NCBI RefSeq assembly: GCF_013305725.1
Contig: NZ_CP047883.1
Coordinates: 661,001-725,000, forward strand
Length of the DNA stretch: 64,000 nt
Direction: 5' to 3'
Source of the DNA: Streptococcus mitis
GTDB taxonomy: Bacteria; Bacillota; Bacilli; Lactobacillales; Streptococcaceae
The position numbers and the translations under genes are program-made. Positions 1 through 64,000 of this stretch are shown here, piece after piece; the first letter of the stretch is position 1, and every line of letters begins with the position of its first letter. The notes below the pieces were generated by a model. That model worked only from the letters and a program-made list of their open reading frames with translations. It did not search any database and was not told where the DNA came from.

Positions 1-2
1 GC

Positions 3-269
3 CTAGGGGAACAAGAGAAGATTTACCATAATGGAAAAGGAGAACTTCTTGAAACCTCTATCGGAAATTTGGTTCTGAAAATTTCAGGGAAACTCTACAC
101 ACCGCCTATCCGACTTGGAATCTTGCCAGGAATTTATCGTCAGCATTTACTAGAAACAGGACAGGTAGAAGAGAAAGTCTTGACCTTGGCAGATTTTGCT
201 CAAGCAGAAGCCATCTATGGCTGTAACGCGGTGAGGGGTTTGTATGAATTGTCAGTAAAGGAGAGCTAA
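3..269 (+). CDS. C-terminal end of aminodeoxychorismate synthase/lyase (partial)
   Basis: This reading frame is already open at the left edge and ends at TAA 267-269, so only about 88 C-terminal residues are visible. The segment with GILPGIYR and, near the end, NAVRGLYEL resembles the pyridoxal-phosphate fold class IV lyase domain (PabC type), which makes p-aminobenzoate for folate. In streptococci this domain is often fused behind PabB; I infer the fusion, since the upstream part is outside the window. The next gene starts at the base after the stop codon, so the two are probably co-transcribed. An internal TTG at 69 is not a credible start because homology-like sequence continues upstream of it. 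Confidence 0.7.
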   Translation, partial: LGEQEKIYHNGKGELLETSIGNLVLKISGKLYTPPIRLGILPGIYRQHLLETGQVEEKVLTLADFAQAEAIYGCNAVRGLYELSVKES

Positions 270-887
270 ATGAAACTAATATTTTTACATGGCCTAGGTC
301 AGTCAGCAGATAGTTGGAAAGAAGTGCAAGAGTTGCTTGTAGATTATCCTTCTGAAGCCCTAGAGTTATTTCCTTCCGGAGTTGCTACCTATCAAGAAGC
401 CAAGGAGCGCATTTATCAGCACTTGTCAGAGGAGACAGAACCTTTTATTTTGGTTGGATTGTCCTTAGGTGCTGCTCTGGCACTAGAACTTTCCAGTTAC
501 GATTTACCAAATCTTCAGGCCTTGGTTTTGTCAGGCTGTCCATTGAAACTAGCTGGCAATATCCCTTTTTACATTCAGTTGCTGATATTTAAACTACTCC
601 CCAAAAGGACATTTGAGAAACAGGGAGCAGATAAATCGCTTTTGGTTGGAGTTTCTGAGGAATTAAAAACACTTGATTTAAGAGAGATTGCAAAGAATTG
701 TCCCTATCCAACTTTGTTAATTTGTGGTAGTCAAGATAAGCCTAATCTCAGTTCAATGAAAGCTATTCAAGAACTGATGCCAAATTCCCAGTTCCAGATT
801 ATCCCTGACGGTCCTCATGTCTTGAATAGAGTCAAACCAAAAGAGTTTGCAGCAATAACTAGAAGTTTTCTTGAATTGCTGAAATAA
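270..887 (+). CDS. alpha/beta hydrolase
   Basis: A 205-residue cytoplasmic protein with an alpha/beta-hydrolase pattern: an oxyanion-type HGLG near residue 8, the nucleophile elbow GLSLG (Ser about residue 69), a possible acid in CGSQDKP, and the catalytic His in DGPHVLNR near the end. The substrate cannot be told; small esterases and thioesterases share this layout. The ATG directly abuts the stop of the upstream gene and has an AAGGAG ribosome site in that gene's end, so it is translated from the same mRNA. The gene's 3' end contains the promoter of the next gene. Confidence 0.8.
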   Translation: MKLIFLHGLGQSADSWKEVQELLVDYPSEALELFPSGVATYQEAKERIYQHLSEETEPFILVGLSLGAALALELSSYDLPNLQALVLSGCPLKLAGNIPFYIQLLIFKLLPKRTFEKQGADKSLLVGVSEELKTLDLREIAKNCPYPTLLICGSQDKPNLSSMKAIQELMPNSQFQIIPDGPHVLNRVKPKEFAAITRSFLELLK

Positions 888-899
888 GTTTGATAAAAT
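871..899 (+). promoter_or_regulatory. promoter of the Excalibur choline-binding protein gene
   Basis: TTGAAT (871-876), 17 bases, then TAAAAT (894-899) preceded by TGA, an extended -10. It lies inside the end of the hydrolase gene and would start RNA near base 906. Confidence 0.6.
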
Positions 900-903
900 A
901 ATA

Positions 904-918
904 TTGAAAACGATATCA
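904..918 (+). promoter_or_regulatory. cre site (CcpA operator)
   Basis: TTGAAAACGATATCA matches the consensus WTGNAANCGNWNNCW at every defined position. It covers the predicted transcription start of the surface protein gene at 937, a position where CcpA normally represses. The match is seen; binding is inferred. Confidence 0.6.
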
Positions 919-936
919 TAATTATGGGAGAAAGAA

Positions 937-1746
937 ATGAGCAAACGTCTATTTTTAAAAATGAGTCTGGCAACCTTGCCAGTTTTAGCCTTATTTTCAC
1001 AACCTGTGTTAGCAGAAGAAAACATTCATTTTTCTAGTTGTAAAGAGGCGTGGGCGAATGGATACTCAGATATTCATGAGGGAGAACCTGGTTATTCTGC
1101 TAAGTTAGACCGTGATCATGATGGTGTGGCGTGTGAATTAAAAAATGCCCCAAAAGGTGCTTTCAAAGCAAAACAATCAACTGCGGCTCAAAACAATACA
1201 AATTCAGCAACAACAAGTGGCTGGGTTAAGCAGGATGGTGCATGGTATTACTTTGATGGAAATGGAAATCCAGTGAAAAATGCTTGGCAGGGAAGCTATT
1301 ATCTGAAAGCGGATGGTCAAATGGCACAGAGCGAATGGATTTATGATACTTCCTATCAAGCTTGGTATTATTTGAAATCAGATGGATCTTATGCAAAGAA
1401 TGCATGGCAAGGAGCTTACTACCTTAAATCAAATGGTAAGATGGCTAAAGGTGAGTGGGTCTACGATAGTAGCTACAAATCATACTACTACTTGACATCA
1501 GAAGGTAGTTACGCTCGTAACACTTGGTCAGGTAATTATTATCTAAAATCAGATGGTAAGATGGCTAAAGGTGAGTGGATATATGATAGTAACTATAAAT
1601 CATATTACTACTTGACATCAGAAGGAAGTTATGCTCGTAACACCTGGGTAGGAAATTACTATCTTAAATCAAACGGTAAAATGGCTGTTAATGAACGTAC
1701 ACCAGATGGTTATCGTGTAGATGGTTCAGGTAAATGGGTTAAATAA
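937..1746 (+). CDS. choline-binding surface protein with Excalibur domain
   Basis: 269 residues. Residues 1-26 are a Sec signal peptide ending LAEE. Residues about 31-65 form an Excalibur calcium-binding domain (two Cys, ending in DRDHDGVACE). A short linker is followed by about eight choline-binding repeats (pattern GWVKQDGAWYYFD and [18 protein letters not shown]), which hold the protein on phosphocholine of teichoic acids. Such small two-part proteins are typical of the pneumococcus/mitis group. Its role is unknown; Excalibur domains often accompany extracellular nucleases or adhesins. It has its own promoter and a perfect cre site, so glucose repression is likely. No strong terminator separates it from the next choline-binding gene. 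Confidence 0.85.
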   Translation: MSKRLFLKMSLATLPVLALFSQPVLAEENIHFSSCKEAWANGYSDIHEGEPGYSAKLDRDHDGVACELKNAPKGAFKAKQSTAAQNNTNSATTSGWVKQDGAWYYFDGNGNPVKNAWQGSYYLKADGQMAQSEWIYDTSYQAWYYLKSDGSYAKNAWQGAYYLKSNGKMAKGEWVYDSSYKSYYYLTSEGSYARNTWSGNYYLKSDGKMAKGEWIYDSNYKSYYYLTSEGSYARNTWVGNYYLKSNGKMAVNERTPDGYRVDGSGKWVK

Positions 1747-1865
1747 GAAATTAAAAAATAGGATAATAGGTAATATCAGATGAACATGTCTTTTGTGTTG
1801 CACTTCATTTTAAAATAGGGCTTTCATAAATAGTTATTATTTTAATATAAAAAAGATTAAGGATA

Positions 1866-1874
1866 TGGTATACT
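1866..1874 (+). promoter_or_regulatory. extended -10 promoter
   Basis: TGG followed by TATACT (1869-1874). It lies about 36 bases before the ATG at 1910. An in-frame upstream ATG at 1865 overlaps this promoter, which is why the later start was chosen. Confidence 0.55.
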
Positions 1875-1909
1875 ATAGGTATAAATCATTAAAAACAACG
1901 GAGATTTTT

Positions 1910-3817
1910 ATGAGAAGATCAAAAAAAATTTTGGTTACAAGTTTAGCAGCAACTACACTTGCACTTGTTTCTCTTTCAGATACAATGGGGATGTTGCCTT
2001 TCTCATCTCAGAAAGTATCTGCTCAAGAAAAGGATGCGTCTAAAAATGGTAAGATTGTAAAAGAGAATACAAAACCTGCACCAAAACCTGCACCAAAACC
2101 TGCACCAAAACCTGCACCAAAACCTGCACCAAAACCCGCACCAAAACCCGCGCCGAAGCCAGCACCAAAACCCGCGCCGAAGCCAGCACCAAAACCCGCG
2201 CCGAAGCCAGCACCAAAACCTGCGCCGAAGCCGGCACCGAAACCCGCGCCGAAGCCGACACCGAAACCCGCGCCGAAGCCAGCACCAAAACCCGCGCCGA
2301 AGCCAGCACCAAAACCTGCGCCGAAGCCGACACCCAAACCCGCGCCGAAGCCAGCATCAAAACCTGCGCCGAAGCCGACACCAAAACCTGCGCCGAAGCC
2401 AGCATCAAAACCTGCGCCGAAGCCGGCACCAAAACCTGCGCCGAAGCCAGCATCAAAACCTGCGCCGAAGCCAGCGCCAAAACCTGCGCCGAAGCCAGCA
2501 CCAAAACCCGCGCCGAAGCCAGCACCAAAACCCGCGCTGAAGCCAGCACCAAAACCTGCGCCGAAGCTAGCACCAAAACCCGCGCCGAAGCCAGCACCAA
2601 AACCTGCGCTGAAGCCAGCACCGAAACCTAAAGAAACAACTCCTAAACAGGATAAATCAAAATCTAAAGTTCAGTCTGGCTGGGTAGGAAATTACTACGT
2701 CAAATCAGATGGAAAGAGAGCTAAAAATGAATGGGTAGATGGTGGTCGTTATTATGTTGATTCTGATGGAAAAAAGGTTAAAAGTGACTGGATTTATGAT
2801 AAAAAGCATGGTTCATATTATTATCTAACAGCAGAAGGAAGCTCTGCTCGCAACAAATGGGTAGGAAATTATTATCTCAAATCAGATGGTAAGATGGCCA
2901 AGAATGAATGGGTAGATGGTGGTCGTTACTATGTTAAATCAGATGGTGAAATGGTTAGGGGCAAATGGGTAGATGGTGGCCGTTACTATGTAGGATACGA
3001 TGGTGTGCGGCAACCAAAACCGGCAAACGGGAATCCATACTCAGCAGCTTTAAAGGAAGCACAAGCTTATAATAGGATTCATTTGTCAAAAAAAAGAATT
3101 TATAGGATGTTAATTTTTGAAGGTTTTAATAGTGACACTGCACAATATGCTATCAATCATTTGCAAGCAGACTATAAGGCGAATGCCTTAGCTACAGCAA
3201 GGGATTATAGAAAATATGGTAGTTCATCTAGATCAGAATTATATAGAAAGCTGACCTCTCCGTATGATGGTAGCTTTACCAAAGAAGAAGCCAACTATGC
3301 TATTCAAAAACTTAATCTACCATCAGAAGGCAGCTATCCTCGCAATAAATGGGTAGGAGCTTATTATTATAAATCGGATGGAAAGATGGCCAAGAATGAA
3401 TGGGTAGATGGTGGCCGTTACTATGTTGGATCAGATGGTGAAATGGCTAGGGGCAAATGGGTAGATGGTGGCCGTTACTATGTAGGATACGATGGTGTGC
3501 GGCAACTAAAACCGGCAAACGGGAATCCATACTCAGCAGCTTTAAAGGAAGCACAAGCTTATAATAGGATTCATTTGTCAGAAAAAAGAATTTATAGGAT
3601 GTTAATTTTTGAAGGTTTTAATAGTGACACTGCACAATATGCTATCAATCATTTGCAAGCAGACTATAAGGCGAATGCCTTAGCTACAGCAAGGGATTAT
3701 AGAAAATATAATAAAATATCGAAATTGGAAATACATAGACGGCTAGTCTCGCCTTATGATGGAGGATTTACAGAAGAAGAAGCTAATTATGCAATTCAAA
3801 AACTAGGGGATAAATAG
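1910..3817 (+). CDS. choline-binding protein with KPAP stalk and two Ltp-type modules
   Basis: 635 residues from the ATG at 1910, which follows an ACGGAG ribosome site. Residues 1-42 are a signal peptide ending VSA. Residues about 55-240 are roughly 46 copies of Lys-Pro-Ala-Pro, an extended wall-spanning stalk. Then come choline-binding repeats ([12 protein letters not shown] type). Residues about 375-471 and 539-634 are two modules of paired helix-turn-helix repeats (for example [19 protein letters not shown] and [18 protein letters not shown]), separated by more choline-binding repeats. These match my memory of the Ltp family (host cell surface-exposed lipoprotein), known from a Streptococcus thermophilus prophage, where it blocks injection of incoming phage DNA. 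There is no lipobox; choline binding replaces lipid anchoring. A phage-exclusion role is inferred. Adhesin function is the alternative. Confidence 0.8.
2072..2629 (+). repeat. 12-base minisatellite encoding Lys-Pro-Ala-Pro
   Basis: About 46 in-frame 12-base units over 558 bases. The first units are uniform (CCTGCACCAAAA). Later units alternate as a 24-base higher-order repeat (CCCGCGCCGAAG then CCAGCACCAAAA), with a few Pro-Thr, Pro-Ser and Ala-Leu variants. The tract is far richer in GC than its surroundings and will vary in length by slippage without breaking the frame. Confidence 0.95.
2850..3709 (+). repeat. tandem duplication, 492-base spacing, of choline-binding plus Ltp half-module
   Basis: Bases about 2850-3217 recur at 3342-3709. 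From about 2949 to 3217 the copies are almost identical. Beyond 3217/3709 the second half of each Ltp module has diverged strongly. This points to recent duplication or gene conversion of the first half only. Confidence 0.85.
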
Positions 3818-3874
3818 TTATTAATTATTAGATGTAACTTTTTCATGCAAAGCTTTGCACAAATCTAATGATTT

Positions 3875-3902
3875 TGTTATACTATATCTGTAAGCATTTT
3901 CA
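3875..3902 (+). promoter_or_regulatory. gki promoter with cre-like box
   Basis: Extended -10 TGT TATACT (TATACT at 3878-3883). Just downstream, at 3889-3902, is TGTAAGCATTTTCA, which differs from a cre box at the central CG. CcpA control is only a possibility. Confidence 0.45.
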
Positions 3903-3920
3903 ATTAAAAAGGAGAAGACG

Positions 3921-4880
3921 ATGAGTCAAAAGATTATTGGGATTGACCTTGGTGGAACTTCTATCAAATTTGCAATCTTGACAACAGCAGGAGAGATCCA
4001 AGAAAAATGGTCTATCAAGACCAACATTTTGGATGAGGGAAGTCATATCGTAGATGATATGATTGAGTCTATTCAACATCGTTTGGACTTGCTTGGATTG
4101 GCAGCAGCAGACTTCCAAGGTATTGGAATGGGATCACCTGGTGTGGTTGACCGTGAAAAAGGAACTGTTATTGGTGCCTACAACCTCAACTGGAAAACCC
4201 TTCAACCAATCAAAGAAAAGATTGAAAAAGCCTTGGGCATTCCTTTCTTCATCGATAATGATGCCAACGTAGCTGCTCTTGGTGAGCGCTGGATGGGTGC
4301 TGGAGATAACCAACCAGACGTTGTCTTTATGACACTCGGTACTGGTGTTGGTGGCGGTATCGTTGCAGAAGGCAAATTGCTTCACGGTGTTGCTGGTGCA
4401 GCAGGTGAGCTTGGCCACATCACTGTTGACTTTGACCAACCAATCGCATGTACCTGTGGTAAGAAAGGCTGTCTTGAGACAGTCGCTTCTGCAACAGGGA
4501 TTGTCAACTTGACTCGTCGCTATGCCGATGAATACGAAGGCGATGCAGCCTTGAAACGCTTGATCGACGACGGTGAAGAAGTAACTGCTAAAACTGTTTT
4601 TGACTTGGCAAAAGAAGGAGACGACCTTGCCTTGATCGTTTACCGTAACTTCTCACGTTACTTGGGAATCGCTTGTGCTAACATCGGATCAATCCTAAAC
4701 CCATCAACCATCGTCATCGGTGGTGGTGTGTCAGCTGCAGGAGAATTCCTTCTACAAGGTGTTCAAAAGGTTTACGACGAAAATACCTTCCCACAAGTAC
4801 GCACATCTACTAAATTAGCTCTTGCAACTCTAGGAAATGACGCTGGGGTTATTGGAGCAGCATCACTTGTATTGCAATAA
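3921..4880 (+). CDS. gki: glucokinase (ROK family)
   Basis: 319 residues. It phosphorylates glucose with ATP in the cytoplasm, feeding sugar from non-PTS uptake and from disaccharide hydrolysis into glycolysis. Seen: the N-terminal phosphate-binding IGIDLGGTSIKFA, the sugar site around DNDANVAALGE, the second ATP loop LGTGVGGGIV, the EXGH-type GELGHIT, and the ROK zinc motif CTCGKKGCLE. Length and motif order fit streptococcal glucokinase. It has a good AAGGAGAAG ribosome site, its own promoter upstream and a hairpin terminator downstream, so it is a single-gene unit. Its neighbour bgaA would release glucose that this enzyme can use. Confidence 0.95.
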   Translation: MSQKIIGIDLGGTSIKFAILTTAGEIQEKWSIKTNILDEGSHIVDDMIESIQHRLDLLGLAAADFQGIGMGSPGVVDREKGTVIGAYNLNWKTLQPIKEKIEKALGIPFFIDNDANVAALGERWMGAGDNQPDVVFMTLGTGVGGGIVAEGKLLHGVAGAAGELGHITVDFDQPIACTCGKKGCLETVASATGIVNLTRRYADEYEGDAALKRLIDDGEEVTAKTVFDLAKEGDDLALIVYRNFSRYLGIACANIGSILNPSTIVIGGGVSAAGEFLLQGVQKVYDENTFPQVRTSTKLALATLGNDAGVIGAASLVLQ

Positions 4881-4887
4881 AATAATA

Positions 4888-4939
4888 AAAGGAGAAAAAC
4901 ACTATTTTACAGCGAGTGATTTTCCTCCTTTCTTTTTTT
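4888..4939 (+). terminator. terminator after gki
   Basis: AAAGGAG and CACT pair with AGTG and CTCCTTT in an interrupted stem, followed by a run of T at 4932-4939. Confidence 0.65.
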
Positions 4940-4940
4940 A

Positions 4941-4949
4941 TGCTATACT
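4941..4949 (+). promoter_or_regulatory. thyA extended -10 promoter
   Basis: TGC followed by TATACT (4944-4949), 28 bases before the thyA ATG. Confidence 0.5.
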
Positions 4950-4977
4950 AGTTAGGAAATAAATGAGGTGAGAGTAA

Positions 4978-5817
4978 ATGACAAAAGCAGATACGATTTT
5001 TAAAGAGAATATTGAACGAATCCTCAAAGACGGTGTCTTTTCTGAGCAGGCCCGTCCCAAGTACAAGGATGGGACTGTTGCCAACTCCAAGTATGTAACG
5101 GGTGCATTTGCCGAGTATGACTTGGCAAAGGGGGAATTCCCCATCACAACCTTGCGTCCTATTGCCATCAAATCCGCCATCAAGGAAGTCCTTTGGATTT
5201 ACCAAGACCAGTCAAATAGACTAGACGTGCTCAATGACAAGTACAATGTTCACTACTGGAATGACTGGGAAGTGGGAGATACGGGAACCATCGGTGAGCG
5301 CTATGGTGCCGTTGTTAAGAAACACGATATCATCAATAAGATTCTCAAGCAGTTGGAAGCCAACCCTTGGAACCGCCGCAATATCATTTCGCTCTGGGAT
5401 TACCAAGCTTTCGAAGAAACAGATGGGCTGCTCCCATGCGCTTTTCAGACCATGTTTGATGTCCGCCGTGTAGATGGGGAGATCTATCTGGATGCGACCT
5501 TGACCCAGCGTTCTAACGATATGCTGGTGGCCCACCACATCAATGCTATGCAGTATGTGGCTCTTCAAATGATGATTGCCAAACATTTCGGCTGGAAGGT
5601 TGGGAAGTTCTTCTACTTCATCAACAATCTCCATATCTATGACAATCAATTTGAACAAGCTCAGGAATTGCTCCGTCGTGAGCCATCAAACTGCCAACCA
5701 CGTTTGGTCTTGAATGTGCCAGATAAGACCAATTTTTTTGATATTAAAGCAGAGGACTTTGAGTTGGTGGATTATGACCCTGTCAAGCCACAGTTGAAGT
5801 TTGACCTAGCTATTTAA
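4978..5817 (+). CDS. thyA: thymidylate synthase
   Basis: 279 residues. It methylates dUMP to dTMP using methylenetetrahydrofolate. The catalytic cysteine lies in [10 protein letters not shown] and the dUMP-binding arginines in [19 protein letters not shown] and the folate-proximal [13 protein letters not shown] segment are also present, and the C-terminal FDLAI is the usual closing end. Length fits the short ThyA form of streptococci. It is a single gene between the gki terminator and a bidirectional terminator. The start has a GAGGTGAGAG ribosome site. Confidence 0.97.
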
Positions 5818-5825
5818 AAGAATAG

Positions 5826-5865
5826 AAAAAAGAAGTTGAGAAAATAAATCCCAACTTCTTTTGTT
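5826..5865. terminator. bidirectional terminator between thyA and the DUF3042 gene
   Basis: AGAAGTTG pairs with CAACTTCT. An A-tract lies before and a T-tract after, so it can serve both converging genes. Confidence 0.75.
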
Positions 5866-5867
5866 TC

Positions 5868-6038
5868 TTAACGTGATACGCGGCGACGAGCTGCTTTTTT
5901 ACGGTTTTCTTCGATGAAAGCTGCTTTTTGCTCTTCTGGTTCGATCACTTTCTTTTTAAATGCGTATACTGCACCTGCGACTGCAGCGACAGTTCCTGCG
6001 ACACCTGTTACAAGACCTTTAGCGAATCCTTTAGCCAT
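5868..6038 (-). CDS. small DUF3042-type protein
   Basis: 56 residues on the minus strand: start codon 6036-6038, stop 5868-5870, behind a strong AAGGAGG ribosome site. Residues 4-26 are a glycine/alanine-rich hydrophobic segment (GFAKGLVTGVAGTVAAVAGA). The tail is highly charged with KKK and RRR clusters and the conserved IEPEEQKAAFIEENRKKAARRR. This is the layout of DUF3042 proteins of lactic acid bacteria. Its function is unknown; it is probably a small membrane-associated protein. It diverges from miaA across about 120 bases. Confidence 0.85.
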   Translation of the reverse strand: MAKGFAKGLVTGVAGTVAAVAGAVYAFKKKVIEPEEQKAAFIEENRKKAARRRVSR

Positions 6039-6110
6039 GAGTCTTCCTCCTTTATCTTCTTAATCAGCCAGCCCCCTCAAGAGGTCACATTTTTCTGACT
6101 GACCTTTTTG

Positions 6111-6119
6111 TGTTATAAT
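6111..6119 (+). promoter_or_regulatory. miaA extended -10 promoter
   Basis: TGT followed by TATAAT (6114-6119), about 40 bases before the chosen miaA start. It probably drives miaA through the SDR gene. Confidence 0.55.
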
Positions 6120-6158
6120 AATAGTAACGAAAAAATGGGAATTTTTCAAGGAAAAAAG

Positions 6159-7043
6159 ATGAAAACAAAAATAATTGTGATTGTTGGACCGACTGCAGTT
6201 GGAAAAACAGCCCTTGCCATCGAAGTTGCAAAGCGTTTTAATGGCGAAGTGGTTAGTGGAGATAGCCAGCAAGTCTATCGAGGTCTGGATATAGGGACGG
6301 CTAAGGCTAGTCCAGAAGAGCAGGCAGCTGTTCCTCATCATTTAATCGATGTTAGAGAGGTAACCGAGTCTTACTCGGCTTTTGATTTTGTTTCAGAAGC
6401 TAAGAAGGCTATTGAGGATATTCAAAGCCGTGGCAAGCTAGCTATTATTGCTGGTGGGACTGGGCTTTATATCCAGAGCTTGCTTGAAGGCTACCACCTA
6501 GGTGGTGAGACTCCTCATGAGGAGATTTTAGCTTATCGAGCTAGTTTGGAGCCATATTCAGATGAGGAATTAGCCCATTTGGTGGAGCAAGCAGACCTTG
6601 AGATTTCCCAGTTTAATCGTCGTCGTGCGATGCGTGCCTTGGAAATTGCCCATTTTGGTCAGGATTTGGAAAATAAAGAGAGTCTATATGAACCGCTGAT
6701 TATCTGCTTGGACGATGAGCGCAGTCAGCTTTATGAGCGTATCAATCACCGAGTGGACCTGATGTTTGAAGCTGGACTTCTAGACGAAGCTAAGTGGTTG
6801 TTTGACCATTATCCAGATGTGCAGGCTGCTAAAGGGATTGGTTACAAGGAACTCTTTCCTTACTTCCGTGGAGAGCAGACCTTGGAGGATGCTAGTGAGA
6901 GTCTCAAACAGGCGACTCGTCGTTTTGCCAAACGTCAGTTGACCTGGTTCCGTAATCGCATGCAGGTGACCTTTTATCAGATTGGAGAAACTGGTGTAAA
7001 AGATCGCATTTTAAGCCAGATAGAGGAGTTTTTAGATGATTGA
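6159..7043 (+). CDS. miaA: tRNA dimethylallyltransferase MiaA
   Basis: 294 residues from the ATG at 6159, after a CAAGGAAAAAAG ribosome site; an in-frame ATG at 6135 would add eight unlikely residues. The enzyme adds dimethylallyl to A37 of tRNAs that read UNN codons. Seen: P-loop [40 protein letters not shown], the [10 protein letters not shown] segment and a C-terminal [14 protein letters not shown]. It is the first gene of an operon; its last 8 bases overlap hflX. Confidence 0.95.
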
Positions 7044-8274
7044 AACGGAGAAAAAAGAGGAACGGGTCCTGCTCATTGGTGTAGAATTGCAGGGCATGGA
7101 CAATTTTGATCTCTCTATGGAAGAATTGGCCAGTTTAGCGAAAACAGCAGGGGCAGTCGTTGTAGATAGCTACAGACAAAAACGTGAAAAATATGATTCC
7201 AAGACCTTCGTCGGCTCTGGTAAGTTAGAAGAAATTGCGCTTATGGTGGATGCAGAAGAAATTACCACTGTCATCGTCAACAACCGTTTAACTCCACGGC
7301 AAAATGTCAATTTAGAAGAAGTTCTCGGTGTCAAGGTCATTGACCGTATGCAGTTGATTTTGGATATCTTTGCCATGCGAGCTCGAAGCCATGAAGGGAA
7401 GCTCCAAGTTCACCTAGCTCAGCTCAAATATCTCTTGCCTCGCTTGGTTGGTCAGGGAATTATGCTCAGTCGTCAGGCAGGGGGAATTGGTTCCCGTGGA
7501 CCTGGTGAAAGCCAGCTGGAGCTGAATCGTCGTAGTGTTCGCAATCAAATTACGGATATCGAGCGCCAGCTCAAGGTGGTTGAGAAAAATCGGGCGACTG
7601 TCAGAGAAAAACGTTTGGAGTCAAGCACCTTTAAGATTGGTTTGATTGGTTACACCAATGCTGGGAAATCAACCATCATGAACACTTTGACCAGTAAGAC
7701 ACAGTATGAAGCAGACGAGCTCTTTGCGACTTTGGACGCGACAACTAAGAGTATCCATCTGGGAGGCAATCTCCAAGTAACTTTGACAGATACAGTTGGC
7801 TTTATTCAAGATTTGCCGACAGAGTTGGTGTCCAGTTTCAAGTCAACCTTGGAAGAAAGCAAGCATGTGGACCTTCTGGTTCATGTTATCGATACCAGCA
7901 ATCCTTACCATGAGGAGCATGAAAAAACAGTCCTGTCCATCATGAAAGACCTGGACATGGAAGATATTCCTCGCTTGACCCTTTATAATAAAGCGGATTT
8001 GGTGGAGGATTTTACGCCGACCCAAACGCCTTATGCCCTCATTTCTGCCAAGTCTGAGGATAGTCGTGAGAACTTGCAGACACTATTTTTAGAGAAAATC
8101 AAGGATATTTTTGAATCTTTTACCCTGCGCGTGCCTTTTTCTAAGTCCTACAAGATTCATGATTTAGAAAGTGTTGCGATTCTTGAAGAACGTGATTATC
8201 AGGAAGACGGCGAAGTGATTACAGGCTACATTTCCGAGAAAAATAAATGGAGGTTAGAGGAATTTTATGACTGA
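7036..8274 (+). CDS. hflX: GTPase HflX
   Basis: 412 residues. HflX is a ribosome-splitting GTPase that acts under heat or antibiotic stress. Seen: an N-terminal HflX domain with [10 protein letters not shown] and [14 protein letters not shown], the glycine-rich [14 protein letters not shown] linker, then G1 [10 protein letters not shown]3 DTVGFI and G4 NKAD. The start overlaps the end of miaA and the end overlaps the next gene by 8 bases, so the three are translationally coupled. The miaA-hflX pairing is widespread in bacteria. Confidence 0.95.
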
Positions 8275-8890
8275 TATTAAAACCTTGGCTCTAAAATATG
8301 GGGGCTATACAAGTCTGGATAAGGTCTATCTGGATCAACTTCTAGCTGGTAAAACAGAGCAAGAGCAGTTGGCACTGATCACTCCTCCGCCTAGCGTGGT
8401 CAATGCTTATTTTGCAGAACTCTACCAGAAAAAAAGTCCTGAGGCTGCGACGGATTATTTTGCGGAACTCAGTCAGGAACTGAATCTTTACAATACTGAG
8501 CCAAGTTTCACCCTAGAAAATAAGCCTTTTATTCGGCTTAATCTGTCGGGTAAATCCTTTGGTTTTTGTTATGAGAGTGAGGGTCTGGGTCGGATTTTCT
8601 CTGAAAATGAAGAGAAGATTTCGGATGACTTGCTTTTTGAAATTGCGCAAATTTTCCCCCATCAACTGGTCTTTGAAGAGTCTGGTAAGATTTACATGAA
8701 GGCTGTTGTAGATGAGGAAGTTGTTAGCATGGAGAGTCTCACAGCTTTGACTGATTTGGAAAGCTTGGCTGATGGTCGTAAACGTCTCAAAGCCTACAGT
8801 CAAGAGGATTTATTGCAAGAAGCTAGAGCTTTTACTGGCAAGCGCTATTTCCGATCGGAAAACCGCACAGCCATGTTATATATTGATTAA
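8267..8890 (+). CDS. conserved streptococcal protein of unknown function
   Basis: 207 residues, soluble, with no signal peptide or membrane segment. It has an opening [16 protein letters not shown] segment, a mixed middle containing [19 protein letters not shown], and a basic end ([17 protein letters not shown]). I do not recognise a catalytic motif. It is fixed between hflX and rnz by short overlaps and spacing, which suggests a link with RNA metabolism or simply operon membership. Its relatives are sometimes labelled cystathionine beta-lyase, but the protein is too short and lacks a PLP-enzyme pattern. Confidence 0.75.
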
Positions 8891-8904
8891 TTAGAAAGTA
8901 TCGA

Positions 8905-9834
8905 ATGGATATTCAATTTTTAGGAACGGGGGCAGGTCAGCCCTCTAAAGCCCGCAATGTTTCCAGTCTCGCCCTGAAACTCTTGGACGAGATTAACGAA
9001 GTCTGGCTCTTTGACTGTGGAGAAGGTACGCAAAATCGCATTCTGGAAACCACAATTCGACCACGTAAGGTCAGCAAAATCTTTATTACCCACCTACATG
9101 GAGACCACATCTTTGGCTTGCCAGGTTTCCTTTCTAGTCGTGCCTTTCAGGCCAATGAAGAGCAGACAGATTTGGAAATCTATGGACCTCAGGGAATCAA
9201 GTCATTTGTCTTAACCAGCCTTCGTGTGTCAGGTTCGCGCCTGCCTTACCGAATTCATTTTCATGAGTTTGACCAAGATTCCCTTGGGAAAATCCTTGAG
9301 ACCGATAAATTCACTGTGTATGCAGAGGAACTGGACCATACTATTTTCTGCGTTGGCTATCGTGTCATGCAAAAGGACCTAGAAGGAACGCTGGATGCTG
9401 AAAAACTCAAGGCAGCTGGTGTCCCATTTGGCCCACTTTTTGGGAAAATCAAAAACGGCCAGGATGTTGTTTTGGAAGACGGAACTGAAATCAAGGCAGC
9501 AGACTATATCTCAGCGCCACGTCCTGGTAAGATTATTACTATTCTAGGCGATACCAGAAAAACCAATGCTAGTGTGCGTCTGGCTGTCAACGCCGATGTC
9601 CTTGTCCATGAATCCACTTATGGCAAGGGCGATGAAAAAATTGCTCGTAATCATGGCCACTCAACCAACATGCAGGCAGCGCAGGTGGCAGTAGAAGCAG
9701 GTGCCAAACGCCTTCTGCTTAACCACATCAGTGCCCGTTTCCTCTCAAAAGATATCAGCAAGCTCAAAAAAGACGCTGCTAGTGTTTTTGAAAATGTCCA
9801 TGTGGTCAAAGACTTGGAAGAAGTGGAAATCTAA
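8905..9834 (+). CDS. rnz: ribonuclease Z
   Basis: 309 residues. This metallo-beta-lactamase-fold endonuclease trims the 3' ends of tRNA precursors. Seen: [17 protein letters not shown] at the start, FDCGEGTQ, the zinc motif [24 protein letters not shown], the LGDTR metal ligand and the HESTYG and GHST segments. Length equals the short RNase Z form. It lies 14 bases after the previous gene and 20 before the SDR gene, in the miaA operon. The start codon follows a weak GAAAG ribosome site. Confidence 0.95.
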
Positions 9835-9854
9835 AAGCTTGAGAAAGGATAAGT

Positions 9855-10610
9855 ATGCCTACTATTCTCATTACCGGAGCTAGCGGTGGCCTAGCTCAAG
9901 AAATGGTCAAACTCTTGCAAAATGACCAACTCATCTTGCTTGGTAGAAATAAGGGAAAATTAGCCCAACTCTACGGAAACCATCCTCATGCAGAATTGAT
10001 TGAAATCGATATTACCGATGATTCAGCCTTAGAAACTATGGTAGCAGACCTCTATCTCCGTTATGGCAAGATTGATGTTTTGATAAACAACGCTGGTTAC
10101 GGGATCTTTGAGGAATTTGACCAGATTTCCGACCAAGATATTCATCAGATGTTCGAGGTCAATACCTTTGCCCTAATGAATCTGTCTCGTCGCCTTGCGG
10201 CTCGAATGAAGGAAAGTCGAAAAGGCCATATCATCAATATTGTTAGCATGGCAGGTTTAATCGCTACTGGCAAGTCTAGTCTCTACTCAGCGACCAAGTT
10301 TGCGGCCATTGGTTTTTCAAATGCGTTGCGCCTCGAACTTATGCCCTATGGAGTCTATGTGACAACAGTCAATCCAGGTCCAATCCGTACAGGATTTTTC
10401 GACCAAGCCGACCCAGATGGAACCTATCTCAAATCTGTTGACCGTTTCCTGCTAGAACCAGATACAGTGGCTAAAAAGATTGTCAAGATTATAGGAAAAA
10501 ACAAACGAGAACTCAATCTCCCGATGTTGTTGAACCTAGTCCATAAGTTTTATACTCTCTTTCCCAAGTTAGCTGATAAGTTGGCAGGGGAAACTTTTAA
10601 TTATAAATAG
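9855..10610 (+). CDS. short-chain dehydrogenase/reductase
   Basis: 251 residues, classical SDR: NAD(P)-binding TGASGGLA near residue 7, NNAGYG about residue 77, catalytic Ser in NIVSMAG and the YSATK active site. NPGPIRTGF follows. The C-terminal extension with hydrophobic stretches (LPMLLNLVHKFYTLFPKLADK) is seen in SDRs of the DltE/YqjQ type. The substrate is unknown. It is the last gene of the miaA operon, ended by a clear terminator. Confidence 0.85.
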   Translation: MPTILITGASGGLAQEMVKLLQNDQLILLGRNKGKLAQLYGNHPHAELIEIDITDDSALETMVADLYLRYGKIDVLINNAGYGIFEEFDQISDQDIHQMFEVNTFALMNLSRRLAARMKESRKGHIINIVSMAGLIATGKSSLYSATKFAAIGFSNALRLELMPYGVYVTTVNPGPIRTGFFDQADPDGTYLKSVDRFLLEPDTVAKKIVKIIGKNKRELNLPMLLNLVHKFYTLFPKLADKLAGETFNYK

Positions 10611-10611
10611 A

Positions 10612-10641
10612 AGAAGTTCCTTTTAAAGGAACTTTTTTGGT
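10612..10641 (+). terminator. terminator of the miaA-hflX-rnz-SDR operon
   Basis: AAGTTCCTTT pairs with AAAGGAACTT around a short loop, followed by six T. Confidence 0.85.
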
Positions 10642-10754
10642 GCTCAAGATTTAGATGTTAGTAAGTATTTTTTTTAAAACTACATTCAGATTTTTAATTC
10701 TTCTACAAATTTTAGAAAAAACAATCAAAAATATTATTTTATATGCTTAAAGTA

Positions 10755-10783
10755 TTGAAAATTCCTATATTATTTTATAAAAT
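10755..10783 (+). promoter_or_regulatory. bgaA promoter
   Basis: TTGAAA (10755-10760), 17 bases, TAAAAT (10778-10783), in a very AT-rich intergenic stretch. It predicts a leader of about 60 bases containing the cre box. Confidence 0.5.
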
Positions 10784-10823
10784 AAGGATAAAAGACTATT
10801 AAAAGTTATGCGCTTACATAAAA

Positions 10824-10838
10824 ATGAAAGCGATTACT
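10824..10838 (+). promoter_or_regulatory. cre site (CcpA operator) in the bgaA leader
   Basis: ATGAAAGCGATTACT fits WTGNAANCGNWNNCW at every defined position. It lies 15 bases before the start codon and downstream of the likely promoter, so a roadblock type of glucose repression is expected. Confidence 0.65.
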
Positions 10839-10852
10839 AAAAGGGGGATTTT

Positions 10853-13800
10853 ATGGGAAAAGGCCATTGGAATCGGAAAAGAGTTTATAGCATTCGTAAG
10901 TTTGCTGTAGGAGCTTGCTCAGTAATGATTGGAACTTGTGCAGTTCTATTCGCAGGAAATATAGCTGGAGAATCTGTAGTTAATGCGGATGAAACACCTA
11001 TTACTCATACTGCTGAGAAACCTAAAGAGGAAAAACCGATAGTAGAAGAAAAGGTTGATCAAGCTTTGGATACTAAAAATGTAGTCGAAAGTACAGCACA
11101 AAAACAACCTAGTGCGACTGAGTCTATTTCATCTGAGAAGAAAGAAGATGAAGCAGTAACTCTAAAAGAGGAAAAAGCGTCTTCAAAATCTGAAGAAAAA
11201 GCTCCAAAGATAGAATCACAAGCTTCAAGTCAAGAAAAACCGCTCAAGGAAGATGTTAAAGCTGTGACAAATGAAGAAGTCAATCAAATGATTGAAGACA
11301 GAAAAGTGAATTTTAACCAAAATTGGCACTTTAAACTCAATGCGAATTCTAAAGAAGCCATTAAACCGGATGCAGATGTATCTACGTGGAAAAAATTAGA
11401 TTTACCGCATGACTGGAGTATCTTTAACGATTTTGATCATGAATCTCCTGCACAAAATGAAGGTGGACAGCTTAACGGTGGGGAAGCTTGGTATCGCAAG
11501 ACTTTCAAACTAGATGAAAAAGACCTCAAGAAAAATGTTCGCCTTACTTTTGATGGCGTCTACATGGATTCTCAAGTTTATGTCAATGGTCAGTTAGTGG
11601 GTCATTACCCAAATGGTTATAATCAATTTTCATATGATATCACTAAATACTTGAACAAAGATGGACGTGAGAATGTAATTGCTGTTCATGCAGTCAACAA
11701 ACAGCCAAGCAGCCGTTGGTATTCAGGAAGTGGTATCTACCGTGATGTGACTTTACAAGTGACAGATAAGGTGCATGTTGAGAAAAATGGGACAACTATT
11801 TTAACACCAAAACTTGAAGAACAACAACATGGCAAGGTTGAAACTCATGTGACCAGCAAAATCGTCAATACGGACGACAAAGACCATGAACTTGTAGCAG
11901 AATATCAAATCGTTGAACGTGGTGGTCAGGCTGTGACAGGTCTAGTACGTACAGAGAGTCGTACCTTGAAAGCACATGAAGCAACTAGCCTTGATGCGAT
12001 TTTAGAAGTTGAAAGACCAAAACTCTGGACCGTTTTAAATGATAAACCTGCCTTGTACGAATTGATTACGCGTGTTTACCGGGACGGTCAATTAGTTGAT
12101 GCTAAGAAGGATCTGTTTGGTTACCGATATTATAACTGGACTCCAAATGAGGGCTTCTCTTTGAATGGTGAACGCATTAAATTCCATGGAGTTTCCTTGC
12201 ACCATGACCACGGAGCGCTTGGAGCAGAAGAAAACTACAAGGCTGAGTACCGTAGACTGAAACAGATGAAGGAAATGGGAGTGAATTCGATTCGTACGAC
12301 TCACAACCCAGCAAGTCCTCAGACTTTACAGATTGCAGCTGAACTTGGTTTACTTGTTCAAGAAGAGGCCTTTGATACTTGGTATGGCGGAAAGAAACCT
12401 TATGACTATGGACGTTTCTTTGAAAAAGATGCTACCCATCCTGAGGCTAAAAAAGGTGAAAAATGGTCCGACTACGATCTACGTACTATGGTAGAGAGAG
12501 ACAAAAATAATCCTGCTGTTTTTATGTGGTCAATCGGAAATGAAATCGGTGAAGCAAATGGGGATCCCCATTCTCTAGCGACTGTTAAACGTCTAGTCAA
12601 AGTTATCAAGGGTGTTGATAAGACTTGTTATGTTACCATGGGAGCAGATAAGTTCCGTTTCGGTAATGGTAGCGGTGGGCATGAAAAAATTGCTGATGAA
12701 CTCGATGCTGTTGGATTTAACTACTCTGAAGATAATTACAAAGCCCTCAGAGCTAAGCATCCAAAATGGTTGATTTATGGGTCAGAAACATCTTCAGCAA
12801 CGCGTACAAGAGGAAGTTACTTCCACCCAGAGCGTGAGTGGGTACAAAGTAATCAGTCATGGCGTAACTATGAACAGTCAGATTATGGGAATGACCGTGT
12901 TGGTTGGGGTAAAACGGCAACTGCTTCATGGACATTTGACCGTAACAATGCTGGCTATGCTGGTCAATTCATTTGGACAGGTACGGACTATATCGGTGAA
13001 CCAACTCCATGGCACAACCAAAACAACACGCCGGTTAAAAGCTCTTATTTTGGTATCGTAGATACTGCAGGTATTCCAAAAAACGACTTTTATCTTTACC
13101 AAAGTCAATGGGTTTCTGCCAAGAAAAAACCAATGGTTCACCTTCTTCCTCACTGGAACTGGGAAAACAAAGAGTTGATAGACAATGTAGCAGACGCGGA
13201 AAATAAAATCCCTGTACGTGCTTATTCTAATGCTGCAAGTGTAGAATTGTTCTTGAATGGAAAATCTCTTGGTCTTAAGACTTTCAACAAAAAACAAACT
13301 AGCGATGGACGAACTTACCAAGAAGGTGCTAATGCTAATGAACTTTATCTTGAATGGAAAGTTGCTTATCAACCAGGTACCTTGGAAGCAATTGCTCGTG
13401 ATGAATCTGGCAAGGAAATTGCTCGAGATAAGATTACGACTGCTGGTAAGCCAGCGGCAGTTCGTCTTATCAAGGAAGAGCATGCAATCGCAGCAGATGG
13501 AAAAGACTTGACATACATCTACTACGAAATCGTTGACAGCCAAGGGAATGTAGTACCAACTGCCAATAATCTGGTTCGCTTCCAATTGCACGGACAAGGT
13601 CAACTTGTCGGCGTCGATAACGGAGAACAAGCCAGCCGTGAACGCTATAAGGCACAAGCAGATGGTTCTTGGATTCGTAAAGCATTTAATGGTAAAGGGG
13701 TTGCCATTGTCAAATCAACTGAACAAGCAGGGAAATTCACACTGACAGCCCATTCAGATCTCTTGAAATCTAGTCAAGTAACTGTCTTTACTGGTAAAAA

Positions 13801-16800
13801 AGAAGGACAAGAGAAGACTGTTTTGGGGACAGAAGTAGCAAGAGTTCGTACATTAATTGGTAAAGAACCAAAAATGCCGAAAACAGTAGGTTTTGTATAC
13901 AGCGATGGTAGTCGTGAAAAACTTCCAGTAACTTGGTCTCAAGTCGATGTTAGTCAAGCAGGAGTTGTGACTGTTAAAGGTACAGCAAATGGACGTGAGG
14001 TAGAGGCTCGTGTCGAGGTTCTAGCAATTGCGAAAGAATTACCAACAGTTAAACGTGTTGCTCCAGGAGCAGATTTGAACACTGTAGATAAATATGTGTC
14101 AATACTTGTAACCGATGGAAGTGTACAAGAGTACGAAGTAGATAGTTGGGAGATTGCGGAAGCGGATAAAGCCAAACTTTCAGTAGCTGGATCGCGTATT
14201 CAAATGACTGGTCAGTTAGCTGGAGAAACTATTCATGCAACCCTTGTGGTAGAAGAAGGAAAAGCTGCAGCACCTGTAGTGCCAACTTTTACTGTTGGTG
14301 GTGAGGCAGTAACAGGCCTTACTAGTCAACAACCAATGCAATACCGCACTCTTGCTTATGGTGCCCAATTGCCAGAAGTCACAGCAAGTGCTGAAAATGC
14401 GGATGTTACAGTTCTTCAAGCAAGCGCAGCAAACGGCATGCGTGCAAGCATCTTTGTTCAGTCTAAAGATGGTGGCCCTCTTCAAACCTATGCAATTCAA
14501 TTCCTAGAAGAAGCACCAAAAATTGCTCATTTGAGCTTGCAAGTGGAACAAGCTGACGGTCTCAAAGAAGACCAAACAGTCAACTTGTCGGTTCGAGCTC
14601 ATTATCAAGATGGAACGCAAGCTGTATTACCAGCTGATAAGGTGAGCTTCTCTACAAGCGGTGAAGGGGAAGTTGCAGTCCGAAAAGGAATGCTTGAGTT
14701 GCATAAACCAGGAGCACTTACTCTGAAAGCTGAATATGAGGGTGCTACAGGTCAAATTAATCTCACTATACAAGCAAATACTGAGAAGAAGATTGCGCAA
14801 TCCATCCGTCCTGTAAATGTAGTGACAGATTTACATCAAGAACCTACTCTCCCGTCAACAGTAACTGTTGAGTATGACAAAGGTTTCCCTAAAACTCATA
14901 AAGTCACTTGGCAAGCTATTCCGAAAGAAAAACTAGACCACTATCAAAGCTTTGAAGTGTTAGGTAAAGTTGAAGGCATTGACCTGGAAGCGCGTGCTAA
15001 AGTATCTATAGAAGGCATCGTTTCAGTTGAAGAAGTTAGTGTGACAACTCCAGTCGCAGAAGCACCACAATTACCAGAAAGCGTTCGTACATATGATTCA
15101 AATGGTCACGTTTCATCAGCTAAGGTTGCATGGGATGCGATTCGTCCAGAGCAATACGCTAAGGAAGGTGTCTTTACAGTTAATGGTCGCTTAGAAGGTA
15201 CTCAATTAACAACTAAACTTCATGTTCGCGTATCTGCTCAAACTGAGCAAGGTGCAAACATTTCTGACCAATGGACCGGTTCAGAATTGCCACTTGCCTT
15301 TGCTTCAGACTCAAATCCAACCGACCCTGTTTCAAATGTCAACGATAAATTGATTTCCTTTAATGACCGACCAGCCAATCGTTGGACAAACTGGAATCGT
15401 AGTAATCCAGAAGCTTCAGTCGGTGTCCTATTCGGAGATTCAGGTATCTTGAGCAAACGTTCCGTTGATAATCTAAGTGTTGGATTCCACGAAGACCATG
15501 GAGTTGGTGCACCGAAGTCTTATGTGATTGAGTATTATGTTGGTAATACTGCTCCAACAGCTCCTAAAAACCCTAGCTTTGTAGCCAATGAGGACCATGT
15601 CTTTAATGATTCTGCTAACTGGAAACCAGTGACTAATCTAAAAGCCCCTGCTCAACTCAAGGCTGGAGAAATGAACCACTTTAGCTTTGATAAAGTTGAA
15701 ACCTATGCTGTTCGTATTCGCATGGTTAAAGCAGATAACAAGCGTGGAACGTCTATCACAGAAGTACAAATCTTTGCGAAACAAGTTGCGGCAGCCAAAC
15801 AAGGACAAACAAGAATCCAAGTTGATGGTAAAGACTTAGCAAACTTCAACCCTGATTTGACAGACTACTACCTTGAGTCTGTAGATGGAAAAGTTCCGGC
15901 AGTCACAGCAAGTGTTAGCAACAATGGTCTCGCTACCGTCGTTCCAAGCGTTCGTGAAGGTGAGCCAGTTCGTGTCATCGCGAAAGCTGAAAATGGCGAC
16001 GTCTTAGGAGAATACCGTCTGCACTTCACTAAGGATAAGAACTTACTTTCTCATAAACCAGTTGCTGCGGTTAAACAAGCTCGCTTGTTGCAACTAGGGC
16101 AACCACTCGAATTGCCGACTAAGGTTCCGGTTTACTTCACAGGTAAAGACGGTTACGAAATAAAAGACCTGACAGTTGAATGGGAAGAAGTTCCAGCAGA
16201 AAATCTGACAAAAGCAGGTCAATTTACTGTTCGAGGTCGTGTCCTTGGTAGCAATCTTACTGCTGAGTTCACTGTACGAGTGACAGACAAACTTGGTGAG
16301 GCTCTTTCAGATAACCCTAACTATGATGAAAACAGTAACCAGGCCTTTGCTTCAGCAACTAATGATATTGACGACAGTTCTCATGACCGGGTTGACTATA
16401 TCAATGATAGAGATCACTCTGAAAATCGTCGTTGGACAAACTGGTCTCCAACGCCATCTTCTAATCCAGAAGTATCAGCAGGTGTGATCTTCCGTGAAAA
16501 TGGTAAGATTGTAGAGCGGACTGTTGCGCAAGCCAAACTTCACTTCTTTGCAGATAGTGGTACAGATGCACCATCTAAACTTGTTTTAGAGCGCTATGTC
16601 GGTCCAGACTTTGAAGTGCCAACCTACTATTCAAACTACCAAGCTTATGAATCAGGACATCCATTCAACAACCCAGAAAATTGGGAAGCTGTTCCTTATC
16701 GTGCGGATAAAGACATTGAAGCTGGTGATGAAATAAACGTAACATTTAAAGCTGTCAAAGCCAAAGCCATGAGATGGCGTATGGAGCGTAAAGCAGATAA

Positions 16801-18583
16801 GAGCGGTGTTGCGATGATTGAGATGACCTTCCTTGCACCAAGCGAATTGCCTCAAGAAAGCACTCAATCGAAGATTCTTGTAGATGGAAAAGAACTTGCT
16901 GATTTCGCTGAAAACCGTCAAGACTATCAAGTAACCTATAGCGGACAACGTCCAAAAGTTTCAGTCGAAGAAAACAATCAAGTAGCTTCAACAGTTGTAG
17001 ATAGTGGCGATGATAGCCTTCCAGTACTTGTTCGTCTTGTTTCAGAAAATGGAAAACAAGTCAAGGAATACCGTATCCAGTTTACTAAGGAAAAACCAGT
17101 TTCTGAGAAAACAGTTGCTGCAGTACAAGAAGAACTTCCAAAACTTGAATTGGTTGAAAAAGATATAGCCTACAAGATAGTTGAGAAAAAGGATTCAACA
17201 CTGTATCTTGGTGAAACTCGTGTAGAACAAGAAGGAAAAGTTGGTAAGGAACGTATCTTCACAGCGATAAATCCTAATGGAAGTAAGGAAGAAAAACTCC
17301 ATGAAGTGTTAGAAGTTCCGACAGACCGCATTGTCTTGGTTGGAACCAACCCAGGCACCTCTCTTCCAGAAGACGAAGTGAAAAATCTTGTGCTTAACAG
17401 ACCAGAACTTGTAATCGAAGAAGAAATCATCGACTTCAATGTTCAGGAACGTAAGTCTGACAAGTTGTATCTAGGTGAAACCCGTGTCCTCCAAGAAGGA
17501 AAACAAGGCGTTCGTGTTCACTTGATTGAAGTGGAAAATGGGAAACGTCAACTCAAAGACACATATGATAAAGTTGCTGCACAAGATCGTATCGTGGAAG
17601 TGGGGACCAATCCAGGTACTTCTCTTCCAGAAGACGAAGTGAAGAATCTTGTTCTGAATCGCCCAGAACTTGTAGTCGAAGAAGAAACCATTGACTTTAA
17701 GGTTCAGGAGCGTAAGTCTGATAAGTTGTATCTAGGTGAAACCCGTGTCCTCCAAGAAGGAAAACAAGGTGTCCGTGTTCACTTGATTGAAGTGGAAAAT
17801 GGAAAACGTCAGCTTAAAGAAACTTACGATAAAGTCGTTGCACAAGATCGTATCGTGGAAGTGGGGACCAATCCAGGTACTTCTCTTCCAGAAGACGAAG
17901 TGAAAAATCTTGTTCTGAATCGTCCAGAGCTTGTAGTCGAAGAAGAAACCATTGACTTCAATGCTCAGGAGCGTAAGTCTGATAAGTTGTATCTAGGTGA
18001 AACCCGTGTCCTCCAAGAAGGAAAACAAGGTGTCCGTGTTCGCTTGATTGAAGTGGAAAATGGAAAGCGTCAGCTTAAAGAAACTTACGATAAAGTTGCT
18101 GCACAAGATCGTATAGTAGAAGTTGGTACTAAACTAGGAACTTCTCTTCCAGAAGACGAAGTGAAAAATCTTGTTCTGAATCGCCCAGAGCTTATTTTAG
18201 AAGAAGAAACCATCGATTTCAAGGTTCAGGAACAAAAGAACGAAAAACTTCCCGCAGGTGAAACACGAGTCCTCCAAGAAGGAAGACAAGGTGTCCGTGT
18301 TCACTTGATTGAGGTTGAAAATGGTAAGCGAACTGAAAAGGATAGCTATAATAAAGTTATGGTTCAGGATCGCATCGTAGAAGTCGGTACAGCTGGCGAA
18401 ATAACTAAACCAGTAACGCAAGAAGCTACAAAACAAATCGCTTCAAGTGAAGCCGGTCAAGATAACCAAGCCCAGTTACCAAATACAGGAAGTGCGGCAA
18501 GCCAAGCAGCAGTAGCAGCAGGTTTAGCTCTTCTCGGTTTGAGTGCAGGATTAGTAGCCACTAAAGGTAAAAAAGAAGATTAG
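10853..18583 (+). CDS. bgaA: cell-wall anchored beta-galactosidase BgaA
   Basis: 2576 residues. The YSIRK signal peptide ends near residue 46 and is followed by a Glu/Lys-rich linker. About 150-830 is the glycoside hydrolase 2 region, with acid/base Glu564 (SIGNEIGEANG) and nucleophile Glu645 (IYGSETSSATR). Several bacterial Ig-like domains follow. Two related modules at about 1463-1645 and 1815-2000 (RWTNWNRS, RWTNWSPT) fit the CBM71 galactose-binding modules known in BgaA. Five G5-like repeats fill about 2100-2513. LPNTG at 2542-2546, a hydrophobic helix and a KGKKED tail complete the sortase signal. The enzyme strips terminal beta-1,4 galactose from host glycans and acts as an adhesin. The pneumococcal form I remember is about 2230 residues, so this one is longer because of G5 expansion. 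A cre site and terminator frame it as a single gene. Confidence 0.97.
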   Translation: MGKGHWNRKRVYSIRKFAVGACSVMIGTCAVLFAGNIAGESVVNADETPITHTAEKPKEEKPIVEEKVDQALDTKNVVESTAQKQPSATESISSEKKEDEAVTLKEEKASSKSEEKAPKIESQASSQEKPLKEDVKAVTNEEVNQMIEDRKVNFNQNWHFKLNANSKEAIKPDADVSTWKKLDLPHDWSIFNDFDHESPAQNEGGQLNGGEAWYRKTFKLDEKDLKKNVRLTFDGVYMDSQVYVNGQLVGHYPNGYNQFSYDITKYLNKDGRENVIAVHAVNKQPSSRWYSGSGIYRDVTLQVTDKVHVEKNGTTILTPKLEEQQHGKVETHVTSKIVNTDDKDHELVAEYQIVERGGQAVTGLVRTESRTLKAHEATSLDAILEVERPKLWTVLNDKPALYELITRVYRDGQLVDAKKDLFGYRYYNWTPNEGFSLNGERIKFHGVSLHHDHGALGAEENYKAEYRRLKQMKEMGVNSIRTTHNPASPQTLQIAAELGLLVQEEAFDTWYGGKKPYDYGRFFEKDATHPEAKKGEKWSDYDLRTMVERDKNNPAVFMWSIGNEIGEANGDPHSLATVKRLVKVIKGVDKTCYVTMGADKFRFGNGSGGHEKIADELDAVGFNYSEDNYKALRAKHPKWLIYGSETSSATRTRGSYFHPEREWVQSNQSWRNYEQSDYGNDRVGWGKTATASWTFDRNNAGYAGQFIWTGTDYIGEPTPWHNQNNTPVKSSYFGIVDTAGIPKNDFYLYQSQWVSAKKKPMVHLLPHWNWENKELIDNVADAENKIPVRAYSNAASVELFLNGKSLGLKTFNKKQTSDGRTYQEGANANELYLEWKVAYQPGTLEAIARDESGKEIARDKITTAGKPAAVRLIKEEHAIAADGKDLTYIYYEIVDSQGNVVPTANNLVRFQLHGQGQLVGVDNGEQASRERYKAQADGSWIRKAFNGKGVAIVKSTEQAGKFTLTAHSDLLKSSQVTVFTGKKEGQEKTVLGTEVARVRTLIGKEPKMPKTVGFVYSDGSREKLPVTWSQVDVSQAGVVTVKGTANGREVEARVEVLAIAKELPTVKRVAPGADLNTVDKYVSILVTDGSVQEYEVDSWEIAEADKAKLSVAGSRIQMTGQLAGETIHATLVVEEGKAAAPVVPTFTVGGEAVTGLTSQQPMQYRTLAYGAQLPEVTASAENADVTVLQASAANGMRASIFVQSKDGGPLQTYAIQFLEEAPKIAHLSLQVEQADGLKEDQTVNLSVRAHYQDGTQAVLPADKVSFSTSGEGEVAVRKGMLELHKPGALTLKAEYEGATGQINLTIQANTEKKIAQSIRPVNVVTDLHQEPTLPSTVTVEYDKGFPKTHKVTWQAIPKEKLDHYQSFEVLGKVEGIDLEARAKVSIEGIVSVEEVSVTTPVAEAPQLPESVRTYDSNGHVSSAKVAWDAIRPEQYAKEGVFTVNGRLEGTQLTTKLHVRVSAQTEQGANISDQWTGSELPLAFASDSNPTDPVSNVNDKLISFNDRPANRWTNWNRSNPEASVGVLFGDSGILSKRSVDNLSVGFHEDHGVGAPKSYVIEYYVGNTAPTAPKNPSFVANEDHVFNDSANWKPVTNLKAPAQLKAGEMNHFSFDKVETYAVRIRMVKADNKRGTSITEVQIFAKQVAAAKQGQTRIQVDGKDLANFNPDLTDYYLESVDGKVPAVTASVSNNGLATVVPSVREGEPVRVIAKAENGDVLGEYRLHFTKDKNLLSHKPVAAVKQARLLQLGQPLELPTKVPVYFTGKDGYEIKDLTVEWEEVPAENLTKAGQFTVRGRVLGSNLTAEFTVRVTDKLGEALSDNPNYDENSNQAFASATNDIDDSSHDRVDYINDRDHSENRRWTNWSPTPSSNPEVSAGVIFRENGKIVERTVAQAKLHFFADSGTDAPSKLVLERYVGPDFEVPTYYSNYQAYESGHPFNNPENWEAVPYRADKDIEAGDEINVTFKAVKAKAMRWRMERKADKSGVAMIEMTFLAPSELPQESTQSKILVDGKELADFAENRQDYQVTYSGQRPKVSVEENNQVASTVVDSGDDSLPVLVRLVSENGKQVKEYRIQFTKEKPVSEKTVAAVQEELPKLELVEKDIAYKIVEKKDSTLYLGETRVEQEGKVGKERIFTAINPNGSKEEKLHEVLEVPTDRIVLVGTNPGTSLPEDEVKNLVLNRPELVIEEEIIDFNVQERKSDKLYLGETRVLQEGKQGVRVHLIEVENGKRQLKDTYDKVAAQDRIVEVGTNPGTSLPEDEVKNLVLNRPELVVEEETIDFKVQERKSDKLYLGETRVLQEGKQGVRVHLIEVENGKRQLKETYDKVVAQDRIVEVGTNPGTSLPEDEVKNLVLNRPELVVEEETIDFNAQERKSDKLYLGETRVLQEGKQGVRVRLIEVENGKRQLKETYDKVAAQDRIVEVGTKLGTSLPEDEVKNLVLNRPELILEEETIDFKVQEQKNEKLPAGETRVLQEGRQGVRVHLIEVENGKRTEKDSYNKVMVQDRIVEVGTAGEITKPVTQEATKQIASSEAGQDNQAQLPNTGSAASQAAVAAGLALLGLSAGLVATKGKKED
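17361..18404 (+). repeat. four 261-base tandem repeats encoding G5-domain units
   Basis: The segment starting CTCTTCCAGAAGACGAAGTG occurs at 17361, 17622, 17883 and 18144, an exact 261-base (87-residue) period. Copies are close to identical and drift most in the last unit. Each unit holds a linker (SLPEDEVKNLVLNRPEL) and a G5 core (LYLGETRVLQEGKQGVR). Copy number should vary by recombination. Confidence 0.95.
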
Positions 18584-18644
18584 AAATTTTGATACCTTCT
18601 TTATCATTAAAGATCAGAGAGCAACTCTGTTCTAGATAGAAGAT

Positions 18645-18682
18645 AAATCCCTTGGAATATAAGTTTCTAAGGGATTTTCTTT
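18645..18682 (+). terminator. terminator after bgaA
   Basis: AATCCCTT pairs with AAGGGATT, followed by TTCTTTG. The 178 bases between bgaA and the next gene otherwise hold only the converging terminator. Confidence 0.65.
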
Positions 18683-18729
18683 GTATAAAATTGTATAGTG
18701 TTACTGTCTATCTTATTTTGAAGAGAAAG

Positions 18730-18760
18730 CAAAAATCCCTAGAAAATGTTTAGGGATTCG
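18730..18760 (-). terminator. terminator of the DUF3397 gene
   Basis: Read on the minus strand, AATCCCTA pairs with TAGGGATT and is followed by a T-tract, right after the stop codon. Confidence 0.7.
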
Positions 18761-18761
18761 A

Positions 18762-19106
18762 TTATTTCATTAAGAACAATTCAACAACCATCTCGATATA
18801 CATGACAAGGGTTAATAAGAATCCTGCACGCCAGAAGAATTTGATGAATTTAGGATAGTAAAAGCTGCGTTTTTTCAAAAGGAAGAAAAAAACGAGAATA
18901 ATGGCTAGGAGTGAGAGGGCTAGTCCCAGTCTAGGGAGGAAATTATGGGTAAAGGTTTTAGCTGTGATTAGGTAGTACTCAAATACCAAGACTGGAAAAG
19001 CCAAATCCGCAAAGTTTCGTCCTAGTTTTTTTAATCTAAAAAGTTTGGTTATGATAATGCAGACTACTAAGGTCAGTATCAATAATAAAATAGATGCTAA
19101 TTTCAT
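18762..19106 (-). CDS. DUF3397-type membrane protein
   Basis: 114 residues from the ATG at 19104-19106; an ATG 15 bases upstream would give 119 but sits almost on the transcription start. There are four predicted membrane helices (about 3-22, 35-55, 62-80 and 92-112), separated by short Lys/Arg loops. The pattern and length fit the DUF3397 family of lactic acid bacteria; its function is unknown. A TACAAT -10 lies just upstream on the minus strand (19123-19128 region). It is a single gene between bgaA and the divergent radical SAM gene. Confidence 0.75.
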   Translation of the reverse strand: MKLASILLLILTLVVCIIITKLFRLKKLGRNFADLAFPVLVFEYYLITAKTFTHNFLPRLGLALSLLAIILVFFFLLKKRSFYYPKFIKFFWRAGFLLTLVMYIEMVVELFLMK

Positions 19107-19205
19107 TAAAATCATATCCATATTGTATCATAAAAAATCGCTAAAGGAAACGAGAAACAGAGGAATTTATAGGAAAGTCAGGCTTTTGAGATTGTAGATG
19201 TTTTC

Positions 19206-19214
19206 TGTTATAAT
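19206..19214 (+). promoter_or_regulatory. extended -10 promoter giving a leaderless radical SAM mRNA
   Basis: TGT followed by TATAAT (19209-19214). Transcription would begin about 7 bases later, at or next to the ATG at 19222, leaving no room for a ribosome site. Confidence 0.55.
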
Positions 19215-19221
19215 GAAAGTT

Positions 19222-20169
19222 ATGAAATCTTATAATACCTTGAATGATTATTATCGAAAACTATTTGGAGAAAAGACCTTTAAAGTCCCTATTGATGCGG
19301 GGTTTGACTGTCCTAATCGTGATGGGACTGTGGCTCATGGAGGCTGTACTTTTTGTACGGTTTCAGGTTCTGGAGATGCTATCGTAGCACCGGACGCGCC
19401 TATCCGTGAGCAATTTTATAAGGAAATTGACTTTATGCACCGTAAGTGGCCGGATGTTCAGAAGTATCTGGTTTATTTTCAAAATTTTACCAACACCCAT
19501 GAAAAGGTGGAAGTCATCCGAGAGCGCTATGAGCAGGCTATCAATGAGCCAGGTGTAGTAGGAATCAATATTGGAACGCGGCCAGACTGTTTACCAGATG
19601 AAACCATCGAATATTTGGCTGAATTATCGGAGCGAATGCATGTGACGGTTGAATTGGGCTTGCAGACTACTTATGAAGAAACCTCTGATCTGATTAACCG
19701 CGCCCACTCCTATGAATTGTATGTGGAAACGGTCAAGCGTTTGAGAAAGTATCCCAAGATTGAGATTGTTTCCCATCTGATCAACGGACTTCCTGGTGAA
19801 ACCCATGAGATGATGATTGAAAATGTCCGCCGATGTGTCACGGATAACGATATTCAAGGAATTAAACTGCATTTGCTCCATCTTATGACAAATACTCGTA
19901 TGCAACGAGATTACCACGAAGGACGCTTGCAGTTGATGAGTCAGGACGAATATGTCAAGGTCATCTGTGACCAACTGGAAATCATTCCCAAGCATATCGT
20001 CATCCATCGAATCACAGGAGATGCACCTAGAGATATGCTGATTGGGCCTATGTGGAGCCTCAATAAATGGGAAGTTCTAAATAGTATTGAGATGGAGATG
20101 CGACGTCGCGGAAGTGTTCAAGGATGCAAGGCTGTAAAACAGGAGTTTGAAAATGAAAAGACCACTTGA
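19222..20169 (+). CDS. TIGR01212-type radical SAM protein (YtqA-like)
   Basis: 315 residues from ATG 19222; upstream in-frame starts overlap the promoter. The iron-sulfur cluster cysteines are in DCPNRDGTVAHGGCTFC, the unusual spacing of the TIGR01212 family. VELGLQTTYEETSDLINR and HLINGLPGETHEMM are the SAM-barrel segments. The reaction is unknown to me; the neighbour is an rRNA-methylase-like protein, as in ytqA-ytqB of Bacillus, so a linked tRNA modification role is plausible. The start appears leaderless. It overlaps the next gene by 17 bases. Confidence 0.85.
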   Translation: MKSYNTLNDYYRKLFGEKTFKVPIDAGFDCPNRDGTVAHGGCTFCTVSGSGDAIVAPDAPIREQFYKEIDFMHRKWPDVQKYLVYFQNFTNTHEKVEVIRERYEQAINEPGVVGINIGTRPDCLPDETIEYLAELSERMHVTVELGLQTTYEETSDLINRAHSYELYVETVKRLRKYPKIEIVSHLINGLPGETHEMMIENVRRCVTDNDIQGIKLHLLHLMTNTRMQRDYHEGRLQLMSQDEYVKVICDQLEIIPKHIVIHRITGDAPRDMLIGPMWSLNKWEVLNSIEMEMRRRGSVQGCKAVKQEFENEKTT

Positions 20170-20710
20170 GATGGCACATGATTTTTTGGCTGAAGTAGTT
20201 ACAAAAGAGGATATCGTAGTGGATGCGACTATGGGAAATGGCCATGACACGCTTTTTTTAGCCAAGCTAGCCAAGCAAGTCTATGCCTTTGATATTCAGG
20301 AACAAGCCTTGGAAAAGACGCAAGAGCGTTTGAACCAAGCTGGCCTGACAAATGCCCAGTTAATCTTGCAAGGTCATGAGACACTGGACCAGTTTGTGAC
20401 AAAAGCCAAGGCAGGTATCTTTAATCTGGGCTATCTGCCGTCAGCTGATAAGTCTGTCATCACCCGACCACAGACAACGATTGAAGCATTAGAAAAGCTG
20501 TGTGGCTTACTTGTCAAAGGTGGACGGATTGCTATCATGATCTACTATGGTCATGAAGGAGGCGACCTCGAGAGGGATGCTGTCTTGGATTTTGTTAGCC
20601 AGTTGAATCAACAAGAGTACACAGCTGCCATTTACCGAACTTTAAACCAAGTCAACAACCCACCATTTTTAGTAATGATTGAAAAATTAGAGAGATATAG
20701 ACATGGATAA
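20153..20710 (+). CDS. class I SAM methyltransferase, YtqB-like
   Basis: 185 residues from the ATG at 20153, 7 bases after AGGAG. SAM-binding motif I is VVDATMGNGHDTLFLA, followed by the acidic loop VYAFDIQE. The FNLGYLPSADK segment carries the NxxYLP-type motif of the YtqB/rRNA methylase group. The family is annotated as rRNA methylase; the Bacillus member has been linked to tRNA wobble modification. It is coupled by overlaps to genes on both sides. Confidence 0.85.
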   Translation: MKRPLEMAHDFLAEVVTKEDIVVDATMGNGHDTLFLAKLAKQVYAFDIQEQALEKTQERLNQAGLTNAQLILQGHETLDQFVTKAKAGIFNLGYLPSADKSVITRPQTTIEALEKLCGLLVKGGRIAIMIYYGHEGGDLERDAVLDFVSQLNQQEYTAAIYRTLNQVNNPPFLVMIEKLERYRHG

Positions 20711-20957
20711 ACAATACCTACGTGAAAAGCTGGATGCCATGCGCCAGAATTTTGTCGAATCAACCCACCACGAACGAGCAGTAGGTGTGTTAGACCAAGC
20801 ACACATGAGCAAAAAAATGCTTAAAATCAAGAAAAAATTAGTTTCTCTTGAAATGGAACGGTGCCAGAGAAAAATTGAGCACAAGGATTGTTCCAAGATT
20901 GACCAAAAAATTAAAGAGCAGAAGGAGATTTTTGAATCTTGTTGTAAAAAAGATTAA
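20703..20957 (+). CDS. small coiled, Cys-containing protein of unknown function
   Basis: 84 residues, strongly charged and helical (KMLKIKKKLVSLEMERCQRK), with four Cys, two of them adjacent in ESCCKKD at the end. It overlaps the methyltransferase gene by 8 bases and precedes the antiporter by 11, so it is a real operon member. I recognise no family. The charged coil and Cys pair could indicate a small metal-binding or adaptor protein; this is only a suggestion. Confidence 0.65.
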   Translation: MDKQYLREKLDAMRQNFVESTHHERAVGVLDQAHMSKKMLKIKKKLVSLEMERCQRKIEHKDCSKIDQKIKEQKEIFESCCKKD

Positions 20958-20968
20958 GGAGGGCGTGC

Positions 20969-23023
20969 GTGGAATTACTGATTTATCTTATTCTATTTTT
21001 ACTGGTCTTGATTGTCTCAAGTACAACCAATAAACTTCTGCCCTTTTTGCCTCTCCCTTTGGTGCAAATTCTTTTGGGAATTGTGATTGGTCTCTTTTTA
21101 CCCAATACCGACTTTCATCTCAATACAGAGTTGTTTTTGGCCCTGGTTATTGGGCCCTTGCTTTTCCGAGAGTCGGAAGAAGCGGATATTACGGCTATTT
21201 TAAAACACTGGCGAATCATTATTTATCTCATATTTCCAGTGATTTTCATTTCGACCTTGAGTTTGGGTGGCTTGGCCCACCTTCTTTGGCTCAGTCTTCC
21301 CTTGGCGGCTTGCTTGGCCGTTGGGGCAGCCCTTGGACCTACAGACTTGGTTGCCTTTGCCTCTCTTTCAGAGCGCTTTAGCTTTCCTAAGCGCGTGTCC
21401 AATATCCTTAAGGGTGAAGGGCTCTTGAATGATGCTTCTGGCTTGGTTGCCTTTCAGGTGGCCTTGACAGCCTGGACAACTGGAGCCTTTTCCCTTGGGC
21501 AAGCGAGTAGTTCGCTCATCTTTTCAATCCTAGGCGGTTTTTTAATTGGATTTTTAACAGCCATGACCAACCGTTTCCTCCATAGCTTCTTGCTAAGTGT
21601 GAGAGCAACGGATATTGCTAGTGAGCTTCTTCTGGAATTGAGTTTGCCCTTGGTGACCTTCTTCCTGGCAGAAGAAGTCCATGTTTCAGGGATTATTGCC
21701 GTCGTAGTTGCTGGGATTTTAAAGGCAAGCCGTTTTAAGAAAATTACGCTCCTTGAAGCTCAAGTGGATACGGTGACTGAGACGGTCTGGCATACAGTGA
21801 ACTTTATGCTCAACGGTTCTGTCTTTGTGATTTTAGGGATGGAGCTGGAAATGATAGCAGAGCCTATCTTGACCAATCCAATCTATAATCCCTTACTTTT
21901 ATTGGTATCTCTTATAGCCCTTACCTTTGTCCTCTTTGCCATTCGTTTTGTCATGATTTATGGCTATTATGCCTATAGGACTAGACGTCTCAAGAAAAAG
22001 CTAAATAAGTATATGAAGGACATGCTTCTTTTGACCTTCTCAGGTGTCAAGGGAACGGTGTCGATTGCTACGATCCTTCTGATACCAAGTAATCTAGAAC
22101 AGGAGTATCCTCTCTTGCTTTTCCTTGTCGCAGGTGTGACGCTTGTAAGCTTTTTAACAGGCCTCGTGGTTTTGCCTCATCTTTCTGATGAACAGGAAGA
22201 AAGCAAGGACTATCTCATGCATATCGCCATTTTGAATGAAGTAACGATAGAGTTGGAAAAAGAGTTGGAAGATACCAGAAATAAGCTCCCTCTCTATGCA
22301 GCTATTGACAATTATCATGGACGAATAGAGAATCTTATCTTGAGTCAAGAAAATAAGGGGGCTCAAGAAGACTGGGAGACCTTGAAACTTCTCATCCTCA
22401 GTATTGAAAGTGATGGTCTGGAACAGGCCTACGAAGAAGGCAAGATGAGTGAGCGTGCCTATCGAGTCTACCAACGTTATCTGAAAAACATGGAACAAAG
22501 TATCAATCGCAAGTTTGCTTCACGAGTGACCTATTATTTCCTTGTTTCCTTGCGGATTTTACGTTTTCTCCTTCACGAAGTCTTTACCTTAGGTAAGACT
22601 TTCCGCAGTTGGAAAAATGAAGAATCACAGAAACTCAGAGCCCTTGACTATGATCAAATTGCAGAACTCTATCTAGAAAATACAGAGATGATTATCGAAA
22701 GTTTGGAGAACCTAAAAGGGGTTTATAAGAGTTCTTTAATCAGCTTCATGCAGGATTCTCGTCTCCGTGAAACAGCTATCATCACCAGTGGTGCCTTTGT
22801 CGAACGGGTTATCAATCGTGTCAAACCCAACAATATCGATGAAATGCTGAGAGGCTATTATCTGGAGCGTAAATTGATTTTCGAATACGAAGAAAAACGA
22901 TTGATTACGACCAAGTATGCCAAGAAATTACGACAAAATGTGAATAACTTAGAGAACTATTCTCTGAAGGAAGCTGCCAATACCCTGCCTTATGATATGA
23001 TGGAATTGGTAAGAAGAAATTAA
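20969..23023 (+). CDS. Na+/H+ antiporter, CPA1/NhaP type
   Basis: 684 residues starting with GTG (20969), after AAGGAGGGCGTGC. Residues about 1-410 hold roughly 12 membrane helices with the CPA1 features ALGPTDLVAFASL and GEGLLNDASGLVAFQ (the Asn-Asp of the ion site). FSGVKGTVSIATILL is the later conserved helix. Residues about 420-684 are a long soluble, charged helical tail, probably regulatory. It exchanges sodium or potassium for protons across the membrane. It ends an operon with the three preceding genes, possibly with the following YihY gene. Confidence 0.9.
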   Translation: MELLIYLILFLLVLIVSSTTNKLLPFLPLPLVQILLGIVIGLFLPNTDFHLNTELFLALVIGPLLFRESEEADITAILKHWRIIIYLIFPVIFISTLSLGGLAHLLWLSLPLAACLAVGAALGPTDLVAFASLSERFSFPKRVSNILKGEGLLNDASGLVAFQVALTAWTTGAFSLGQASSSLIFSILGGFLIGFLTAMTNRFLHSFLLSVRATDIASELLLELSLPLVTFFLAEEVHVSGIIAVVVAGILKASRFKKITLLEAQVDTVTETVWHTVNFMLNGSVFVILGMELEMIAEPILTNPIYNPLLLLVSLIALTFVLFAIRFVMIYGYYAYRTRRLKKKLNKYMKDMLLLTFSGVKGTVSIATILLIPSNLEQEYPLLLFLVAGVTLVSFLTGLVVLPHLSDEQEESKDYLMHIAILNEVTIELEKELEDTRNKLPLYAAIDNYHGRIENLILSQENKGAQEDWETLKLLILSIESDGLEQAYEEGKMSERAYRVYQRYLKNMEQSINRKFASRVTYYFLVSLRILRFLLHEVFTLGKTFRSWKNEESQKLRALDYDQIAELYLENTEMIIESLENLKGVYKSSLISFMQDSRLRETAIITSGAFVERVINRVKPNNIDEMLRGYYLERKLIFEYEEKRLITTKYAKKLRQNVNNLENYSLKEAANTLPYDMMELVRRN

Positions 23024-23050
23024 TCAAGATTGTAAGTGAAGGAGTGTGAC

Positions 23051-23911
23051 ATGAAGAAGTGGTGGAAAGAGCTGATAGACAAGCCTTTAGTAAAAGCTTT
23101 TTTACATTATTATCAAGCATCAGATAGTGAGTTGACCAGTGTCGCAGTAGCCTACTATTGGTTGATTTCGATTTTCCCCCTGCTTCTGGTGGTGGTCAAT
23201 ATCCTCCCTTATTTTCAGATTCCAGTTTCCAATTTTTTAAAGGTTGTAAATGAATTCTTGCCCGATACCATGTATGATGTGGTTGCAAAGATTATTACAG
23301 AAGTGCTGACCCAACCTTCAACGGGCTTATTAAGTTTTGCGGTTTTGTCAGCCCTATGGACCTTTTCAAAATCCATGAATTTCCTACAGAAAGCTTTTAA
23401 TAAAGCTTACGGAGTAGCTAAGAGTAGAGGTTTAATTTATCAGCAATTGATGAGTTTACTAGTCAGTTTTGGCTTGCAAATCCTTTTTGCCTTAGCTCTC
23501 TTTCTCAGTGTCTTTGGCCGCATGCTTCTCAACCTTATCAAAAGCTACTGGAAATCAGATAATCCTCTCTTTGATTATCTGCAAGACCTAACAGGCCCTT
23601 TGGTCTATGCCTTGATTTTTGCCATCCTGGTCATGATTTATTATTTCCTGCCCAATGTTAAGGTGCGAAGGATTCGACATGTATTGCCAGGTAGTGCCTT
23701 TGTCTTGTTGACCCTGGTCTTACTGCTCAATATCTTTTCAGTCTATGTCAACAATTATGTCAATCACCTAGTGGACGTCCGTTTTTTCAGTTCTATTGTC
23801 GTTGTGGTCATGATGTTCTGGTTTATTCTCATCGCTAAGATTTTGATTGTCGGCGCGGTGATCAATGCCAGTGTCCAGAGTTTGAAAGATCCGAGCTTTA
23901 GAATAAATTAA
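23051..23911 (+). CDS. YihY/BrkB-family membrane protein
   Basis: 286 residues from the ATG at 23051, with ribosome site AAGGAGTGTGAC; an in-frame start 15 bases upstream is weaker. Six membrane helices and the family features SVAVAYYWLISIFPLLLV near residue 35, the LWTFSKSMNFLQKAFNKAYG loop and YYFLPNVKVRRIRHVLPG. Family members were once called ribonuclease BN, which was an error; the function remains unclear (transport or envelope). It follows the antiporter by 27 bases and ends at a terminator shared with queA. Confidence 0.85.
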   Translation: MKKWWKELIDKPLVKAFLHYYQASDSELTSVAVAYYWLISIFPLLLVVVNILPYFQIPVSNFLKVVNEFLPDTMYDVVAKIITEVLTQPSTGLLSFAVLSALWTFSKSMNFLQKAFNKAYGVAKSRGLIYQQLMSLLVSFGLQILFALALFLSVFGRMLLNLIKSYWKSDNPLFDYLQDLTGPLVYALIFAILVMIYYFLPNVKVRRIRHVLPGSAFVLLTLVLLLNIFSVYVNNYVNHLVDVRFFSSIVVVVMMFWFILIAKILIVGAVINASVQSLKDPSFRIN

Positions 23912-23929
23912 CTTCATTTTTTATCCATT

Positions 23930-23983
23930 ACAAAACGCATACTATCAGGCTTTATAAAACCTTGATAATATGCGCTTTTTGAT
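23930..23983. terminator. bidirectional terminator between the YihY gene and queA
   Basis: A long interrupted stem: CGCATACTATCAGG pairs with CCTTGATAATATGCG, flanked by A- and T-rich ends. It serves the two converging genes. Confidence 0.75.
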
Positions 23984-23991
23984 TATGAAAA

Positions 23992-25020
23992 TTAATAGAT
24001 AAACATGGCATCACCGAAACTGAAGAAGCGGTAGTGTTCTTGGATGGCATGTTGATAAGCGTCTAAGACTAATTCACGGCCTGCAAAGGCAGAAACCAAC
24101 ATGACCAGAGTTGATTTTGGCAGGTGGAAGTTGGTTGAGAAGGCATCCACAACCTTCCATTCATAGCCAGGTTTGATAAAGATATTGGTCCAGCCAGAAT
24201 CTGCTTGGATTTGTCCATCAAACTTGGAACCAATAGTTTCCAAGGTGCGGATAGAAGTGGTTCCGACAGCGATGACACGGCCTCCATTTTCCTTGACAGA
24301 TCGAAGGGTGGTAGCAGATTCCTCAGAAAGCTGGTAGAATTCTGAGTGCATTTCGTGTTCGTCCAGATTATCTACAGAAACGGGTCTAAAGGTTCCGAGT
24401 CCGACATGAAGAGTCAGATAGACTAGATGAACACCCTTAGCTTGGATTTCTGCCAGCAGTTCTTTGGTGAAGTGCAATCCAGCAGTCGGTGCAGCAGCAG
24501 AGCCACTTTCCTTGGCGTAGACGGTTTGATAGCGTTCACGGTCATCCAGTTTTTCATGGATATAAGGTGGTAGTGGCATTTCTCCCAGACTTTCCAAGAC
24601 TTCTAGAAAAATTCCTTGGTATTCAAAGCGGACAATGCGGCCCCCGTGAGTCAATTCTTCCGTAACGACAGCGATGAGGCGACCATCACCAAAACTGACA
24701 CGAGTACCGACCTTGAGACGTTTGGCAGGTTTAGCCAGAACTTCCCACTCATCTCCAGCAGTATTTTTGAGCAGGAGAAGTTCCACATGGCCTCCAGTTT
24801 CTTCCTTTTGACCATAGAGGCGGGCAGGGAGAACTCGGGTGTCGTTCATAACAAGGGCATCACCAGGTTCCAGCATATCAATAATAGAGTGGAAGTGTTT
24901 ATCCTGCATTTCTCCCGTCTCACGGTTGACGATGAGGAGTTTAGAGGCGTCCCGTTTTTCAAGAGGCGTTTGGGCAATCAATTCCTCAGGCAAGTGGAAA
25001 TCAAAATCAGCTGTATTCAT
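23992..25020 (-). CDS. queA: tRNA preQ1(34) S-adenosylmethionine ribosyltransferase-isomerase QueA
   Basis: 342 residues from the ATG at 25018-25020; a second ATG at 25030-25032 would add four residues. It makes epoxyqueuosine at the wobble base of GUN tRNAs. Seen: [53 protein letters not shown] and a C-terminal [11 protein letters not shown]. It is a monocistronic minus-strand gene. On that strand an extended -10, TGT TATAAT, lies just upstream (about 25056-25064 on the plus strand). Confidence 0.95.
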
Positions 25021-25103
25021 ATATCTGTTCATTCTTTCTAAGTTCTAATCTTATCCATTATAACATGTTTCAACTATAGTCGCTCTTTTTTTAGAAATTA
25101 AAT

Positions 25104-25141
25104 CGTTTTCACTTGACAAAAATTGGTCTATACCATATAAT
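25104..25141 (+). promoter_or_regulatory. nagB promoter with partial cre box
   Basis: TTGACA (25113-25118), 17 bases, TATAAT (25136-25141), close to ideal. Immediately upstream, 25104-25111 is a cre core read on the minus strand (TGAAAACG), with poorer flanks. Confidence 0.65.
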
Positions 25142-25170
25142 GAATATAGATTGAAACGGAGGATAAAAAG

Positions 25171-25878
25171 ATGAAAGTTATTAAAGTTGAAAACCAAATC
25201 GAAGGTGGAAAAGTTGCTTTTGAGATTTTGAAGGAAAAATTGGCAAATGGAGCTCAAACCCTAGGACTTGCGACAGGAAGTAGCCCACTTGAATTTTACA
25301 AGGAAATTGTTGAGAGTGACCTTGATTTTTCAAATCTAACCAGTGTCAACCTTGATGAGTATGTAGGGCTTGATGGAGACAATCCACAGTCTTATCGTTA
25401 CTTCATGCAAGAAAACTTGTTTAACCAAAAACCATTTAAAGAAAGTTTCTTGCCTCGTGGGGTTAAGGACAATGCTGAAGCTGAAGTTGAACGCTACAAC
25501 CAAATTTTGGCTGACCATCCAGTTGACCTCCAAATCTTGGGAATCGGTCGCAATGGACATATCGGATTTAATGAACCTGGTACTCCATTTGACAGTCAAA
25601 CTCACCTTGTAGAACTTGACAAGTCTACTATCGAAGCAAACGCACGTTTCTTTGACAAGATTGAAGATGTTCCAACCCAAGCCATTTCAATGGGGATTAA
25701 AAATATCTTGGATGCCAAGTCAATCCTTCTCTTTGCCTACGGTGAATCAAAAGCAGAAGCCATTGCTGGAACAGTGTCTGGCCTAGTGACTGAGAATCTA
25801 CCTGCAAGTAGCCTACAAAACCACCCAGATGTGACCATCATCGCAGATGCTGAAGCGCTCAGCTTACTCGAAAAATAA
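25171..25878 (+). CDS. nagB: glucosamine-6-phosphate deaminase
   Basis: 235 residues. It converts glucosamine-6-phosphate to fructose-6-phosphate and ammonia, the entry of amino sugars into glycolysis. Seen: LGLATGSSP phosphate loop, [10 protein letters not shown] with the catalytic Asp, and [17 protein letters not shown] with the His-Glu pair. Length is that of the short Gram-positive form without the allosteric C-terminus. It is a single gene with a near-consensus promoter and a CGGAGG ribosome site. Amino sugars released from host glycans by surface glycosidases are its likely source of substrate. Confidence 0.97.
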
Positions 25879-25965
25879 AAAAGTGAAACCCTTCAGTTTT
25901 TTCTATTGAATGCTTTCAAGACTTGTATAAATGGCAGAAAAATCAAAATTAACCCGCATTTTTTC

Positions 25966-25994
25966 TTGACAATTATTCCTTTTACGTGTAAAAT
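25966..25994 (+). promoter_or_regulatory. rpsU promoter
   Basis: TTGACA (25966-25971), 17 bases, TAAAAT (25989-25994), with TG just before the -10. This fits a strongly expressed ribosomal gene. Confidence 0.7.
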
Positions 25995-26028
25995 AGAATA
26001 GATCTTGAACTTGAAGGGAGTGAAAAAA

Positions 26029-26205
26029 ATGTCTAAAACAGTAGTACGTAAGAATGAATCTCTTGACGACGCACTTCGTCGTTTCAAACGTGCGGTTACT
26101 AAAGCTGGTACTCTTCAAGAAACACGCAAACGTGAATTCTATGAAAAACCTTCTGTAAAACGTAAACGTAAATCAGAAGCAGCTCGTAAACGTAAAAAAT
26201 TCTAA
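26029..26205 (+). CDS. rpsU: ribosomal protein S21
   Basis: 58 residues, starting at ATG 26029 after GAAGGGAG. It is the small basic S21 of the 30S subunit, which helps mRNA recognition. The sequence [19 protein letters not shown] and the Lys/Arg-rich end ([15 protein letters not shown]) are diagnostic. An upstream TTG extension is not credible, since it would lack a ribosome site. It has its own promoter and a hairpin terminator. Confidence 0.97.
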
Positions 26206-26210
26206 TTAGA

Positions 26211-26243
26211 AATGAAAGGCTAGAGAAATCTAGTCTTTTTCTT
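26211..26243 (+). terminator. terminator after rpsU
   Basis: AAAGGCTAGA and TCTAGTCTTT pair around GAAA, followed by TTCTTTT. It directly precedes a BOX element. Confidence 0.75.
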
Positions 26244-26246
26244 TTA

Positions 26247-26397
26247 ATACTCTTCGAAAATCAAATTCAAACCACGTCAACGTCGCCTTGGATTATATAT
26301 GTGACTGACTTCGTCAGTCTTATCTACAACCTCAAAGCAGTGCTTCGAGCAACCTGCGGCTAGTTTCCTAGTTTGCTCTTTGATTTTCATTGAGTAT
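26247..26397 (+). repeat. BOX element (boxA-boxC)
   Basis: It begins ATACTCTTCGAAAATC (boxA) and ends GATTTTCATTGAGTAT (boxC), with TGACTTCGTCAGTC in between. It is about 151 bases with no boxB copy. This is the dispersed repeat of pneumococcus and close relatives. It lies between rpsU and hprK and differs somewhat in boxA (CAAATTCAAACC) from the copy at 42.8 kb. Confidence 0.9.
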
Positions 26398-26446
26398 AAA
26401 TAAATACTTCAAAGCCTGCAAAAATCTCAAATATCCTCCTACAATT

Positions 26447-26455
26447 TGATATAAT
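26447..26455 (+). promoter_or_regulatory. hprK extended -10 promoter
   Basis: TGA followed by TATAAT (26450-26455), 32 bases before the hprK start and just past the BOX element. Confidence 0.55.
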
Positions 26456-26486
26456 AGAGAGAAGAACTCATTTGAAGGAGGAAATG

Positions 26487-27425
26487 ATGTCGGTTTTAGT
26501 AAAAGAAGTGATTGAAAAGCTCAGACTAGACATTGTCTATGGCGAACCAGAATTACTTGAAAAGGAAATTAATACCGCGGACATTACGCGACCTGGTCTT
26601 GAAATGACGGGCTATTTTGACTATTATACGCCTGAGCGAATCCAACTCTTGGGAATGAAGGAGTGGTCCTATCTCGTTTCGATGTCCTCTCACAACCGTT
26701 ACCAAGTCTTGAAAAAAATGTTTCTACCTGAGACACCTGCGGTCATTGTTGCTCGTGGTTTGGTGGTTCCAGAGGAGATGCTAAAGGCAGCCAGAGAATG
26801 TAAGATTGCCATTTTAACCAGCCGTACGGCAACCAGTCGTTTATCTGGAGAGTTATCTAGTTATCTGGATTCACGTTTAGCAGAACGGACCAGTGTGCAC
26901 GGTGTCTTGATGGATATCTATGGAATGGGTGTCTTGATTCAAGGTGATAGTGGCATCGGTAAGAGTGAGACAGGTCTAGAGCTTGTCAAACGTGGTCACC
27001 GCTTGGTAGCCGATGATCGTGTCGATATCTTTGCCAAGGATGAGATTACTCTTTGGGGTGAACCAGCTGAAATCTTGAGACACCTGATTGAAATTCGTGG
27101 GGTTGGGATTATCGATGTCATGAGCCTCTACGGTGCGAGTGCCGTCAAGGATTCTTCACAAGTCCAGCTGGCTGTTTATTTGGAAAATTACGATACACAT
27201 AAAACTTTTGATCGTCTTGGAAACAATGCAGAGGAACTTGAAATTTCTGGCGTATCCATTCCTCGTATCCGTATTCCAGTTAAAACTGGTCGAAATATTT
27301 CTGTTGTGATTGAGGCAGCTGCCATGAATTATCGTGCCAAGGAAATGGGCTTTGATGCGACGCGTTTATTCGAAGAACGCTTGACCAATCTCATTGCTCA
27401 AAACGAGGAGGTGCCTAATGTTTGA
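26487..27425 (+). CDS. hprK: HPr kinase/phosphorylase
   Basis: 312 residues from the second of two adjacent ATGs (26487), better spaced from AAGGAGG. It phosphorylates Ser46 of HPr, which lets CcpA bind cre sites. Seen: P-loop [21 protein letters not shown], the signature [10 protein letters not shown] and the C-terminal [14 protein letters not shown]. It is the first gene of an operon with lgt (8-base overlap), DUF948 and YtxH genes. It is functionally tied to the cre sites at 904 and 10824. Confidence 0.97.
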
Positions 27426-28206
27426 TCCAATTGCGATTCATCTAGGCCCTCTAGCCATTCGATGGTATGCCTTGTGTATTGTAACAGGCTTGATTCTTGC
27501 GGTTTATTTGACCATGAAAGAAGCACCTAGAAAGAAGATCATACCAGACGATATTTTAGATTTTATCTTGATAGCCTTTCCTCTGGCTATTTTAGGAGCT
27601 CGTCTCTACTATGTTATTTTCCGTTTTGATTACTATAGTCAGAACTGGGGAGAAATTTTTGCCATTTGGAATGGTGGTTTGGCCATTTACGGTGGTTTGA
27701 TAACTGGGGCTATTGTGCTCTATATCTTTGCTGATCGTAAACTTATCAATACTTGGGATTTCCTAGATATTGCGGCGCCTAGCGTCATGATTGCCCAAAG
27801 TCTGGGGCGCTGGGGCAATTTCTTTAACCAAGAAGCTTATGGTGCAGCAGTGGATAATTTGGATTATCTACCTGGCTTTATCCGTGACCAGATGTATATT
27901 GAGGGGAGCTACCGTCAACCGACCTTCCTTTATGAGTCTCTATGGAATCTACTTGGATTTGCTTTGATTTTGATATTCAGACGAAAATGGAAGAGTCTCA
28001 GACGAGGTCATATCACTGCCTTTTACTTGATTTGGTATGGTTTCGGTCGTATGGTCATCGAAGGCATGCGGACAGATAGTCTCATGTTCTTTGGACTTCG
28101 AGTATCTCAATGGCTTTCAGTTGTCCTTATCGGATTGGGTATTTTTATCATTCTATATCAAAATCGAAAGAAGGCCCCTTACTATATTTCAGAGGAGGAA
28201 AATTAA
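27418..28206 (+). CDS. lgt: prolipoprotein diacylglyceryl transferase
   Basis: 262 residues from ATG 27418, with a GAGGAGGTGCCTA ribosome site inside the end of hprK. It attaches diacylglycerol to the lipobox Cys of prolipoproteins such as PstS here. It has seven membrane helices with [11 protein letters not shown], the signature [13 protein letters not shown], and the C-terminal [16 protein letters not shown]. It is translationally coupled to hprK; the next gene starts on the base after its stop. Confidence 0.96.
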
Positions 28207-28590
28207 ATGTTAGAAGTTGCATATATTCTTGTAGCCCTTGCTTTGATTGTCTTTTTAGTCTATCTAATCATTACTGTACAAAAGCTTGGACGTGTTATCG
28301 ATGAAACAGAGAAGACGATTAAAACCTTGACTTCAGATGTGGATGTGACCTTGCATCACACCAATGAATTGCTGGCTAAGGTCAATGTCTTGGCAGATGA
28401 TATCAATGTTAAGGTTGCAACGATTGATCCACTCTTTAGTGCAGTTGCTGATTTATCTCTATCTGTTTCAGACCTCAATGATCATGCGCGTGTCTTGAGC
28501 AAGAAAGCTTCATCAGCTGGTTCAAAAACACTTAAGACTGGTGCAAGTTTGTCAGCTTTTCGTGTAGCAAGTAAATTTTTCAAAAAATAA
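28207..28590 (+). CDS. DUF948 membrane-anchored protein
   Basis: 127 residues. Residues 1-24 are a single N-terminal membrane helix. The rest is a helical domain with Leu/Val heptads (IDETEKTIKTLTSDVDVTLH), the DUF948 pattern that resembles chemotaxis-receptor coiled coils. Its function is unknown. It follows lgt with no gap and precedes the YtxH-domain gene by 15 bases. The pair DUF948-YtxH is a common Firmicutes combination near general-stress or envelope genes. Confidence 0.85.
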   Translation: MLEVAYILVALALIVFLVYLIITVQKLGRVIDETEKTIKTLTSDVDVTLHHTNELLAKVNVLADDINVKVATIDPLFSAVADLSLSVSDLNDHARVLSKKASSAGSKTLKTGASLSAFRVASKFFKK

Positions 28591-28605
28591 AAAAGGAGAA
28601 TTCTT

Positions 28606-28995
28606 ATGGGTAAACTATCCTCAATCCTTTTAGGAACCGTTTCAGGTGCAGCTCTTGCCTTGTTTTTAACAAGTGACAAGGGCAAACAAGTTTGCAGTCA
28701 GGCTCAAGATTTTCTAGATGATTTGAGAGAAGATCCTGAGTATGCCAAGGAGCAGGTCTGTGAAAAACTGACAGAAGTCAAGGAGCAGGCTACAGATTTT
28801 GTTCTTAAAACCAAAGAACAGGTTGAGTCAGGTGAAATCACTGTGGACAGTGTCCTTGCTCAAGCCAAATCATGTGCCCGTCAAGCGACAGAAGCATCAA
28901 AAGATCGATTCAATAATCTCAAGGAGCAATGGCAAGAAAAGGCCGAAACTCTTGATGAATCAGAAGAGATTGTTATTGACATAACAGAAGAATAA
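28606..28995 (+). CDS. YtxH-domain protein
   Basis: 129 residues. Residues 1-22 form a hydrophobic helix with small residues (LGTVSGAALALFLTSDKGK), the YtxH start. The rest is a long charged amphipathic helix rich in Glu and Lys. YtxH proteins are small membrane-anchored stress-related proteins with no known activity. Strong AAAGGAG ribosome site. It closes the hprK operon. Confidence 0.85.
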   Translation: MGKLSSILLGTVSGAALALFLTSDKGKQVCSQAQDFLDDLREDPEYAKEQVCEKLTEVKEQATDFVLKTKEQVESGEITVDSVLAQAKSCARQATEASKDRFNNLKEQWQEKAETLDESEEIVIDITEE

Positions 28996-28996
28996 A

Positions 28997-29046
28997 CCAT
29001 CACCATCTCTGGACGGACTATGTATCTGGGGATGGTGATTTTTTTC
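28997..29046 (+). terminator. terminator of the hprK-lgt operon
   Basis: ATCACCATC pairs with GATGGTGAT across a longer interrupted arm, followed by TTTTTTT. Confidence 0.8.
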
Positions 29047-29062
29047 TTGTAGCCTGTCTTTG

Positions 29063-29071
29063 TGGTATAAT
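29063..29071 (+). promoter_or_regulatory. extended -10 promoter giving a leaderless hemW mRNA
   Basis: TGG followed by TATAAT (29066-29071). The predicted start of RNA is at or next to the hemW ATG at 29079, with no ribosome site between. Confidence 0.6.
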
Positions 29072-29078
29072 AATTACT

Positions 29079-30209
29079 ATGCAGAAAAAACCAACGTCAG
29101 CCTATGTGCACATCCCGTTTTGTACCCAGATTTGTTATTATTGTGACTTTTCAAAAGTTTTTATCAAGAATCAGCCGGTAGATAGCTATTTAGAGCATCT
29201 GTTAGAAGAGTTTCGTTCTTATGATATTCAAAAATTGAGAACCCTCTACATCGGTGGTGGCACACCGACAGCTTTGTCAGCTTCTCAACTGGAGGTGTTA
29301 TTGAAGGGCTTGACTAAAAAATTGGACCTGTCTGTCTTAGAAGAGTTGACTATTGAGGCTAATCCAGGCGACTTGGATGCGGATAAGATTGCTGTTTTGA
29401 AGAACTCGGCTGTCAATCGTGTTTCGCTAGGCGTGCAGACCTTTGATGATAAGATGCTGAAAAAGATTGGGCGCAGTCATTTGGAGAAGGATATTTATGA
29501 AAATATCGACCGTCTGAAACTGGCTGGTTTTGACAATATCTCTATTGATTTGATTTATGCACTGCCTGGTCAGACCATGGAGCAGGTCAAGGAAAATGTG
29601 GCTAAGGCCATTGGGCTGGATATTCCCCATATGAGTTTGTATAGCTTGATTTTAGAAAACCATACGGTTTTTATGAACCGTATGAGACGAGGGAAATTGC
29701 CTCTGCCTAAGGAGGAACTGGAAGCTGAGATGTTTGAGTACATCATTGCAGAGCTGGAGCGAGCTGGTTTTGAGCACTATGAGATTTCCAATTTCTCCAA
29801 ACCTGGTTTTGAAAGTCGCCACAATCTCATGTACTGGGACAATGCTGAGTACTATGGTATCGGTGCTGGGGCGTCTGGTTATGTCAATGGCGTGCGCTAT
29901 AAAAATCATGGGCCGATACGTCATTATCTCAGTGCGGTTGAGGAAGGCAATGCTCGCATCACAGAAGAACACCTGAGTCAAAAGGAGCAAATGGAAGAAG
30001 AAATGTTCCTGGGTCTTCGCAAGAAATCAGGGGTCTCCATGGCGAGATTTGAAGAAAAATTTGGACGGTCTTTTGATGGACTTTATGGAGAAATCGTCAA
30101 GGACTTGGTTCAACAAGGTCTCATGCAAATAGAGGGTGACCGAGTTCGCATGACAAAAAGAGGTCTCTTTTTAGGAGACACCGTAGCAGAACGATTTATT
30201 TTGGAGTAG
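29079..30209 (+). CDS. hemW: radical SAM protein HemW
   Basis: 376 residues. The cluster motif is PFCTQICYYCDF (CX3CX2C), followed by YIGGGTPTAL, VSLGVQTFDD, DLIYALPGQT and a GIGAGASGYVNG stretch. It was formerly annotated as coproporphyrinogen oxidase HemN, but lacks HemN's extra N-terminal residues. Family knowledge points to a haem chaperone/HemW role, odd in a haem-auxotrophic streptococcus. Its mRNA appears leaderless. It is first in an operon with the thioesterase, HAD and membrane protein genes. Confidence 0.92.
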   Translation: MQKKPTSAYVHIPFCTQICYYCDFSKVFIKNQPVDSYLEHLLEEFRSYDIQKLRTLYIGGGTPTALSASQLEVLLKGLTKKLDLSVLEELTIEANPGDLDADKIAVLKNSAVNRVSLGVQTFDDKMLKKIGRSHLEKDIYENIDRLKLAGFDNISIDLIYALPGQTMEQVKENVAKAIGLDIPHMSLYSLILENHTVFMNRMRRGKLPLPKEELEAEMFEYIIAELERAGFEHYEISNFSKPGFESRHNLMYWDNAEYYGIGAGASGYVNGVRYKNHGPIRHYLSAVEEGNARITEEHLSQKEQMEEEMFLGLRKKSGVSMARFEEKFGRSFDGLYGEIVKDLVQQGLMQIEGDRVRMTKRGLFLGDTVAERFILE

Positions 30210-30210
30210 G

Positions 30211-30951
30211 ATGATGGGCTTAACTTATCAAATGAAAATGAAAATTCCTTTTGATATGGCTGATATGAACGGTCATATCAAGCTACCAGATGTGATTTTG
30301 CTGTCCCTACAAGTTTCAGGGATGCAGTCTATTGAACTGGGAGTTAGTGATAAAACCATTTTAGAAGACTATAATCTTGTCTGGATTATCACAGACTATG
30401 ATATTGAGGTGGCTCGTTTGCCTCGTTTTGCGGAAGAAATCACCATCGAAACGGAAGCCCTGAGTTACAATCGACTCTTTTGCTACCGTCGCTTTACCAT
30501 TTGTGATGAAACGGGGCAGGAGCTCATTCACATGATGGCGACCTTTGTTCTCATGGACCGAGACAGTCGAAGAGTTCATATTGTCGAGCCTGAGATTGTG
30601 GCTCCTTACCAGTCTGATTTTGATAAAAAACTTATCCGCGGGCCAAGGTATGAGTCCTTGGAAGAGCCAATCAGCAAGGATTACCATGTTCGTTTTTACG
30701 ACTTGGATATGAATGGCCATGTCAATAACAGTAAATACTTGGACTGGATTTTTGAAGTAATGGGAGCGGACTTTTTGACCCAATATATTCCCAAGAAAAT
30801 CAATCTCAAGTATGTCAAGGAAGTTCGACCAGGTGGGGTGATCGCATCGGCTGTTGAACGGACTGGACTGGAAAGCAAACATGAGATTACAAGCGACGGG
30901 GCTACCAATGCCCAAGCTATCATCACTTGGCAAGAAATAAAAAAAGATTAG
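30211..30951 (+). CDS. acyl-ACP thioesterase
   Basis: 246 residues with two hotdog domains, as in the FAT family. The active-site segment DMNGHVNNSKYLDW lies in the second half, and the first domain opens with DMADMNGHIKLPDVI. It releases fatty acids from acyl-carrier protein and may set membrane chain length or feed lipid turnover. It starts 2 bases after hemW and precedes the HAD gene by 9, so it is expressed with them. Confidence 0.9.
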   Translation: MMGLTYQMKMKIPFDMADMNGHIKLPDVILLSLQVSGMQSIELGVSDKTILEDYNLVWIITDYDIEVARLPRFAEEITIETEALSYNRLFCYRRFTICDETGQELIHMMATFVLMDRDSRRVHIVEPEIVAPYQSDFDKKLIRGPRYESLEEPISKDYHVRFYDLDMNGHVNNSKYLDWIFEVMGADFLTQYIPKKINLKYVKEVRPGGVIASAVERTGLESKHEITSDGATNAQAIITWQEIKKD

Positions 30952-30960
30952 GAAGAAAGT

Positions 30961-31734
30961 ATGAAATATAAAGGCTATTTAATTGATTTAGACGGTACTA
31001 TTTATAAGGGGAAAGACCGAATTCCGGCTGGAGAGGCTTTTGTTCATGAATTGCAAAAGCGGGATATTCCCTATCTCTTTGTGACCAACAATACAACTCG
31101 CACTCCAGAGAGTGTTCAGGAGATGTTGGCTCAGAATTTTAATATCGATACGCCCCTGTCGACTGTCTACACAGCGACTTTGGCGACTATCGACTATATG
31201 AACGACTTGGGTCTTGAAAAGACCGTCTACGTCATCGGAGAAGCAGGCCTCAAGGAAGCCATCAAGGCGGCTGGTTATGTCGAAGACAAGGAAAATCCAG
31301 CCTATGTGGTAGTAGGTTTGGATTGGCAAGTCGACTATGAAAAATTTGCCACAGCAACTCTGGCTATCCAAAAGGGTGCCCACTTTATCGGAACCAACCC
31401 TGACCTCAACATTCCGACAGAACGAGGACTTTTGCCAGGTGCTGGTTCACTGATTACGCTGCTTGAAGTAGCAACACGAGTGAAGCCTGTTTATATCGGA
31501 AAACCCAATGCCATCATTATGGACAAGGCGGTTGAGCACTTAGGTTTGGAACGTGAAGAATTAATCATGGTTGGGGACAATTATTTGACTGATATCCGAG
31601 CTGGGATTGACAATGGCATTCCAACGCTCTTGGTGACGACTGGTTTTACCAAGGCAGAAGAAGTAGCTGGCCTGCCAATCGCACCGACTCATGTGGTTTC
31701 TAGCCTAGCGGAGTGGAACTTTGATGAAAACTAA
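30961..31734 (+). CDS. HAD-IIA phosphatase, NagD-like
   Basis: 257 residues. Motif I is [17 protein letters not shown], motif [13 protein letters not shown], then [19 protein letters not shown], the Lys motif [13 protein letters not shown] and motif [20 protein letters not shown]. It dephosphorylates small phosphates, often nucleotides or p-nitrophenyl phosphate in tests; the true substrate is unknown. It overlaps the next gene by 14 bases. Confidence 0.9.
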
Positions 31735-32341
31735 ACTGACCTTTTGGAGCTCTATGCTCTTTCTCCTCTCTTTCTCAATCCTTTTGACCATTTATTTGGC
31801 TTGGAGTTTTTATCCTTTGGAGATTGAGTGGCTGAATTTAACAAATCGGGTTTATCTAAAACCAGAAACCATTCAGTACAACTTTCATATTTTGATGAAT
31901 TACCTGACCAATCCTTTTAGTCAGGTATTAGAGATGCCAGATTTTCGTTCGTCAGCAGCTGGTCTGCACCACTTTGCGGTGGTCAAGGACCTCTTCCACT
32001 TTGTTCAGCTAGTAGCTCTAGTGACACTGCCAAGTTTCTATTTCTTTGTCAAAGGGATTGTGAAAAAGGGATTTTTATCTTTATTTAGTAAGGAACTTCT
32101 GACTCTAGTAGTTTTGCCTTTGGTGATTGGGCTTGGGGGAGTTTTGATTGGTTTTGACCAATTCTTTACCCTTTTCCATCAAATTCTCTTTGTGGGAGAT
32201 GATACCTGGCTTTTTGACCCAGCCAAGGATCCAGTTATTCTGATTTTGCCAGAGATTTTCTTCCTCCATGCCTTCCTCCTCTTTTTCACCCTCTATGAAA
32301 GCTTCTTTGGTTTTCTATACCTGAAAAGTCGTAGGAAATAA
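31721..32341 (+). CDS. TIGR01906-type integral membrane protein
   Basis: 206 residues with five hydrophobic helices. The N-terminal helix is followed by a long extracellular loop containing the family pattern of short acidic and aromatic residues ([20 protein letters not shown]). It is a conserved lactic acid bacterial family of unknown function. It is translationally coupled to the HAD phosphatase by a 14-base overlap. Confidence 0.8.
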
Positions 32342-32445
32342 TACTAAAGATGTTCTTATTTTGAGTAAATCAATTAGGTATATGATTCGAAACTATTGTC
32401 AAGAGTGAATTAACTAAATCTACCTTACCTCAATCGTTCGCAAAC

Positions 32446-32480
32446 AGTCTATTTTTCTTGAAAAAATAGGCTTTTTTTCT
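32446..32480 (+). terminator. terminator of the hemW operon
   Basis: GTCTATTTTT pairs with AAAAATAGGC, then seven T. It lies about 100 bases after the last gene; the sequence between shows nothing I can name. Confidence 0.7.
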
Positions 32481-32510
32481 AAAAATCTCTAGTCAAGCGC
32501 TTTATTTTTT

Positions 32511-32518
32511 TGTATAAT
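32511..32518 (+). promoter_or_regulatory. -10 element of the Spx-family gene
   Basis: TGTATAAT with TATAAT at 32513-32518, 34 bases before the ATG. No good -35 is seen. Confidence 0.5.
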
Positions 32519-32552
32519 AGAATTAGCAAAGTATAGATAAGAAGAGAAAAGC

Positions 32553-32954
32553 ATGATTACACTATTTCTATCACCGAGCTGTACTTCATGTCGTAAGGCA
32601 AAGGCCTGGTTAGAAAAACATAAGGTTCCCTTTGAGGAACACAATATTATGACCAGTCCTTTAACAAGAAAAGAATTGCAACACATCCTTTCCTTGACCG
32701 AAAATGGTACTGATGACATCATTTCAACTCGTTCAAAAATTTTTCAAAAATTGAATATTGATGTAGAGAGTATCTCGGTATCGGAATTGCTTCATTTAAT
32801 TGAGCAGTATCCAAGTCTTTTGCGTCGTCCCATTATTATTGATGCCAAACGTATGCAAATTGGTTTTAATGAAGATGAGATTCGTGCTTTTCTCCCTCGT
32901 AGTTACCGTAAGCAAGAACTAAAAGAAGCAAGAATGAGAGCTGGTATTAGTTAA
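32553..32954 (+). CDS. Spx/MgsR-family transcriptional regulator
   Basis: 133 residues, arsenate-reductase fold. The redox switch is [14 protein letters not shown] (CxxC at residues 10-13) and the RNA polymerase contact region follows, with [25 protein letters not shown] near the end. Spx proteins bind the alpha subunit and redirect transcription under disulfide stress. Streptococci carry two; I do not assign which paralogue. It is followed without a gap by the UPF0223 gene and the phosphatase, apparently one operon. Confidence 0.92.
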
Positions 32955-33232
32955 TGAACAAACAGTATAGTTACCCACTAGATTTGTCGTGGAGCACTGA
33001 AGAACTTGCTTCAGTGCTTTCTTTTTTTAATGATGTTGAAGCTGTCTATGAGGGCAAGGTAGAGGCTAAAAAGTTACTGGACTCCTATAAGGGATTCAAG
33101 GCGGTCGTGCCAAGTAAGAGCGAAGAGAAACGTTTGGGACGAGAATTTGAAACAGTGAGTGGCTATTCGCTTTACCGAGCAGTTCAGGCGGCTAAGGAAA
33201 AAGGGGAAGGAAAGATTTCTCTTGGAAAGTAA
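32954..33232 (+). CDS. UPF0223 family protein
   Basis: 92 residues. It opens with [21 protein letters not shown] and carries the [19 protein letters not shown] segment typical of UPF0223. It is a small soluble helical protein of unknown function, conserved in Firmicutes. Its ATG shares a base with the stop of the Spx-family gene and its end overlaps the phosphatase start by 11 bases. Confidence 0.88.
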
Positions 33233-33995
33233 ATTTGAATTTGCTAAAGAGCTAATTAAGAAAGCAGGCCAGTACATCCTTGACCACATGCAGGAAGACT
33301 TGTGTGTTGAGACCAAGTCCTCTCCAACAGATTTGGTGACCAAACTGGACAAGGAAGTTCAGGAACTTTTGGTTGGTGAGATTTTGTCCCGTTATCCTGA
33401 GGATAAGATTTGTGCTGAAGAAGGTTGTCTGAGAGCTTCGATTCAAGAGGGCAAGGTTTGGGTTATTGATCCGATTGATGGGACCAATAATTTTGTCGCC
33501 CAGCAGGAAGATTTTGCTGTTATGATGGCTTATTTTGAAAATGGTCAGGGGCAGTTTGGACTGATTTATGATGTGGTCAAAGGGGATTGTTATCACGGTG
33601 GTGGTAAGTTTCCAGTCTGTCGAAATGATCAGCCCCTAGCTCCCTTTAAAGCAAAACCACTTGGAGATTTTCTCATTGCGGGGAATAGTGGTATGTTGGA
33701 AACCAATGAATGGGGTCTAGCTGATTTGGGTCGAGCGGTTCTCGGCGTTCGTGTCTATGGGAGTGCGGCCATTAGTTTTGCCAAGATTTTGTCAGGGCGT
33801 TTGTTGACTTATGTTACTTATCTGCAACCATGGGATTATGCTGCGGCTAGTATTTTAGGGGAAAGTCTGGGCTATCGGGTTGTGACCCTATCTGGTGGGG
33901 CTCCTGATTTTCAAACCAGACAACTGGTCATGATGGTGCCTCTTGAGATGCAGGAGGAAATTCAGTCCTATATTTACGAAAGGAAAAGAACTTAA
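33222..33995 (+). CDS. inositol monophosphatase family protein
   Basis: 257 residues from a TTG start at 33222, preceded by GGGGAAGGAAAG; an upstream in-frame ATG (33159) would be deep inside the previous gene. Metal-site motifs: [20 protein letters not shown] and [11 protein letters not shown]. It hydrolyses inositol phosphate or a similar sugar phosphate, or NADP/PAP; the substrate is not decided by sequence. The short overlap with the UPF0223 gene and the abutting RsmF-type gene make it part of the Spx-family operon. Confidence 0.88.
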
Positions 33996-35300
33996 ATGCA
34001 ATTTCCAGAAGGATTTGTTGAAAAATATGAAGAGATACTAGGAGATGAGGCAAGAGATTTTCTTGCCTCTTTTGAGGAGGAAGCGGTTTCGGCCTTTCGG
34101 GTCAATCCTTTAAAAGAAGCGCCAGTTTCCTTCTCTGATCCCATTCCTCAAACCCCTTGGGGCCACTATGGAAAGGTATCAGGGAAATCGCCTGAGCATG
34201 CTACTGGTTTGGTTTATTCGCAAGAACCTGCTGCCCAGATGGTTGCTCAGGTAGCCCAGCCCAGTCCTGGTATGAAGGTCTTGGATTTGGCTGCTGCACC
34301 GGGTGGAAAATCCACTCAACTAGCAGCCTATCTAGCAGGGGAGGGTCTCCTTGTTTCCAATGAAATTTCAAGCAAACGGGCTAAGATTTTAGTAGAAAAC
34401 ATGGAGCGCTTTGGAGCGACAAATGTCGTGGTGACCAATGAATCTGCTGACCGCTTGGCCAAGGTTTTTAAGGGCTATTTTGACCTCATTGTCCTTGATG
34501 CCCCTTGCTCTGGTGAAGGGATGTTTCGTAAGCAACCAGATGCTATGGACTATTGGAGCTTAGATTATCCGAGTCAATGTGCTAGCTTGCAAAGAGAAAT
34601 TCTGGAAGATGCAGTAACCATGCTAGCTGAAGGTGGTCGCTTGGTTTATTCAACCTGTACCTGGGCACCCGAGGAAAACGAAGAGATTGTCAATTGGCTA
34701 CTGAAAGAGTATGATTTTGATTTGTTACCAGTAGAGCATATCAATGGAATGGTAGCTGGTATTGACCTGCCAGAAACGGCTCGGATGTACCCACATCATT
34801 TTAAGGGAGAGGGTCAGTTTGTCGCCCATTTACAATTTAAAGGTGAAAATCCAGCCCCAAAATGTAAGGCAAGTAAGAGTAATCTCAGTCGTGAACAACT
34901 TGCCTTGTGGCAGGAATTTGCCCAAAAATATTTGCAGGTCAATCTAAGGGGAATCTTGCAGACTTTTGGTGACCAACTTTATCTCTTACCAGAACTCTTG
35001 CCAGATTTAGGGAAACTCAAGATTGCTCGCAATGGCCTGCATCTGGGCACTTTTAAGAAAAAACGCTTTGAGCCTAGTTTTGCTCTTGGTCTAGCCTTGA
35101 AACCGAGTCAGGTCAAGCAGTCGGTTGAAATTGACCAAGAAGCGTTTGTCAAGTATGTGGCTGGAGAAACCGTTCAGCTGGCGGAAAGTCTTCCAAATGG
35201 TTGGTACCAAGTTTTGGTTCAAGGAAATGGTTTGGGCTTTGGAAAGGTGACTGGAAATGTTTTGAAAAACTATTTTCCAAAAGGTCTCAGATTCAAGTGA
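33996..35300 (+). CDS. RsmF/RsmB-type rRNA cytosine-C5 methyltransferase
   Basis: 434 residues. SAM motif I is VLDLAAAPGGKSTQLAA, motif IV with the first Cys VLDAPCSGEGMF, and the catalytic Cys is in VYSTCTWAPEENE. The C-terminal third carries a PUA-like RNA-binding region (ending GLGFGKVTGNVLKNYFPKGLR). It methylates cytosines of 16S or possibly other rRNA. It starts immediately after the phosphatase stop. No clear terminator follows. Confidence 0.9.
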   Translation: MQFPEGFVEKYEEILGDEARDFLASFEEEAVSAFRVNPLKEAPVSFSDPIPQTPWGHYGKVSGKSPEHATGLVYSQEPAAQMVAQVAQPSPGMKVLDLAAAPGGKSTQLAAYLAGEGLLVSNEISSKRAKILVENMERFGATNVVVTNESADRLAKVFKGYFDLIVLDAPCSGEGMFRKQPDAMDYWSLDYPSQCASLQREILEDAVTMLAEGGRLVYSTCTWAPEENEEIVNWLLKEYDFDLLPVEHINGMVAGIDLPETARMYPHHFKGEGQFVAHLQFKGENPAPKCKASKSNLSREQLALWQEFAQKYLQVNLRGILQTFGDQLYLLPELLPDLGKLKIARNGLHLGTFKKKRFEPSFALGLALKPSQVKQSVEIDQEAFVKYVAGETVQLAESLPNGWYQVLVQGNGLGFGKVTGNVLKNYFPKGLRFK

Positions 35301-35326
35301 AAATGCTAGTCAAAGTAGCTTGTCTA

Positions 35327-35335
35327 TGTTATAGT
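35327..35335 (+). promoter_or_regulatory. possible pst operon promoter (extended -10)
   Basis: TGT followed by TATAGT (35330-35335). It would yield a leader of about 180 bases before pstS. A 36-codon ORF begins exactly at the predicted RNA start (35342-35452) but has no ribosome site. The rest of 35301-35521 is AT-rich; no terminator is evident. Confidence 0.35.
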
Positions 35336-35521
35336 GGAAGTATGGATTTTTTTCAAATTGTCTTTCATTTTAAGTCAAAATTGGCGGAAAAGGTAACTGA
35401 GCAAATTTCTAGTAAAATTAAGCTATCAACTTCAGTTTGCTCTCAATTTTAAAAAAGAAAAACATAAATAAATAATTGAAAAAATTCACAGCATTCACCA
35501 TTATTTTCAAGGAGAAAAACA

Positions 35522-36400
35522 GTGAAAAAAAGGAAAAAACTCGCTCTATCCCTTGTGGCTCTTTTGCTAGCAGGTTCTTTGGCGGGATGTGCTAGCTGGA
35601 TTGATCGTGGAGAATCCATGACGGCTGTTGGCTCAACGGCTCTTCAGCCCTTGGTCGAAGCAGCAGCAGATGAATTTGGCTCTATGCACGTTGGAAAAAC
35701 AGTCAACATCCAAGGTGGAGGATCTGGTACAGGTCTGTCTCAGGTTCAGTCTGGAGCCGTTGATGTAGGAAATTCAGACGTATTTGCCGAGGAAAAAGAC
35801 GGTATCAACGCCTCCGCTCTAGTGGACCACAAGGTTGCCGTAGCGGGCTTGGCAGTCATTGTAAATAAGGAAGTTGACGTTGAAAATCTGACAACTGAAC
35901 AACTCCGTAGCATCTTCACAGGTCAAGTGACCAACTGGAAAGAAGTCGGTGGGAAAGACCTAGCCATTTCCATTATCAACCGCGCGGCAAGTTCGGGTTC
36001 ACGTGCAACCTTTGATAGTGTTATCATGGATGGTCAGTCTGCCGTGCAGAGTCAAGAACAGGATTCAAATGGGATGGTTAAAAACATTGTTTCCCAGACA
36101 CCAGGAGCCATTTCTTACCTAGCCTTTGCCTATGTGGATGACTCAGTTAAACGCATGAAGTTGAACGGCTATGAGCCGATTGCAGAAAATGTTACAAGCA
36201 ATAACTGGCCTTTGTGGTCTTATGAACACATGTACACCCTAGGTCAGCCAAACGAATTGGTGGCAGAATTCCTCAACTTTGTCCTCTCTGATGAAGCGCA
36301 AAGCGGAATCGTTAAGGGGATGGGCTATATTTCTGTTAAGGAAATGAAGGTTGAAAAAGATGCTGTAGGAACGGTGACAGCACTAGAAGGGAGTCAATAA
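35522..36400 (+). CDS. pstS: phosphate-binding lipoprotein PstS
   Basis: 292 residues from a GTG start after AAGGAG. Lipoprotein signal: basic start, hydrophobic helix and lipobox LAGC (Cys23). Phosphate-site segments are VGSTALQPL near residue 37, [17 protein letters not shown] and [11 protein letters not shown]. It captures inorganic phosphate for the PstCAB transporter. It is the first of six genes in a tightly packed operon; its stop overlaps the pstC start (TAATG). It is likely induced by phosphate shortage, but I do not see a convincing Pho box. Confidence 0.96.
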
Positions 36401-37317
36401 TGAATCAAGAAGAATTAGCTAAAAAATTACTTTCTCCCTCAAAGAACTCTCGTCTAGAGAAACTAGGGAAAGGCTTGACCTTTGCCTGTCTGTCTTTGAT
36501 TGTCATCATTGTGGCTATGATTTTGATTTTCGTAGCCCAAAAAGGTTTGTCGACCTTCTTTGTCAATGGGGTCAATATCTTTGATTTCCTCTTTGGCCAA
36601 ACTTGGAATCCTTCAGGTAAACAATTTGGTGCCCTTCCTATGATTTTAGGTTCCTTTATTGTCACAATCCTATCAGCCCTTATCGCAACTCCTTTTGCCA
36701 TTGGTGCGGCAGTCTTTATGACCGAAGTTTCACCAAAAGGTGCTAGAATCTTGCAACCAGCTATTGAATTGCTTGTCGGAATTCCTTCAGTCGTGTATGG
36801 ATTTATCGGTTTGCAAGTCGTAGTTCCTTTTGTCCGTAGTGTCTTTGGTGGAACTGGTTTTGGAATCTTGTCAGGGATTTTCGTTCTCTTTGTCATGATT
36901 TTACCGACAGTAACCTTTATGACAACGGACAGCTTGCGTGCGGTGCCTCGTCACTACCGCGAAGCTAGTTTGGCTATGGGGGCCACTCGTTGGCAAACCA
37001 TCTGGCGCGTGACCTTGAAGGCAGCGCGTTCAGGGATTTTCACTGCAGTGGTCTTTGGGATGGCGCGTGCCTTTGGTGAGGCCTTGGCCATTCAGATGGT
37101 AGTCGGAAACTCAGCCGTTGTCCCAACTTCACTAACAACACCTGCAGCAACCTTGACTTCTGTTTTGACCATGGGTATTGGAAATACCGTTATGGGAACC
37201 GTTGACAATAACGTTCTCTGGTCACTGGCCTTAGTCTTGCTCTTGATGAGTTTGGCCTTCAACAGTGTGATTAAATTGATTACGAAAGAAAGAGGAAAGA
37301 AAAACTATGCACGCTAA
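36400..37317 (+). CDS. pstC: phosphate ABC transporter permease PstC
   Basis: 305 residues with six membrane helices. The permease coupling loop is REASLAMGATRWQTIW, followed by GMARAFGEALAIQMVVGN, typical of PstC. It forms the membrane channel with PstA. Its start overlaps the stop of pstS, and it overlaps pstA by 11 bases. Confidence 0.96.
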   Translation: MNQEELAKKLLSPSKNSRLEKLGKGLTFACLSLIVIIVAMILIFVAQKGLSTFFVNGVNIFDFLFGQTWNPSGKQFGALPMILGSFIVTILSALIATPFAIGAAVFMTEVSPKGARILQPAIELLVGIPSVVYGFIGLQVVVPFVRSVFGGTGFGILSGIFVLFVMILPTVTFMTTDSLRAVPRHYREASLAMGATRWQTIWRVTLKAARSGIFTAVVFGMARAFGEALAIQMVVGNSAVVPTSLTTPAATLTSVLTMGIGNTVMGTVDNNVLWSLALVLLLMSLAFNSVIKLITKERGKKNYAR

Positions 37318-38191
37318 GAAATTAGATAAAATTGCAACAGCTGTCCTCTACTCGATTGCAGGGATTATCGTTGCCATCTTGGCATCCTTGATTCTTTATA
37401 TCTTGGTTCGTGGTTTGCCCCACATCTCTTGGTCTTTCTTGACTGGCAAATCCTCTTCTTACCAAGCAGGCGGAGGGATTGGAATTCAGCTCTATAATTC
37501 CTTCTTCCTTTTGGTCATCACCTTGATTATCTCTGTTCCTTTATCTATGGGAGCTGGGATTTTCCTAGCTGAATATGCTAAAAAAGGTCCTGTGACCAAT
37601 TTTGTCAGAACCTGTATTGAAATCTTGTCTTCACTGCCATCAGTGGTTGTGGGTCTCTTTGGTTACTTGATCTTTGTAGTTCAGTTTGAGTATGGATTTT
37701 CAATTATTTCAGGTGCCTTGGCCTTGACAGTCTTTAACTTGCCTCAGATGACTCGTAATGTCGAGGACAGTTTGAAACACGTTCACCATACGCAACGTGA
37801 GGCTGGTCTGGCCCTTGGGATTTCTCGTTGGGAGACAGTTGTCCATGTAGTCATTCCAGAAGCTCTTCCAGGTATTGTGACTGGGGTCGTCTTAGCTTCT
37901 GGTCGTATCTTTGGTGAGGCTGCGGCTCTTATCTATACAGCAGGACAATCCGCTCCAGCCCTAGACTGGTCTAACTGGAATATTCTCAGTGTAACTAGCC
38001 CAATCTCTATCTTCCGTCAAGCAGAAACCTTAGCTGTCCATATTTGGAAAGTCAATAGTGAAGGAACCATTCCAGATGGAACCATTGTATCAGCAGGTTC
38101 TGCAGCCGTGCTCCTCATCTTTATCCTCATCTTTAACTTTGGAGCCCGCAAACTCGGAAGCTACCTACATAAGAAATTAACCGCTGCCTAA
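37307..38191 (+). CDS. pstA: phosphate ABC transporter permease PstA
   Basis: 294 residues with six membrane helices, coupling loop REAGLALGISRWETVVHV, and the SGRIFGEAAALIYTAGQ helix. It pairs with PstC. It overlaps pstC by 11 bases and precedes the first pstB gene by 10. Confidence 0.96.
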   Translation: MHAKKLDKIATAVLYSIAGIIVAILASLILYILVRGLPHISWSFLTGKSSSYQAGGGIGIQLYNSFFLLVITLIISVPLSMGAGIFLAEYAKKGPVTNFVRTCIEILSSLPSVVVGLFGYLIFVVQFEYGFSIISGALALTVFNLPQMTRNVEDSLKHVHHTQREAGLALGISRWETVVHVVIPEALPGIVTGVVLASGRIFGEAAALIYTAGQSAPALDWSNWNILSVTSPISIFRQAETLAVHIWKVNSEGTIPDGTIVSAGSAAVLLIFILIFNFGARKLGSYLHKKLTAA

Positions 38192-38201
38192 AGGAGAAGC
38201 C

Positions 38202-39005
38202 ATGTCAAAATATAATTGGGATGAAAAGCATATCATCACCTTTCCTGAAGAGAAAGTGGCCCTCTCTACTAAGGATTTACATGTTTACTACGGTAAAAAA
38301 GAATCCATCAAGGGCATCGATATGCAATTTGAAAAGAATAAAATTACAGCCTTAATTGGCCCATCTGGATCAGGGAAATCAACCTACCTCCGCAGTCTCA
38401 ACCGTATGAATGATACCATTGATATTGCTAAGGTAACAGGTCAAATTCTCTATCAAGGGATTGATGTCAACCGTCCAGAAATCAATGTCTATGAGATGCG
38501 TAAGCACATTGGAATGGTCTTCCAACGACCAAATCCCTTTGCCAAGTCTATCTACCGTAACATCACTTTTGCCCATGAACGTGCAGGAGTTAAGGACAAG
38601 CAAGTCTTGGATGAAATTGTGGAAACCTCTCTTCGTCAGGCTGCCCTCTGGGATCAGGTCAAAGACGATTTGCACAAGTCAGCCTTGACCCTATCTGGTG
38701 GTCAGCAGCAACGTCTCTGTATCGCTCGTGCTATCTCTGTTAAACCAGATATCCTCTTGATGGATGAGCCGGCGTCAGCCTTGGATCCGATTGCGACAGC
38801 CCAGCTGGAAGAAACCATGTTGGAATTGAAGAAAGACTTCACCATCATCATCGTGACCCACAGTATGCAGCAGGCTGCGCGTGCTAGTGATTACACAGGA
38901 TTTTTCTACTTGGGTGACTTGATAGAGTACGATAAGACCTCTAATATTTTCCAAAATGCTAAACTACAGTCAACCAATGACTACGTAACAGGACACTTTG
39001 GATAG
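38202..39005 (+). CDS. pstB: phosphate ABC transporter ATPase PstB (first copy)
   Basis: 267 residues. Walker A is [12 protein letters not shown], the Q-loop FQRPNPF, the signature [14 protein letters not shown], Walker B ILLMDEPASALD, and the switch His220 lies in IVTHSMQQAAR. It carries a 17-residue N-terminal extension relative to the second copy. Two pstB genes in tandem are normal in lactic acid bacteria; they may form a heterodimer. It keeps a complete catalytic set, unlike its neighbour. Confidence 0.95.
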   Translation: MSKYNWDEKHIITFPEEKVALSTKDLHVYYGKKESIKGIDMQFEKNKITALIGPSGSGKSTYLRSLNRMNDTIDIAKVTGQILYQGIDVNRPEINVYEMRKHIGMVFQRPNPFAKSIYRNITFAHERAGVKDKQVLDEIVETSLRQAALWDQVKDDLHKSALTLSGGQQQRLCIARAISVKPDILLMDEPASALDPIATAQLEETMLELKKDFTIIIVTHSMQQAARASDYTGFFYLGDLIEYDKTSNIFQNAKLQSTNDYVTGHFG

Positions 39006-39017
39006 AAAGGAAACAGT

Positions 39018-39776
39018 ATGACAGAAGCGATTTTACAGGTATCAGACCTGTCCGTTTACTACAATCAAAAAAAGGCCTTGAATAGTGTTTCCCTATCTTT
39101 CCAACCTAAGGAAATTACAGCCTTAATTGGTCCATCTGGATCAGGGAAGTCAACTCTTCTCAAGGCTATCAACCGTATGGGGGATCTCAATCCAGAGGTA
39201 ACCACAACTGGTTCAGTAGTTTACAACGGCCACAACATTTACAGTCCGCGTACAGATACAGTTGAATTGCGGAAGGAAATCGGGATGGTTTTCCAACAAC
39301 CAAACCCCTTCCCTATGTCTATCTACGAAAACGTTGTTTATGGGCTTCGTATCAATGGAGTGAAGGACAAGCAAGTTCTGGATGAAGCAGTAGAAAAAGC
39401 CTTGCAACGAGCTTCCATCTGGGATGAGGTCAAGGATCGCCTACATGATTCAGCTATCGGGCTTTCAGGTGGACAACAGCAACGTGTTTGTGTTGCCCGT
39501 GTCTTGGCAACCAGTCCTAAAATCATTCTCTTGGATGAACCGACTTCAGCCTTGGACCCTATATCTGCTGGGAAGATTGAGGAAACCTTGTATGGTCTAA
39601 AAGATAAATACACCATGCTCTTGGTTACGCGTTCCATGCAACAAGCCTCTCGTATCTCTGACAAGACAGGATTTTTCCTAGATGGAGATTTAATTGAGTT
39701 TAACGATACCAAGAAGATGTTCCTCAACCCACAACACAAGGAAACAGAAGATTATATTTCAGGAAAATTTGGATAA
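39018..39776 (+). CDS. pstB: phosphate ABC transporter ATPase PstB (second copy, H-loop Arg)
   Basis: 252 residues. Walker [14 protein letters not shown]-loop FQQPNPF, signature [14 protein letters not shown] and Walker [13 protein letters not shown] are intact. The switch histidine of the H-loop is arginine here ([12 protein letters not shown], Arg205), while the first copy has His. This suggests a non-equivalent nucleotide site in a PstB heterodimer. It lies 12 bases after the first copy and 11 before phoU. Confidence 0.94.
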
Positions 39777-39787
39777 GGAGATAAATG

Positions 39788-40441
39788 ATGTTACGTTCTC
39801 AATTTGAGGAAGATTTAGAGAAATTGCACAACCAGTTCTATGCTATGGGACAAGAAGTGCTATCTCAAATCAATCGGACAGTGCGTGCCTTTGTTACGCA
39901 TGACCGTGATTTGGCCAAGGAAGTCATCGAAGACGATGCAGAAGTAAACGAATACGAAGTGAAATTGGAAAAGAAATCATTTGAAATGATTGCCCTTCAA
40001 CAACCCGTTTCTCAGGACTTGCGTACAGTTCTAACAGTCTTGAAGGCTGTATCTGACTTGGAACGTATGGGTGACCATGCCGTTTCCATTGCAAGAGCAG
40101 CCATTCGTATGAAGGGGGAGCAACGCATCCCAGCTGTTGAAGAAGAAATCAAGAGAATGGGTCGCGATGTCAAGAACTTCGTTGAAGCAGCCCTTGAACT
40201 TTATCTCAATGGTTCAGTTGACCAGGCCTATGAAGTAGCAGCCATGGATGAAAAAATCAACCATTACTTTGATAGCATTCGTGATTTGGCCACAGAAGAA
40301 ATTAAGAAAAATCCAGATGCTATCGTTACAGGTCGTGATTACTTCCAAGTGATTGCTTTCTTGGAACGCATTGGAGACTATGCCAAGAATATCTGTGAAT
40401 GGGTTGTTTACTTTGAAACAGGTAAGATTGTTGAACTATAA
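39788..40441 (+). CDS. phoU: phosphate transport regulator PhoU
   Basis: 217 residues from the second of two adjacent ATGs (39788), better spaced from AAGGAG; the first would add one residue. It is all-helical with the two-fold PhoU repeat and the metal-site motifs LERMGDHAVSIAR and FLERIGDYAKNICEW (E/D-xxxD type). It restrains Pst activity and signals phosphate sufficiency to the two-component system. Last gene of the pst operon. Confidence 0.95.
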   Translation: MLRSQFEEDLEKLHNQFYAMGQEVLSQINRTVRAFVTHDRDLAKEVIEDDAEVNEYEVKLEKKSFEMIALQQPVSQDLRTVLTVLKAVSDLERMGDHAVSIARAAIRMKGEQRIPAVEEEIKRMGRDVKNFVEAALELYLNGSVDQAYEVAAMDEKINHYFDSIRDLATEEIKKNPDAIVTGRDYFQVIAFLERIGDYAKNICEWVVYFETGKIVEL

Positions 40442-40460
40442 AACAGATTTATTCTGTATA

Positions 40461-40497
40461 AAAAGGAGCTTGAAATCAATAGATAGCTCCTTTTATT
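40461..40497 (+). terminator. terminator of the pst operon
   Basis: AAAAGGAGCT pairs with AGCTCCTTTT, followed by ATT. Confidence 0.75.
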
Positions 40498-40538
40498 GAA
40501 TGAAAAAAATATTTTTAAGATAAAAATTCAAAAAATAC

Positions 40539-40567
40539 TTGACAAGTATCTTGAACGGCGTTATAAT
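40539..40567 (+). promoter_or_regulatory. promoter of the amino-acid binding lipoprotein gene
   Basis: TTGACA (40539-40544), 17 bases, TATAAT (40562-40567): a consensus match, implying strong expression. The start of the gene is set at 40599, downstream of it. Confidence 0.8.
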
Positions 40568-40598
40568 TATACAAAATCAACAGAGAGGTTGTTTATTT

Positions 40599-41414
40599 AT
40601 GAAATCAAAAAAATGGATATTTGTTTTATGTAGTTTTCTTGCAAGTTTCTTCTTAGTAGCTTGTCAGTCGGGTTCTAATGAGTCTCAGTCAGCTGTTGAG
40701 GCCATTAAGCAAAAGGGGAAATTAGTTGTGGCGACTAGTCCTGACTATGCACCTTTTGAATTTCAGTCTTTAGTTGACGGGAAAAATCAGGTAGTCGGTG
40801 CGGATATTGACATGGCCCAAGCTATCGCAGATGAACTTGGGGTGAAGTTGGAAATTTCAAGCATGAGTTTTGACAATGTCTTGACCAGTCTTCAAACTGG
40901 GAAGGCTGACCTAGCGGTTGCAGGAATTAGCGCTACTGATGAGAGAAAAGAAGTCTTTGATTTTTCAATCCCTTACTATGAAAACAAGATTAGTTTCTTG
41001 GTTCGTAAGGCTGATGTAGAAAAATACAAGGATTTAACTAGCCTAGAAAGTGCCAATATTGCGGCCCAAAAAGGGACTGTTCCAGAATCAATGGTCAAGG
41101 AACAATTGCCAAAAGCGCAATTAACTTCCCTAACCAATATGGGTGAAGCTGTTAATGAATTACAGGTTGGAAAAGTAGATGCCGTTCATATGGATGAGCC
41201 TGTTGCTCTTAGCTATGCTGCTAAAAATGCCGACCTAGCTGTCGCAACTGTCAGCTTGAAGATGAAGGACGGCGAAGCCAACGCAGTTGCCCTTAGAAAA
41301 AATAGTGCTGATTTGAAAGAAGTGGTGGACAAGGTCATCCAAAAACTCAAGGATGAAGGAACTTACCAAAGCTATCTTGAAAAAGCGGCAACCCTAACAG
41401 AAGTTGAACAATAA
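40599..41414 (+). CDS. amino-acid ABC transporter substrate-binding lipoprotein (orphan)
   Basis: 271 residues. It has a lipoprotein signal with lipobox LVAC. Binding-domain features are LVVATSPDYAPFEF and VVGADIDMAQAIADELG near the start, then ADLAVAGISATDERKEVFDFS, typical of polar amino-acid binders (family 3). It binds an amino acid outside the membrane, but no permease or ATPase gene lies beside it, so it must use a transporter encoded elsewhere. Very strong promoter. It converges with the MocR-type gene. Confidence 0.9.
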   Translation: MKSKKWIFVLCSFLASFFLVACQSGSNESQSAVEAIKQKGKLVVATSPDYAPFEFQSLVDGKNQVVGADIDMAQAIADELGVKLEISSMSFDNVLTSLQTGKADLAVAGISATDERKEVFDFSIPYYENKISFLVRKADVEKYKDLTSLESANIAAQKGTVPESMVKEQLPKAQLTSLTNMGEAVNELQVGKVDAVHMDEPVALSYAAKNADLAVATVSLKMKDGEANAVALRKNSADLKEVVDKVIQKLKDEGTYQSYLEKAATLTEVEQ

Positions 41415-41455
41415 GAAAAAAGCAGAGTTGGATGTCATTCCAATTCTGCTTTTAA
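41415..41455. terminator. bidirectional terminator overlapping the MocR-type gene's end
   Basis: AGCAGAGTTGGA pairs with TCCAATTCTGCT, with A-tract before and T-tract after. The stop codon of the minus-strand gene lies inside the loop. Confidence 0.8.
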
Positions 41456-42706
41456 ATAGTTTAAAACCTTTTCCAGATTGTCTAAGGACACCTTAGCAAA
41501 TTGATAAGGGCAGGCATCCAAGTATGCCTCTTCAAAGAAGTCTAAGCCCAGTTGGCTGTGTTTGAGACTAGCAATTTTAGGATAATGTCTTAGGTCTAGT
41601 AATAAACCATCGTGTAGGGGAAAGTAAGGAAGGGGACAAGGAGTTTTAGCTAGTCTTTCCTCGATTTGTTTTTGGTAAGCTTCCTGATTGGATAAGCGAG
41701 CCAGACGATTTTTTTCAAATAATTGACTGTCAATATAGAGTGACAGGGCCTTTTGCATAATGAGGTTGCTGTCGTAGTCTAGGATATTTTTGTAGGCCAC
41801 AAAGGCTTCCTTGATAGCATTTGGAAGGATGAGTGCTGTTATCCGCAAGGCTGGAAAGAGGCTGGTTGAGAAGGACTTGATGTAAATGACCCGCTCCTCT
41901 GTATCCAGATAGTGGAAGGTCTGGCCCTTCTTGGAGTCCAAATCCCCCAGATAGTCGTCCTCTACGATATAGACACCGTACTTGGCAGCTAAGTCAAGAA
42001 TAGCCCGTTTGTCCTGCTCTGAATAGGAATGTCCCAGAGGATAGTGAAAACGAGGAATGGTATAGAAAAACTTAATTTGTCCTGTTTTGAAGTGGCCTTC
42101 CAGTTCCTCCAAGTCAATTCCATCAATGCCTCGTTCAATCGTTTGATAGTCCAGACCTTGAGCAATCAAGAGGCGATTCATCCGATGGTAGGTCGGCTGT
42201 TCCACCAAGATTTCCTTGGCTTGGCTAGGAAAGGAAATTTGAGAAAGGATAAACAAGGCTTGCTGGGTTCCAGAAGTCAATACCAACTGGTCTGCCTTGC
42301 AGTAGAGAGCTTGGTCAAAGAGGAGTTTATGAATGGATTGTCTTAAGTCTTCTAATCCTTCTTGGTTGTCATAGTAGTTGAAGAGGTAGTTTTCCCGACC
42401 AATCAAGGTTTCATTGATACAGAGTCGGAAATCGTCATAGGCACTGGCATGTTCGTCAGTGACTTCAATTTCTAGATCCTGGTGTTGCCCTTGTTCTAGG
42501 ACATAGTAACCACTCTGGGGCTTGGCATAGAGGTATTGTTCGTGCCGTAATTCCAGCAGGGCTCGTTGAATGGTGTCCTTGCTACAGTGAAAGTCAAGGC
42601 TCAGTTGACGGATAGAAGGCAGGCGACTTCCCGTTGGAAAACGTCCAGACTCGATACCGTTTTTCAGATAGGAAACAACCTCTTGGTACTTGCTTTGTTT
42701 CTTCAT
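41435..42706 (-). CDS. MocR-type regulator (GntR head, aminotransferase body)
   Basis: 423 residues on the minus strand. Residues about 1-70 are a GntR winged helix (YLKNGIESGRFPTGSRLPSIR and DTIQRALLELRHEQYL). Residues about 90-423 are a class I aminotransferase-like domain with TSGTQQALFILSQI, VEDDYLGDL and the PLP-lysine region YIKSFSTSLFPALRI. Such proteins sense pyridoxal phosphate or an amino-acid derivative. The target is unknown; likely candidates are its own gene or neighbours. On the minus strand TTGCCA and TACAAT lie 17 bases apart (plus-strand 42732-42760), with an AGGGAGG ribosome site. Confidence 0.9.
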   Translation of the reverse strand: MKKQSKYQEVVSYLKNGIESGRFPTGSRLPSIRQLSLDFHCSKDTIQRALLELRHEQYLYAKPQSGYYVLEQGQHQDLEIEVTDEHASAYDDFRLCINETLIGRENYLFNYYDNQEGLEDLRQSIHKLLFDQALYCKADQLVLTSGTQQALFILSQISFPSQAKEILVEQPTYHRMNRLLIAQGLDYQTIERGIDGIDLEELEGHFKTGQIKFFYTIPRFHYPLGHSYSEQDKRAILDLAAKYGVYIVEDDYLGDLDSKKGQTFHYLDTEERVIYIKSFSTSLFPALRITALILPNAIKEAFVAYKNILDYDSNLIMQKALSLYIDSQLFEKNRLARLSNQEAYQKQIEERLAKTPCPLPYFPLHDGLLLDLRHYPKIASLKHSQLGLDFFEEAYLDACPYQFAKVSLDNLEKVLNYLKAELE

Positions 42707-42798
42707 TCCAGACCTCCCTTGATTTTGTTACATTGTACCTTTTTTTTTCCTTCTTGGCAATGTCCAGAGTGTTTCTATCGTTCACATCTAGGGGCAAA

Positions 42799-42809
42799 TG
42801 TGGTATACT
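42799..42809 (+). promoter_or_regulatory. extended -10 promoter upstream of the BOX element
   Basis: TGTGG then TATACT (42804-42809). Transcripts would run through the BOX element as a leader of about 185 bases before acetolactate decarboxylase. Confidence 0.5.
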
Positions 42810-42831
42810 TAGGAGTAACATTTATAGAATA

Positions 42832-42983
42832 ATACTCTTCGAAAATCTCTTCAAACCACGTCAGCTTCGCCTTGCCGTAGATATATGTAACTGACTTCGT
42901 CAGTCTTATCTACAACCTCAAAGCAGTGCTTTGAGCAGCCTGCGGCTCGCTTCCTAGTTTGCTCTTTGATTTTCATTGAGTAT
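42832..42983 (+). repeat. BOX element (boxA-boxC)
   Basis: It starts ATACTCTTCGAAAATCTCTT and ends GATTTTCATTGAGTAT. It is about 152 bases, same architecture and orientation as the copy at 26.2 kb and without boxB. It stops 17 bases before the start codon of the next gene, so it is part of its leader. Confidence 0.9.
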
Positions 42984-43000
42984 AACAGACAAGAAAGAGA

Positions 43001-43732
43001 ATGGATAAGAACGTGCAGGAACCAGTGAAATTATTTCAATACAATACCCTTGGAGCCTTGATGGCAGGCCTTTATGGTGGTACCATGACAGTAGGAGAAT
43101 TGCTAGAGCATGGTGACCTTGGTTTGGGAACCTTGGATTCCATTGATGGGGAATTGATTGTCTTAGATGGCAAGGCTTATCAGGCCAAAGGATCAGGAGA
43201 GCAACCGGAAATTGTAGAAGTGTCACCAGATGCCCTTATTCCTTACGCAGCAGTGGTACCGCATCAGGCAGAGGTCATTTTCCGCCAGCGCTTTGAGATG
43301 ACAGACAAGGAATTGGAAGAACGAATTGAGTCTTATTATGATGGGGAAAATCTTTTCCGCTCAATCAAGATTCGTGGGGAGTTTTCGCATATGCATGTGC
43401 GCATGATTCCCAAGTCGACACCAGATACCAAGTTTGCTGATGTCGCAACCCATCAACCTGAGTATAGTCGTGACAATGTGGCGGGAACTATCGTTGGTTT
43501 CTGGACGCCAGAGATTTTCCATGGAGTCAGTGTGGCAGGCTACCATCTGCACTTCATTTCAGATGATTTGACCTTCGGTGGTCATGTCATGGACTTTGTC
43601 ATCAAGGAAGGGATTATTGAGGTGGGAGCTGTTGACCAATTGGATCAACGTTTCCCAGTCCAAGACCGTCAATACTTGTTTGCTAAGTTCAATGTTGACG
43701 AGATGAAAAAAGATATTGAAAAGGCGGAATAG
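43001..43732 (+). CDS. budA: alpha-acetolactate decarboxylase
   Basis: 243 residues. It converts acetolactate to acetoin, a pH-neutral overflow product that also diverts acetolactate from branched-chain amino acids. Seen: FQYNTLGALMAGLYGG near the start, HGDLGLGTLDSIDGELIVLDG, and the zinc ligands around GVSVAGYHLHFISDDLTFGGH. Length fits the family. The BOX element lies directly upstream. The next gene follows by 9 bases. Confidence 0.95.
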   Translation: MDKNVQEPVKLFQYNTLGALMAGLYGGTMTVGELLEHGDLGLGTLDSIDGELIVLDGKAYQAKGSGEQPEIVEVSPDALIPYAAVVPHQAEVIFRQRFEMTDKELEERIESYYDGENLFRSIKIRGEFSHMHVRMIPKSTPDTKFADVATHQPEYSRDNVAGTIVGFWTPEIFHGVSVAGYHLHFISDDLTFGGHVMDFVIKEGIIEVGAVDQLDQRFPVQDRQYLFAKFNVDEMKKDIEKAE

Positions 43733-43741
43733 GAGAAGAAA

Positions 43742-44494
43742 ATGACCATTCATATTATCATTACCATGGTGCTGTTGCTGGCTTTCTTGCTAGGAAGTAT
43801 TTGGTATGCCAAAAAGAAATACCAGATTAATCTAGCTGTCTTGGGCTTGGGGGCTGTTGCTTTCTTTGTCTCTTCACAGATTTTAGAAAAACTGGTGCAT
43901 ATCTTGGTTTTACATCCTCAAAAAGACGGTAGTATTGCCCTCATGCAAGACCATCCGCTTGTCTATATCATCTATGGCCTAGCTATGGCAGCATTTTTTG
44001 AGGAAACTGCTCGTCTTATTTTCTTCAAATGGTTGGAGAAAAAGAGAAGTTTGGAAAAGGCAGATGCCTTGGCTTATGGCTTAGGGCATGGTGGCTTGGA
44101 GTTGATTTTCCTAGGTCTTACTAGTTTGATTAATCTCTACATCGTTCTCTCAGCAGTTCAAACTCAGAATCCACAGGTCATGCAATTGCTGTCTGAAAAT
44201 ATGTTGAAAACTATTCAGTCGCTATCAGCCTGGCAGATTTATTTGCTTGGTTTTGAGAGAATCTTGGCGCTAGGTTTCCAATTACTCTTGACTGTTTGGG
44301 TTTACCAAGCTGTTCGCCAGAAGAAATGGATTTATCTCCTAGCAGCCTATGGACTACATGCCTTCTTTGACCTAGCTCCATCTCTAGCCCAAGTTGGCTG
44401 GCTGACAAATCCAGTCTTGGTTGAAGTTGTCCTAGCACTAGAGCTCGTTCTGCTTGCCTATGGAACAAAGGCTATCTTTTGCAAAAAATCATAA
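43742..44494 (+). CDS. YhfC-family membrane protein (putative intramembrane metalloprotease)
   Basis: 250 residues with about seven membrane helices. The family motifs AAFFEETARLIFF and YGLGHGGLELIFLG place conserved Glu and His residues inside helices, as in YhfC/CPBP-like putative intramembrane proteases. The substrate is unknown. It is co-transcribed with acetolactate decarboxylase and ended by a hairpin. Confidence 0.8.
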   Translation: MTIHIIITMVLLLAFLLGSIWYAKKKYQINLAVLGLGAVAFFVSSQILEKLVHILVLHPQKDGSIALMQDHPLVYIIYGLAMAAFFEETARLIFFKWLEKKRSLEKADALAYGLGHGGLELIFLGLTSLINLYIVLSAVQTQNPQVMQLLSENMLKTIQSLSAWQIYLLGFERILALGFQLLLTVWVYQAVRQKKWIYLLAAYGLHAFFDLAPSLAQVGWLTNPVLVEVVLALELVLLAYGTKAIFCKKS

Positions 44495-44523
44495 AAAGAG
44501 GGGAAACCTCTTTTTTGTTTAAA
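44494..44523 (+). terminator. terminator after the YhfC-family gene
   Basis: AAAAAGAGG pairs with CCTCTTTTTT around GGAAA, leading into a T-tract. Confidence 0.85.
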
Positions 44524-44566
44524 ATAAGCCCAAGATTTTTTTAGGGTCGTCAAATGGTCTTAAAAA

Positions 44567-44575
44567 TGGTATAAT
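44567..44575 (+). promoter_or_regulatory. murB extended -10 promoter
   Basis: TGG followed by TATAAT (44570-44575), 29 bases before murB. Confidence 0.6.
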
Positions 44576-44604
44576 GGAATGAATTTTGTAAAAGGAAGAG
44601 TGTC

Positions 44605-45510
44605 ATGTCAGTAAAAGAAAAAATGATTGAAATCTTAGAAGGGATTGATATCCGTTTCAAGGAACCCTTGCATGCTTATAGTTATACAAAAGTAGGTGGA
44701 GAGGCCGATTATTTGGTCTTTCCACGAAATCGTTTTGAGTTGGCTCGCGTTGTCAAATTTGCCAATCAAGAAAGTATTCCTTGGATGGTTCTTGGAAATG
44801 CCAGCAACATCATCGTTCGTGATGGTGGAATTCGTGGATTTGTCATCTTGTGTGACAAGCTCAATAATGTTTCCGTTGATGGCTATACCATTGAAGCTGA
44901 AGCTGGTGCTAACTTGATTGAAACAACTCGCATTGCGCTTCGTCATAGTTTGACTGGTTTTGAGTTTGCTTGTGGCATTCCAGGAAGCGTTGGCGGTGCT
45001 GTCTTTATGAATGCCGGTGCCTATGGTGGCGAGATTGCCCACATCTTGCAGTCTTGTAAGGTCTTGACCAAGGATGGAGAAATCGAGACCCTGTCTGTCA
45101 AGGACTTGGCTTTTGGTTACCGTCACTCAGCCATTCAAGAGTCTGGTGCAGTTGTCTTGTCAGCTAAATTTGCCCTTGCTCCAGGAAGCCATCAGGTTAT
45201 CAAGCAAGAAATGGATCGCTTGACGCATCTACGTGAACTCAAGCAACCTTTAGAATACCCATCTTGTGGTTCGGTCTTTAAGCGTCCAGTAGGGCATTTT
45301 GCAGGTCAGTTAATTTCTGAAGCTGGCTTGAAAGGCTATCGTATTGGTGGAGTAGAAGTCTCAGAAAAGCACGCAGGTTTTATGATCAATGTTGCAGATG
45401 GAACGGCCCAAGACTACGAAGACTTGATTGAGTCTGTGATTGAAAAAGTCAAGGAACACTCTGGCGTTACTCTTGAGAGAGAAGTTCGTATCTTGGGTGA
45501 AAGCAAGTAG
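44605..45510 (+). CDS. murB: UDP-N-acetylenolpyruvoylglucosamine reductase
   Basis: 301 residues. This FAD enzyme makes UDP-MurNAc for peptidoglycan. Seen: [14 protein letters not shown], the FAD loop [37 protein letters not shown], the active-site [11 protein letters not shown] and C-terminal [10 protein letters not shown]. It is a type IIb MurB by length. It probably heads the murB-potABCD transcript, from which it is separated by a 159-base structured spacer. Confidence 0.96.
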
Positions 45511-45524
45511 GAAGCTGTATTTGA

Positions 45525-45662
45525 AAAGCTGCTGCTATGTCATGGAAAGGGGGTGAAAGCCTATCGTTAGTGCAGAAGAATGTAGGCAGTTCAATCTCCT
45601 ACACGAGGTAGTAGTGGCCTGACAGAGCCCTGATCTGTTAATCTATGAAAAAGAAGGAATAA
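45525..45662 (+). ncRNA. structured leader candidate before potA
   Basis: Between murB and potA, 45528-45537 can pair over ten positions (three G-U) with 45609-45618. That helix encloses a six-pair hairpin, TGTAGG at 45581-45586 with CCTACA at 45598-45603. A further small stem, ACAGA/TCTGT, follows before the ribosome site. I see no terminator-like T-tract, so control, if any, would be on translation. I recognise no known riboswitch; the pairing was done by eye. Confidence 0.4.
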
Positions 45663-45689
45663 ATGACAATTGAAAAAACCAATTATTGA
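45663..45689 (+). other. eight-codon mini-ORF overlapping the potA start
   Basis: ATG at 45663 has the better spacing from GAAGGA (45653-45658) and reads MTIEKTNY then TGA. It is out of frame with potA, whose TTG start (45670) lies inside it. Whether it is translated is not known. Confidence 0.4.
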
Positions 45690-46827
45690 ATTCAAAAACG
45701 TCTCTAAAGTTTTTGAAGACAGCAACATCAAGGTTCTCAAAGACATCAACTTTGAGTTGGAAGAGGGGAAATTCTATACCCTTCTAGGCGCATCTGGTTC
45801 AGGAAAATCAACCATCCTAAACATTATTGCAGGTTTACTGGATGCGACGACAGGAGATATTTTGCTGGATGGTGTCCGTATCAATGACATCCCAACCAAC
45901 AAGCGAGACGTCCATACGGTCTTCCAATCCTATGCCTTGTTTCCACATATGAATGTGTTTGAAAATGTTGCTTTTCCACTTCGCTTGCGTAAGATCGACA
46001 AGAAAGAAATTGAGCAACGCGTAGCGGAAGTTCTCAAGATGGTTCAGTTGGAAGGTTACGAAAAACGTTCCATTCGTAAACTCTCTGGAGGACAACGTCA
46101 GCGTGTGGCTATTGCCCGTGCCATTATCAACCAACCCCGTGTGGTTTTGTTGGACGAGCCTTTGTCAGCGTTGGACTTAAAATTACGAACAGATATGCAG
46201 TACGAACTGCGTGAACTGCAACAACGATTGGGCATTACCTTTGTCTTTGTCACTCACGATCAGGAAGAAGCCCTGGCTATGAGTGACTGGATTTTCGTTA
46301 TGAATGATGGCGAGATTGTCCAGTCTGGAACACCTGTGGATATCTACGATGAGCCGATCAATCACTTTGTTGCCACCTTTATCGGTGAGTCAAATATCTT
46401 GCCAGGAACCATGATTGAGGACTACTTGGTTGAGTTTAACGGCAAACGCTTTGAAGCGGTCGATGGTGGGATGAAGCCAAATGAACCTGTTGAAGTCGTG
46501 GTTCGTCCAGAGGACTTGCGCATTACCCTTCCTGAAGAAGGCAAGCTCCAAGTTAAGGTGGATACCCAGCTCTTCCGTGGAGTTCACTATGAAATTATCG
46601 CCTATGACGAACTTGGAAATGAATGGATGATCCACTCGACTCGCAAGGCCATCGTGGGTGAGGAAATCGGTCTGGACTTTGAGCCAGAAGATATCCATAT
46701 CATGCGTCTCAACGAAACCGAAGAAGAGTTCGATGCTCGTATCGAAGAATACGTGGAAATCGAAGAGCAAGAAGCAGGTCTGATCAATGCAATCGAGGAG
46801 GAAAGAGATGAAGAAAACAAGCTCTAA
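45670..46827 (+). CDS. potA: spermidine/putrescine ABC transporter ATPase PotA
   Basis: 385 residues from a TTG start, the only start preceding [14 protein letters not shown] in frame. Walker [11 protein letters not shown]-loop [11 protein letters not shown], signature [14 protein letters not shown], Walker [13 protein letters not shown] and switch His in FVTHDQEEA. After about residue 240 comes the TOBE-type regulatory domain; the acidic tail ([21 protein letters not shown]) is unusual. It drives polyamine import with PotBCD. Its start is overlapped by an out-of-frame mini-ORF. Confidence 0.95.
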
Positions 46828-47614
46828 ACTCTTTGTAGTGCCCTACATGCTCTGGATTGCCCTCTTTGTCCTAGCACCCTTGGTCTTGATTTTCGGACAA
46901 TCTTTTTTCAACATTGAAGGCCAGTTTAGCTTAGAAAACTATAAATCTTACTTTGCATCACAAAACTTGACCTACCTCAAAATGAGCTTTAACTCTGTGC
47001 TTTATGCAGGAATTGTGACCTTTGTAACCCTGCTTATCAGCTATCCGACAGCCCTCTTTTTGACCCGTCTCAAGCACCGTCAACTCTGGCTTATGCTGAT
47101 TATCCTGCCAACTTGGATCAATTTGCTCCTCAAGGCATATGCCTTTATTGGGATTTTTGGTCAAAATGGCTCTATTAATCAATTCTTGGAATTTATCGGA
47201 ATCGGTTCACAGCAGTTGCTCTTTACCGATTTCTCCTTTATCTTTGTCGCAAGCTACATCGAGCTTCCCTTTATGATTTTGCCGATTTTCAATGTCTTGG
47301 ACGATATGGATAACAATCTCATCAATGCCAGCTATGACCTCGGTGCGACCAAGTGGGAGACCTTCCGTCATGTCATCTTCCCTCTATCGATGAACGGAGT
47401 GAGAAGTGGGGTCCAATCGGTCTTTATCCCAAGTTTGAGTCTCTTCATGCTGACCCGTTTGATTGGTGGGAATCGCGTTATCACCTTGGGGACAGCCATT
47501 GAGCAGAACTTCCTGACCAATGACAACTACGGTATGGGTTCTACCATCGGTGTGATTCTCATCCTGACCATGTTCATCACCATGTGGGTGACCAAGGAAA
47601 GGAGAGAACGATGA
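46808..47614 (+). CDS. potB: spermidine/putrescine permease PotB
   Basis: 268 residues from the ATG at 46808 after GAGGAAAGAG, overlapping potA by 20 bases. Six membrane helices; permease loop [20 protein letters not shown]. It forms the polyamine channel with PotC. The longer frame start (46787) lacks a ribosome site. Confidence 0.95.
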
Positions 47615-48384
47615 AAAGATTTGCCAACCTTTATCTGGGACTGGTTTTTCTTGTCCTCTACCTGCCGATTTTTTACTTGATTGGCTATGCTTTTAATGCA
47701 GGTAACGACATGAATAGTTTTACAGGCTTTAGCCTGAGCCATTTTAAAACCATGTTTGGCGATGGTCGTCTCATGTTGATTGTGACTCAGACCTTTTTCT
47801 TGGCCTTCCTGTCAGCCTTGATTGCGACCATTATCGGGACTTTTGGTGCCATTTATATTTACCAATCTCGTAAGAAATACCAAGAAGCCTTTCTTTCACT
47901 CAATAATATCCTTATGGTTGCGCCTGACGTTATGATTGGTGCCAGCTTCTTGATTCTCTTTACCCAACTCAAGTTTTCACTTGGCTTTTTGACCGTTCTA
48001 TCTAGTCACGTGGCCTTCTCGATTCCTATCGTGGTCTTGATGGTCTTGCCTCGACTCAAGGAAATGAACGGTGACATGATTCATGCGGCCTATGACCTTG
48101 GTGCCAGTCAATTTCAGATGTTCAAGGAAATCATGCTTCCTTACCTGACACCGTCTATCATTGCAGGTTACTTCATGGCCTTCACCTATTCGCTAGATGA
48201 CTTTGCCGTGACCTTCTTCGTAACGGGAAATGGCTTTTCAACCCTGTCAGTCGAGATTTATTCTCGTGCTCGTAAGGGGATTTCGCTAGAAATCAATGCC
48301 CTGTCTGCCCTTGTATTTCTCTTTAGTATTATCCTAGTTGTTGGATATTACTTTATCTCACGTGAGAAGGAGGAGCAAGCATGA
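47611..48384 (+). CDS. potC: spermidine/putrescine permease PotC
   Basis: 257 residues from the ATG at 47611 (ATGA overlap with potB, ribosome site AAAGGAGAG). Six membrane helices; loop HAAYDLGASQFQMFKEIMLP; SLDDFAVTFFVTG is the typical PotC segment. It is coupled to potD by a 4-base overlap. Confidence 0.95.
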   Translation: MKRFANLYLGLVFLVLYLPIFYLIGYAFNAGNDMNSFTGFSLSHFKTMFGDGRLMLIVTQTFFLAFLSALIATIIGTFGAIYIYQSRKKYQEAFLSLNNILMVAPDVMIGASFLILFTQLKFSLGFLTVLSSHVAFSIPIVVLMVLPRLKEMNGDMIHAAYDLGASQFQMFKEIMLPYLTPSIIAGYFMAFTYSLDDFAVTFFVTGNGFSTLSVEIYSRARKGISLEINALSALVFLFSIILVVGYYFISREKEEQA

Positions 48385-49451
48385 AAAAACTCTATTCATT
48401 TTTAGCAGGAATTGTAGCCATTATCCTCGTCTTGTGGGGAATTGCGACGCATTTAGATAGTAAAATCAATAGCCGAGATAGTCAAAAACTGGTTATCTAC
48501 AACTGGGGGGACTATATAGATCCTGAACTCTTGACTCAGTTCACAGAAGAAACAGGAATCCAAGTCCAGTACGAGACTTTTGACTCCAATGAAGCCATGT
48601 ATACCAAGATCAAGCAGGGTGGAACGACCTACGATATTGCCATTCCTAGTGAATACATGATTAACAAGATGAAGGACGAAGACCTCTTGGTACCGCTTGA
48701 TTATTCAAAACTTGAAGGTCTTGAAAATATCGGACCAGAGTTTCTCAACCAGTCCTTTGACCCAGGCAATAAATTCTCTATCCCTTACTTCTGGGGAACC
48801 TTAGGAATTGTCTACAATGAAACCATGGTAGATGAGGCTCCTGAGCATTGGGACGACCTCTGGAAACCAGAGTATAAGAACTCTATCATGCTCTTTGATG
48901 GGGCGCGTGAGGTATTGGGACTGGGTCTCAACTCCCTCGGCTACAGCCTCAACTCCAAGGATACCCAGCAGTTGGAAGAAACAGTGGACAAGCTCTATAA
49001 ATTGACTCCAAATATCAAGGCCATCGTTGCCGACGAGATGAAGGGTTACATGATTCAGAATAACGCTGCTATCGGAGTGACCTTCTCTGGTGAAGCCAGC
49101 CAAATGCTAGAAAAAAATGAAAACCTACGCTATGTGGTACCGACTGAGGCCAGCAACCTTTGGTTTGACAATATGGTCATTCCAAAAACCGTGAAAAACC
49201 AAGATGCCGCCTATGCCTTTATCAATTTTATGTTGAAACCTGAAAATGCTCTCAAAAATGCAGAGTATGTCGGCTATTCAACTCCAAACCTACCAGCTAA
49301 GGAACTGCTCCCAGAGGAGAAAAAAGAAGACAAGGCCTTCTATCCAGATGCTGAAACCATGAAACACCTAGAAGTTTACGAGAAATTTAACCATAAATGG
49401 ACAGGCAAATACAGCGACCTCTTCCTACAGTTTAAAATGTATCGGAAGTAG
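48381..49451 (+). CDS. potD: spermidine/putrescine-binding protein PotD
   Basis: 356 residues. Binding-protein features are LVIYNWGDYIDPELL near residue 37, FDSNEAMYTKIKQGGTTYDIAIPSEYM, IPYFWGTLGIVYNE and LWFDNMVIPKTVKN, all of the PotD/PotF family. The N-terminus is a hydrophobic helix (residues about 4-26) without a lipobox Cys, so it is anchored by the uncleaved helix or released, not lipid-modified. Last gene of the pot operon. Confidence 0.95.
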   Translation: MKKLYSFLAGIVAIILVLWGIATHLDSKINSRDSQKLVIYNWGDYIDPELLTQFTEETGIQVQYETFDSNEAMYTKIKQGGTTYDIAIPSEYMINKMKDEDLLVPLDYSKLEGLENIGPEFLNQSFDPGNKFSIPYFWGTLGIVYNETMVDEAPEHWDDLWKPEYKNSIMLFDGAREVLGLGLNSLGYSLNSKDTQQLEETVDKLYKLTPNIKAIVADEMKGYMIQNNAAIGVTFSGEASQMLEKNENLRYVVPTEASNLWFDNMVIPKTVKNQDAAYAFINFMLKPENALKNAEYVGYSTPNLPAKELLPEEKKEDKAFYPDAETMKHLEVYEKFNHKWTGKYSDLFLQFKMYRK

Positions 49452-49466
49452 GAGCTAAACGGATGA

Positions 49467-49497
49467 AAACGAATCAGTCAGCTGGTTCGTTTTTTAG
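49467..49497 (+). terminator. terminator of the pot operon
   Basis: AACGAATCAG pairs with CTGGTTCGTT (one G-U) around TCAG, followed by TTTTT. It separates the pot genes from the accessory methyltransferase operon. Confidence 0.8.
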
Positions 49498-49512
49498 AAA
49501 AAATAGAAATCA

Positions 49513-49521
49513 TGGTATAAT
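49513..49521 (+). promoter_or_regulatory. extended -10 promoter of the methyltransferase-helicase-nuclease operon
   Basis: TGG followed by TATAAT (49516-49521). No good -35, as is common with extended -10 sites in this group. It predicts RNA start near 49528, about 60 bases before the leader ORF. Confidence 0.6.
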
Positions 49522-49590
49522 AGTTTTAGGGTGAGAGTTATTAGTATTGTTTACAGCATCTCTGAAAATTTAATTCCAAAGGAGTTCAAA

Positions 49591-49722
49591 ATGAGTCAGA
49601 CTACGCAAATGCATATATATATATATATATATAACCTAATAAAAAAATGCAAAAAATATAGATTGAAACCTACTGAAAATCCAGTAGGCTTTTTGCGTTT
49701 CTTGGAGGTATCTAATGGCTAA
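49591..49722 (+). CDS. leader peptide with (AT)10 tract, before the methyltransferase
   Basis: 43 codons from the ATG at 49591, with AAAGGAG seven bases upstream. It opens MSQTTQMH, then alternating Ile-Tyr residues encoded by the AT microsatellite, a basic stretch (NLIKKCKKYRLK) and PTENPVGFLRFLEVSNG. The last codons pass through a terminator-like hairpin, and the TAA (49720-49722) overlaps the methyltransferase ATG at 49715. I find no similarity to a known protein from memory. Layout suggests a regulatory leader, not a functional protein. Confidence 0.5.
   Translation: MSQTTQMHIYIYIYNLIKKCKKYRLKPTENPVGFLRFLEVSNG
49613..49632 (+). repeat. (AT)10 dinucleotide microsatellite
   Basis: Ten perfect AT units inside the leader ORF. 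Shortening by one unit makes the codons after the tract end at TAA at once. Lengthening by one unit gives TAA three codons later at most. Only changes by three units keep the leader open. Confidence 0.95.
49649..49699 (+). terminator. terminator-like attenuator hairpin inside the leader ORF
   Basis: CCTACTG (49669-49675) pairs with CAGTAGG (49682-49688) and is followed by CTTTTTGCGTTT. An outer pairing, GCAAAAA (49649-49655) with TTTTTGC (49690-49696), can extend the stem or compete with the T-tract. Located 16 bases before the methyltransferase ribosome site. Confidence 0.5.
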
Positions 49723-52507
49723 AAAGTTATTAAATATCACTGAGATTGAGGATAGAACCAAGGTTTTAGTAGAGAATCTTAATAAATCGACATTCATTAT
49801 TGATTTTGTTTCATTGTTTGACATTACTAAAACGACCATAACAAGAGCAAGTAAAGTGGCATCTGATGATTTTATAATAAAAAACAGATTGTATTTTCGT
49901 AAAGTTGAAAATCAGCCATTACTTGCTCTGACTGAGATTGATAAAGAGTTGGATGGTCAGGTTCGTAAATCTCGATTTATTATTACAACAGATTTTCAAG
50001 AATTATATGCAAAGGATACACAGACAGGACTGACTCTAGCAATTTCTTTTAATGATTTACCAGCCCATTGTGATTTCTTCTTACCTTGGAATGGTATTGA
50101 AAAGATTGATTATGATAAGGAAAACCCTGCTGATGTAAAAGCGGCAGAGCGTTTCACCAAACTTTATGATGAACTAATTTCTATCAATCCTGAACTTGCC
50201 ATTACTGAAACTGACGGTAAATCATTTAATCTATTTTTGATTCGTGTTCTTTTTCTACTATTTGCAGAAGATACAAATATCATCTCCAAGGGAGCTTTCA
50301 CAAATGTTATTAAGATGAGGACATCTGAAGATGGTTCTGACTTGAATGAGTGTGTTAGAAAACTATTTACTGTTTTAGATATGCCTGAATTTAGTCGTCA
50401 GGATTTGGAGTCGTGGTTATCAGATTTTCCCTATGTAAATGGTAAGCTTTTTTCAGAGCCACATCATGACCTTATTTTCAATAAAAGAACTCGTCAATTA
50501 CTCATTGAAGCAGGGGAATTGCTAAACTGGAATGAAATCAATCCAGATATTTTGGGCTCCATGATTCAAACCGTGGCAAATGCAGAAGCAAGATCAACAT
50601 CGGGTATGCACTATACTAGCGTGCCCAATATTATGAAGGTCATCAAACCACTGTTTTTAGATAATTTACGAGCAGCATTTACGGAATTAGAAGAACGAGC
50701 TGACTACTATATAGGAGGTGGTGACTTTAGCGAGGAACATCGTCGCAAGGAATTGCGACAAATCTTACCTAAGTTAGAAGAGTTGCTCACTCGTATGGCC
50801 TCTATCAAGTTTTTAGACCCTGCTTGTGGTTCTGGAAATTTCCTCATCATTACTTATAAAGAACTTCGTCGTTTAGAAATTAATATCTTAATCAAACAGC
50901 GTGAAATTCGTGAATCCTTAAATGAAAAAGCTGTTTATCAAGGAGAATTGATTGCTGATGCATCTAAGATTTCTCTATCCCAATTTTCAGGAATTGAATT
51001 GGATGATTTCGCTCATGAAGTAGCAAGGTTATCCTTGTATATAGCGGAACACCAGATGAATGTGGAGATGGAAGAAGCACTTGCTGATGTCCATCCAAGG
51101 CTACTCCCCTTAAGAGAAGCTGGGAATATCGTTTGTGGGAATGCCCTAAGAATTGACTGGACAACTGTTTTGAATGCTAAGGCAGATGATGAAGTTTATA
51201 TATTTGGGAATCCGCCGTATATAGGCTCTAAAAAAATGACCTTGGAACAAAAGAAGGAACTAGAAAATGTGATTTGTTCAGAAATTTCTTCTAAAAAATT
51301 AGATTATATTTCGGGATGGTTTTATAAGGCAACTCACCTTATTTATGGTAAAAATGCTCAATATGCTTTTGTAACAACAAATTCAATAAATCAAGGTGAG
51401 CAAGTTTCAATTTTGTGGAGTGTTCTTCTACAATATGGCCAAATTTCCTTTGCATATCAATCGTTTAAATGGAATAATAGCGCGGCCCATAATGCAGGGG
51501 TTACAGTTACTATCATTGGATTTTCAAATAAAAATGATAAGAAAAGAATTATATATAGTGATAAGGGAGAGAGTTATGGAAAGAATATAAATCCCTATCT
51601 AGCTTTTGCAGATGATATTATTGTATCTAATCACAATGATTCAGAGAAGTTAAATAATTTTCCAAAAATAGTCTTTGGGAATATGCCAAGAAGTAAATAT
51701 CTAATACTGACAAATGATGATAAAAATCAATTAGTTCAAAGATATCCTGAAACTGAAGTGTATTTTAAAAAGTATATTGGAGCAGATGAGTATATCAATG
51801 GAAATTTTAGATATACTATTTGGATTGATCAAGATGAATATACTAAATTAGATAAGATCCAGGAATTCCATCAATTATTTGAAAATGTAAGGCAAGAACG
51901 CCTGAATTCTAAGGCTGCTGGAACAAGAGAAACTGCATCCACACCATGGAAATTTGTTCAACGTGGTGAATGGGATGATATGTTTTCTAAGGGGAAAATA
52001 GAAGGGAAGTTTCAACTGTTAGTTCCTGCTGTTACTTCAGAAGATAGAGATTATATACCAATGGGATTTGTGGGAGACGATACAATTATTTCAAATCGTT
52101 GCTATATTGTGTATGATACTCCAATTTGGCTACTTGGATGTCTTGTTTCTAAAATGCATATAAAATGGTTTCAAGCGATCGGTGGGAAATTAGAAACTCG
52201 ATATAGTTATTCAGCTGGACTGGTTTATAATACATTCCCAATCCCAGAACTTTCAGATAGTCGGAAAAATATGCTTGAAGAAGCTGTTTTTGAAATGCTA
52301 GATGTTCGAGAAGAAGAAGGTGGAACCTTGGCTGAATTGTACGGTGGAGCCAATAAACCGATGAACGAACGTCTTCGTCAAGCACATGAAAAAATTGATG
52401 GTATCGTAGAACGTGCCTACCAGCAAAAGCCTTTTGAATCAGATGAAGAAAGGCTCAGTGTCTTATTGAACCTGTATAAAGAAATGACAGAAAAGGAAGC
52501 GAAATGA
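49715..52507 (+). CDS. N6-adenine DNA methyltransferase, MmeI/YeeA-like
   Basis: 930 residues after ribosome site GGAGG. Residues about 1-330 form an N-terminal region with KSRFIITTDFQELYAKD and FNDLPAHCDFFLPW, resembling the start of MmeI-type enzymes. I see no D-x(9)-ExK nuclease motif there. SAM motif I is DPACGSGNF (368-376) and the catalytic motif NPPY is at 499-502. Residues about 520-800 are a less conserved block, the likely target-recognition domain (more AT-rich codons), followed by a C-terminal helical region. The architecture recalls Bacillus YeeA, whose partners YeeB and YeeC match the next two genes. It should methylate adenine in a specific site, protecting self DNA. It ends in an ATGA overlap with the helicase gene. 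Confidence 0.85.
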   Translation: MAKKLLNITEIEDRTKVLVENLNKSTFIIDFVSLFDITKTTITRASKVASDDFIIKNRLYFRKVENQPLLALTEIDKELDGQVRKSRFIITTDFQELYAKDTQTGLTLAISFNDLPAHCDFFLPWNGIEKIDYDKENPADVKAAERFTKLYDELISINPELAITETDGKSFNLFLIRVLFLLFAEDTNIISKGAFTNVIKMRTSEDGSDLNECVRKLFTVLDMPEFSRQDLESWLSDFPYVNGKLFSEPHHDLIFNKRTRQLLIEAGELLNWNEINPDILGSMIQTVANAEARSTSGMHYTSVPNIMKVIKPLFLDNLRAAFTELEERADYYIGGGDFSEEHRRKELRQILPKLEELLTRMASIKFLDPACGSGNFLIITYKELRRLEINILIKQREIRESLNEKAVYQGELIADASKISLSQFSGIELDDFAHEVARLSLYIAEHQMNVEMEEALADVHPRLLPLREAGNIVCGNALRIDWTTVLNAKADDEVYIFGNPPYIGSKKMTLEQKKELENVICSEISSKKLDYISGWFYKATHLIYGKNAQYAFVTTNSINQGEQVSILWSVLLQYGQISFAYQSFKWNNSAAHNAGVTVTIIGFSNKNDKKRIIYSDKGESYGKNINPYLAFADDIIVSNHNDSEKLNNFPKIVFGNMPRSKYLILTNDDKNQLVQRYPETEVYFKKYIGADEYINGNFRYTIWIDQDEYTKLDKIQEFHQLFENVRQERLNSKAAGTRETASTPWKFVQRGEWDDMFSKGKIEGKFQLLVPAVTSEDRDYIPMGFVGDDTIISNRCYIVYDTPIWLLGCLVSKMHIKWFQAIGGKLETRYSYSAGLVYNTFPIPELSDSRKNMLEEAVFEMLDVREEEGGTLAELYGGANKPMNERLRQAHEKIDGIVERAYQQKPFESDEERLSVLLNLYKEMTEKEAK

Positions 52508-54435
52508 CCTCAAATATATTTGAAATTAATTACAATGGTACAGGTGCTAGTCAATCAAATAATGCACTTGGTATGCGTGAAATGCAGGAGCGGGTATATG
52601 CTAAGAGAACTTCTCAACACTTATTGATTAAGGCGCCTCCTGCATCTGGTAAGTCGAGAGCTTTGATGTTTATTGCTCTTGATAAATTACATGCTCAAGG
52701 TCTGAAAAAAGCTATTATAGCTGTTCCAGAAAGATCTATTGGAAAATCGTTTCGTTCAACAAAATTGACAGATTATGGTTTTTACTGGGATTGGGAAGTT
52801 CTTCCCAAAAATAATTTGACTGAACAAGGGAGCAGTAAAAGTAAGGTAAAACAGTTTGTAGACTTTATGCATTCAGAGTCTCCTGATGATAGAGCTTTAA
52901 TCTGTACGCATGCCACCTTGCGTTTTGCCTTTGAACAGCTAGCTGATAGTGATTTTAATGATGTTCTTCTAGCTATCGATGAATTTCATCATGTATCTCA
53001 AGATGATAATTCAGTTTTAGGAAATGCCTTAAGAAACATATTAGCCAATTCAACAGCCCATGTAGTAGCTATGACAGGGTCTTATTTCCGTGGAGATTCT
53101 GTACCCATTTTGGCACCTGAAGATGAGCAAAAATTTGATAAGGTATCCTATACTTATTATGAACAGTTGGAGGGGTACAAATATCTGAAAAGTTTTGCCA
53201 TGGGTTATAACTTTTATCGTGGTCGTTACACAGATGCCTTGCACGAAGTACTGGACACGAGTAAGAAAACTATCATTCATATTCCCAATGTAAACTCAGG
53301 TGAATCAACCAAGGATAAGTATGATGAAGTTGACCGAATTTTAGATGAACTAGGGCAAGCAGTTCCAGATCCTAAGACTGGATTATGGTTAGTTACTGAG
53401 GAAACAGGTCGTGTATTGAAAGTTGCAGACCTTGTCATAGAAGAAGGACGTGAAAAAGTACAGGATTACCTAAACAAAATGACCAGTTTAGATGATCTCG
53501 ATATCATTATCGCACTTGGTATGGCTAAAGAAGGTTTTGACTGGCCTTATGCTGAGTATGCTTTGACGATTGGCTATCGTCAGTCGCTAACAGAAATTGT
53601 TCAGATTATAGGTCGAGTAACACGCGATAGTTCCAATAAGTCACACGCTCAATTTACCAATCTCATTTCTCAACCAGATGCTCAAGATGATGAAGTTTTC
53701 TTTGCTGTGAATAATGTTATGAAGGCCATTACAGCTAGTCTATTGATGGAGTCTGTTTTAGCGCCAAATTTCAAGTTCAAACGAAAAGACCGAGAAGACC
53801 AGAAATCTTCTGGTGCCGAAATATTCGTTAAAGGCTTAAAAGAGCCTAGTACACAGAGAACAAAGGATATCATAGAAAATGATTTGAATGACTTACGTGC
53901 TAGTATATTGCAAGAACCGCGTATCCAAACTGCAATTGCTGCGGGAACGGATGCAGAAGTCATTAATAAGCAGATGATTCCAGCCATCATTAAACAAATC
54001 TATCCTGACTTAAGTGGGGCTGAAGTTGAAGAAGTTCGTCAACAGTTTATTAGTCAATCGGTAGTTCAATCAGCTGAACGGAAAGAGGGAGTAGGGCAAA
54101 CAGACTTTCTAAAAATGGCAGATAAATTTGTGAATATTGATGAGTTATCTATTGATTTAATTGATCAGATTAATCCTTTCCAGAGAGCTTACGAAGTTAT
54201 ATCACGTGAAATTGATGCTCCGACTCTGCGTCTAATACAAGACTATATGGATGGTCAGAAGATGGAGTTTTCTGAAGAAGAACTGTTAATTCTTTATCCT
54301 CAAATTAAGCAATTTTTAAATGAAAATGGTCGTCATCCAGATAAATCAAGTCACGATAAGTACGAACAGAGACTTGCGTATGCTTTGTTACAATTGTCTC
54401 AGATGAAGCTGAAGATGGAGAGCGGTAATGAATGA
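52504..54435 (+). CDS. SF2 helicase of the methyltransferase operon, YeeB-like
   Basis: 643 residues. Motif I is APPASGKS (44-51, Lys50), with a Gln at 28 upstream that may act as Q-motif. Motif II is DEFH (159-162), motif III TGS (191-193, where many helicases have SAT). ALGMAKEGFDWP is motif V and QIIGRVTRD (367-375) motif VI. The C-terminal 250 residues are helical and of unknown fold. DExH proteins of this type move on DNA in restriction and defence systems. Four-base overlap upstream and 8-base overlap downstream make a fixed three-gene unit. ATP-driven search or translocation is inferred. Confidence 0.88.
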   Translation: MTSNIFEINYNGTGASQSNNALGMREMQERVYAKRTSQHLLIKAPPASGKSRALMFIALDKLHAQGLKKAIIAVPERSIGKSFRSTKLTDYGFYWDWEVLPKNNLTEQGSSKSKVKQFVDFMHSESPDDRALICTHATLRFAFEQLADSDFNDVLLAIDEFHHVSQDDNSVLGNALRNILANSTAHVVAMTGSYFRGDSVPILAPEDEQKFDKVSYTYYEQLEGYKYLKSFAMGYNFYRGRYTDALHEVLDTSKKTIIHIPNVNSGESTKDKYDEVDRILDELGQAVPDPKTGLWLVTEETGRVLKVADLVIEEGREKVQDYLNKMTSLDDLDIIIALGMAKEGFDWPYAEYALTIGYRQSLTEIVQIIGRVTRDSSNKSHAQFTNLISQPDAQDDEVFFAVNNVMKAITASLLMESVLAPNFKFKRKDREDQKSSGAEIFVKGLKEPSTQRTKDIIENDLNDLRASILQEPRIQTAIAAGTDAEVINKQMIPAIIKQIYPDLSGAEVEEVRQQFISQSVVQSAERKEGVGQTDFLKMADKFVNIDELSIDLIDQINPFQRAYEVISREIDAPTLRLIQDYMDGQKMEFSEEELLILYPQIKQFLNENGRHPDKSSHDKYEQRLAYALLQLSQMKLKMESGNE

Positions 54436-55573
54436 TTTCAAAAACTTAAATGACATTTTTAATGATTCTGATTTTGAACATTTAATAGCTCCTTTAAAAC
54501 CTATGAAAAAAATAGTTATAGATCACGAAGTGGAGAAATTTTTAGAAATCATAGATTGGGTGAGAGAAAATAATGGGCAAGAGCCACAAAAGTCTAGAAA
54601 TATTAAAGAACGCAGTTTATTTTCTCGATTGAATGGTATTAGAAAATCTCCTGATAGCATCCGAAAGTTAGAACCTTATGATGAATTTGGGCTACTAAAA
54701 ATAGATATAGTTGAGTCCGAGCCCCCTATTTCAAGTCCTGCTAGTTTAACAGATATTTTATCAGATGAATTGTTTGAGTCAGTGAATAGTGCTGAGAAAT
54801 CTTTATTTGATGTCTCACGTTATAAACGAACGATTCAAGCGCGGGATAAAACACGAACACGTAAACGGATGGGAAATTTTGAAGATTATCAGGGATTATT
54901 TACTCGTGTTCATGATGAAATTAGTGAAGGTCGTCGTCAAGTCAGAAAGTCTGATGTGATAAAAGAAAAAGAAATTAAACCTGATATGTTCTATGTGGAT
55001 AATGGAGTAATGGTTTATGTTGTTTCTAAAGGAGAAGACTTCACTGATAAGAATGGTTATACTAATGCTGAACTTCATCTCGTATATGAAAATGGTACAG
55101 AAAATAAGAAGGCCTTACTCCGCTCTTTTGTATCTAATCTGCACGATAGAACGCGCCATGGACGAATGGTAACAGAATTGATAGAAGATGTGATGACTGG
55201 TATCAGTCCAAGCGAACGAATTACAACTGGATATATCTATGTAGTAAAATCCTTGAGTAGCCATCCTCAAATTGCCAACATCCGTAATCTCTATAAAATC
55301 GGTTTTACACAGGATCGAATTGAAAAACGGTTAGCAAATGCAGAAAGAGAAGGAACCTATCTTTATGCTCCTGTCCGTTTAGTAGCTAGTTTTGAGGTTC
55401 AAAATTTCAGCGCTCGAAAATTAGAAACGACTCTTCATCATTATTTTGCAGACAAGCAGTTAGATATGGAATTAATAGCACCAAATGGAGAGAGCTTTGT
55501 CCCTAAAGAATGGTTTCTAGTATCGCTAGATGAGATCCAAGAAGTGATTGAAAAAGTTAGCTTAATGATCTAG
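54428..55573 (+). CDS. GIY-YIG (T5orf172) nuclease of the methyltransferase operon
   Basis: 381 residues. Residues about 265-375 are a T5orf172-type GIY-YIG domain: GYIYVVKS (268-275), YKIGFT (289-294), Arg301 or Arg297 in the next helix, and a catalytic-Glu candidate Glu333 in ARKLETTLHHYF, then EWF near the end. Residues 1-260 show no domain I know; they may bind the helicase or DNA. The start overlaps the helicase gene by 8 bases. It supplies the cutting activity missing from the methyltransferase. The order equals my recollection of Bacillus yeeA-yeeB-yeeC. The alternative is a DNA-binding, catalytically weak T5orf172 protein. Confidence 0.85.
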   Translation: MNDFKNLNDIFNDSDFEHLIAPLKPMKKIVIDHEVEKFLEIIDWVRENNGQEPQKSRNIKERSLFSRLNGIRKSPDSIRKLEPYDEFGLLKIDIVESEPPISSPASLTDILSDELFESVNSAEKSLFDVSRYKRTIQARDKTRTRKRMGNFEDYQGLFTRVHDEISEGRRQVRKSDVIKEKEIKPDMFYVDNGVMVYVVSKGEDFTDKNGYTNAELHLVYENGTENKKALLRSFVSNLHDRTRHGRMVTELIEDVMTGISPSERITTGYIYVVKSLSSHPQIANIRNLYKIGFTQDRIEKRLANAEREGTYLYAPVRLVASFEVQNFSARKLETTLHHYFADKQLDMELIAPNGESFVPKEWFLVSLDEIQEVIEKVSLMI

Positions 55574-55645
55574 TGGGATAAGGGAGTATTTTTCCCCCTT
55601 TGGATTTAAGAAAACACAAAACAGAAAGAAAAGGAATATACTAAC

Positions 55646-55951
55646 ATGGAAAACAATAATACAAATTATAAAATCTTTAAATTCTTGGGAATTGCTGTGG
55701 TGCTGTTTTATGCTTTTATCTTTATTGGTAGTAGTTTTTCTACTGCTGGGGTAAAAGATGCACCACAAATTGAGTATAAAAGCGACTATATGAACCAGAA
55801 AGTGGAACTGAAAGACGCTGAGGTATTGGGCAAGTTTTGGAATGATGAAGGGCACTATCTCGTAGTGTATGACGAAGACACAAAATCCCCAAAATTATTC
55901 AAGATAAGCTACTCTGAGTGGAATCTTATCAGTATAGGGGGTACATACTAA
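55646..55951 (+). CDS. small membrane-anchored protein of unknown function
   Basis: 101 residues behind an AAAGAAAAGGAATA ribosome region. Residues about 11-33 are one membrane helix (FKFLGIAVVLFYAFIFIG); the rest is an outside or cytoplasmic beta-rich domain (MNQKVELKDAEVLGKFW). I recognise no family. It follows the nuclease gene by 73 bases, so it may belong to the accessory insert or to the core locus before alaS. No toxin or immunity motif is seen. Confidence 0.6.
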   Translation: MENNNTNYKIFKFLGIAVVLFYAFIFIGSSFSTAGVKDAPQIEYKSDYMNQKVELKDAEVLGKFWNDEGHYLVVYDEDTKSPKLFKISYSEWNLISIGGTY

Positions 55952-56005
55952 ACAGCGCTGGAGGGCTATGCTAGATAGAAAGGTTTTAGAAATAAATTAA
56001 ATATT

Positions 56006-56040
56006 ACTACTTACATTTCGAAACTAGTAGTTAAATTTTT
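56006..56040 (+). terminator. weak terminator-like hairpin before the T-box
   Basis: ACTACT pairs with AGTAGT around a loop of about 14 bases, followed by TAAATTTTT. In 55952-56089 I see nothing else. Confidence 0.35.
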
Positions 56041-56089
56041 AAAAGGTCTTCACTCCTACCTCACTACTATTAGTTAAGATGATTTCCAG

Positions 56090-56118
56090 TTGACGCAAGC
56101 TTAAAAAAACGATATAAT
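56090..56118 (+). promoter_or_regulatory. promoter of the alaS operon
   Basis: TTGACG (56090-56095), 17 bases, TATAAT (56113-56118). Confidence 0.8.
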
Positions 56119-56125
56119 AAGAAAG

Positions 56126-56302
56126 TTGAGATTTGATTTTCAGTTGTCTTAGTCCAGAGAAATGGCGGTGCTGCGAGCCATCTAAGCTAGAAAGTCATGC
56201 TACTCAATCATACAATTGCATAAGAATAAGAGAATGACAAGTTCATTGAATGAAGGTGGTACCGCGGTTTTTCGCCCTTCGTGATATGAGCTTGTCTTTT
56301 AA
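56126..56302 (+). promoter_or_regulatory. T-box riboswitch (predicted alanine)
   Basis: AATGAAGGTGGTACCGCGG at about 56250-56268 is the T-box core that binds the end of uncharged tRNA. Upstream, 56150-56200 forms stem I. The terminator stem is GACAAGTTCAT (56236-56246) with ATGAGCTTGTC (56286-56296), followed by TTTTAATTTTT. It encloses the T-box, so antiterminator and terminator exclude each other. Alanine is inferred from alaS downstream; GCT triplets occur in stem I, but I do not fix the specifier. Confidence 0.9.
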
Positions 56303-56317
56303 TTTTTGGAGGTGTTG

Positions 56318-56803
56318 ATGAAAACATTTCTTGTCAAACAAAAGTTTCGTCTTGGAGGCGAACGCTTCGCTATCAAGGATGACAGGGGAGAAATCGCCTA
56401 TCAGGTGGAGGGATCATTTTTTAAGATTCCCAAAACTTTTACCATCTATGATGCGGCTGGTGAACAGGTCAGTCAGATTAGTAAAGAAATCTTGACCTTG
56501 CTCCCTCGTTTTGAGATTCAGCTTCAGGATGGCTCGAGTTTTGTCATTCGTAAGAAGTTGACCTTCTGGCGAGATAAGTATGAGTTTGATAATCTAGGTC
56601 TTCGTATCGAGGGCAATATCTGGGATTTGGATTTCAAATTGCTGGATGATCGCGATCAGCTGATTGCGGAAATTAAGAAGGACCTCTTCCATCTGACCTC
56701 TACCTATACCGTAACGGTTCTTGAGGACGCTTATGCAGACCTAGTCATTTCCCTCTGCGTCGCGATTGACTATGTGGAGATGCTGGAAAGCCAATCACAT
56801 TAA
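56318..56803 (+). CDS. LURP-one-related (LOR) family protein
   Basis: 161 residues from the ATG at 56318 after GGAGGTGTTG. The fold signature is a beta-barrel with FLVKQKFRLGGERFAIKDD near the start and GNIWDLDFKLLDDRDQLIAEIKK later, as in LOR/YxjI proteins related to Tubby and scramblases. The function is unknown. It lies between the T-box and alaS, 21 bases before alaS, so it is made when charged alanyl-tRNA is short. Confidence 0.85.
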   Translation: MKTFLVKQKFRLGGERFAIKDDRGEIAYQVEGSFFKIPKTFTIYDAAGEQVSQISKEILTLLPRFEIQLQDGSSFVIRKKLTFWRDKYEFDNLGLRIEGNIWDLDFKLLDDRDQLIAEIKKDLFHLTSTYTVTVLEDAYADLVISLCVAIDYVEMLESQSH

Positions 56804-56824
56804 ACAAGTAAATAAGGAGACAAT

Positions 56825-59443
56825 ATGAAACAACTATCTAGTGCACAAGTACGCCAAATGTGGCTTGATTTCTGGGCGACCAAAGGTCACTCAGTAGAAC
56901 CATCAGTGAGTTTGGTTCCTGTAAATGACCCAACTCTTTTGTGGATCAACTCTGGGGTAGCAACGCTTAAGAAATACTTTGATGGGACTATTATCCCAGA
57001 AAATCCACGTATTACCAATGCCCAAAAGGCCATCCGTACCAACGACATCGAAAACGTAGGGAAGACTGCACGTCACCATACCATGTTTGAAATGTTGGGG
57101 AACTTCTCTATCGGTGATTACTTCCGTGACGAAGCCATCACTTGGGCTTATGAGCTTTTGACAAGCCCAGAATGGTTTGACTTCCCAGCTGAGAAACTTT
57201 ACATGACCTACTATCCAGATGATAAAGATTCATACAACCGCTGGATTGAAGTGGGAGTGGATCCAAGTCACTTGATTCCAATCGAGGACAACTTTTGGGA
57301 AATCGGTGCGGGACCTTCTGGACCGGACACAGAGATTTTCTTTGACCGTGGAGAAGCTTTTGACCCAGAAAATATCGGTCTTCGCCTTCTTGCAGAAGAT
57401 ATCGAAAACGACCGTTATATCGAAATCTGGAACATCGTTTTGTCACAATTTAACGCAGACCCTTCCGTTCCTCGTAGCGAATACAAGGAATTGCCACACA
57501 AGAATATTGATACGGGCGCTGGTTTGGAGCGTTTGGTGGCCGTTATCCAAGGGGCTAAGACCAACTTTGAAACGGACCTCTTCATGCCGATCATCCGTGA
57601 AGTGGAGAAATTGTCTGGTAAGGTTTATGACCAAGATGGCGATAACATGAGCTTTAAGGTTATCGCTGACCACATCCGTTCACTTTCATTTGCTATCGGT
57701 GATGGTGCCCTTCCAGGAAATGAAGGTCGTGGTTATGTCCTTCGTCGTTTGCTCCGTCGTGCTTCTATGCATGGTCAAAAATTGGGTATCAACGAGCCTT
57801 TCCTTTACAAACTAGTTCCAACCGTTGGAAAAATCATGGAAAGCTACTACCCAGAAGTGCTTGAAAAACGTGACTTTATCGAAAAAATCGTTAAGAGCGA
57901 AGAAGAATCATTTGCCCGTACCCTTCACTCAGGTCAACACTTTGCCCAAGGCATTGTAGCTGACTTGAAAGAAAAAGGTCAATCTGTCATTGCTGGTTCA
58001 GATGTATTTAAACTTTACGACACTTATGGATTCCCAGTTGAATTGACTGAAGAAATCGCTGAAGAAGCTGGGATGACTGTAGACCGTGAAGGATTTGAAG
58101 CAGCCATGAAAGAACAGCAAGAACGCGCGCGTGCCTCAGCTGTCAAGGGTGGCTCAATGGGGATGCAAAATGAAACCCTTCAAAACATCACTGTAGAAAG
58201 TGTCTTCAACTACAATGCTAGCCAATTGCCTTCTAAGTTGGTGGCTATCGTAGCGGATAATGCAGAAGTAGAAGCTGTAGCAGAAGGAATTGCCTCTCTT
58301 ATCTTTGCAGAAACACCATTCTACGCTGAAATGGGTGGACAGGTCGCTGACCACGGACAAATCTTGGATGAGTCAGGTAAGGTCGTGGCTACTGTGACCA
58401 ATGTTCAAAAAGCACCAAACGGACAAGCACTTCACACGGTTGAAGTTCTTGCACCTCTTGCCTTGAACCAAGAATATACCTTGGCAATTGATACAAATCG
58501 TCGTCACCGTGTTATGAAAAACCACACTGCGACTCACTTGCTTCACGCTGCCCTTCATAATATCCTTGGAAACCATGCAACACAAGCAGGATCTCTTAAC
58601 GAAGTCGAATTCCTTCGCTTTGACTTTACTCATTTCCAAGCTGTGACTGCTGAAGAATTGCGTGCCATTGAACAGCAAGTCAACGAGAAAATCTGGGAAG
58701 CTCTTGAAGTTAAGACAGTTGAAACGGATATTGATACTGCTAAAGAAATGGGAGCTATGGCTCTCTTTGGTGAGAAATACGGCAAGGAAGTTCGTGTTGT
58801 TACTATCGGTGACTACTCTATCGAGCTTTGTGGTGGTACCCACGTTGGCAACACTTCTGAGATTGGACTCTTCAAGATTGTCAAAGAAGAAGGTATCGGA
58901 TCAGGAACTCGCCGTATTTTAGCAGTGACTGGTAAGGAAGCTTTTGAAGCCTACCGCGAACAAGAAGATGCTCTTAAAGCTGTCGCAGCAACCTTGAAAG
59001 CACCTCAAGTCAAGGAAGTACCTCACAAGGTGGAAGGACTCCAAGAACAACTTCGTCAACTTCAAAAAGAAAATGCTGAGTTGAAAGAAAAAGCCGCAGC
59101 AGCTGCCGCAGGTGATATCTTCAAGGATGTTAAGGAAGTCAACGGTCACCGTTACATTGCTAGTCAAGTGTCTGTATCAGATGCAGGTGCCCTTCGTACC
59201 TTTGCAGATAACTGGAAACAAAAAGACTACTCTGATGTGCTTGTCCTAGTTGCAGCTATTGGTGACAAGGTCAATGTCCTTGTCGCAAGCAAGACAAAAG
59301 ACCTTCATGCAGGAAACCTTGTCAAAGAATTGGCACCAATCGTCGATGGACGTGGTGGTGGTAAACCAGACATGGCCATGGCAGGAGGAAGCAACCAAGC
59401 TAAGATCCAAGAATTGTTGGATGCCGTAGCAGGTAAATTGTAA
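56825..59443 (+). CDS. alaS: alanyl-tRNA synthetase
   Basis: 872 residues. The class II catalytic core is at the N-terminus ([19 protein letters not shown]), followed by the tRNA-recognition region. The editing domain has [11 protein letters not shown] and the zinc-site ELCGGTHV. The C-terminal C-Ala domain ends in [19 protein letters not shown] glycine motifs (here [14 protein letters not shown]). It charges tRNA-Ala. It is second in a T-box-controlled operon. Full length for the family. Confidence 0.97.
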
Positions 59444-59451
59444 GAAAACAA

Positions 59452-59482
59452 AGATCTATCCATTAGGGTAGGTTTTTTTTGT
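59452..59482 (+). terminator. terminator after alaS
   Basis: CTATCC pairs with GGGTAG around ATTA, followed by GTTTTTTTT. Confidence 0.7.
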
Positions 59483-59485
59483 GAA

Positions 59486-59522
59486 TACAAAAAAGCCAAA
59501 TCCGATTGAACCTGGCTTGATA
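59486..59522 (-). terminator. terminator after the alpha-amylase gene
   Basis: Read on the minus strand, AAGCCAGGTT pairs with GGATTTGGCTT-like sequence, followed by TTTTTT. It lies next to the converging alaS terminator. Confidence 0.65.
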
Positions 59523-59533
59523 ATCATTGGCAA

Positions 59534-60988
59534 TTAGATTGTATTGGCTGCCCAGACACTTACCGAAGCAGTTGAGACTGGAAATTGTCCATAACCTTCC
59601 TCATCAATTGTAACTTGACCTAGGTGGTTTTCAAGTAAATCTACAAAGGTTTGGTTAGCCCATTCTTGGCCGACAAACATTGATTTGCTGTTTTCTTGGT
59701 CATTTGAAATCAAGACTGCGATTGGGGATTGATTTTCAGCACTTGAGCGTACCCAACCAATACAGTTAGGATCATCAAAGTAGTCATTTTGTTCTCCATA
59801 AGCCAAATCTTTTCGGATAGCTAGGAGGCGGTCAAGGACTTCTTTGAAATCTTGCTGAGCATACTGCCCTGAAATACCATAGTAGTCTCCGTAAAAGACA
59901 CATGGAAGGCCGTCTTGGCGTAATAGAATGAGGGCATAGGCTGCTGGTTTGAACCATTCTTCAACAGTAGACTCAAGAGCCTGACCACGTTGGGTATCGT
60001 GGTTGTCGACAAAGGTTACAGCCTTGTAAGGTTTGTCGACAACCAAGCTATCTGTGAAAATACCACGAAGGTCATAGTTTGCGCCAGCTTGACTGGCTTC
60101 AAAGAGATTCTGGTGGAGACGAACATCAACAAGGTCGAATCGTTCTTCCGTTTTTTCAAGATAGTCCAGATTGGCTTCCTTGTCAGGATTCCAGAATTCA
60201 CCAAAAACATAGAAATCCTCACCGTATTTTTCCTTCATATCACGGATAAAATTGCTCATGAAGAAAGAGTCAATGTGTTTAACGGCATCCAAGCGGAAAC
60301 CAGCTACACCAGTCGTTTCCATGAACCAGTCAGCCCAGTCATAGATATTTTGGATGACTTCAGGATGTTTAAAGTCTAGGTCGGCATACATGAGGTAGTC
60401 ATAGTTACCGTTTTCATTATCGACCAATTCCTCATTTGCCCAACCCTTGTTGTCTCCTTGAATCAGATAAATCCCAGACTTGCGACGTTTGGCATCATAG
60501 TCTGTACCGGTGAAGTGGTACCAGTGCCAGTGGAAGTCATTGTAGGTATCTTGGCGACCATCGAAGGTAAAGCTAGTCCAGCCATTGATGGTGAAGGGTT
60601 CCCCAAGTTCAACTGTACGGTCTACAGGATCTACTTCAATAACCTGAAAGGCTTCCATGTGATCAGCAGCAGCCTTGTGATTGAGCACCACATCGGCCAT
60701 AGGTTGAATTCCCTGTTCTTTTAGAGCTTGAATGGCTTGAAGATAGTCTTCTTTAAAACCATACTTGGTGCGGACAGTACCTTTTTGATTAAACTCTCCT
60801 AAGTCGAATAAGTCATAGACCCCATAGCCGACATCTTTTTCATTGGTAGCCTTGAAGGCTGGTGGCATCCAGACATGGCTGATACCGAGATCAGCTAGGT
60901 GTGGAGCATCTTCAGCCAGACGCGTCCAGTGCTGGCCGTCATGGGGCAGATACCATTCAAAGTATTGCATGAGTGTTTGATTTTGCAT
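59534..60988 (-). CDS. intracellular alpha-amylase (GH13)
   Basis: 484 residues on the minus strand, with no signal peptide, so cytoplasmic. Glycoside hydrolase 13 regions: DVVLNHKAAADH (I), GFRLDAVKHID with the nucleophile Asp (II), FGEFWNPD with the acid Glu (III) and FVDNHDTQRG with the third Asp (IV). The size and WMPPAFKATNEKDVGYGVYDL fit the bacterial liquefying/intracellular subgroup. It degrades maltodextrins or internal glycogen. The promoter on the minus strand is TTGAGC-17-TAGAAT, and its -35 is covered by a MalR-like palindrome. Confidence 0.93.
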   Translation of the reverse strand: MQNQTLMQYFEWYLPHDGQHWTRLAEDAPHLADLGISHVWMPPAFKATNEKDVGYGVYDLFDLGEFNQKGTVRTKYGFKEDYLQAIQALKEQGIQPMADVVLNHKAAADHMEAFQVIEVDPVDRTVELGEPFTINGWTSFTFDGRQDTYNDFHWHWYHFTGTDYDAKRRKSGIYLIQGDNKGWANEELVDNENGNYDYLMYADLDFKHPEVIQNIYDWADWFMETTGVAGFRLDAVKHIDSFFMSNFIRDMKEKYGEDFYVFGEFWNPDKEANLDYLEKTEERFDLVDVRLHQNLFEASQAGANYDLRGIFTDSLVVDKPYKAVTFVDNHDTQRGQALESTVEEWFKPAAYALILLRQDGLPCVFYGDYYGISGQYAQQDFKEVLDRLLAIRKDLAYGEQNDYFDDPNCIGWVRSSAENQSPIAVLISNDQENSKSMFVGQEWANQTFVDLLENHLGQVTIDEEGYGQFPVSTASVSVWAANTI

Positions 60989-61043
60989 GATGTTTCCTCT
61001 TACTTGTCAATCTTGTTCTTTATTCTATCATAAAGTATCGGTT

Positions 61044-61060
61044 AGCTCAAACGTTTGCGT
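61044..61060 (-). promoter_or_regulatory. MalR-type operator over the amylase -35
   Basis: CAAACGTTTG (61048-61057) is a perfect palindrome, and one side extends to GCGT as in the MalR sites I recall from pneumococcal maltose promoters (GCAAACGTTTGC). The amylase -35 (plus-strand 61045-61050) lies inside, so a LacI-type repressor would block the promoter. Confidence 0.55.
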
Positions 61061-61100
61061 AAAACTGAATAATAAGTTTTTGACTATTTTATATAAAATG

Positions 61101-61128
61101 TTGATTTTTAAAATGAAAGCGCTATAAT
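61101..61128 (+). promoter_or_regulatory. promoter of the terminal ABC operon with cre-like box
   Basis: TTGATT (61101-61106), 16 bases, TATAAT (61123-61128). The spacer contains ATGAAAGCGCT (61113-61123), a cre core with an imperfect second half. Confidence 0.55.
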
Positions 61129-61165
61129 TATAGTAAATTACATAGATAAAGAGAGGAGATTTCTC

Positions 61166-61915
61166 ATGATTGAATTTCAAAATGTTAGTAAGTTGTATGG
61201 TGATAAAGAGGCCTTGAGCAATCTCAATCTGCAGATTGAAAATGGAGAGATTATGGGCTTGATTGGCCATAATGGGGCTGGAAAATCGACCACTATAAAA
61301 TCCTTAGTCAGTATCATTTCACCCAGCAGTGGTCGTATTTTGGTAGACGGTCAGGATTTATCGGAAAATCGTTTAGCTATTAAACGAAAAATTGGCTACG
61401 TAGCAGACTCGCCTGACTTATTTTTACGCTTAACAGCCAATGAATTTTGGGAATTAATCGCCTCCTCTTATGATCTGACTAGCTCTGACTTGGAGGCTAG
61501 TCTAGCTAGGCTATTGAAAATTTTTGATTTTGCTGAAAATCGCTATCAGGTCATTGAAACTTTTTCTCACGGAATGCGTCAGAAAGTCTTTGTCATAGGG
61601 GCACTCTTGTCTGATCCTGATATTTGGGTCTTGGACGAACCCTTGACTGGTTTGGATCCCCAGGCTGCCTTTGATTTGAAGCAGATGATGAAGGAACATG
61701 CACAAAAAGGCAAGACGGTCTTGTTTTCAACCCATGTTCTAGAGGTGGCCGAGCAAGTCTGTGATCGGATTGCCATTTTGAAAAAGGGGCATTTGATTTA
61801 TTGTGGTAGCGTGGAGGACTTGAGAAAAGACCACCCAGACCAGTCTTTGGAAAGTATCTACCTTAGCCTTGCTGGTAGAAAAGAGGAGGTTTCAGATGCG
61901 TCTCAAGGTCATTAA
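61166..61915 (+). CDS. ABC exporter ATP-binding protein
   Basis: 249 residues. Walker A GHNGAGKSTTIK, signature FSHGMRQKVFVIGAL (the usual LSGGQ is FSHGM), Walker B DIWVLDEPLTGLD and switch His in FSTHVLEVA. It belongs to the EcsA/CcmA-like group of export ATPases. The substrate is unknown. It overlaps the permease gene by 20 bases. The promoter carries a cre-like box. Confidence 0.9.
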   Translation: MIEFQNVSKLYGDKEALSNLNLQIENGEIMGLIGHNGAGKSTTIKSLVSIISPSSGRILVDGQDLSENRLAIKRKIGYVADSPDLFLRLTANEFWELIASSYDLTSSDLEASLARLLKIFDFAENRYQVIETFSHGMRQKVFVIGALLSDPDIWVLDEPLTGLDPQAAFDLKQMMKEHAQKGKTVLFSTHVLEVAEQVCDRIAILKKGHLIYCGSVEDLRKDHPDQSLESIYLSLAGRKEEVSDASQGH

Positions 61916-63530
61916 AAAATTAGTGGATATCAATATTCTCTATTCATCTCAAGAAGCTAATCTGGCTAACCTACGAAAGAAGCAAGCTAAAAATCCTGGA
62001 AAAAAAGTAAATGTTTCCGCTAGAGTCCTAAGTTCTTACATTTTTTCTAGTCTCTTGATGCTTTTCATGTTTATAAATATAGCCTTTCGTTTTCCTTTTG
62101 AGGAAATGCCAAGTTTTTTTAGTAGCATGGTTGCTATTTTACTGGTGCTTGCCTTTTCAACTTCTTTCACTGCATTTTACAATGTCTTTTATGAGAGTAA
62201 GGATTTGGTATCGTATAGACCCTATGCCTTTAAAGAATCAGAGATTATAATCGCTAAAGGACTGTCTGTCCTCTTGCCAGCTCTGCCTGGAATTGTACCA
62301 ATCCTAGCTTATTTTCTAGTCCTCTACATTAGGCTAGCTCCTTCTCTGTGGCTGGGCTTGCCTTTGATGCTGCTGTCCTTGGCCCTATTAATTGTCTCTG
62401 TTAGTTTAGTGATGGTAGTGGCAGTACATTTCTTGGCTCAGACTAGGGTCTTCAGAAAGTATCAGTCTATTTTTGCGAATGTGATGATTGGGATAGGAGT
62501 TCTCATACCTTTAATATTTGTCTTCTTTCTACAGTCGACTTCTGGAGTTATAGTTGACAGAGTTAGAGACATTCCACCTCTTCTTTATCCTATTCATCTC
62601 TTTTACAAAATAGCAGTGGAGCCTTTTTCGACAGAAGCCATCTTGGGTTTGCTCGCTTGGATAGGACTAACTCTCTTCCTGCTTTATCTGACCAAAAAGA
62701 AGGTTTTGCCTCGTTTTTATGATGTGATCCTACTTAATAGTGAGGAGAAGGTCAAAAAAGAACGTCGCAGCAAGGAGAGGATTTCAACTACTAAAAAGGG
62801 ATTTTTCCGCATGGTTTTGCGCTACAACCTCTCCCTCTTGGGACAGGGAACCGGCGTGGTTACAGTGCTTTTTACAAGTGCTTTCCTTCCTTATCTCATG
62901 ATGATTGGTCTGATTTCCAAAATCCGAGATTCTCAGATAGTTCCAGACATTCATCCTCCATACTGGTTACCCTTGTTTTTTATAGCTCTCTTTATAGCAG
63001 TTGTCAATAACAATATCACCAGCCTGCATTCAATTGCCTTGTCTTTAGAGAGGGAAAATGTTGATTTTCTGAAGAGTTTACCCTTTGACTTTGCTCGTTA
63101 TGTGAAAGTGAAATTTTGGATTATCTTTGCTGTCCAGTCCTTTTTACCAATTCTGACTTTACTTGGTCTTTCTCTATATTTAGGTTTGCCCATCCTTTCG
63201 ATGATTTACCTTCTTGTGGCATGGTTCCTTGCCAGTGTCATCCTTTCTTGCCACCATTACCTTAAGGACGTGAAAAATTTGTCAACCAATTGGAGTAACA
63301 TTACGGACCTGGTGAACCGTTCAAATCGTATAGTAGCAATAGTTTTACTCTTAATTTATAGTGTTATCTTAATGATTTTAGTCATAGCAAGTTTGTTCTT
63401 GGTTCAGTCTCTCGCCCCTGTCCTTGCCATCAGCTTGGGAGTAGGAGCTCTTATCCTCTTACTTGGTCTTACTATTTTTGTCTATCATTACTACCTGTCA
63501 CGCATATTGGCAGAAATAGAAAAAAGATGA
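61896..63530 (+). CDS. ABC exporter permease
   Basis: 544 residues from the ATG at 61896 after AGAGGAGG. There are about 12 membrane helices in two groups, split by a charged stretch (EEKVKKERRSKERISTTKKG) near residue 300. It resembles large two-module permeases that pair with EcsA-type ATPases. The cargo cannot be told; candidates are peptides or lipids. It ends the operon; no terminator is clear. Confidence 0.8.
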   Translation: MRLKVIKKLVDINILYSSQEANLANLRKKQAKNPGKKVNVSARVLSSYIFSSLLMLFMFINIAFRFPFEEMPSFFSSMVAILLVLAFSTSFTAFYNVFYESKDLVSYRPYAFKESEIIIAKGLSVLLPALPGIVPILAYFLVLYIRLAPSLWLGLPLMLLSLALLIVSVSLVMVVAVHFLAQTRVFRKYQSIFANVMIGIGVLIPLIFVFFLQSTSGVIVDRVRDIPPLLYPIHLFYKIAVEPFSTEAILGLLAWIGLTLFLLYLTKKKVLPRFYDVILLNSEEKVKKERRSKERISTTKKGFFRMVLRYNLSLLGQGTGVVTVLFTSAFLPYLMMIGLISKIRDSQIVPDIHPPYWLPLFFIALFIAVVNNNITSLHSIALSLERENVDFLKSLPFDFARYVKVKFWIIFAVQSFLPILTLLGLSLYLGLPILSMIYLLVAWFLASVILSCHHYLKDVKNLSTNWSNITDLVNRSNRIVAIVLLLIYSVILMILVIASLFLVQSLAPVLAISLGVGALILLLGLTIFVYHYYLSRILAEIEKR

Positions 63531-63643
63531 GATAGTTGGTCGCTTGATTGATAAATTCAATTCGACAAACGCTTTTATAGTTTGTTAGAATGTAGTTGTA
63601 AATTATTAAGATTGGTAATCAAAAATATATAGGGAGGAACGTT

Positions 63644-63862
63644 TTGAATAAGAAATATAATATAGTTCTATTATTGTTGTTTATAGTTTATTTATTTGGA
63701 TATTTTTCAATTTCAAAAACGTTAATTCCTATAATGTGTGTGATCCAAGTATTTTTGATAGAACATATATTTAGAATTCGAAATAGAATTATTCAAATAG
63801 GTGAAATTATAATAATTGTTGCTTCTATAATATTATTTATTGATAGTATATTGAGTTTGTAA
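63644..63862 (+). CDS. small two-helix membrane protein of unknown function
   Basis: 72 residues from a TTG start at 63644 preceded by GGGAGG. Two or three hydrophobic helices fill the protein (VLLLLFIVYLFGYFSI and IGEIIIIVASIILFIDSILSL), with a short HIFRIRNRII link. The composition is very AT-rich and Ile-rich. I recognise no family. It may be a bacteriocin-immunity-like or simple membrane protein. The gap before it (63531-63643) holds possible promoter bases only. Confidence 0.5.
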   Translation: MNKKYNIVLLLLFIVYLFGYFSISKTLIPIMCVIQVFLIEHIFRIRNRIIQIGEIIIIVASIILFIDSILSL

Positions 63863-63921
63863 CAAAAGGCTTCTCTATAAAATCAAATTTTCCAGATACC
63901 TGCTGAAGTCGATTTATATCC

Positions 63922-64000
63922 TCATATTTCTTCTACTATCTTCGTCACTAAATTTGACAGACATATTGCAGGTACAGCCTCTCTAGCTACAATCTCAAAG
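63922..64000 (-). CDS. possible 3' end of a minus-strand gene (partial)
   Basis: From the right edge a minus-strand frame is open for 25 codons (ends LSNLVTKIVEEI) and stops at TGA, plus-strand 63922-63924. It is too short to identify and the open frame could be chance. Confidence 0.25.
   Translation of the reverse strand, partial: FEIVAREAVPAICLSNLVTKIVEEI

Follow-up and report, generated by a model that had tools for sequence, protein, structure and literature searches.

A probable DnmA-YeeB-YeeC restriction-modification locus of Streptococcus mitis with a candidate repeat-controlled expression switch

The closest described relative of the locus analysed here is the dnmA-yeeB-yeeC cluster of Bacillus subtilis. 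In the sections of PMC7261158 cited here, its methyltransferase DnmA (YeeA) methylates GACGAG and affects gene expression, plasmid uptake is not limited, deletion of dnmA causes no growth defect, and the proposal of a Type I-like restriction-modification (R-M) system with YeeB and YeeC is credited to Morgan et al. (2009). The cited sections of PMC9973331 describe the cluster as conserved and as leaving three B. subtilis phages unaffected, and refer to a study in which deletions of dnmA and yeeB in Vibrio crassostreae raised the sensitivity to some phages; in the cited passage of Fernandez et al., YeeB and YeeC of B. subtilis lack C-terminal stretches present in Vibrio. On DNA restriction by DnmA-YeeB-YeeC the two species differ, with no effect seen in B. 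subtilis and a phage effect reported in Vibrio.

Two further precedents concern expression. In the S. gallolyticus pil1 locus, as described in part of PMC3894217, leaders that stop at least 28 nt before a terminator give a heterogeneous, mostly low expression profile, and longer leaders give high expression. A phase-variable Type IIG enzyme of Campylobacter jejuni is described in part of PMC4889913.

Here, we analysed a dnmA-yeeB-yeeC operon in a stretch of 64,000 nucleotides of Streptococcus mitis (NZ_CP047883.1, positions 661,001 to 725,000), referred to as the window. The initial annotation had supposed that the system had little or no published characterisation, which the cited parts of PMC7261158 and PMC9973331 contradict; the resemblance that it saw to yeeABC of B. 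subtilis was sound. The three-protein system is thus already known, and what looks new is an (AT)n repeat in a leader gene ahead of the operon: no report of a repeat leader before dnmA or yeeA was found among the titles and abstracts listed from the open-licence full-text literature. We consider it probable that the locus is a DnmA-YeeB-YeeC R-M system with Type I-like logic and a phase-variable expression switch.

The operon, its products and its setting

Features of the locus (coordinates in the window)
Feature	Position	Strand	Basis
Promoter-like site: TTTAGA, 17 nt, TATAAT, TG before it (extended -10)	49493..49521	+	consensus scan
Leader ORF, 43 codons in the window	49591..49722	+	sequence, translation, comparison
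(AT)10 tract within leader ORF	49613..49632	+	comparison; relatives n = 6 to 16
Predicted intrinsic terminator hairpin, 7 bp, -9.2 kcal/mol, then CTTTTTGCG at 49689-49697	49669..49688	+	
dnmA-yeeB-yeeC operon	49715-52507, 52504-54435, 54428-55573	all +	930, 643, 381 aa ORFs
dnmA: MmeI-type N6-adenine methyltransferase/specificity protein without PD-(D/E)xK motif	49715..52507	+	Pfam, PDB match, motif test
Exchangeable dnmA block (residues about 501-850) with the target recognition domain (TRD) inside it	51215..52264	+	identity per 50 residues
yeeB: SF2 ATPase/helicase, predicted translocase	52504..54435	+	Pfam, conservation, Foldseek
yeeC: helical N-terminal, SH3-like middle, C-terminal GIY-YIG (T5orf172) nuclease domain	54428..55573	+	
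GIY-YIG (T5orf172) domain of YeeC, residues 268-377	55229..55558	+	Pfam, invariant residues
101-aa ORF on the same insert	55646..55951	+	comparison, Pfam, PADLOC

The ORF list gives overlaps of 4 bases between dnmA and yeeB and 8 bases between yeeB and yeeC, as had been annotated, and the assigned gene identities (MmeI-type adenine methyltransferase, SF2 helicase, T5orf172 GIY-YIG protein) agree with Pfam. All five MmeI domains were detected in DnmA above cut-off (MmeI_N, 77.5 bits; MmeI_Mtase, 331 bits), the protein matches MmeI itself (PDB 5hr4, E 1.6e-154), and an NPPY motif occupies residues 499-502. YeeB carries DEAD/ResIII above cut-off and helicase C below it; its best Foldseek match is the Type ISP enzyme LlaBIII (E 7.8e-11), with HsdR chains in the top ten and general SF2 helicases matching nearly as well as R-M enzymes. 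T5orf172/MUG113 falls within the C-terminal domain of YeeC. The three ORFs and their domains bear out the earlier view that modification, translocation and cleavage are on separate chains, unlike in ISP enzymes and MmeI.

The methyltransferase had also been annotated as lacking a visible nuclease motif. This was examined by searching for D-x(8-13)-[DE]-x-K between residue 21 and a conserved 'TDF' block, and the motif was not found in the window DnmA. Across 69 scorable DnmAs linked to yeeBC it occurred in 10, against 17.6 expected from shuffles; 14 further linked DnmAs were left out of the count as they offered no anchor. The positive control, an MmeI_N protein of another genome (L228), shows D..IEQK. 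The anchored test replaced a looser D...[DE]xK search of the 160 N-terminal residues, which matched 68/83 DnmAs (32/83 when shuffled) and all 115 long database homologues, and was rejected because its hits include the conserved spacer stretch NPAD[VI]K.

The operon lies on an accessory insert between the pot and alaS operons, as the initial annotation had stated. To the left are genes for an ABC transporter, two permeases and a solute-binding protein (pot-type operon); to the right are a T-box below threshold (46.5 bits, gathering 93), a LURP-one gene and alaS. Across the insert the GC content drops from about 0.44 to 0.32-0.39, and relatives have the same place without it. Rfam gave no match at gathering score over 49000-57000. 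The 101-aa ORF has counterparts in L049 (95% identity) and L050 (92%), relatives at 38-40% in L051, L109 and L219 and no counterpart in L221; with no Pfam match above cut-off and no PADLOC match, it is probably not a core part of the system.

A phage or plasmid origin of this copy was considered and set aside: 50,697 phage records held no YeeC match, the leader had no match in plasmids, and the leader and hairpin had no exact match in viral contigs. YeeB relatives are carried on plasmids in 184 records, which indicates that the family is mobile.

Leader ORF, repeat and hairpin

The initial annotation made no mention of the leader, repeat and hairpin at 49493-49722. The leader ORF starts after AAAGGAG, runs through the hairpin and overlaps dnmA by 8 nt. 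Besides its AT tract, the 2.09 Mb genome has only one other (AT)>=8 tract, and the hairpin is followed by a T5 tail after a C. The promoter-like site has 10/12 consensus matches and a TATAAT that four aligned genomes share; by itself the scan is weak, since it found 28 sites in the region against 25.7 expected.

Comparison of six genomes, one per species, showed tracts of n = 10, 10, 16, 6, 8 and 15. No indel was found in the 97 nt before or the 90 nt after the tract, and the latter 90 nt vary at 5 positions, with 6 differences in all, of which 4 are synonymous in the long frame. Only when n mod 3 = 1 does the leader read through into the dnmA start; in the other two frames a stop falls 29 or 34 nt ahead of the hairpin. 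The window copy, with n = 10, is thus predicted to be ON in a phase-variable pattern of expression.

A second, unrelated leader was observed at another streptococcal dnmA-yeeB-yeeC, in L054. It carries (TTCC)5, is OFF by its frame as it stands, and reads through only at n = 4 and 7 when n = 2-8 were tried, which suggests that such a switch, if real, arose more than once. The leader of L053 (S. equinus) reads through with no repeat; the hairpin stems of L053 and L054 differ in sequence with the pairing kept. At L221 the leader reads through and the hairpin has decayed to -0.4 kcal/mol. The TTCC leader and the L053 leader were each present in 1/279 genomes, and the window leader as query matched 54/284 genomes, 47 of them via short pieces only, mostly the AT tract.

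We propose that transcription would begin upstream of the leader ORF. In the ON state, ribosomes would cross the hairpin, block termination and finish on the dnmA start; at any other n they would halt ahead of the hairpin, where most transcripts would terminate. Slippage of the repeat would then toggle modification and restriction together. On balance, we lean towards the view that in mitis-group-like streptococci a whole Type I-like R-M system is randomly switched by leader-repeat slippage controlling a premature terminator, with TRD exchange altering the site.

A possible but unlikely alternative is an ordinary DnmA-YeeB-YeeC R-M system, constitutive or otherwise regulated, in which the AT tract would be a neutral microsatellite, accompanied by an incidental leader ORF and hairpin. 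Streptococci commonly carry AT tracts, terminator-like sites numbered 5 in 7 kb against 3.5 expected, and of 2000 shuffles made of each of the three leaders, 407, 539 and 221 had one open frame through the stretch, so that 11-27% of shuffles open such AT-rich stretches; moreover, 75 of the 86 loci with a dnmA N-terminus have no repeat or terminator-like site upstream. Chance would nevertheless have to explain why six genomes keep the ribosome site, ATG, long frame and hairpin with an indel in the tract only, and why the unrelated leader, with another repeat and another stem, follows the same one-in-three logic. The pil1 locus, in the cited part of PMC3894217, further offers a proven parallel in the same genus.

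If the switch is true, individual cells within a culture would vary in their resistance to phage, their uptake of DNA and their m6A pattern, and a laboratory isolate could be silently OFF, a trap for phage tests. The locus would also be a candidate phasevarion of a kind missed by searches for repeats inside methyltransferase genes, and repeat-controlled attenuation would extend from pili to DNA defence.

Recognition-block exchange beside a nearly constant, putative effector pair

The location of specificity can be read from the streptococcal arrangement. Seven streptococcal dnmA-yeeB-yeeC copies in front of alaS were compared by identity per 50 residues. Against L219, L049, L109 and L221, DnmA residues 501-850 showed 16-76% identity per block and the blocks outside this range 86-100%; in L050 the differences lay mainly in residues 751-850. 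YeeB was 88-100% identical per block, except for the last block in L221 (63%), and YeeC 84-100%, with some end blocks at 74-77%. An exchanged DnmA block beside a nearly constant YeeB and YeeC points to site choice in DnmA, with YeeB and YeeC as the putative common Type I-like effector.

Scored by the rules of PMC4833311, the specificity residues formed four combinations in the seven genomes. The predicted window site is 5'-AANNAC, methylated at the A in the fifth place; its positions 1, 2 and 6 follow from the MmeI-family rules. Autoregulation of other streptococcal dnmA promoters through DnmA sites was also considered, given palindromes around the -35 in L055, L058, L059 and L061; the palindromes differ in sequence, and the idea was rejected since, compared by eye, the arms in L059 and L061 lack the site predicted from the linked TRD.

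The active-site residues of the putative effector are maintained across phyla. K50, D159-E160-F161-H162, Q367, R371 and R374 are invariant in 30 YeeBs, and Y271, K290, G292, R301, E333 and H337 in 61 YeeCs. Among the 80 named loci retained, a same-strand YeeC homologue lies 3' of yeeB in 80 and a dnmA ORF 5' of it in 71; in other bacteria YhcG, ORF6N, Fic, DUF4062 or AIPR genes take the 5' position, and several of these occur in Type I operons.

It is rather improbable that the locus is an R-M relic with DnmA as the one part that still matters, in the role of an epigenetic regulator, so that phase variation, if real, would make a phasevarion and not a defence. This is the view taken for B. subtilis, where, in the cited sections of PMC7261158 and PMC9973331, dnmA loss alters expression and deletions leave phage susceptibility and plasmid uptake unchanged; the Vibrio homologues, as recounted in PMC9973331, do affect phage sensitivity. 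Against decay speak the invariant active sites of YeeB and YeeC and their strong conservation next to exchanged TRDs, and in three other streptococci a UzuA defence homologue occupies the same slot. One effector pair serving several exchanged recognition domains argues for a working Type I-like machine.

That YeeC is a Type II-like nuclease recognising DNA sites alone, and YeeB an accessory helicase, is very improbable: Type II restriction enzymes do include GIY-YIG domains, but YeeC stays almost the same across copies in which the DnmA recognition domain has been exchanged. The B. subtilis dnmA deletion without a growth defect, in the cited section of PMC7261158, is also unlike what follows when a Type II methyltransferase is lost while its nuclease is active.

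In the Type I-like reading that we prefer, DnmA would bind a short asymmetric site via its TRD and methylate one adenine. At an unmethylated site it would recruit YeeB into a complex, YeeB would translocate on DNA with ATP, and YeeC would cut through its GIY-YIG domain. Since the modification would be carried by one strand, two unmodified sites or a translocase collision would probably be required for cutting, as in Type III and ISP enzymes. The system probably defends an oral-type streptococcus against foreign DNA, and phages would be among its targets.

Comparison with known systems

Among defence systems with related components, BREX is represented by weak PglX matches only when DnmA, YeeB and YeeC are scanned with PADLOC, with no match to PglZ or BrxC among five further window proteins. 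For DISARM, DnmA gives a partial DrmMI match (113 bits), and the eight window proteins scanned include no DrmA or DrmB match.

Type ISP enzymes (LlaBIII, LlaGI) share a gamma-class methyltransferase with an SF2 translocase, and one-strand methylation is probably common to both. They carry nuclease, ATPase, methyltransferase and TRD on a single chain, and the nuclease is not GIY-YIG, whereas the window system is divided over three ORFs. MmeI (Type IIL) shares with DnmA its full domain set and the E-R pair for C:G at position 6; unlike MmeI, DnmA has no N-terminal nuclease motif on the same chain, and cleavage and translocation are encoded by separate genes. Type I systems (HsdRMS) likewise have separate translocase and specificity parts, of which the specificity part is exchanged and the translocase and nuclease parts are kept. 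The window system differs from them in joining methyltransferase and specificity on one MmeI-type chain, with no HsdM, HsdR or separate HsdS with two TRDs, in dividing helicase and nuclease over two chains, and in its predicted short, asymmetric site.

The B. subtilis system has the same three protein types in the same order and orientation, namely an MmeI-like methyltransferase without nuclease motif followed on the same strand by an SF2 helicase and a T5orf172 protein. The streptococcal copy differs from it in its repeat-containing leader and hairpin and in its predicted site, AANNAC against GACGAG. The C. jejuni enzyme, as described in part of PMC4889913, is a phase-variable Type IIG-like methyltransferase, as DnmA is predicted to be. 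Here the repeat sits in a leader ahead of the operon, and the nuclease and the helicase have genes of their own.

The control region is most like the pil1/pil3 attenuator in the cited part of PMC3894217, with a simple sequence repeat within a (here predicted) leader ORF upstream of the first gene, a stem-loop terminator and read-through limited by frame (both likewise predicted here), and similar stop-to-hairpin distances. The window leader differs from it in preceding an R-M operon instead of pili, in its AT repeats (TTCC at L054) in place of GCAGA, in its weaker hairpin (-9.2 kcal/mol, against -18.7 given for pil1), and in ending on the start codon of the next gene.

Gene composition and family membership

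The operon is a member of the DnmA-YeeB-YeeC family, in keeping with the initial annotation, which had matched its gene order to yeeABC of Bacillus subtilis. Its three consecutive forward-strand genes overlap by 4 and 8 bases, as that annotation also stated. DnmA presented the complete MmeI domain set in Pfam, with residues 86–926 aligning with MmeI; its N-terminus kept the MmeI_N match, and an anchored motif search there found no nuclease motif. YeeB is an SF2 helicase whose Walker A (K50), DEFH and QIIGRVTRD motifs are intact, and YeeC ends in a T5orf172/MUG113-type GIY-YIG domain, so the annotated nature of all three products was upheld. The active-site residues were invariant across the 30 helicases and 61 nucleases compared, which indicates that the family overall retains its ATPase and nuclease sites. 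In PADLOC, the best match of DnmA was a Type IIG enzyme model, and YeeB and YeeC gave weak matches only. Foldseek ranked the Type ISP enzyme LlaBIII first for YeeB and EcoR124I HsdR close behind, with generic SF2 helicases scoring nearly equal to both.

Coordinates of the operon, its upstream elements and an additional ORF in related loci
Feature	Location	Strand	Source
Promoter-like site	49493–49521	+	Consensus scan
Hairpin, 7 bp, then T tract	49669–49688	+	Terminator scan
dnmA ORF	49715–52507	+	ORF analysis
yeeB ORF	52504–54435	+	ORF analysis
yeeC ORF	54428–55573	+	ORF analysis
Extra ORF (~240 aa) between dnmA and yeeB	L054:10902–11627, L056:12979–13695, L058:9598–10341, L059:7466–8188, L060:6794–7510		PADLOC

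The AlphaFold model of YeeC (mean pLDDT 81.7, pTM 0.38) suggested a helical domain at ~33–84 and a linker of low confidence, followed by a middle domain that includes an SH3-like part and by the GIY-YIG domain. The N-terminal part was a separate ORF of 92–97 aa at 9 of 15 streptococcal loci (the window and 14 fetched loci, two of which share one genome), and Acinetobacter modestus (L125) likewise splits YeeC into ORFs of 95 and 318 aa, as many streptococci do; this part is therefore considered an independent module. In another streptococcus (L052:6054–8731), dnmA consists of two ORFs whose boundary falls between the methyltransferase domain and the target recognition domain (TRD), which represents either a broken gene or a natural M/S split.

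The expectation of little or no published characterisation did not hold, as the family has been studied in B. subtilis. Excerpts of PMC7261158 report that DnmA makes m6A at GACGAG and that its loss alters gene expression and leaves plasmid uptake unaffected; they also credit Morgan et al. (2009) with suggesting a Type I-like system. Those of PMC9973331 describe the dnmA-yeeB-yeeC cluster as conserved and three phages as unaffected in B. subtilis, and cite greater sensitivity to some phages upon deletion of dnmA or yeeB in Vibrio crassostreae. The R-M-like family to which this accessory operon belongs is known but poorly understood, and the window's copy would likely have an anti-phage role.

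Distribution and insertion site

A scan of one genome per species confirmed at least 558 relatives, and the best 80 were kept. Among these 80, a YeeC homologue followed yeeB at every locus and a dnmA ORF, sometimes fragmentary, preceded it at 71; a Sulfurimonas MAG (L134) showed the order yeeB-yeeC-dnmA. No dnmA was found at the remaining 8 of 80, all with <2.5 kb ahead of yeeB. At five of them (L130, L132, L145, L167, L169) another gene, YhcG, ORF6N, Fic, DUF4062 or AIPR, filled the space directly before yeeB, and dnmA may therefore lie beyond the contig end. Accessory genes such as these occur in Type I R-M operons. The hosts include Firmicutes, Proteobacteria, Bacteroidota, Actinobacteria, Planctomycetes, a Chlamydiae MAG and an archaeal MAG, and YeeB relatives were present in 184 plasmid records. 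Within Streptococcus, YeeB was detected in 14 of 197 genomes and YeeC in 16, two of these without the helicase.

Loci with the extra ~240-aa ORF represent an operon variant with one more component. This ORF matched the PADLOC candidate PDC-S32 (E 3e-32 to 6e-36), and its C-terminal part holds an R-x4-H pattern reminiscent of HEPN domains. In L061, a DUF6261 ORF occupies its place.

On its left, the operon is bordered by a pot-type transporter operon that encodes an ABC protein, two permeases and a binding protein, and on its right by a T-box/LURP-one/alaS unit. The insert ends just upstream of a T-box leader match (56119–56282; 46.5 bits, below the gathering score of 93) that precedes the LURP-one gene and alaS. 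Of 98 Streptococcus genomes searched for the LURP-one gene, 79 gave a match, and the 30 best places served as slot loci. The insert was present at four (window, G001, G074, G080). The potD end lay ≤500 bp from the homologue of position ~56077 at 17, four of which were empty sites (≤20 bp). Base composition also falls across the insert, and the annotated accessory insertion between pot and alaS thus stands. Other sequence filled the slot at nine loci, all fetched. Four of these retained potD: three streptococci carried a UzuA-type GIY-YIG protein (L100:9116–9940, L105:2881–3723, L108:14369–15382), adjacent to a PASTA-domain protein in two, and L101 carried an HTH_38-domain protein. The stretch fetched at the other five showed no potD. 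The slot therefore accepts different defence genes. Among loci found via the leader, L219 and L109/L220 carried the insert at the identical site, and in L221 alaS follows as usual and merely a potD remnant is kept on the left. The host is described as mitis-group-like on the basis of the initial annotation, of close relatives such as S. hohhotensis (L109) and of database homologues that bear the names S. mitis and S. pseudopneumoniae.

Elsewhere, a 1733-aa DUF4011/AAA/MTES_1575 protein (L063:5138–10339) sits beside a lone YeeC C-terminal GIY-YIG ORF (L063:4564–5022). The gene family adjoining this pair also flanks dnmABC in L056, L057 and L060, and such a neighbourhood is a possible second defence slot.

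Modular specificity of DnmA

Identity was calculated per 50 residues across seven genomes, with the window as reference. Against L219, L049, L109 and L221, DnmA was 16–76% identical within ~501–850, the block containing the TRD, and 86–100% identical outside it. L050 differed mainly at 751–850 (50 and 78%), and L051 presented no block exchange. YeeB remained at 88–100% per block, except for the last block in L221 (63%), and YeeC at 84–100%, with some end blocks at 74–77%. One YeeB/YeeC pair would therefore serve several sites, much as the effector is shared among sites in Type I R-M. These comparisons provide sequence evidence for exchangeable specificity in this R-M-like operon.

Targets were predicted from the MmeI contacts given in excerpts of PMC4833311. 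For the window, A723/Q738 and M645 point to A:T at positions 1 and 2, A751/N773 and R774/S810 leave positions 3 and 4 open, and E806/R808 point to C:G at position 6, giving a predicted site of AANNAC. G is predicted at position 3 in L050 (R751/D773), and L049 and L221 (R723/E738, K806/D808) are predicted to have C at position 1 and G at position 6; single positions may be off, since the exchanged blocks are merely 37–52% identical between more distant pairs.

A repeat-bearing leader upstream of dnmA

A leader ORF begins at an ATG at 49591, preceded by AAAGGAG, contains (AT)10, passes through the hairpin and overlaps dnmA by 8 nt. A leader DNA search matched 54 of 284 Streptococcus genomes, with the leader itself in seven and short pieces only, mostly AT tract, in 47. 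Six of the seven carried n = 10, 10, 16, 6, 8 and 15 repeats between flanks (97 and 90 nt) with 0–5 and 0–3 substitutions relative to the window and zero indels. By frame counting, read-through occurs only at n mod 3 = 1; the other frames stop 29 or 34 nt ahead of the hairpin. The window, L219 and L051 are accordingly predicted to be ON, and L109, L049 and L050 OFF. In the seventh leader, that of L221 (77% identical), the repeat is shortened to (AT)5, the open frame is long and the hairpin has decayed to -0.4 kcal/mol, so that it looks like a switch fixed ON.

In another streptococcus (L054), the leader is unrelated and contains (TTCC)5; it is OFF as found and is read through at n = 4 or 7. 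S. equinus (L053/L113) has a repeat-less leader that reads through, and each of these two types occurred in 1 of 279 genomes. The three leaders have stems (-9.2, -10.8 and -8.8 kcal/mol) of different sequence in which pairing is kept, and in each of them the long frame ends on the dnmA start, ATGGCTAA. Upstream regions were scanned in the window and at 85 other loci with a dnmA N-terminus, 86 in total, of which L053/L113 and L065/L110 each represent one contig fetched twice. A repeat or terminator-like site of any kind was called at 11, and both jointly only in the window, L049, L050, L051 and L109; the L054 hairpin was hidden because the scan used a TTG upstream of the true ATG. The switch would therefore have been added locally to a system of wide distribution.

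Upstream of dnmA in L055, L058, L059 and L061, perfect 12–16 bp palindromes flank a promoter -35-like core. The arms vary yet remain palindromic, as if co-varying with a cognate regulator, and the 12-nt spacer TCATTGACATTC is identical in the last three. Besides the leader repeat, the genome of the window has a single further (AT)≥8 tract (C1:1044370–1044391; L227 2371–2392). It lies ~50 nt ahead of the probable ATG of a gene for a bacterial sugar transferase (PF02397) and within a longer possible ORF of this gene from a TTG at L227 2335, and the gene is possibly a second repeat-controlled locus.

An open frame through the leader arises in 11–27% of shuffles and the terminator scan gave 5 sites against 3.5 expected, each alone being weak evidence for a switch. 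The case is built on the combination of features, their recurrence with a different repeat and a tested parallel, and makes a repeat-driven ON/OFF switch ahead of dnmA-yeeB-yeeC probable. In that parallel, the pil1 and pil3 pili of S. gallolyticus, (GCAGA)n in a leader ORF decides whether ribosomes reach the terminator; according to excerpts of PMC3894217, isolates with leader stops ≥28 nt before the terminator showed a heterogeneous, mostly low profile, and high expression came with longer leaders. The dnmA leader distances, 29 or 34 nt or read-through, divide in the same way.
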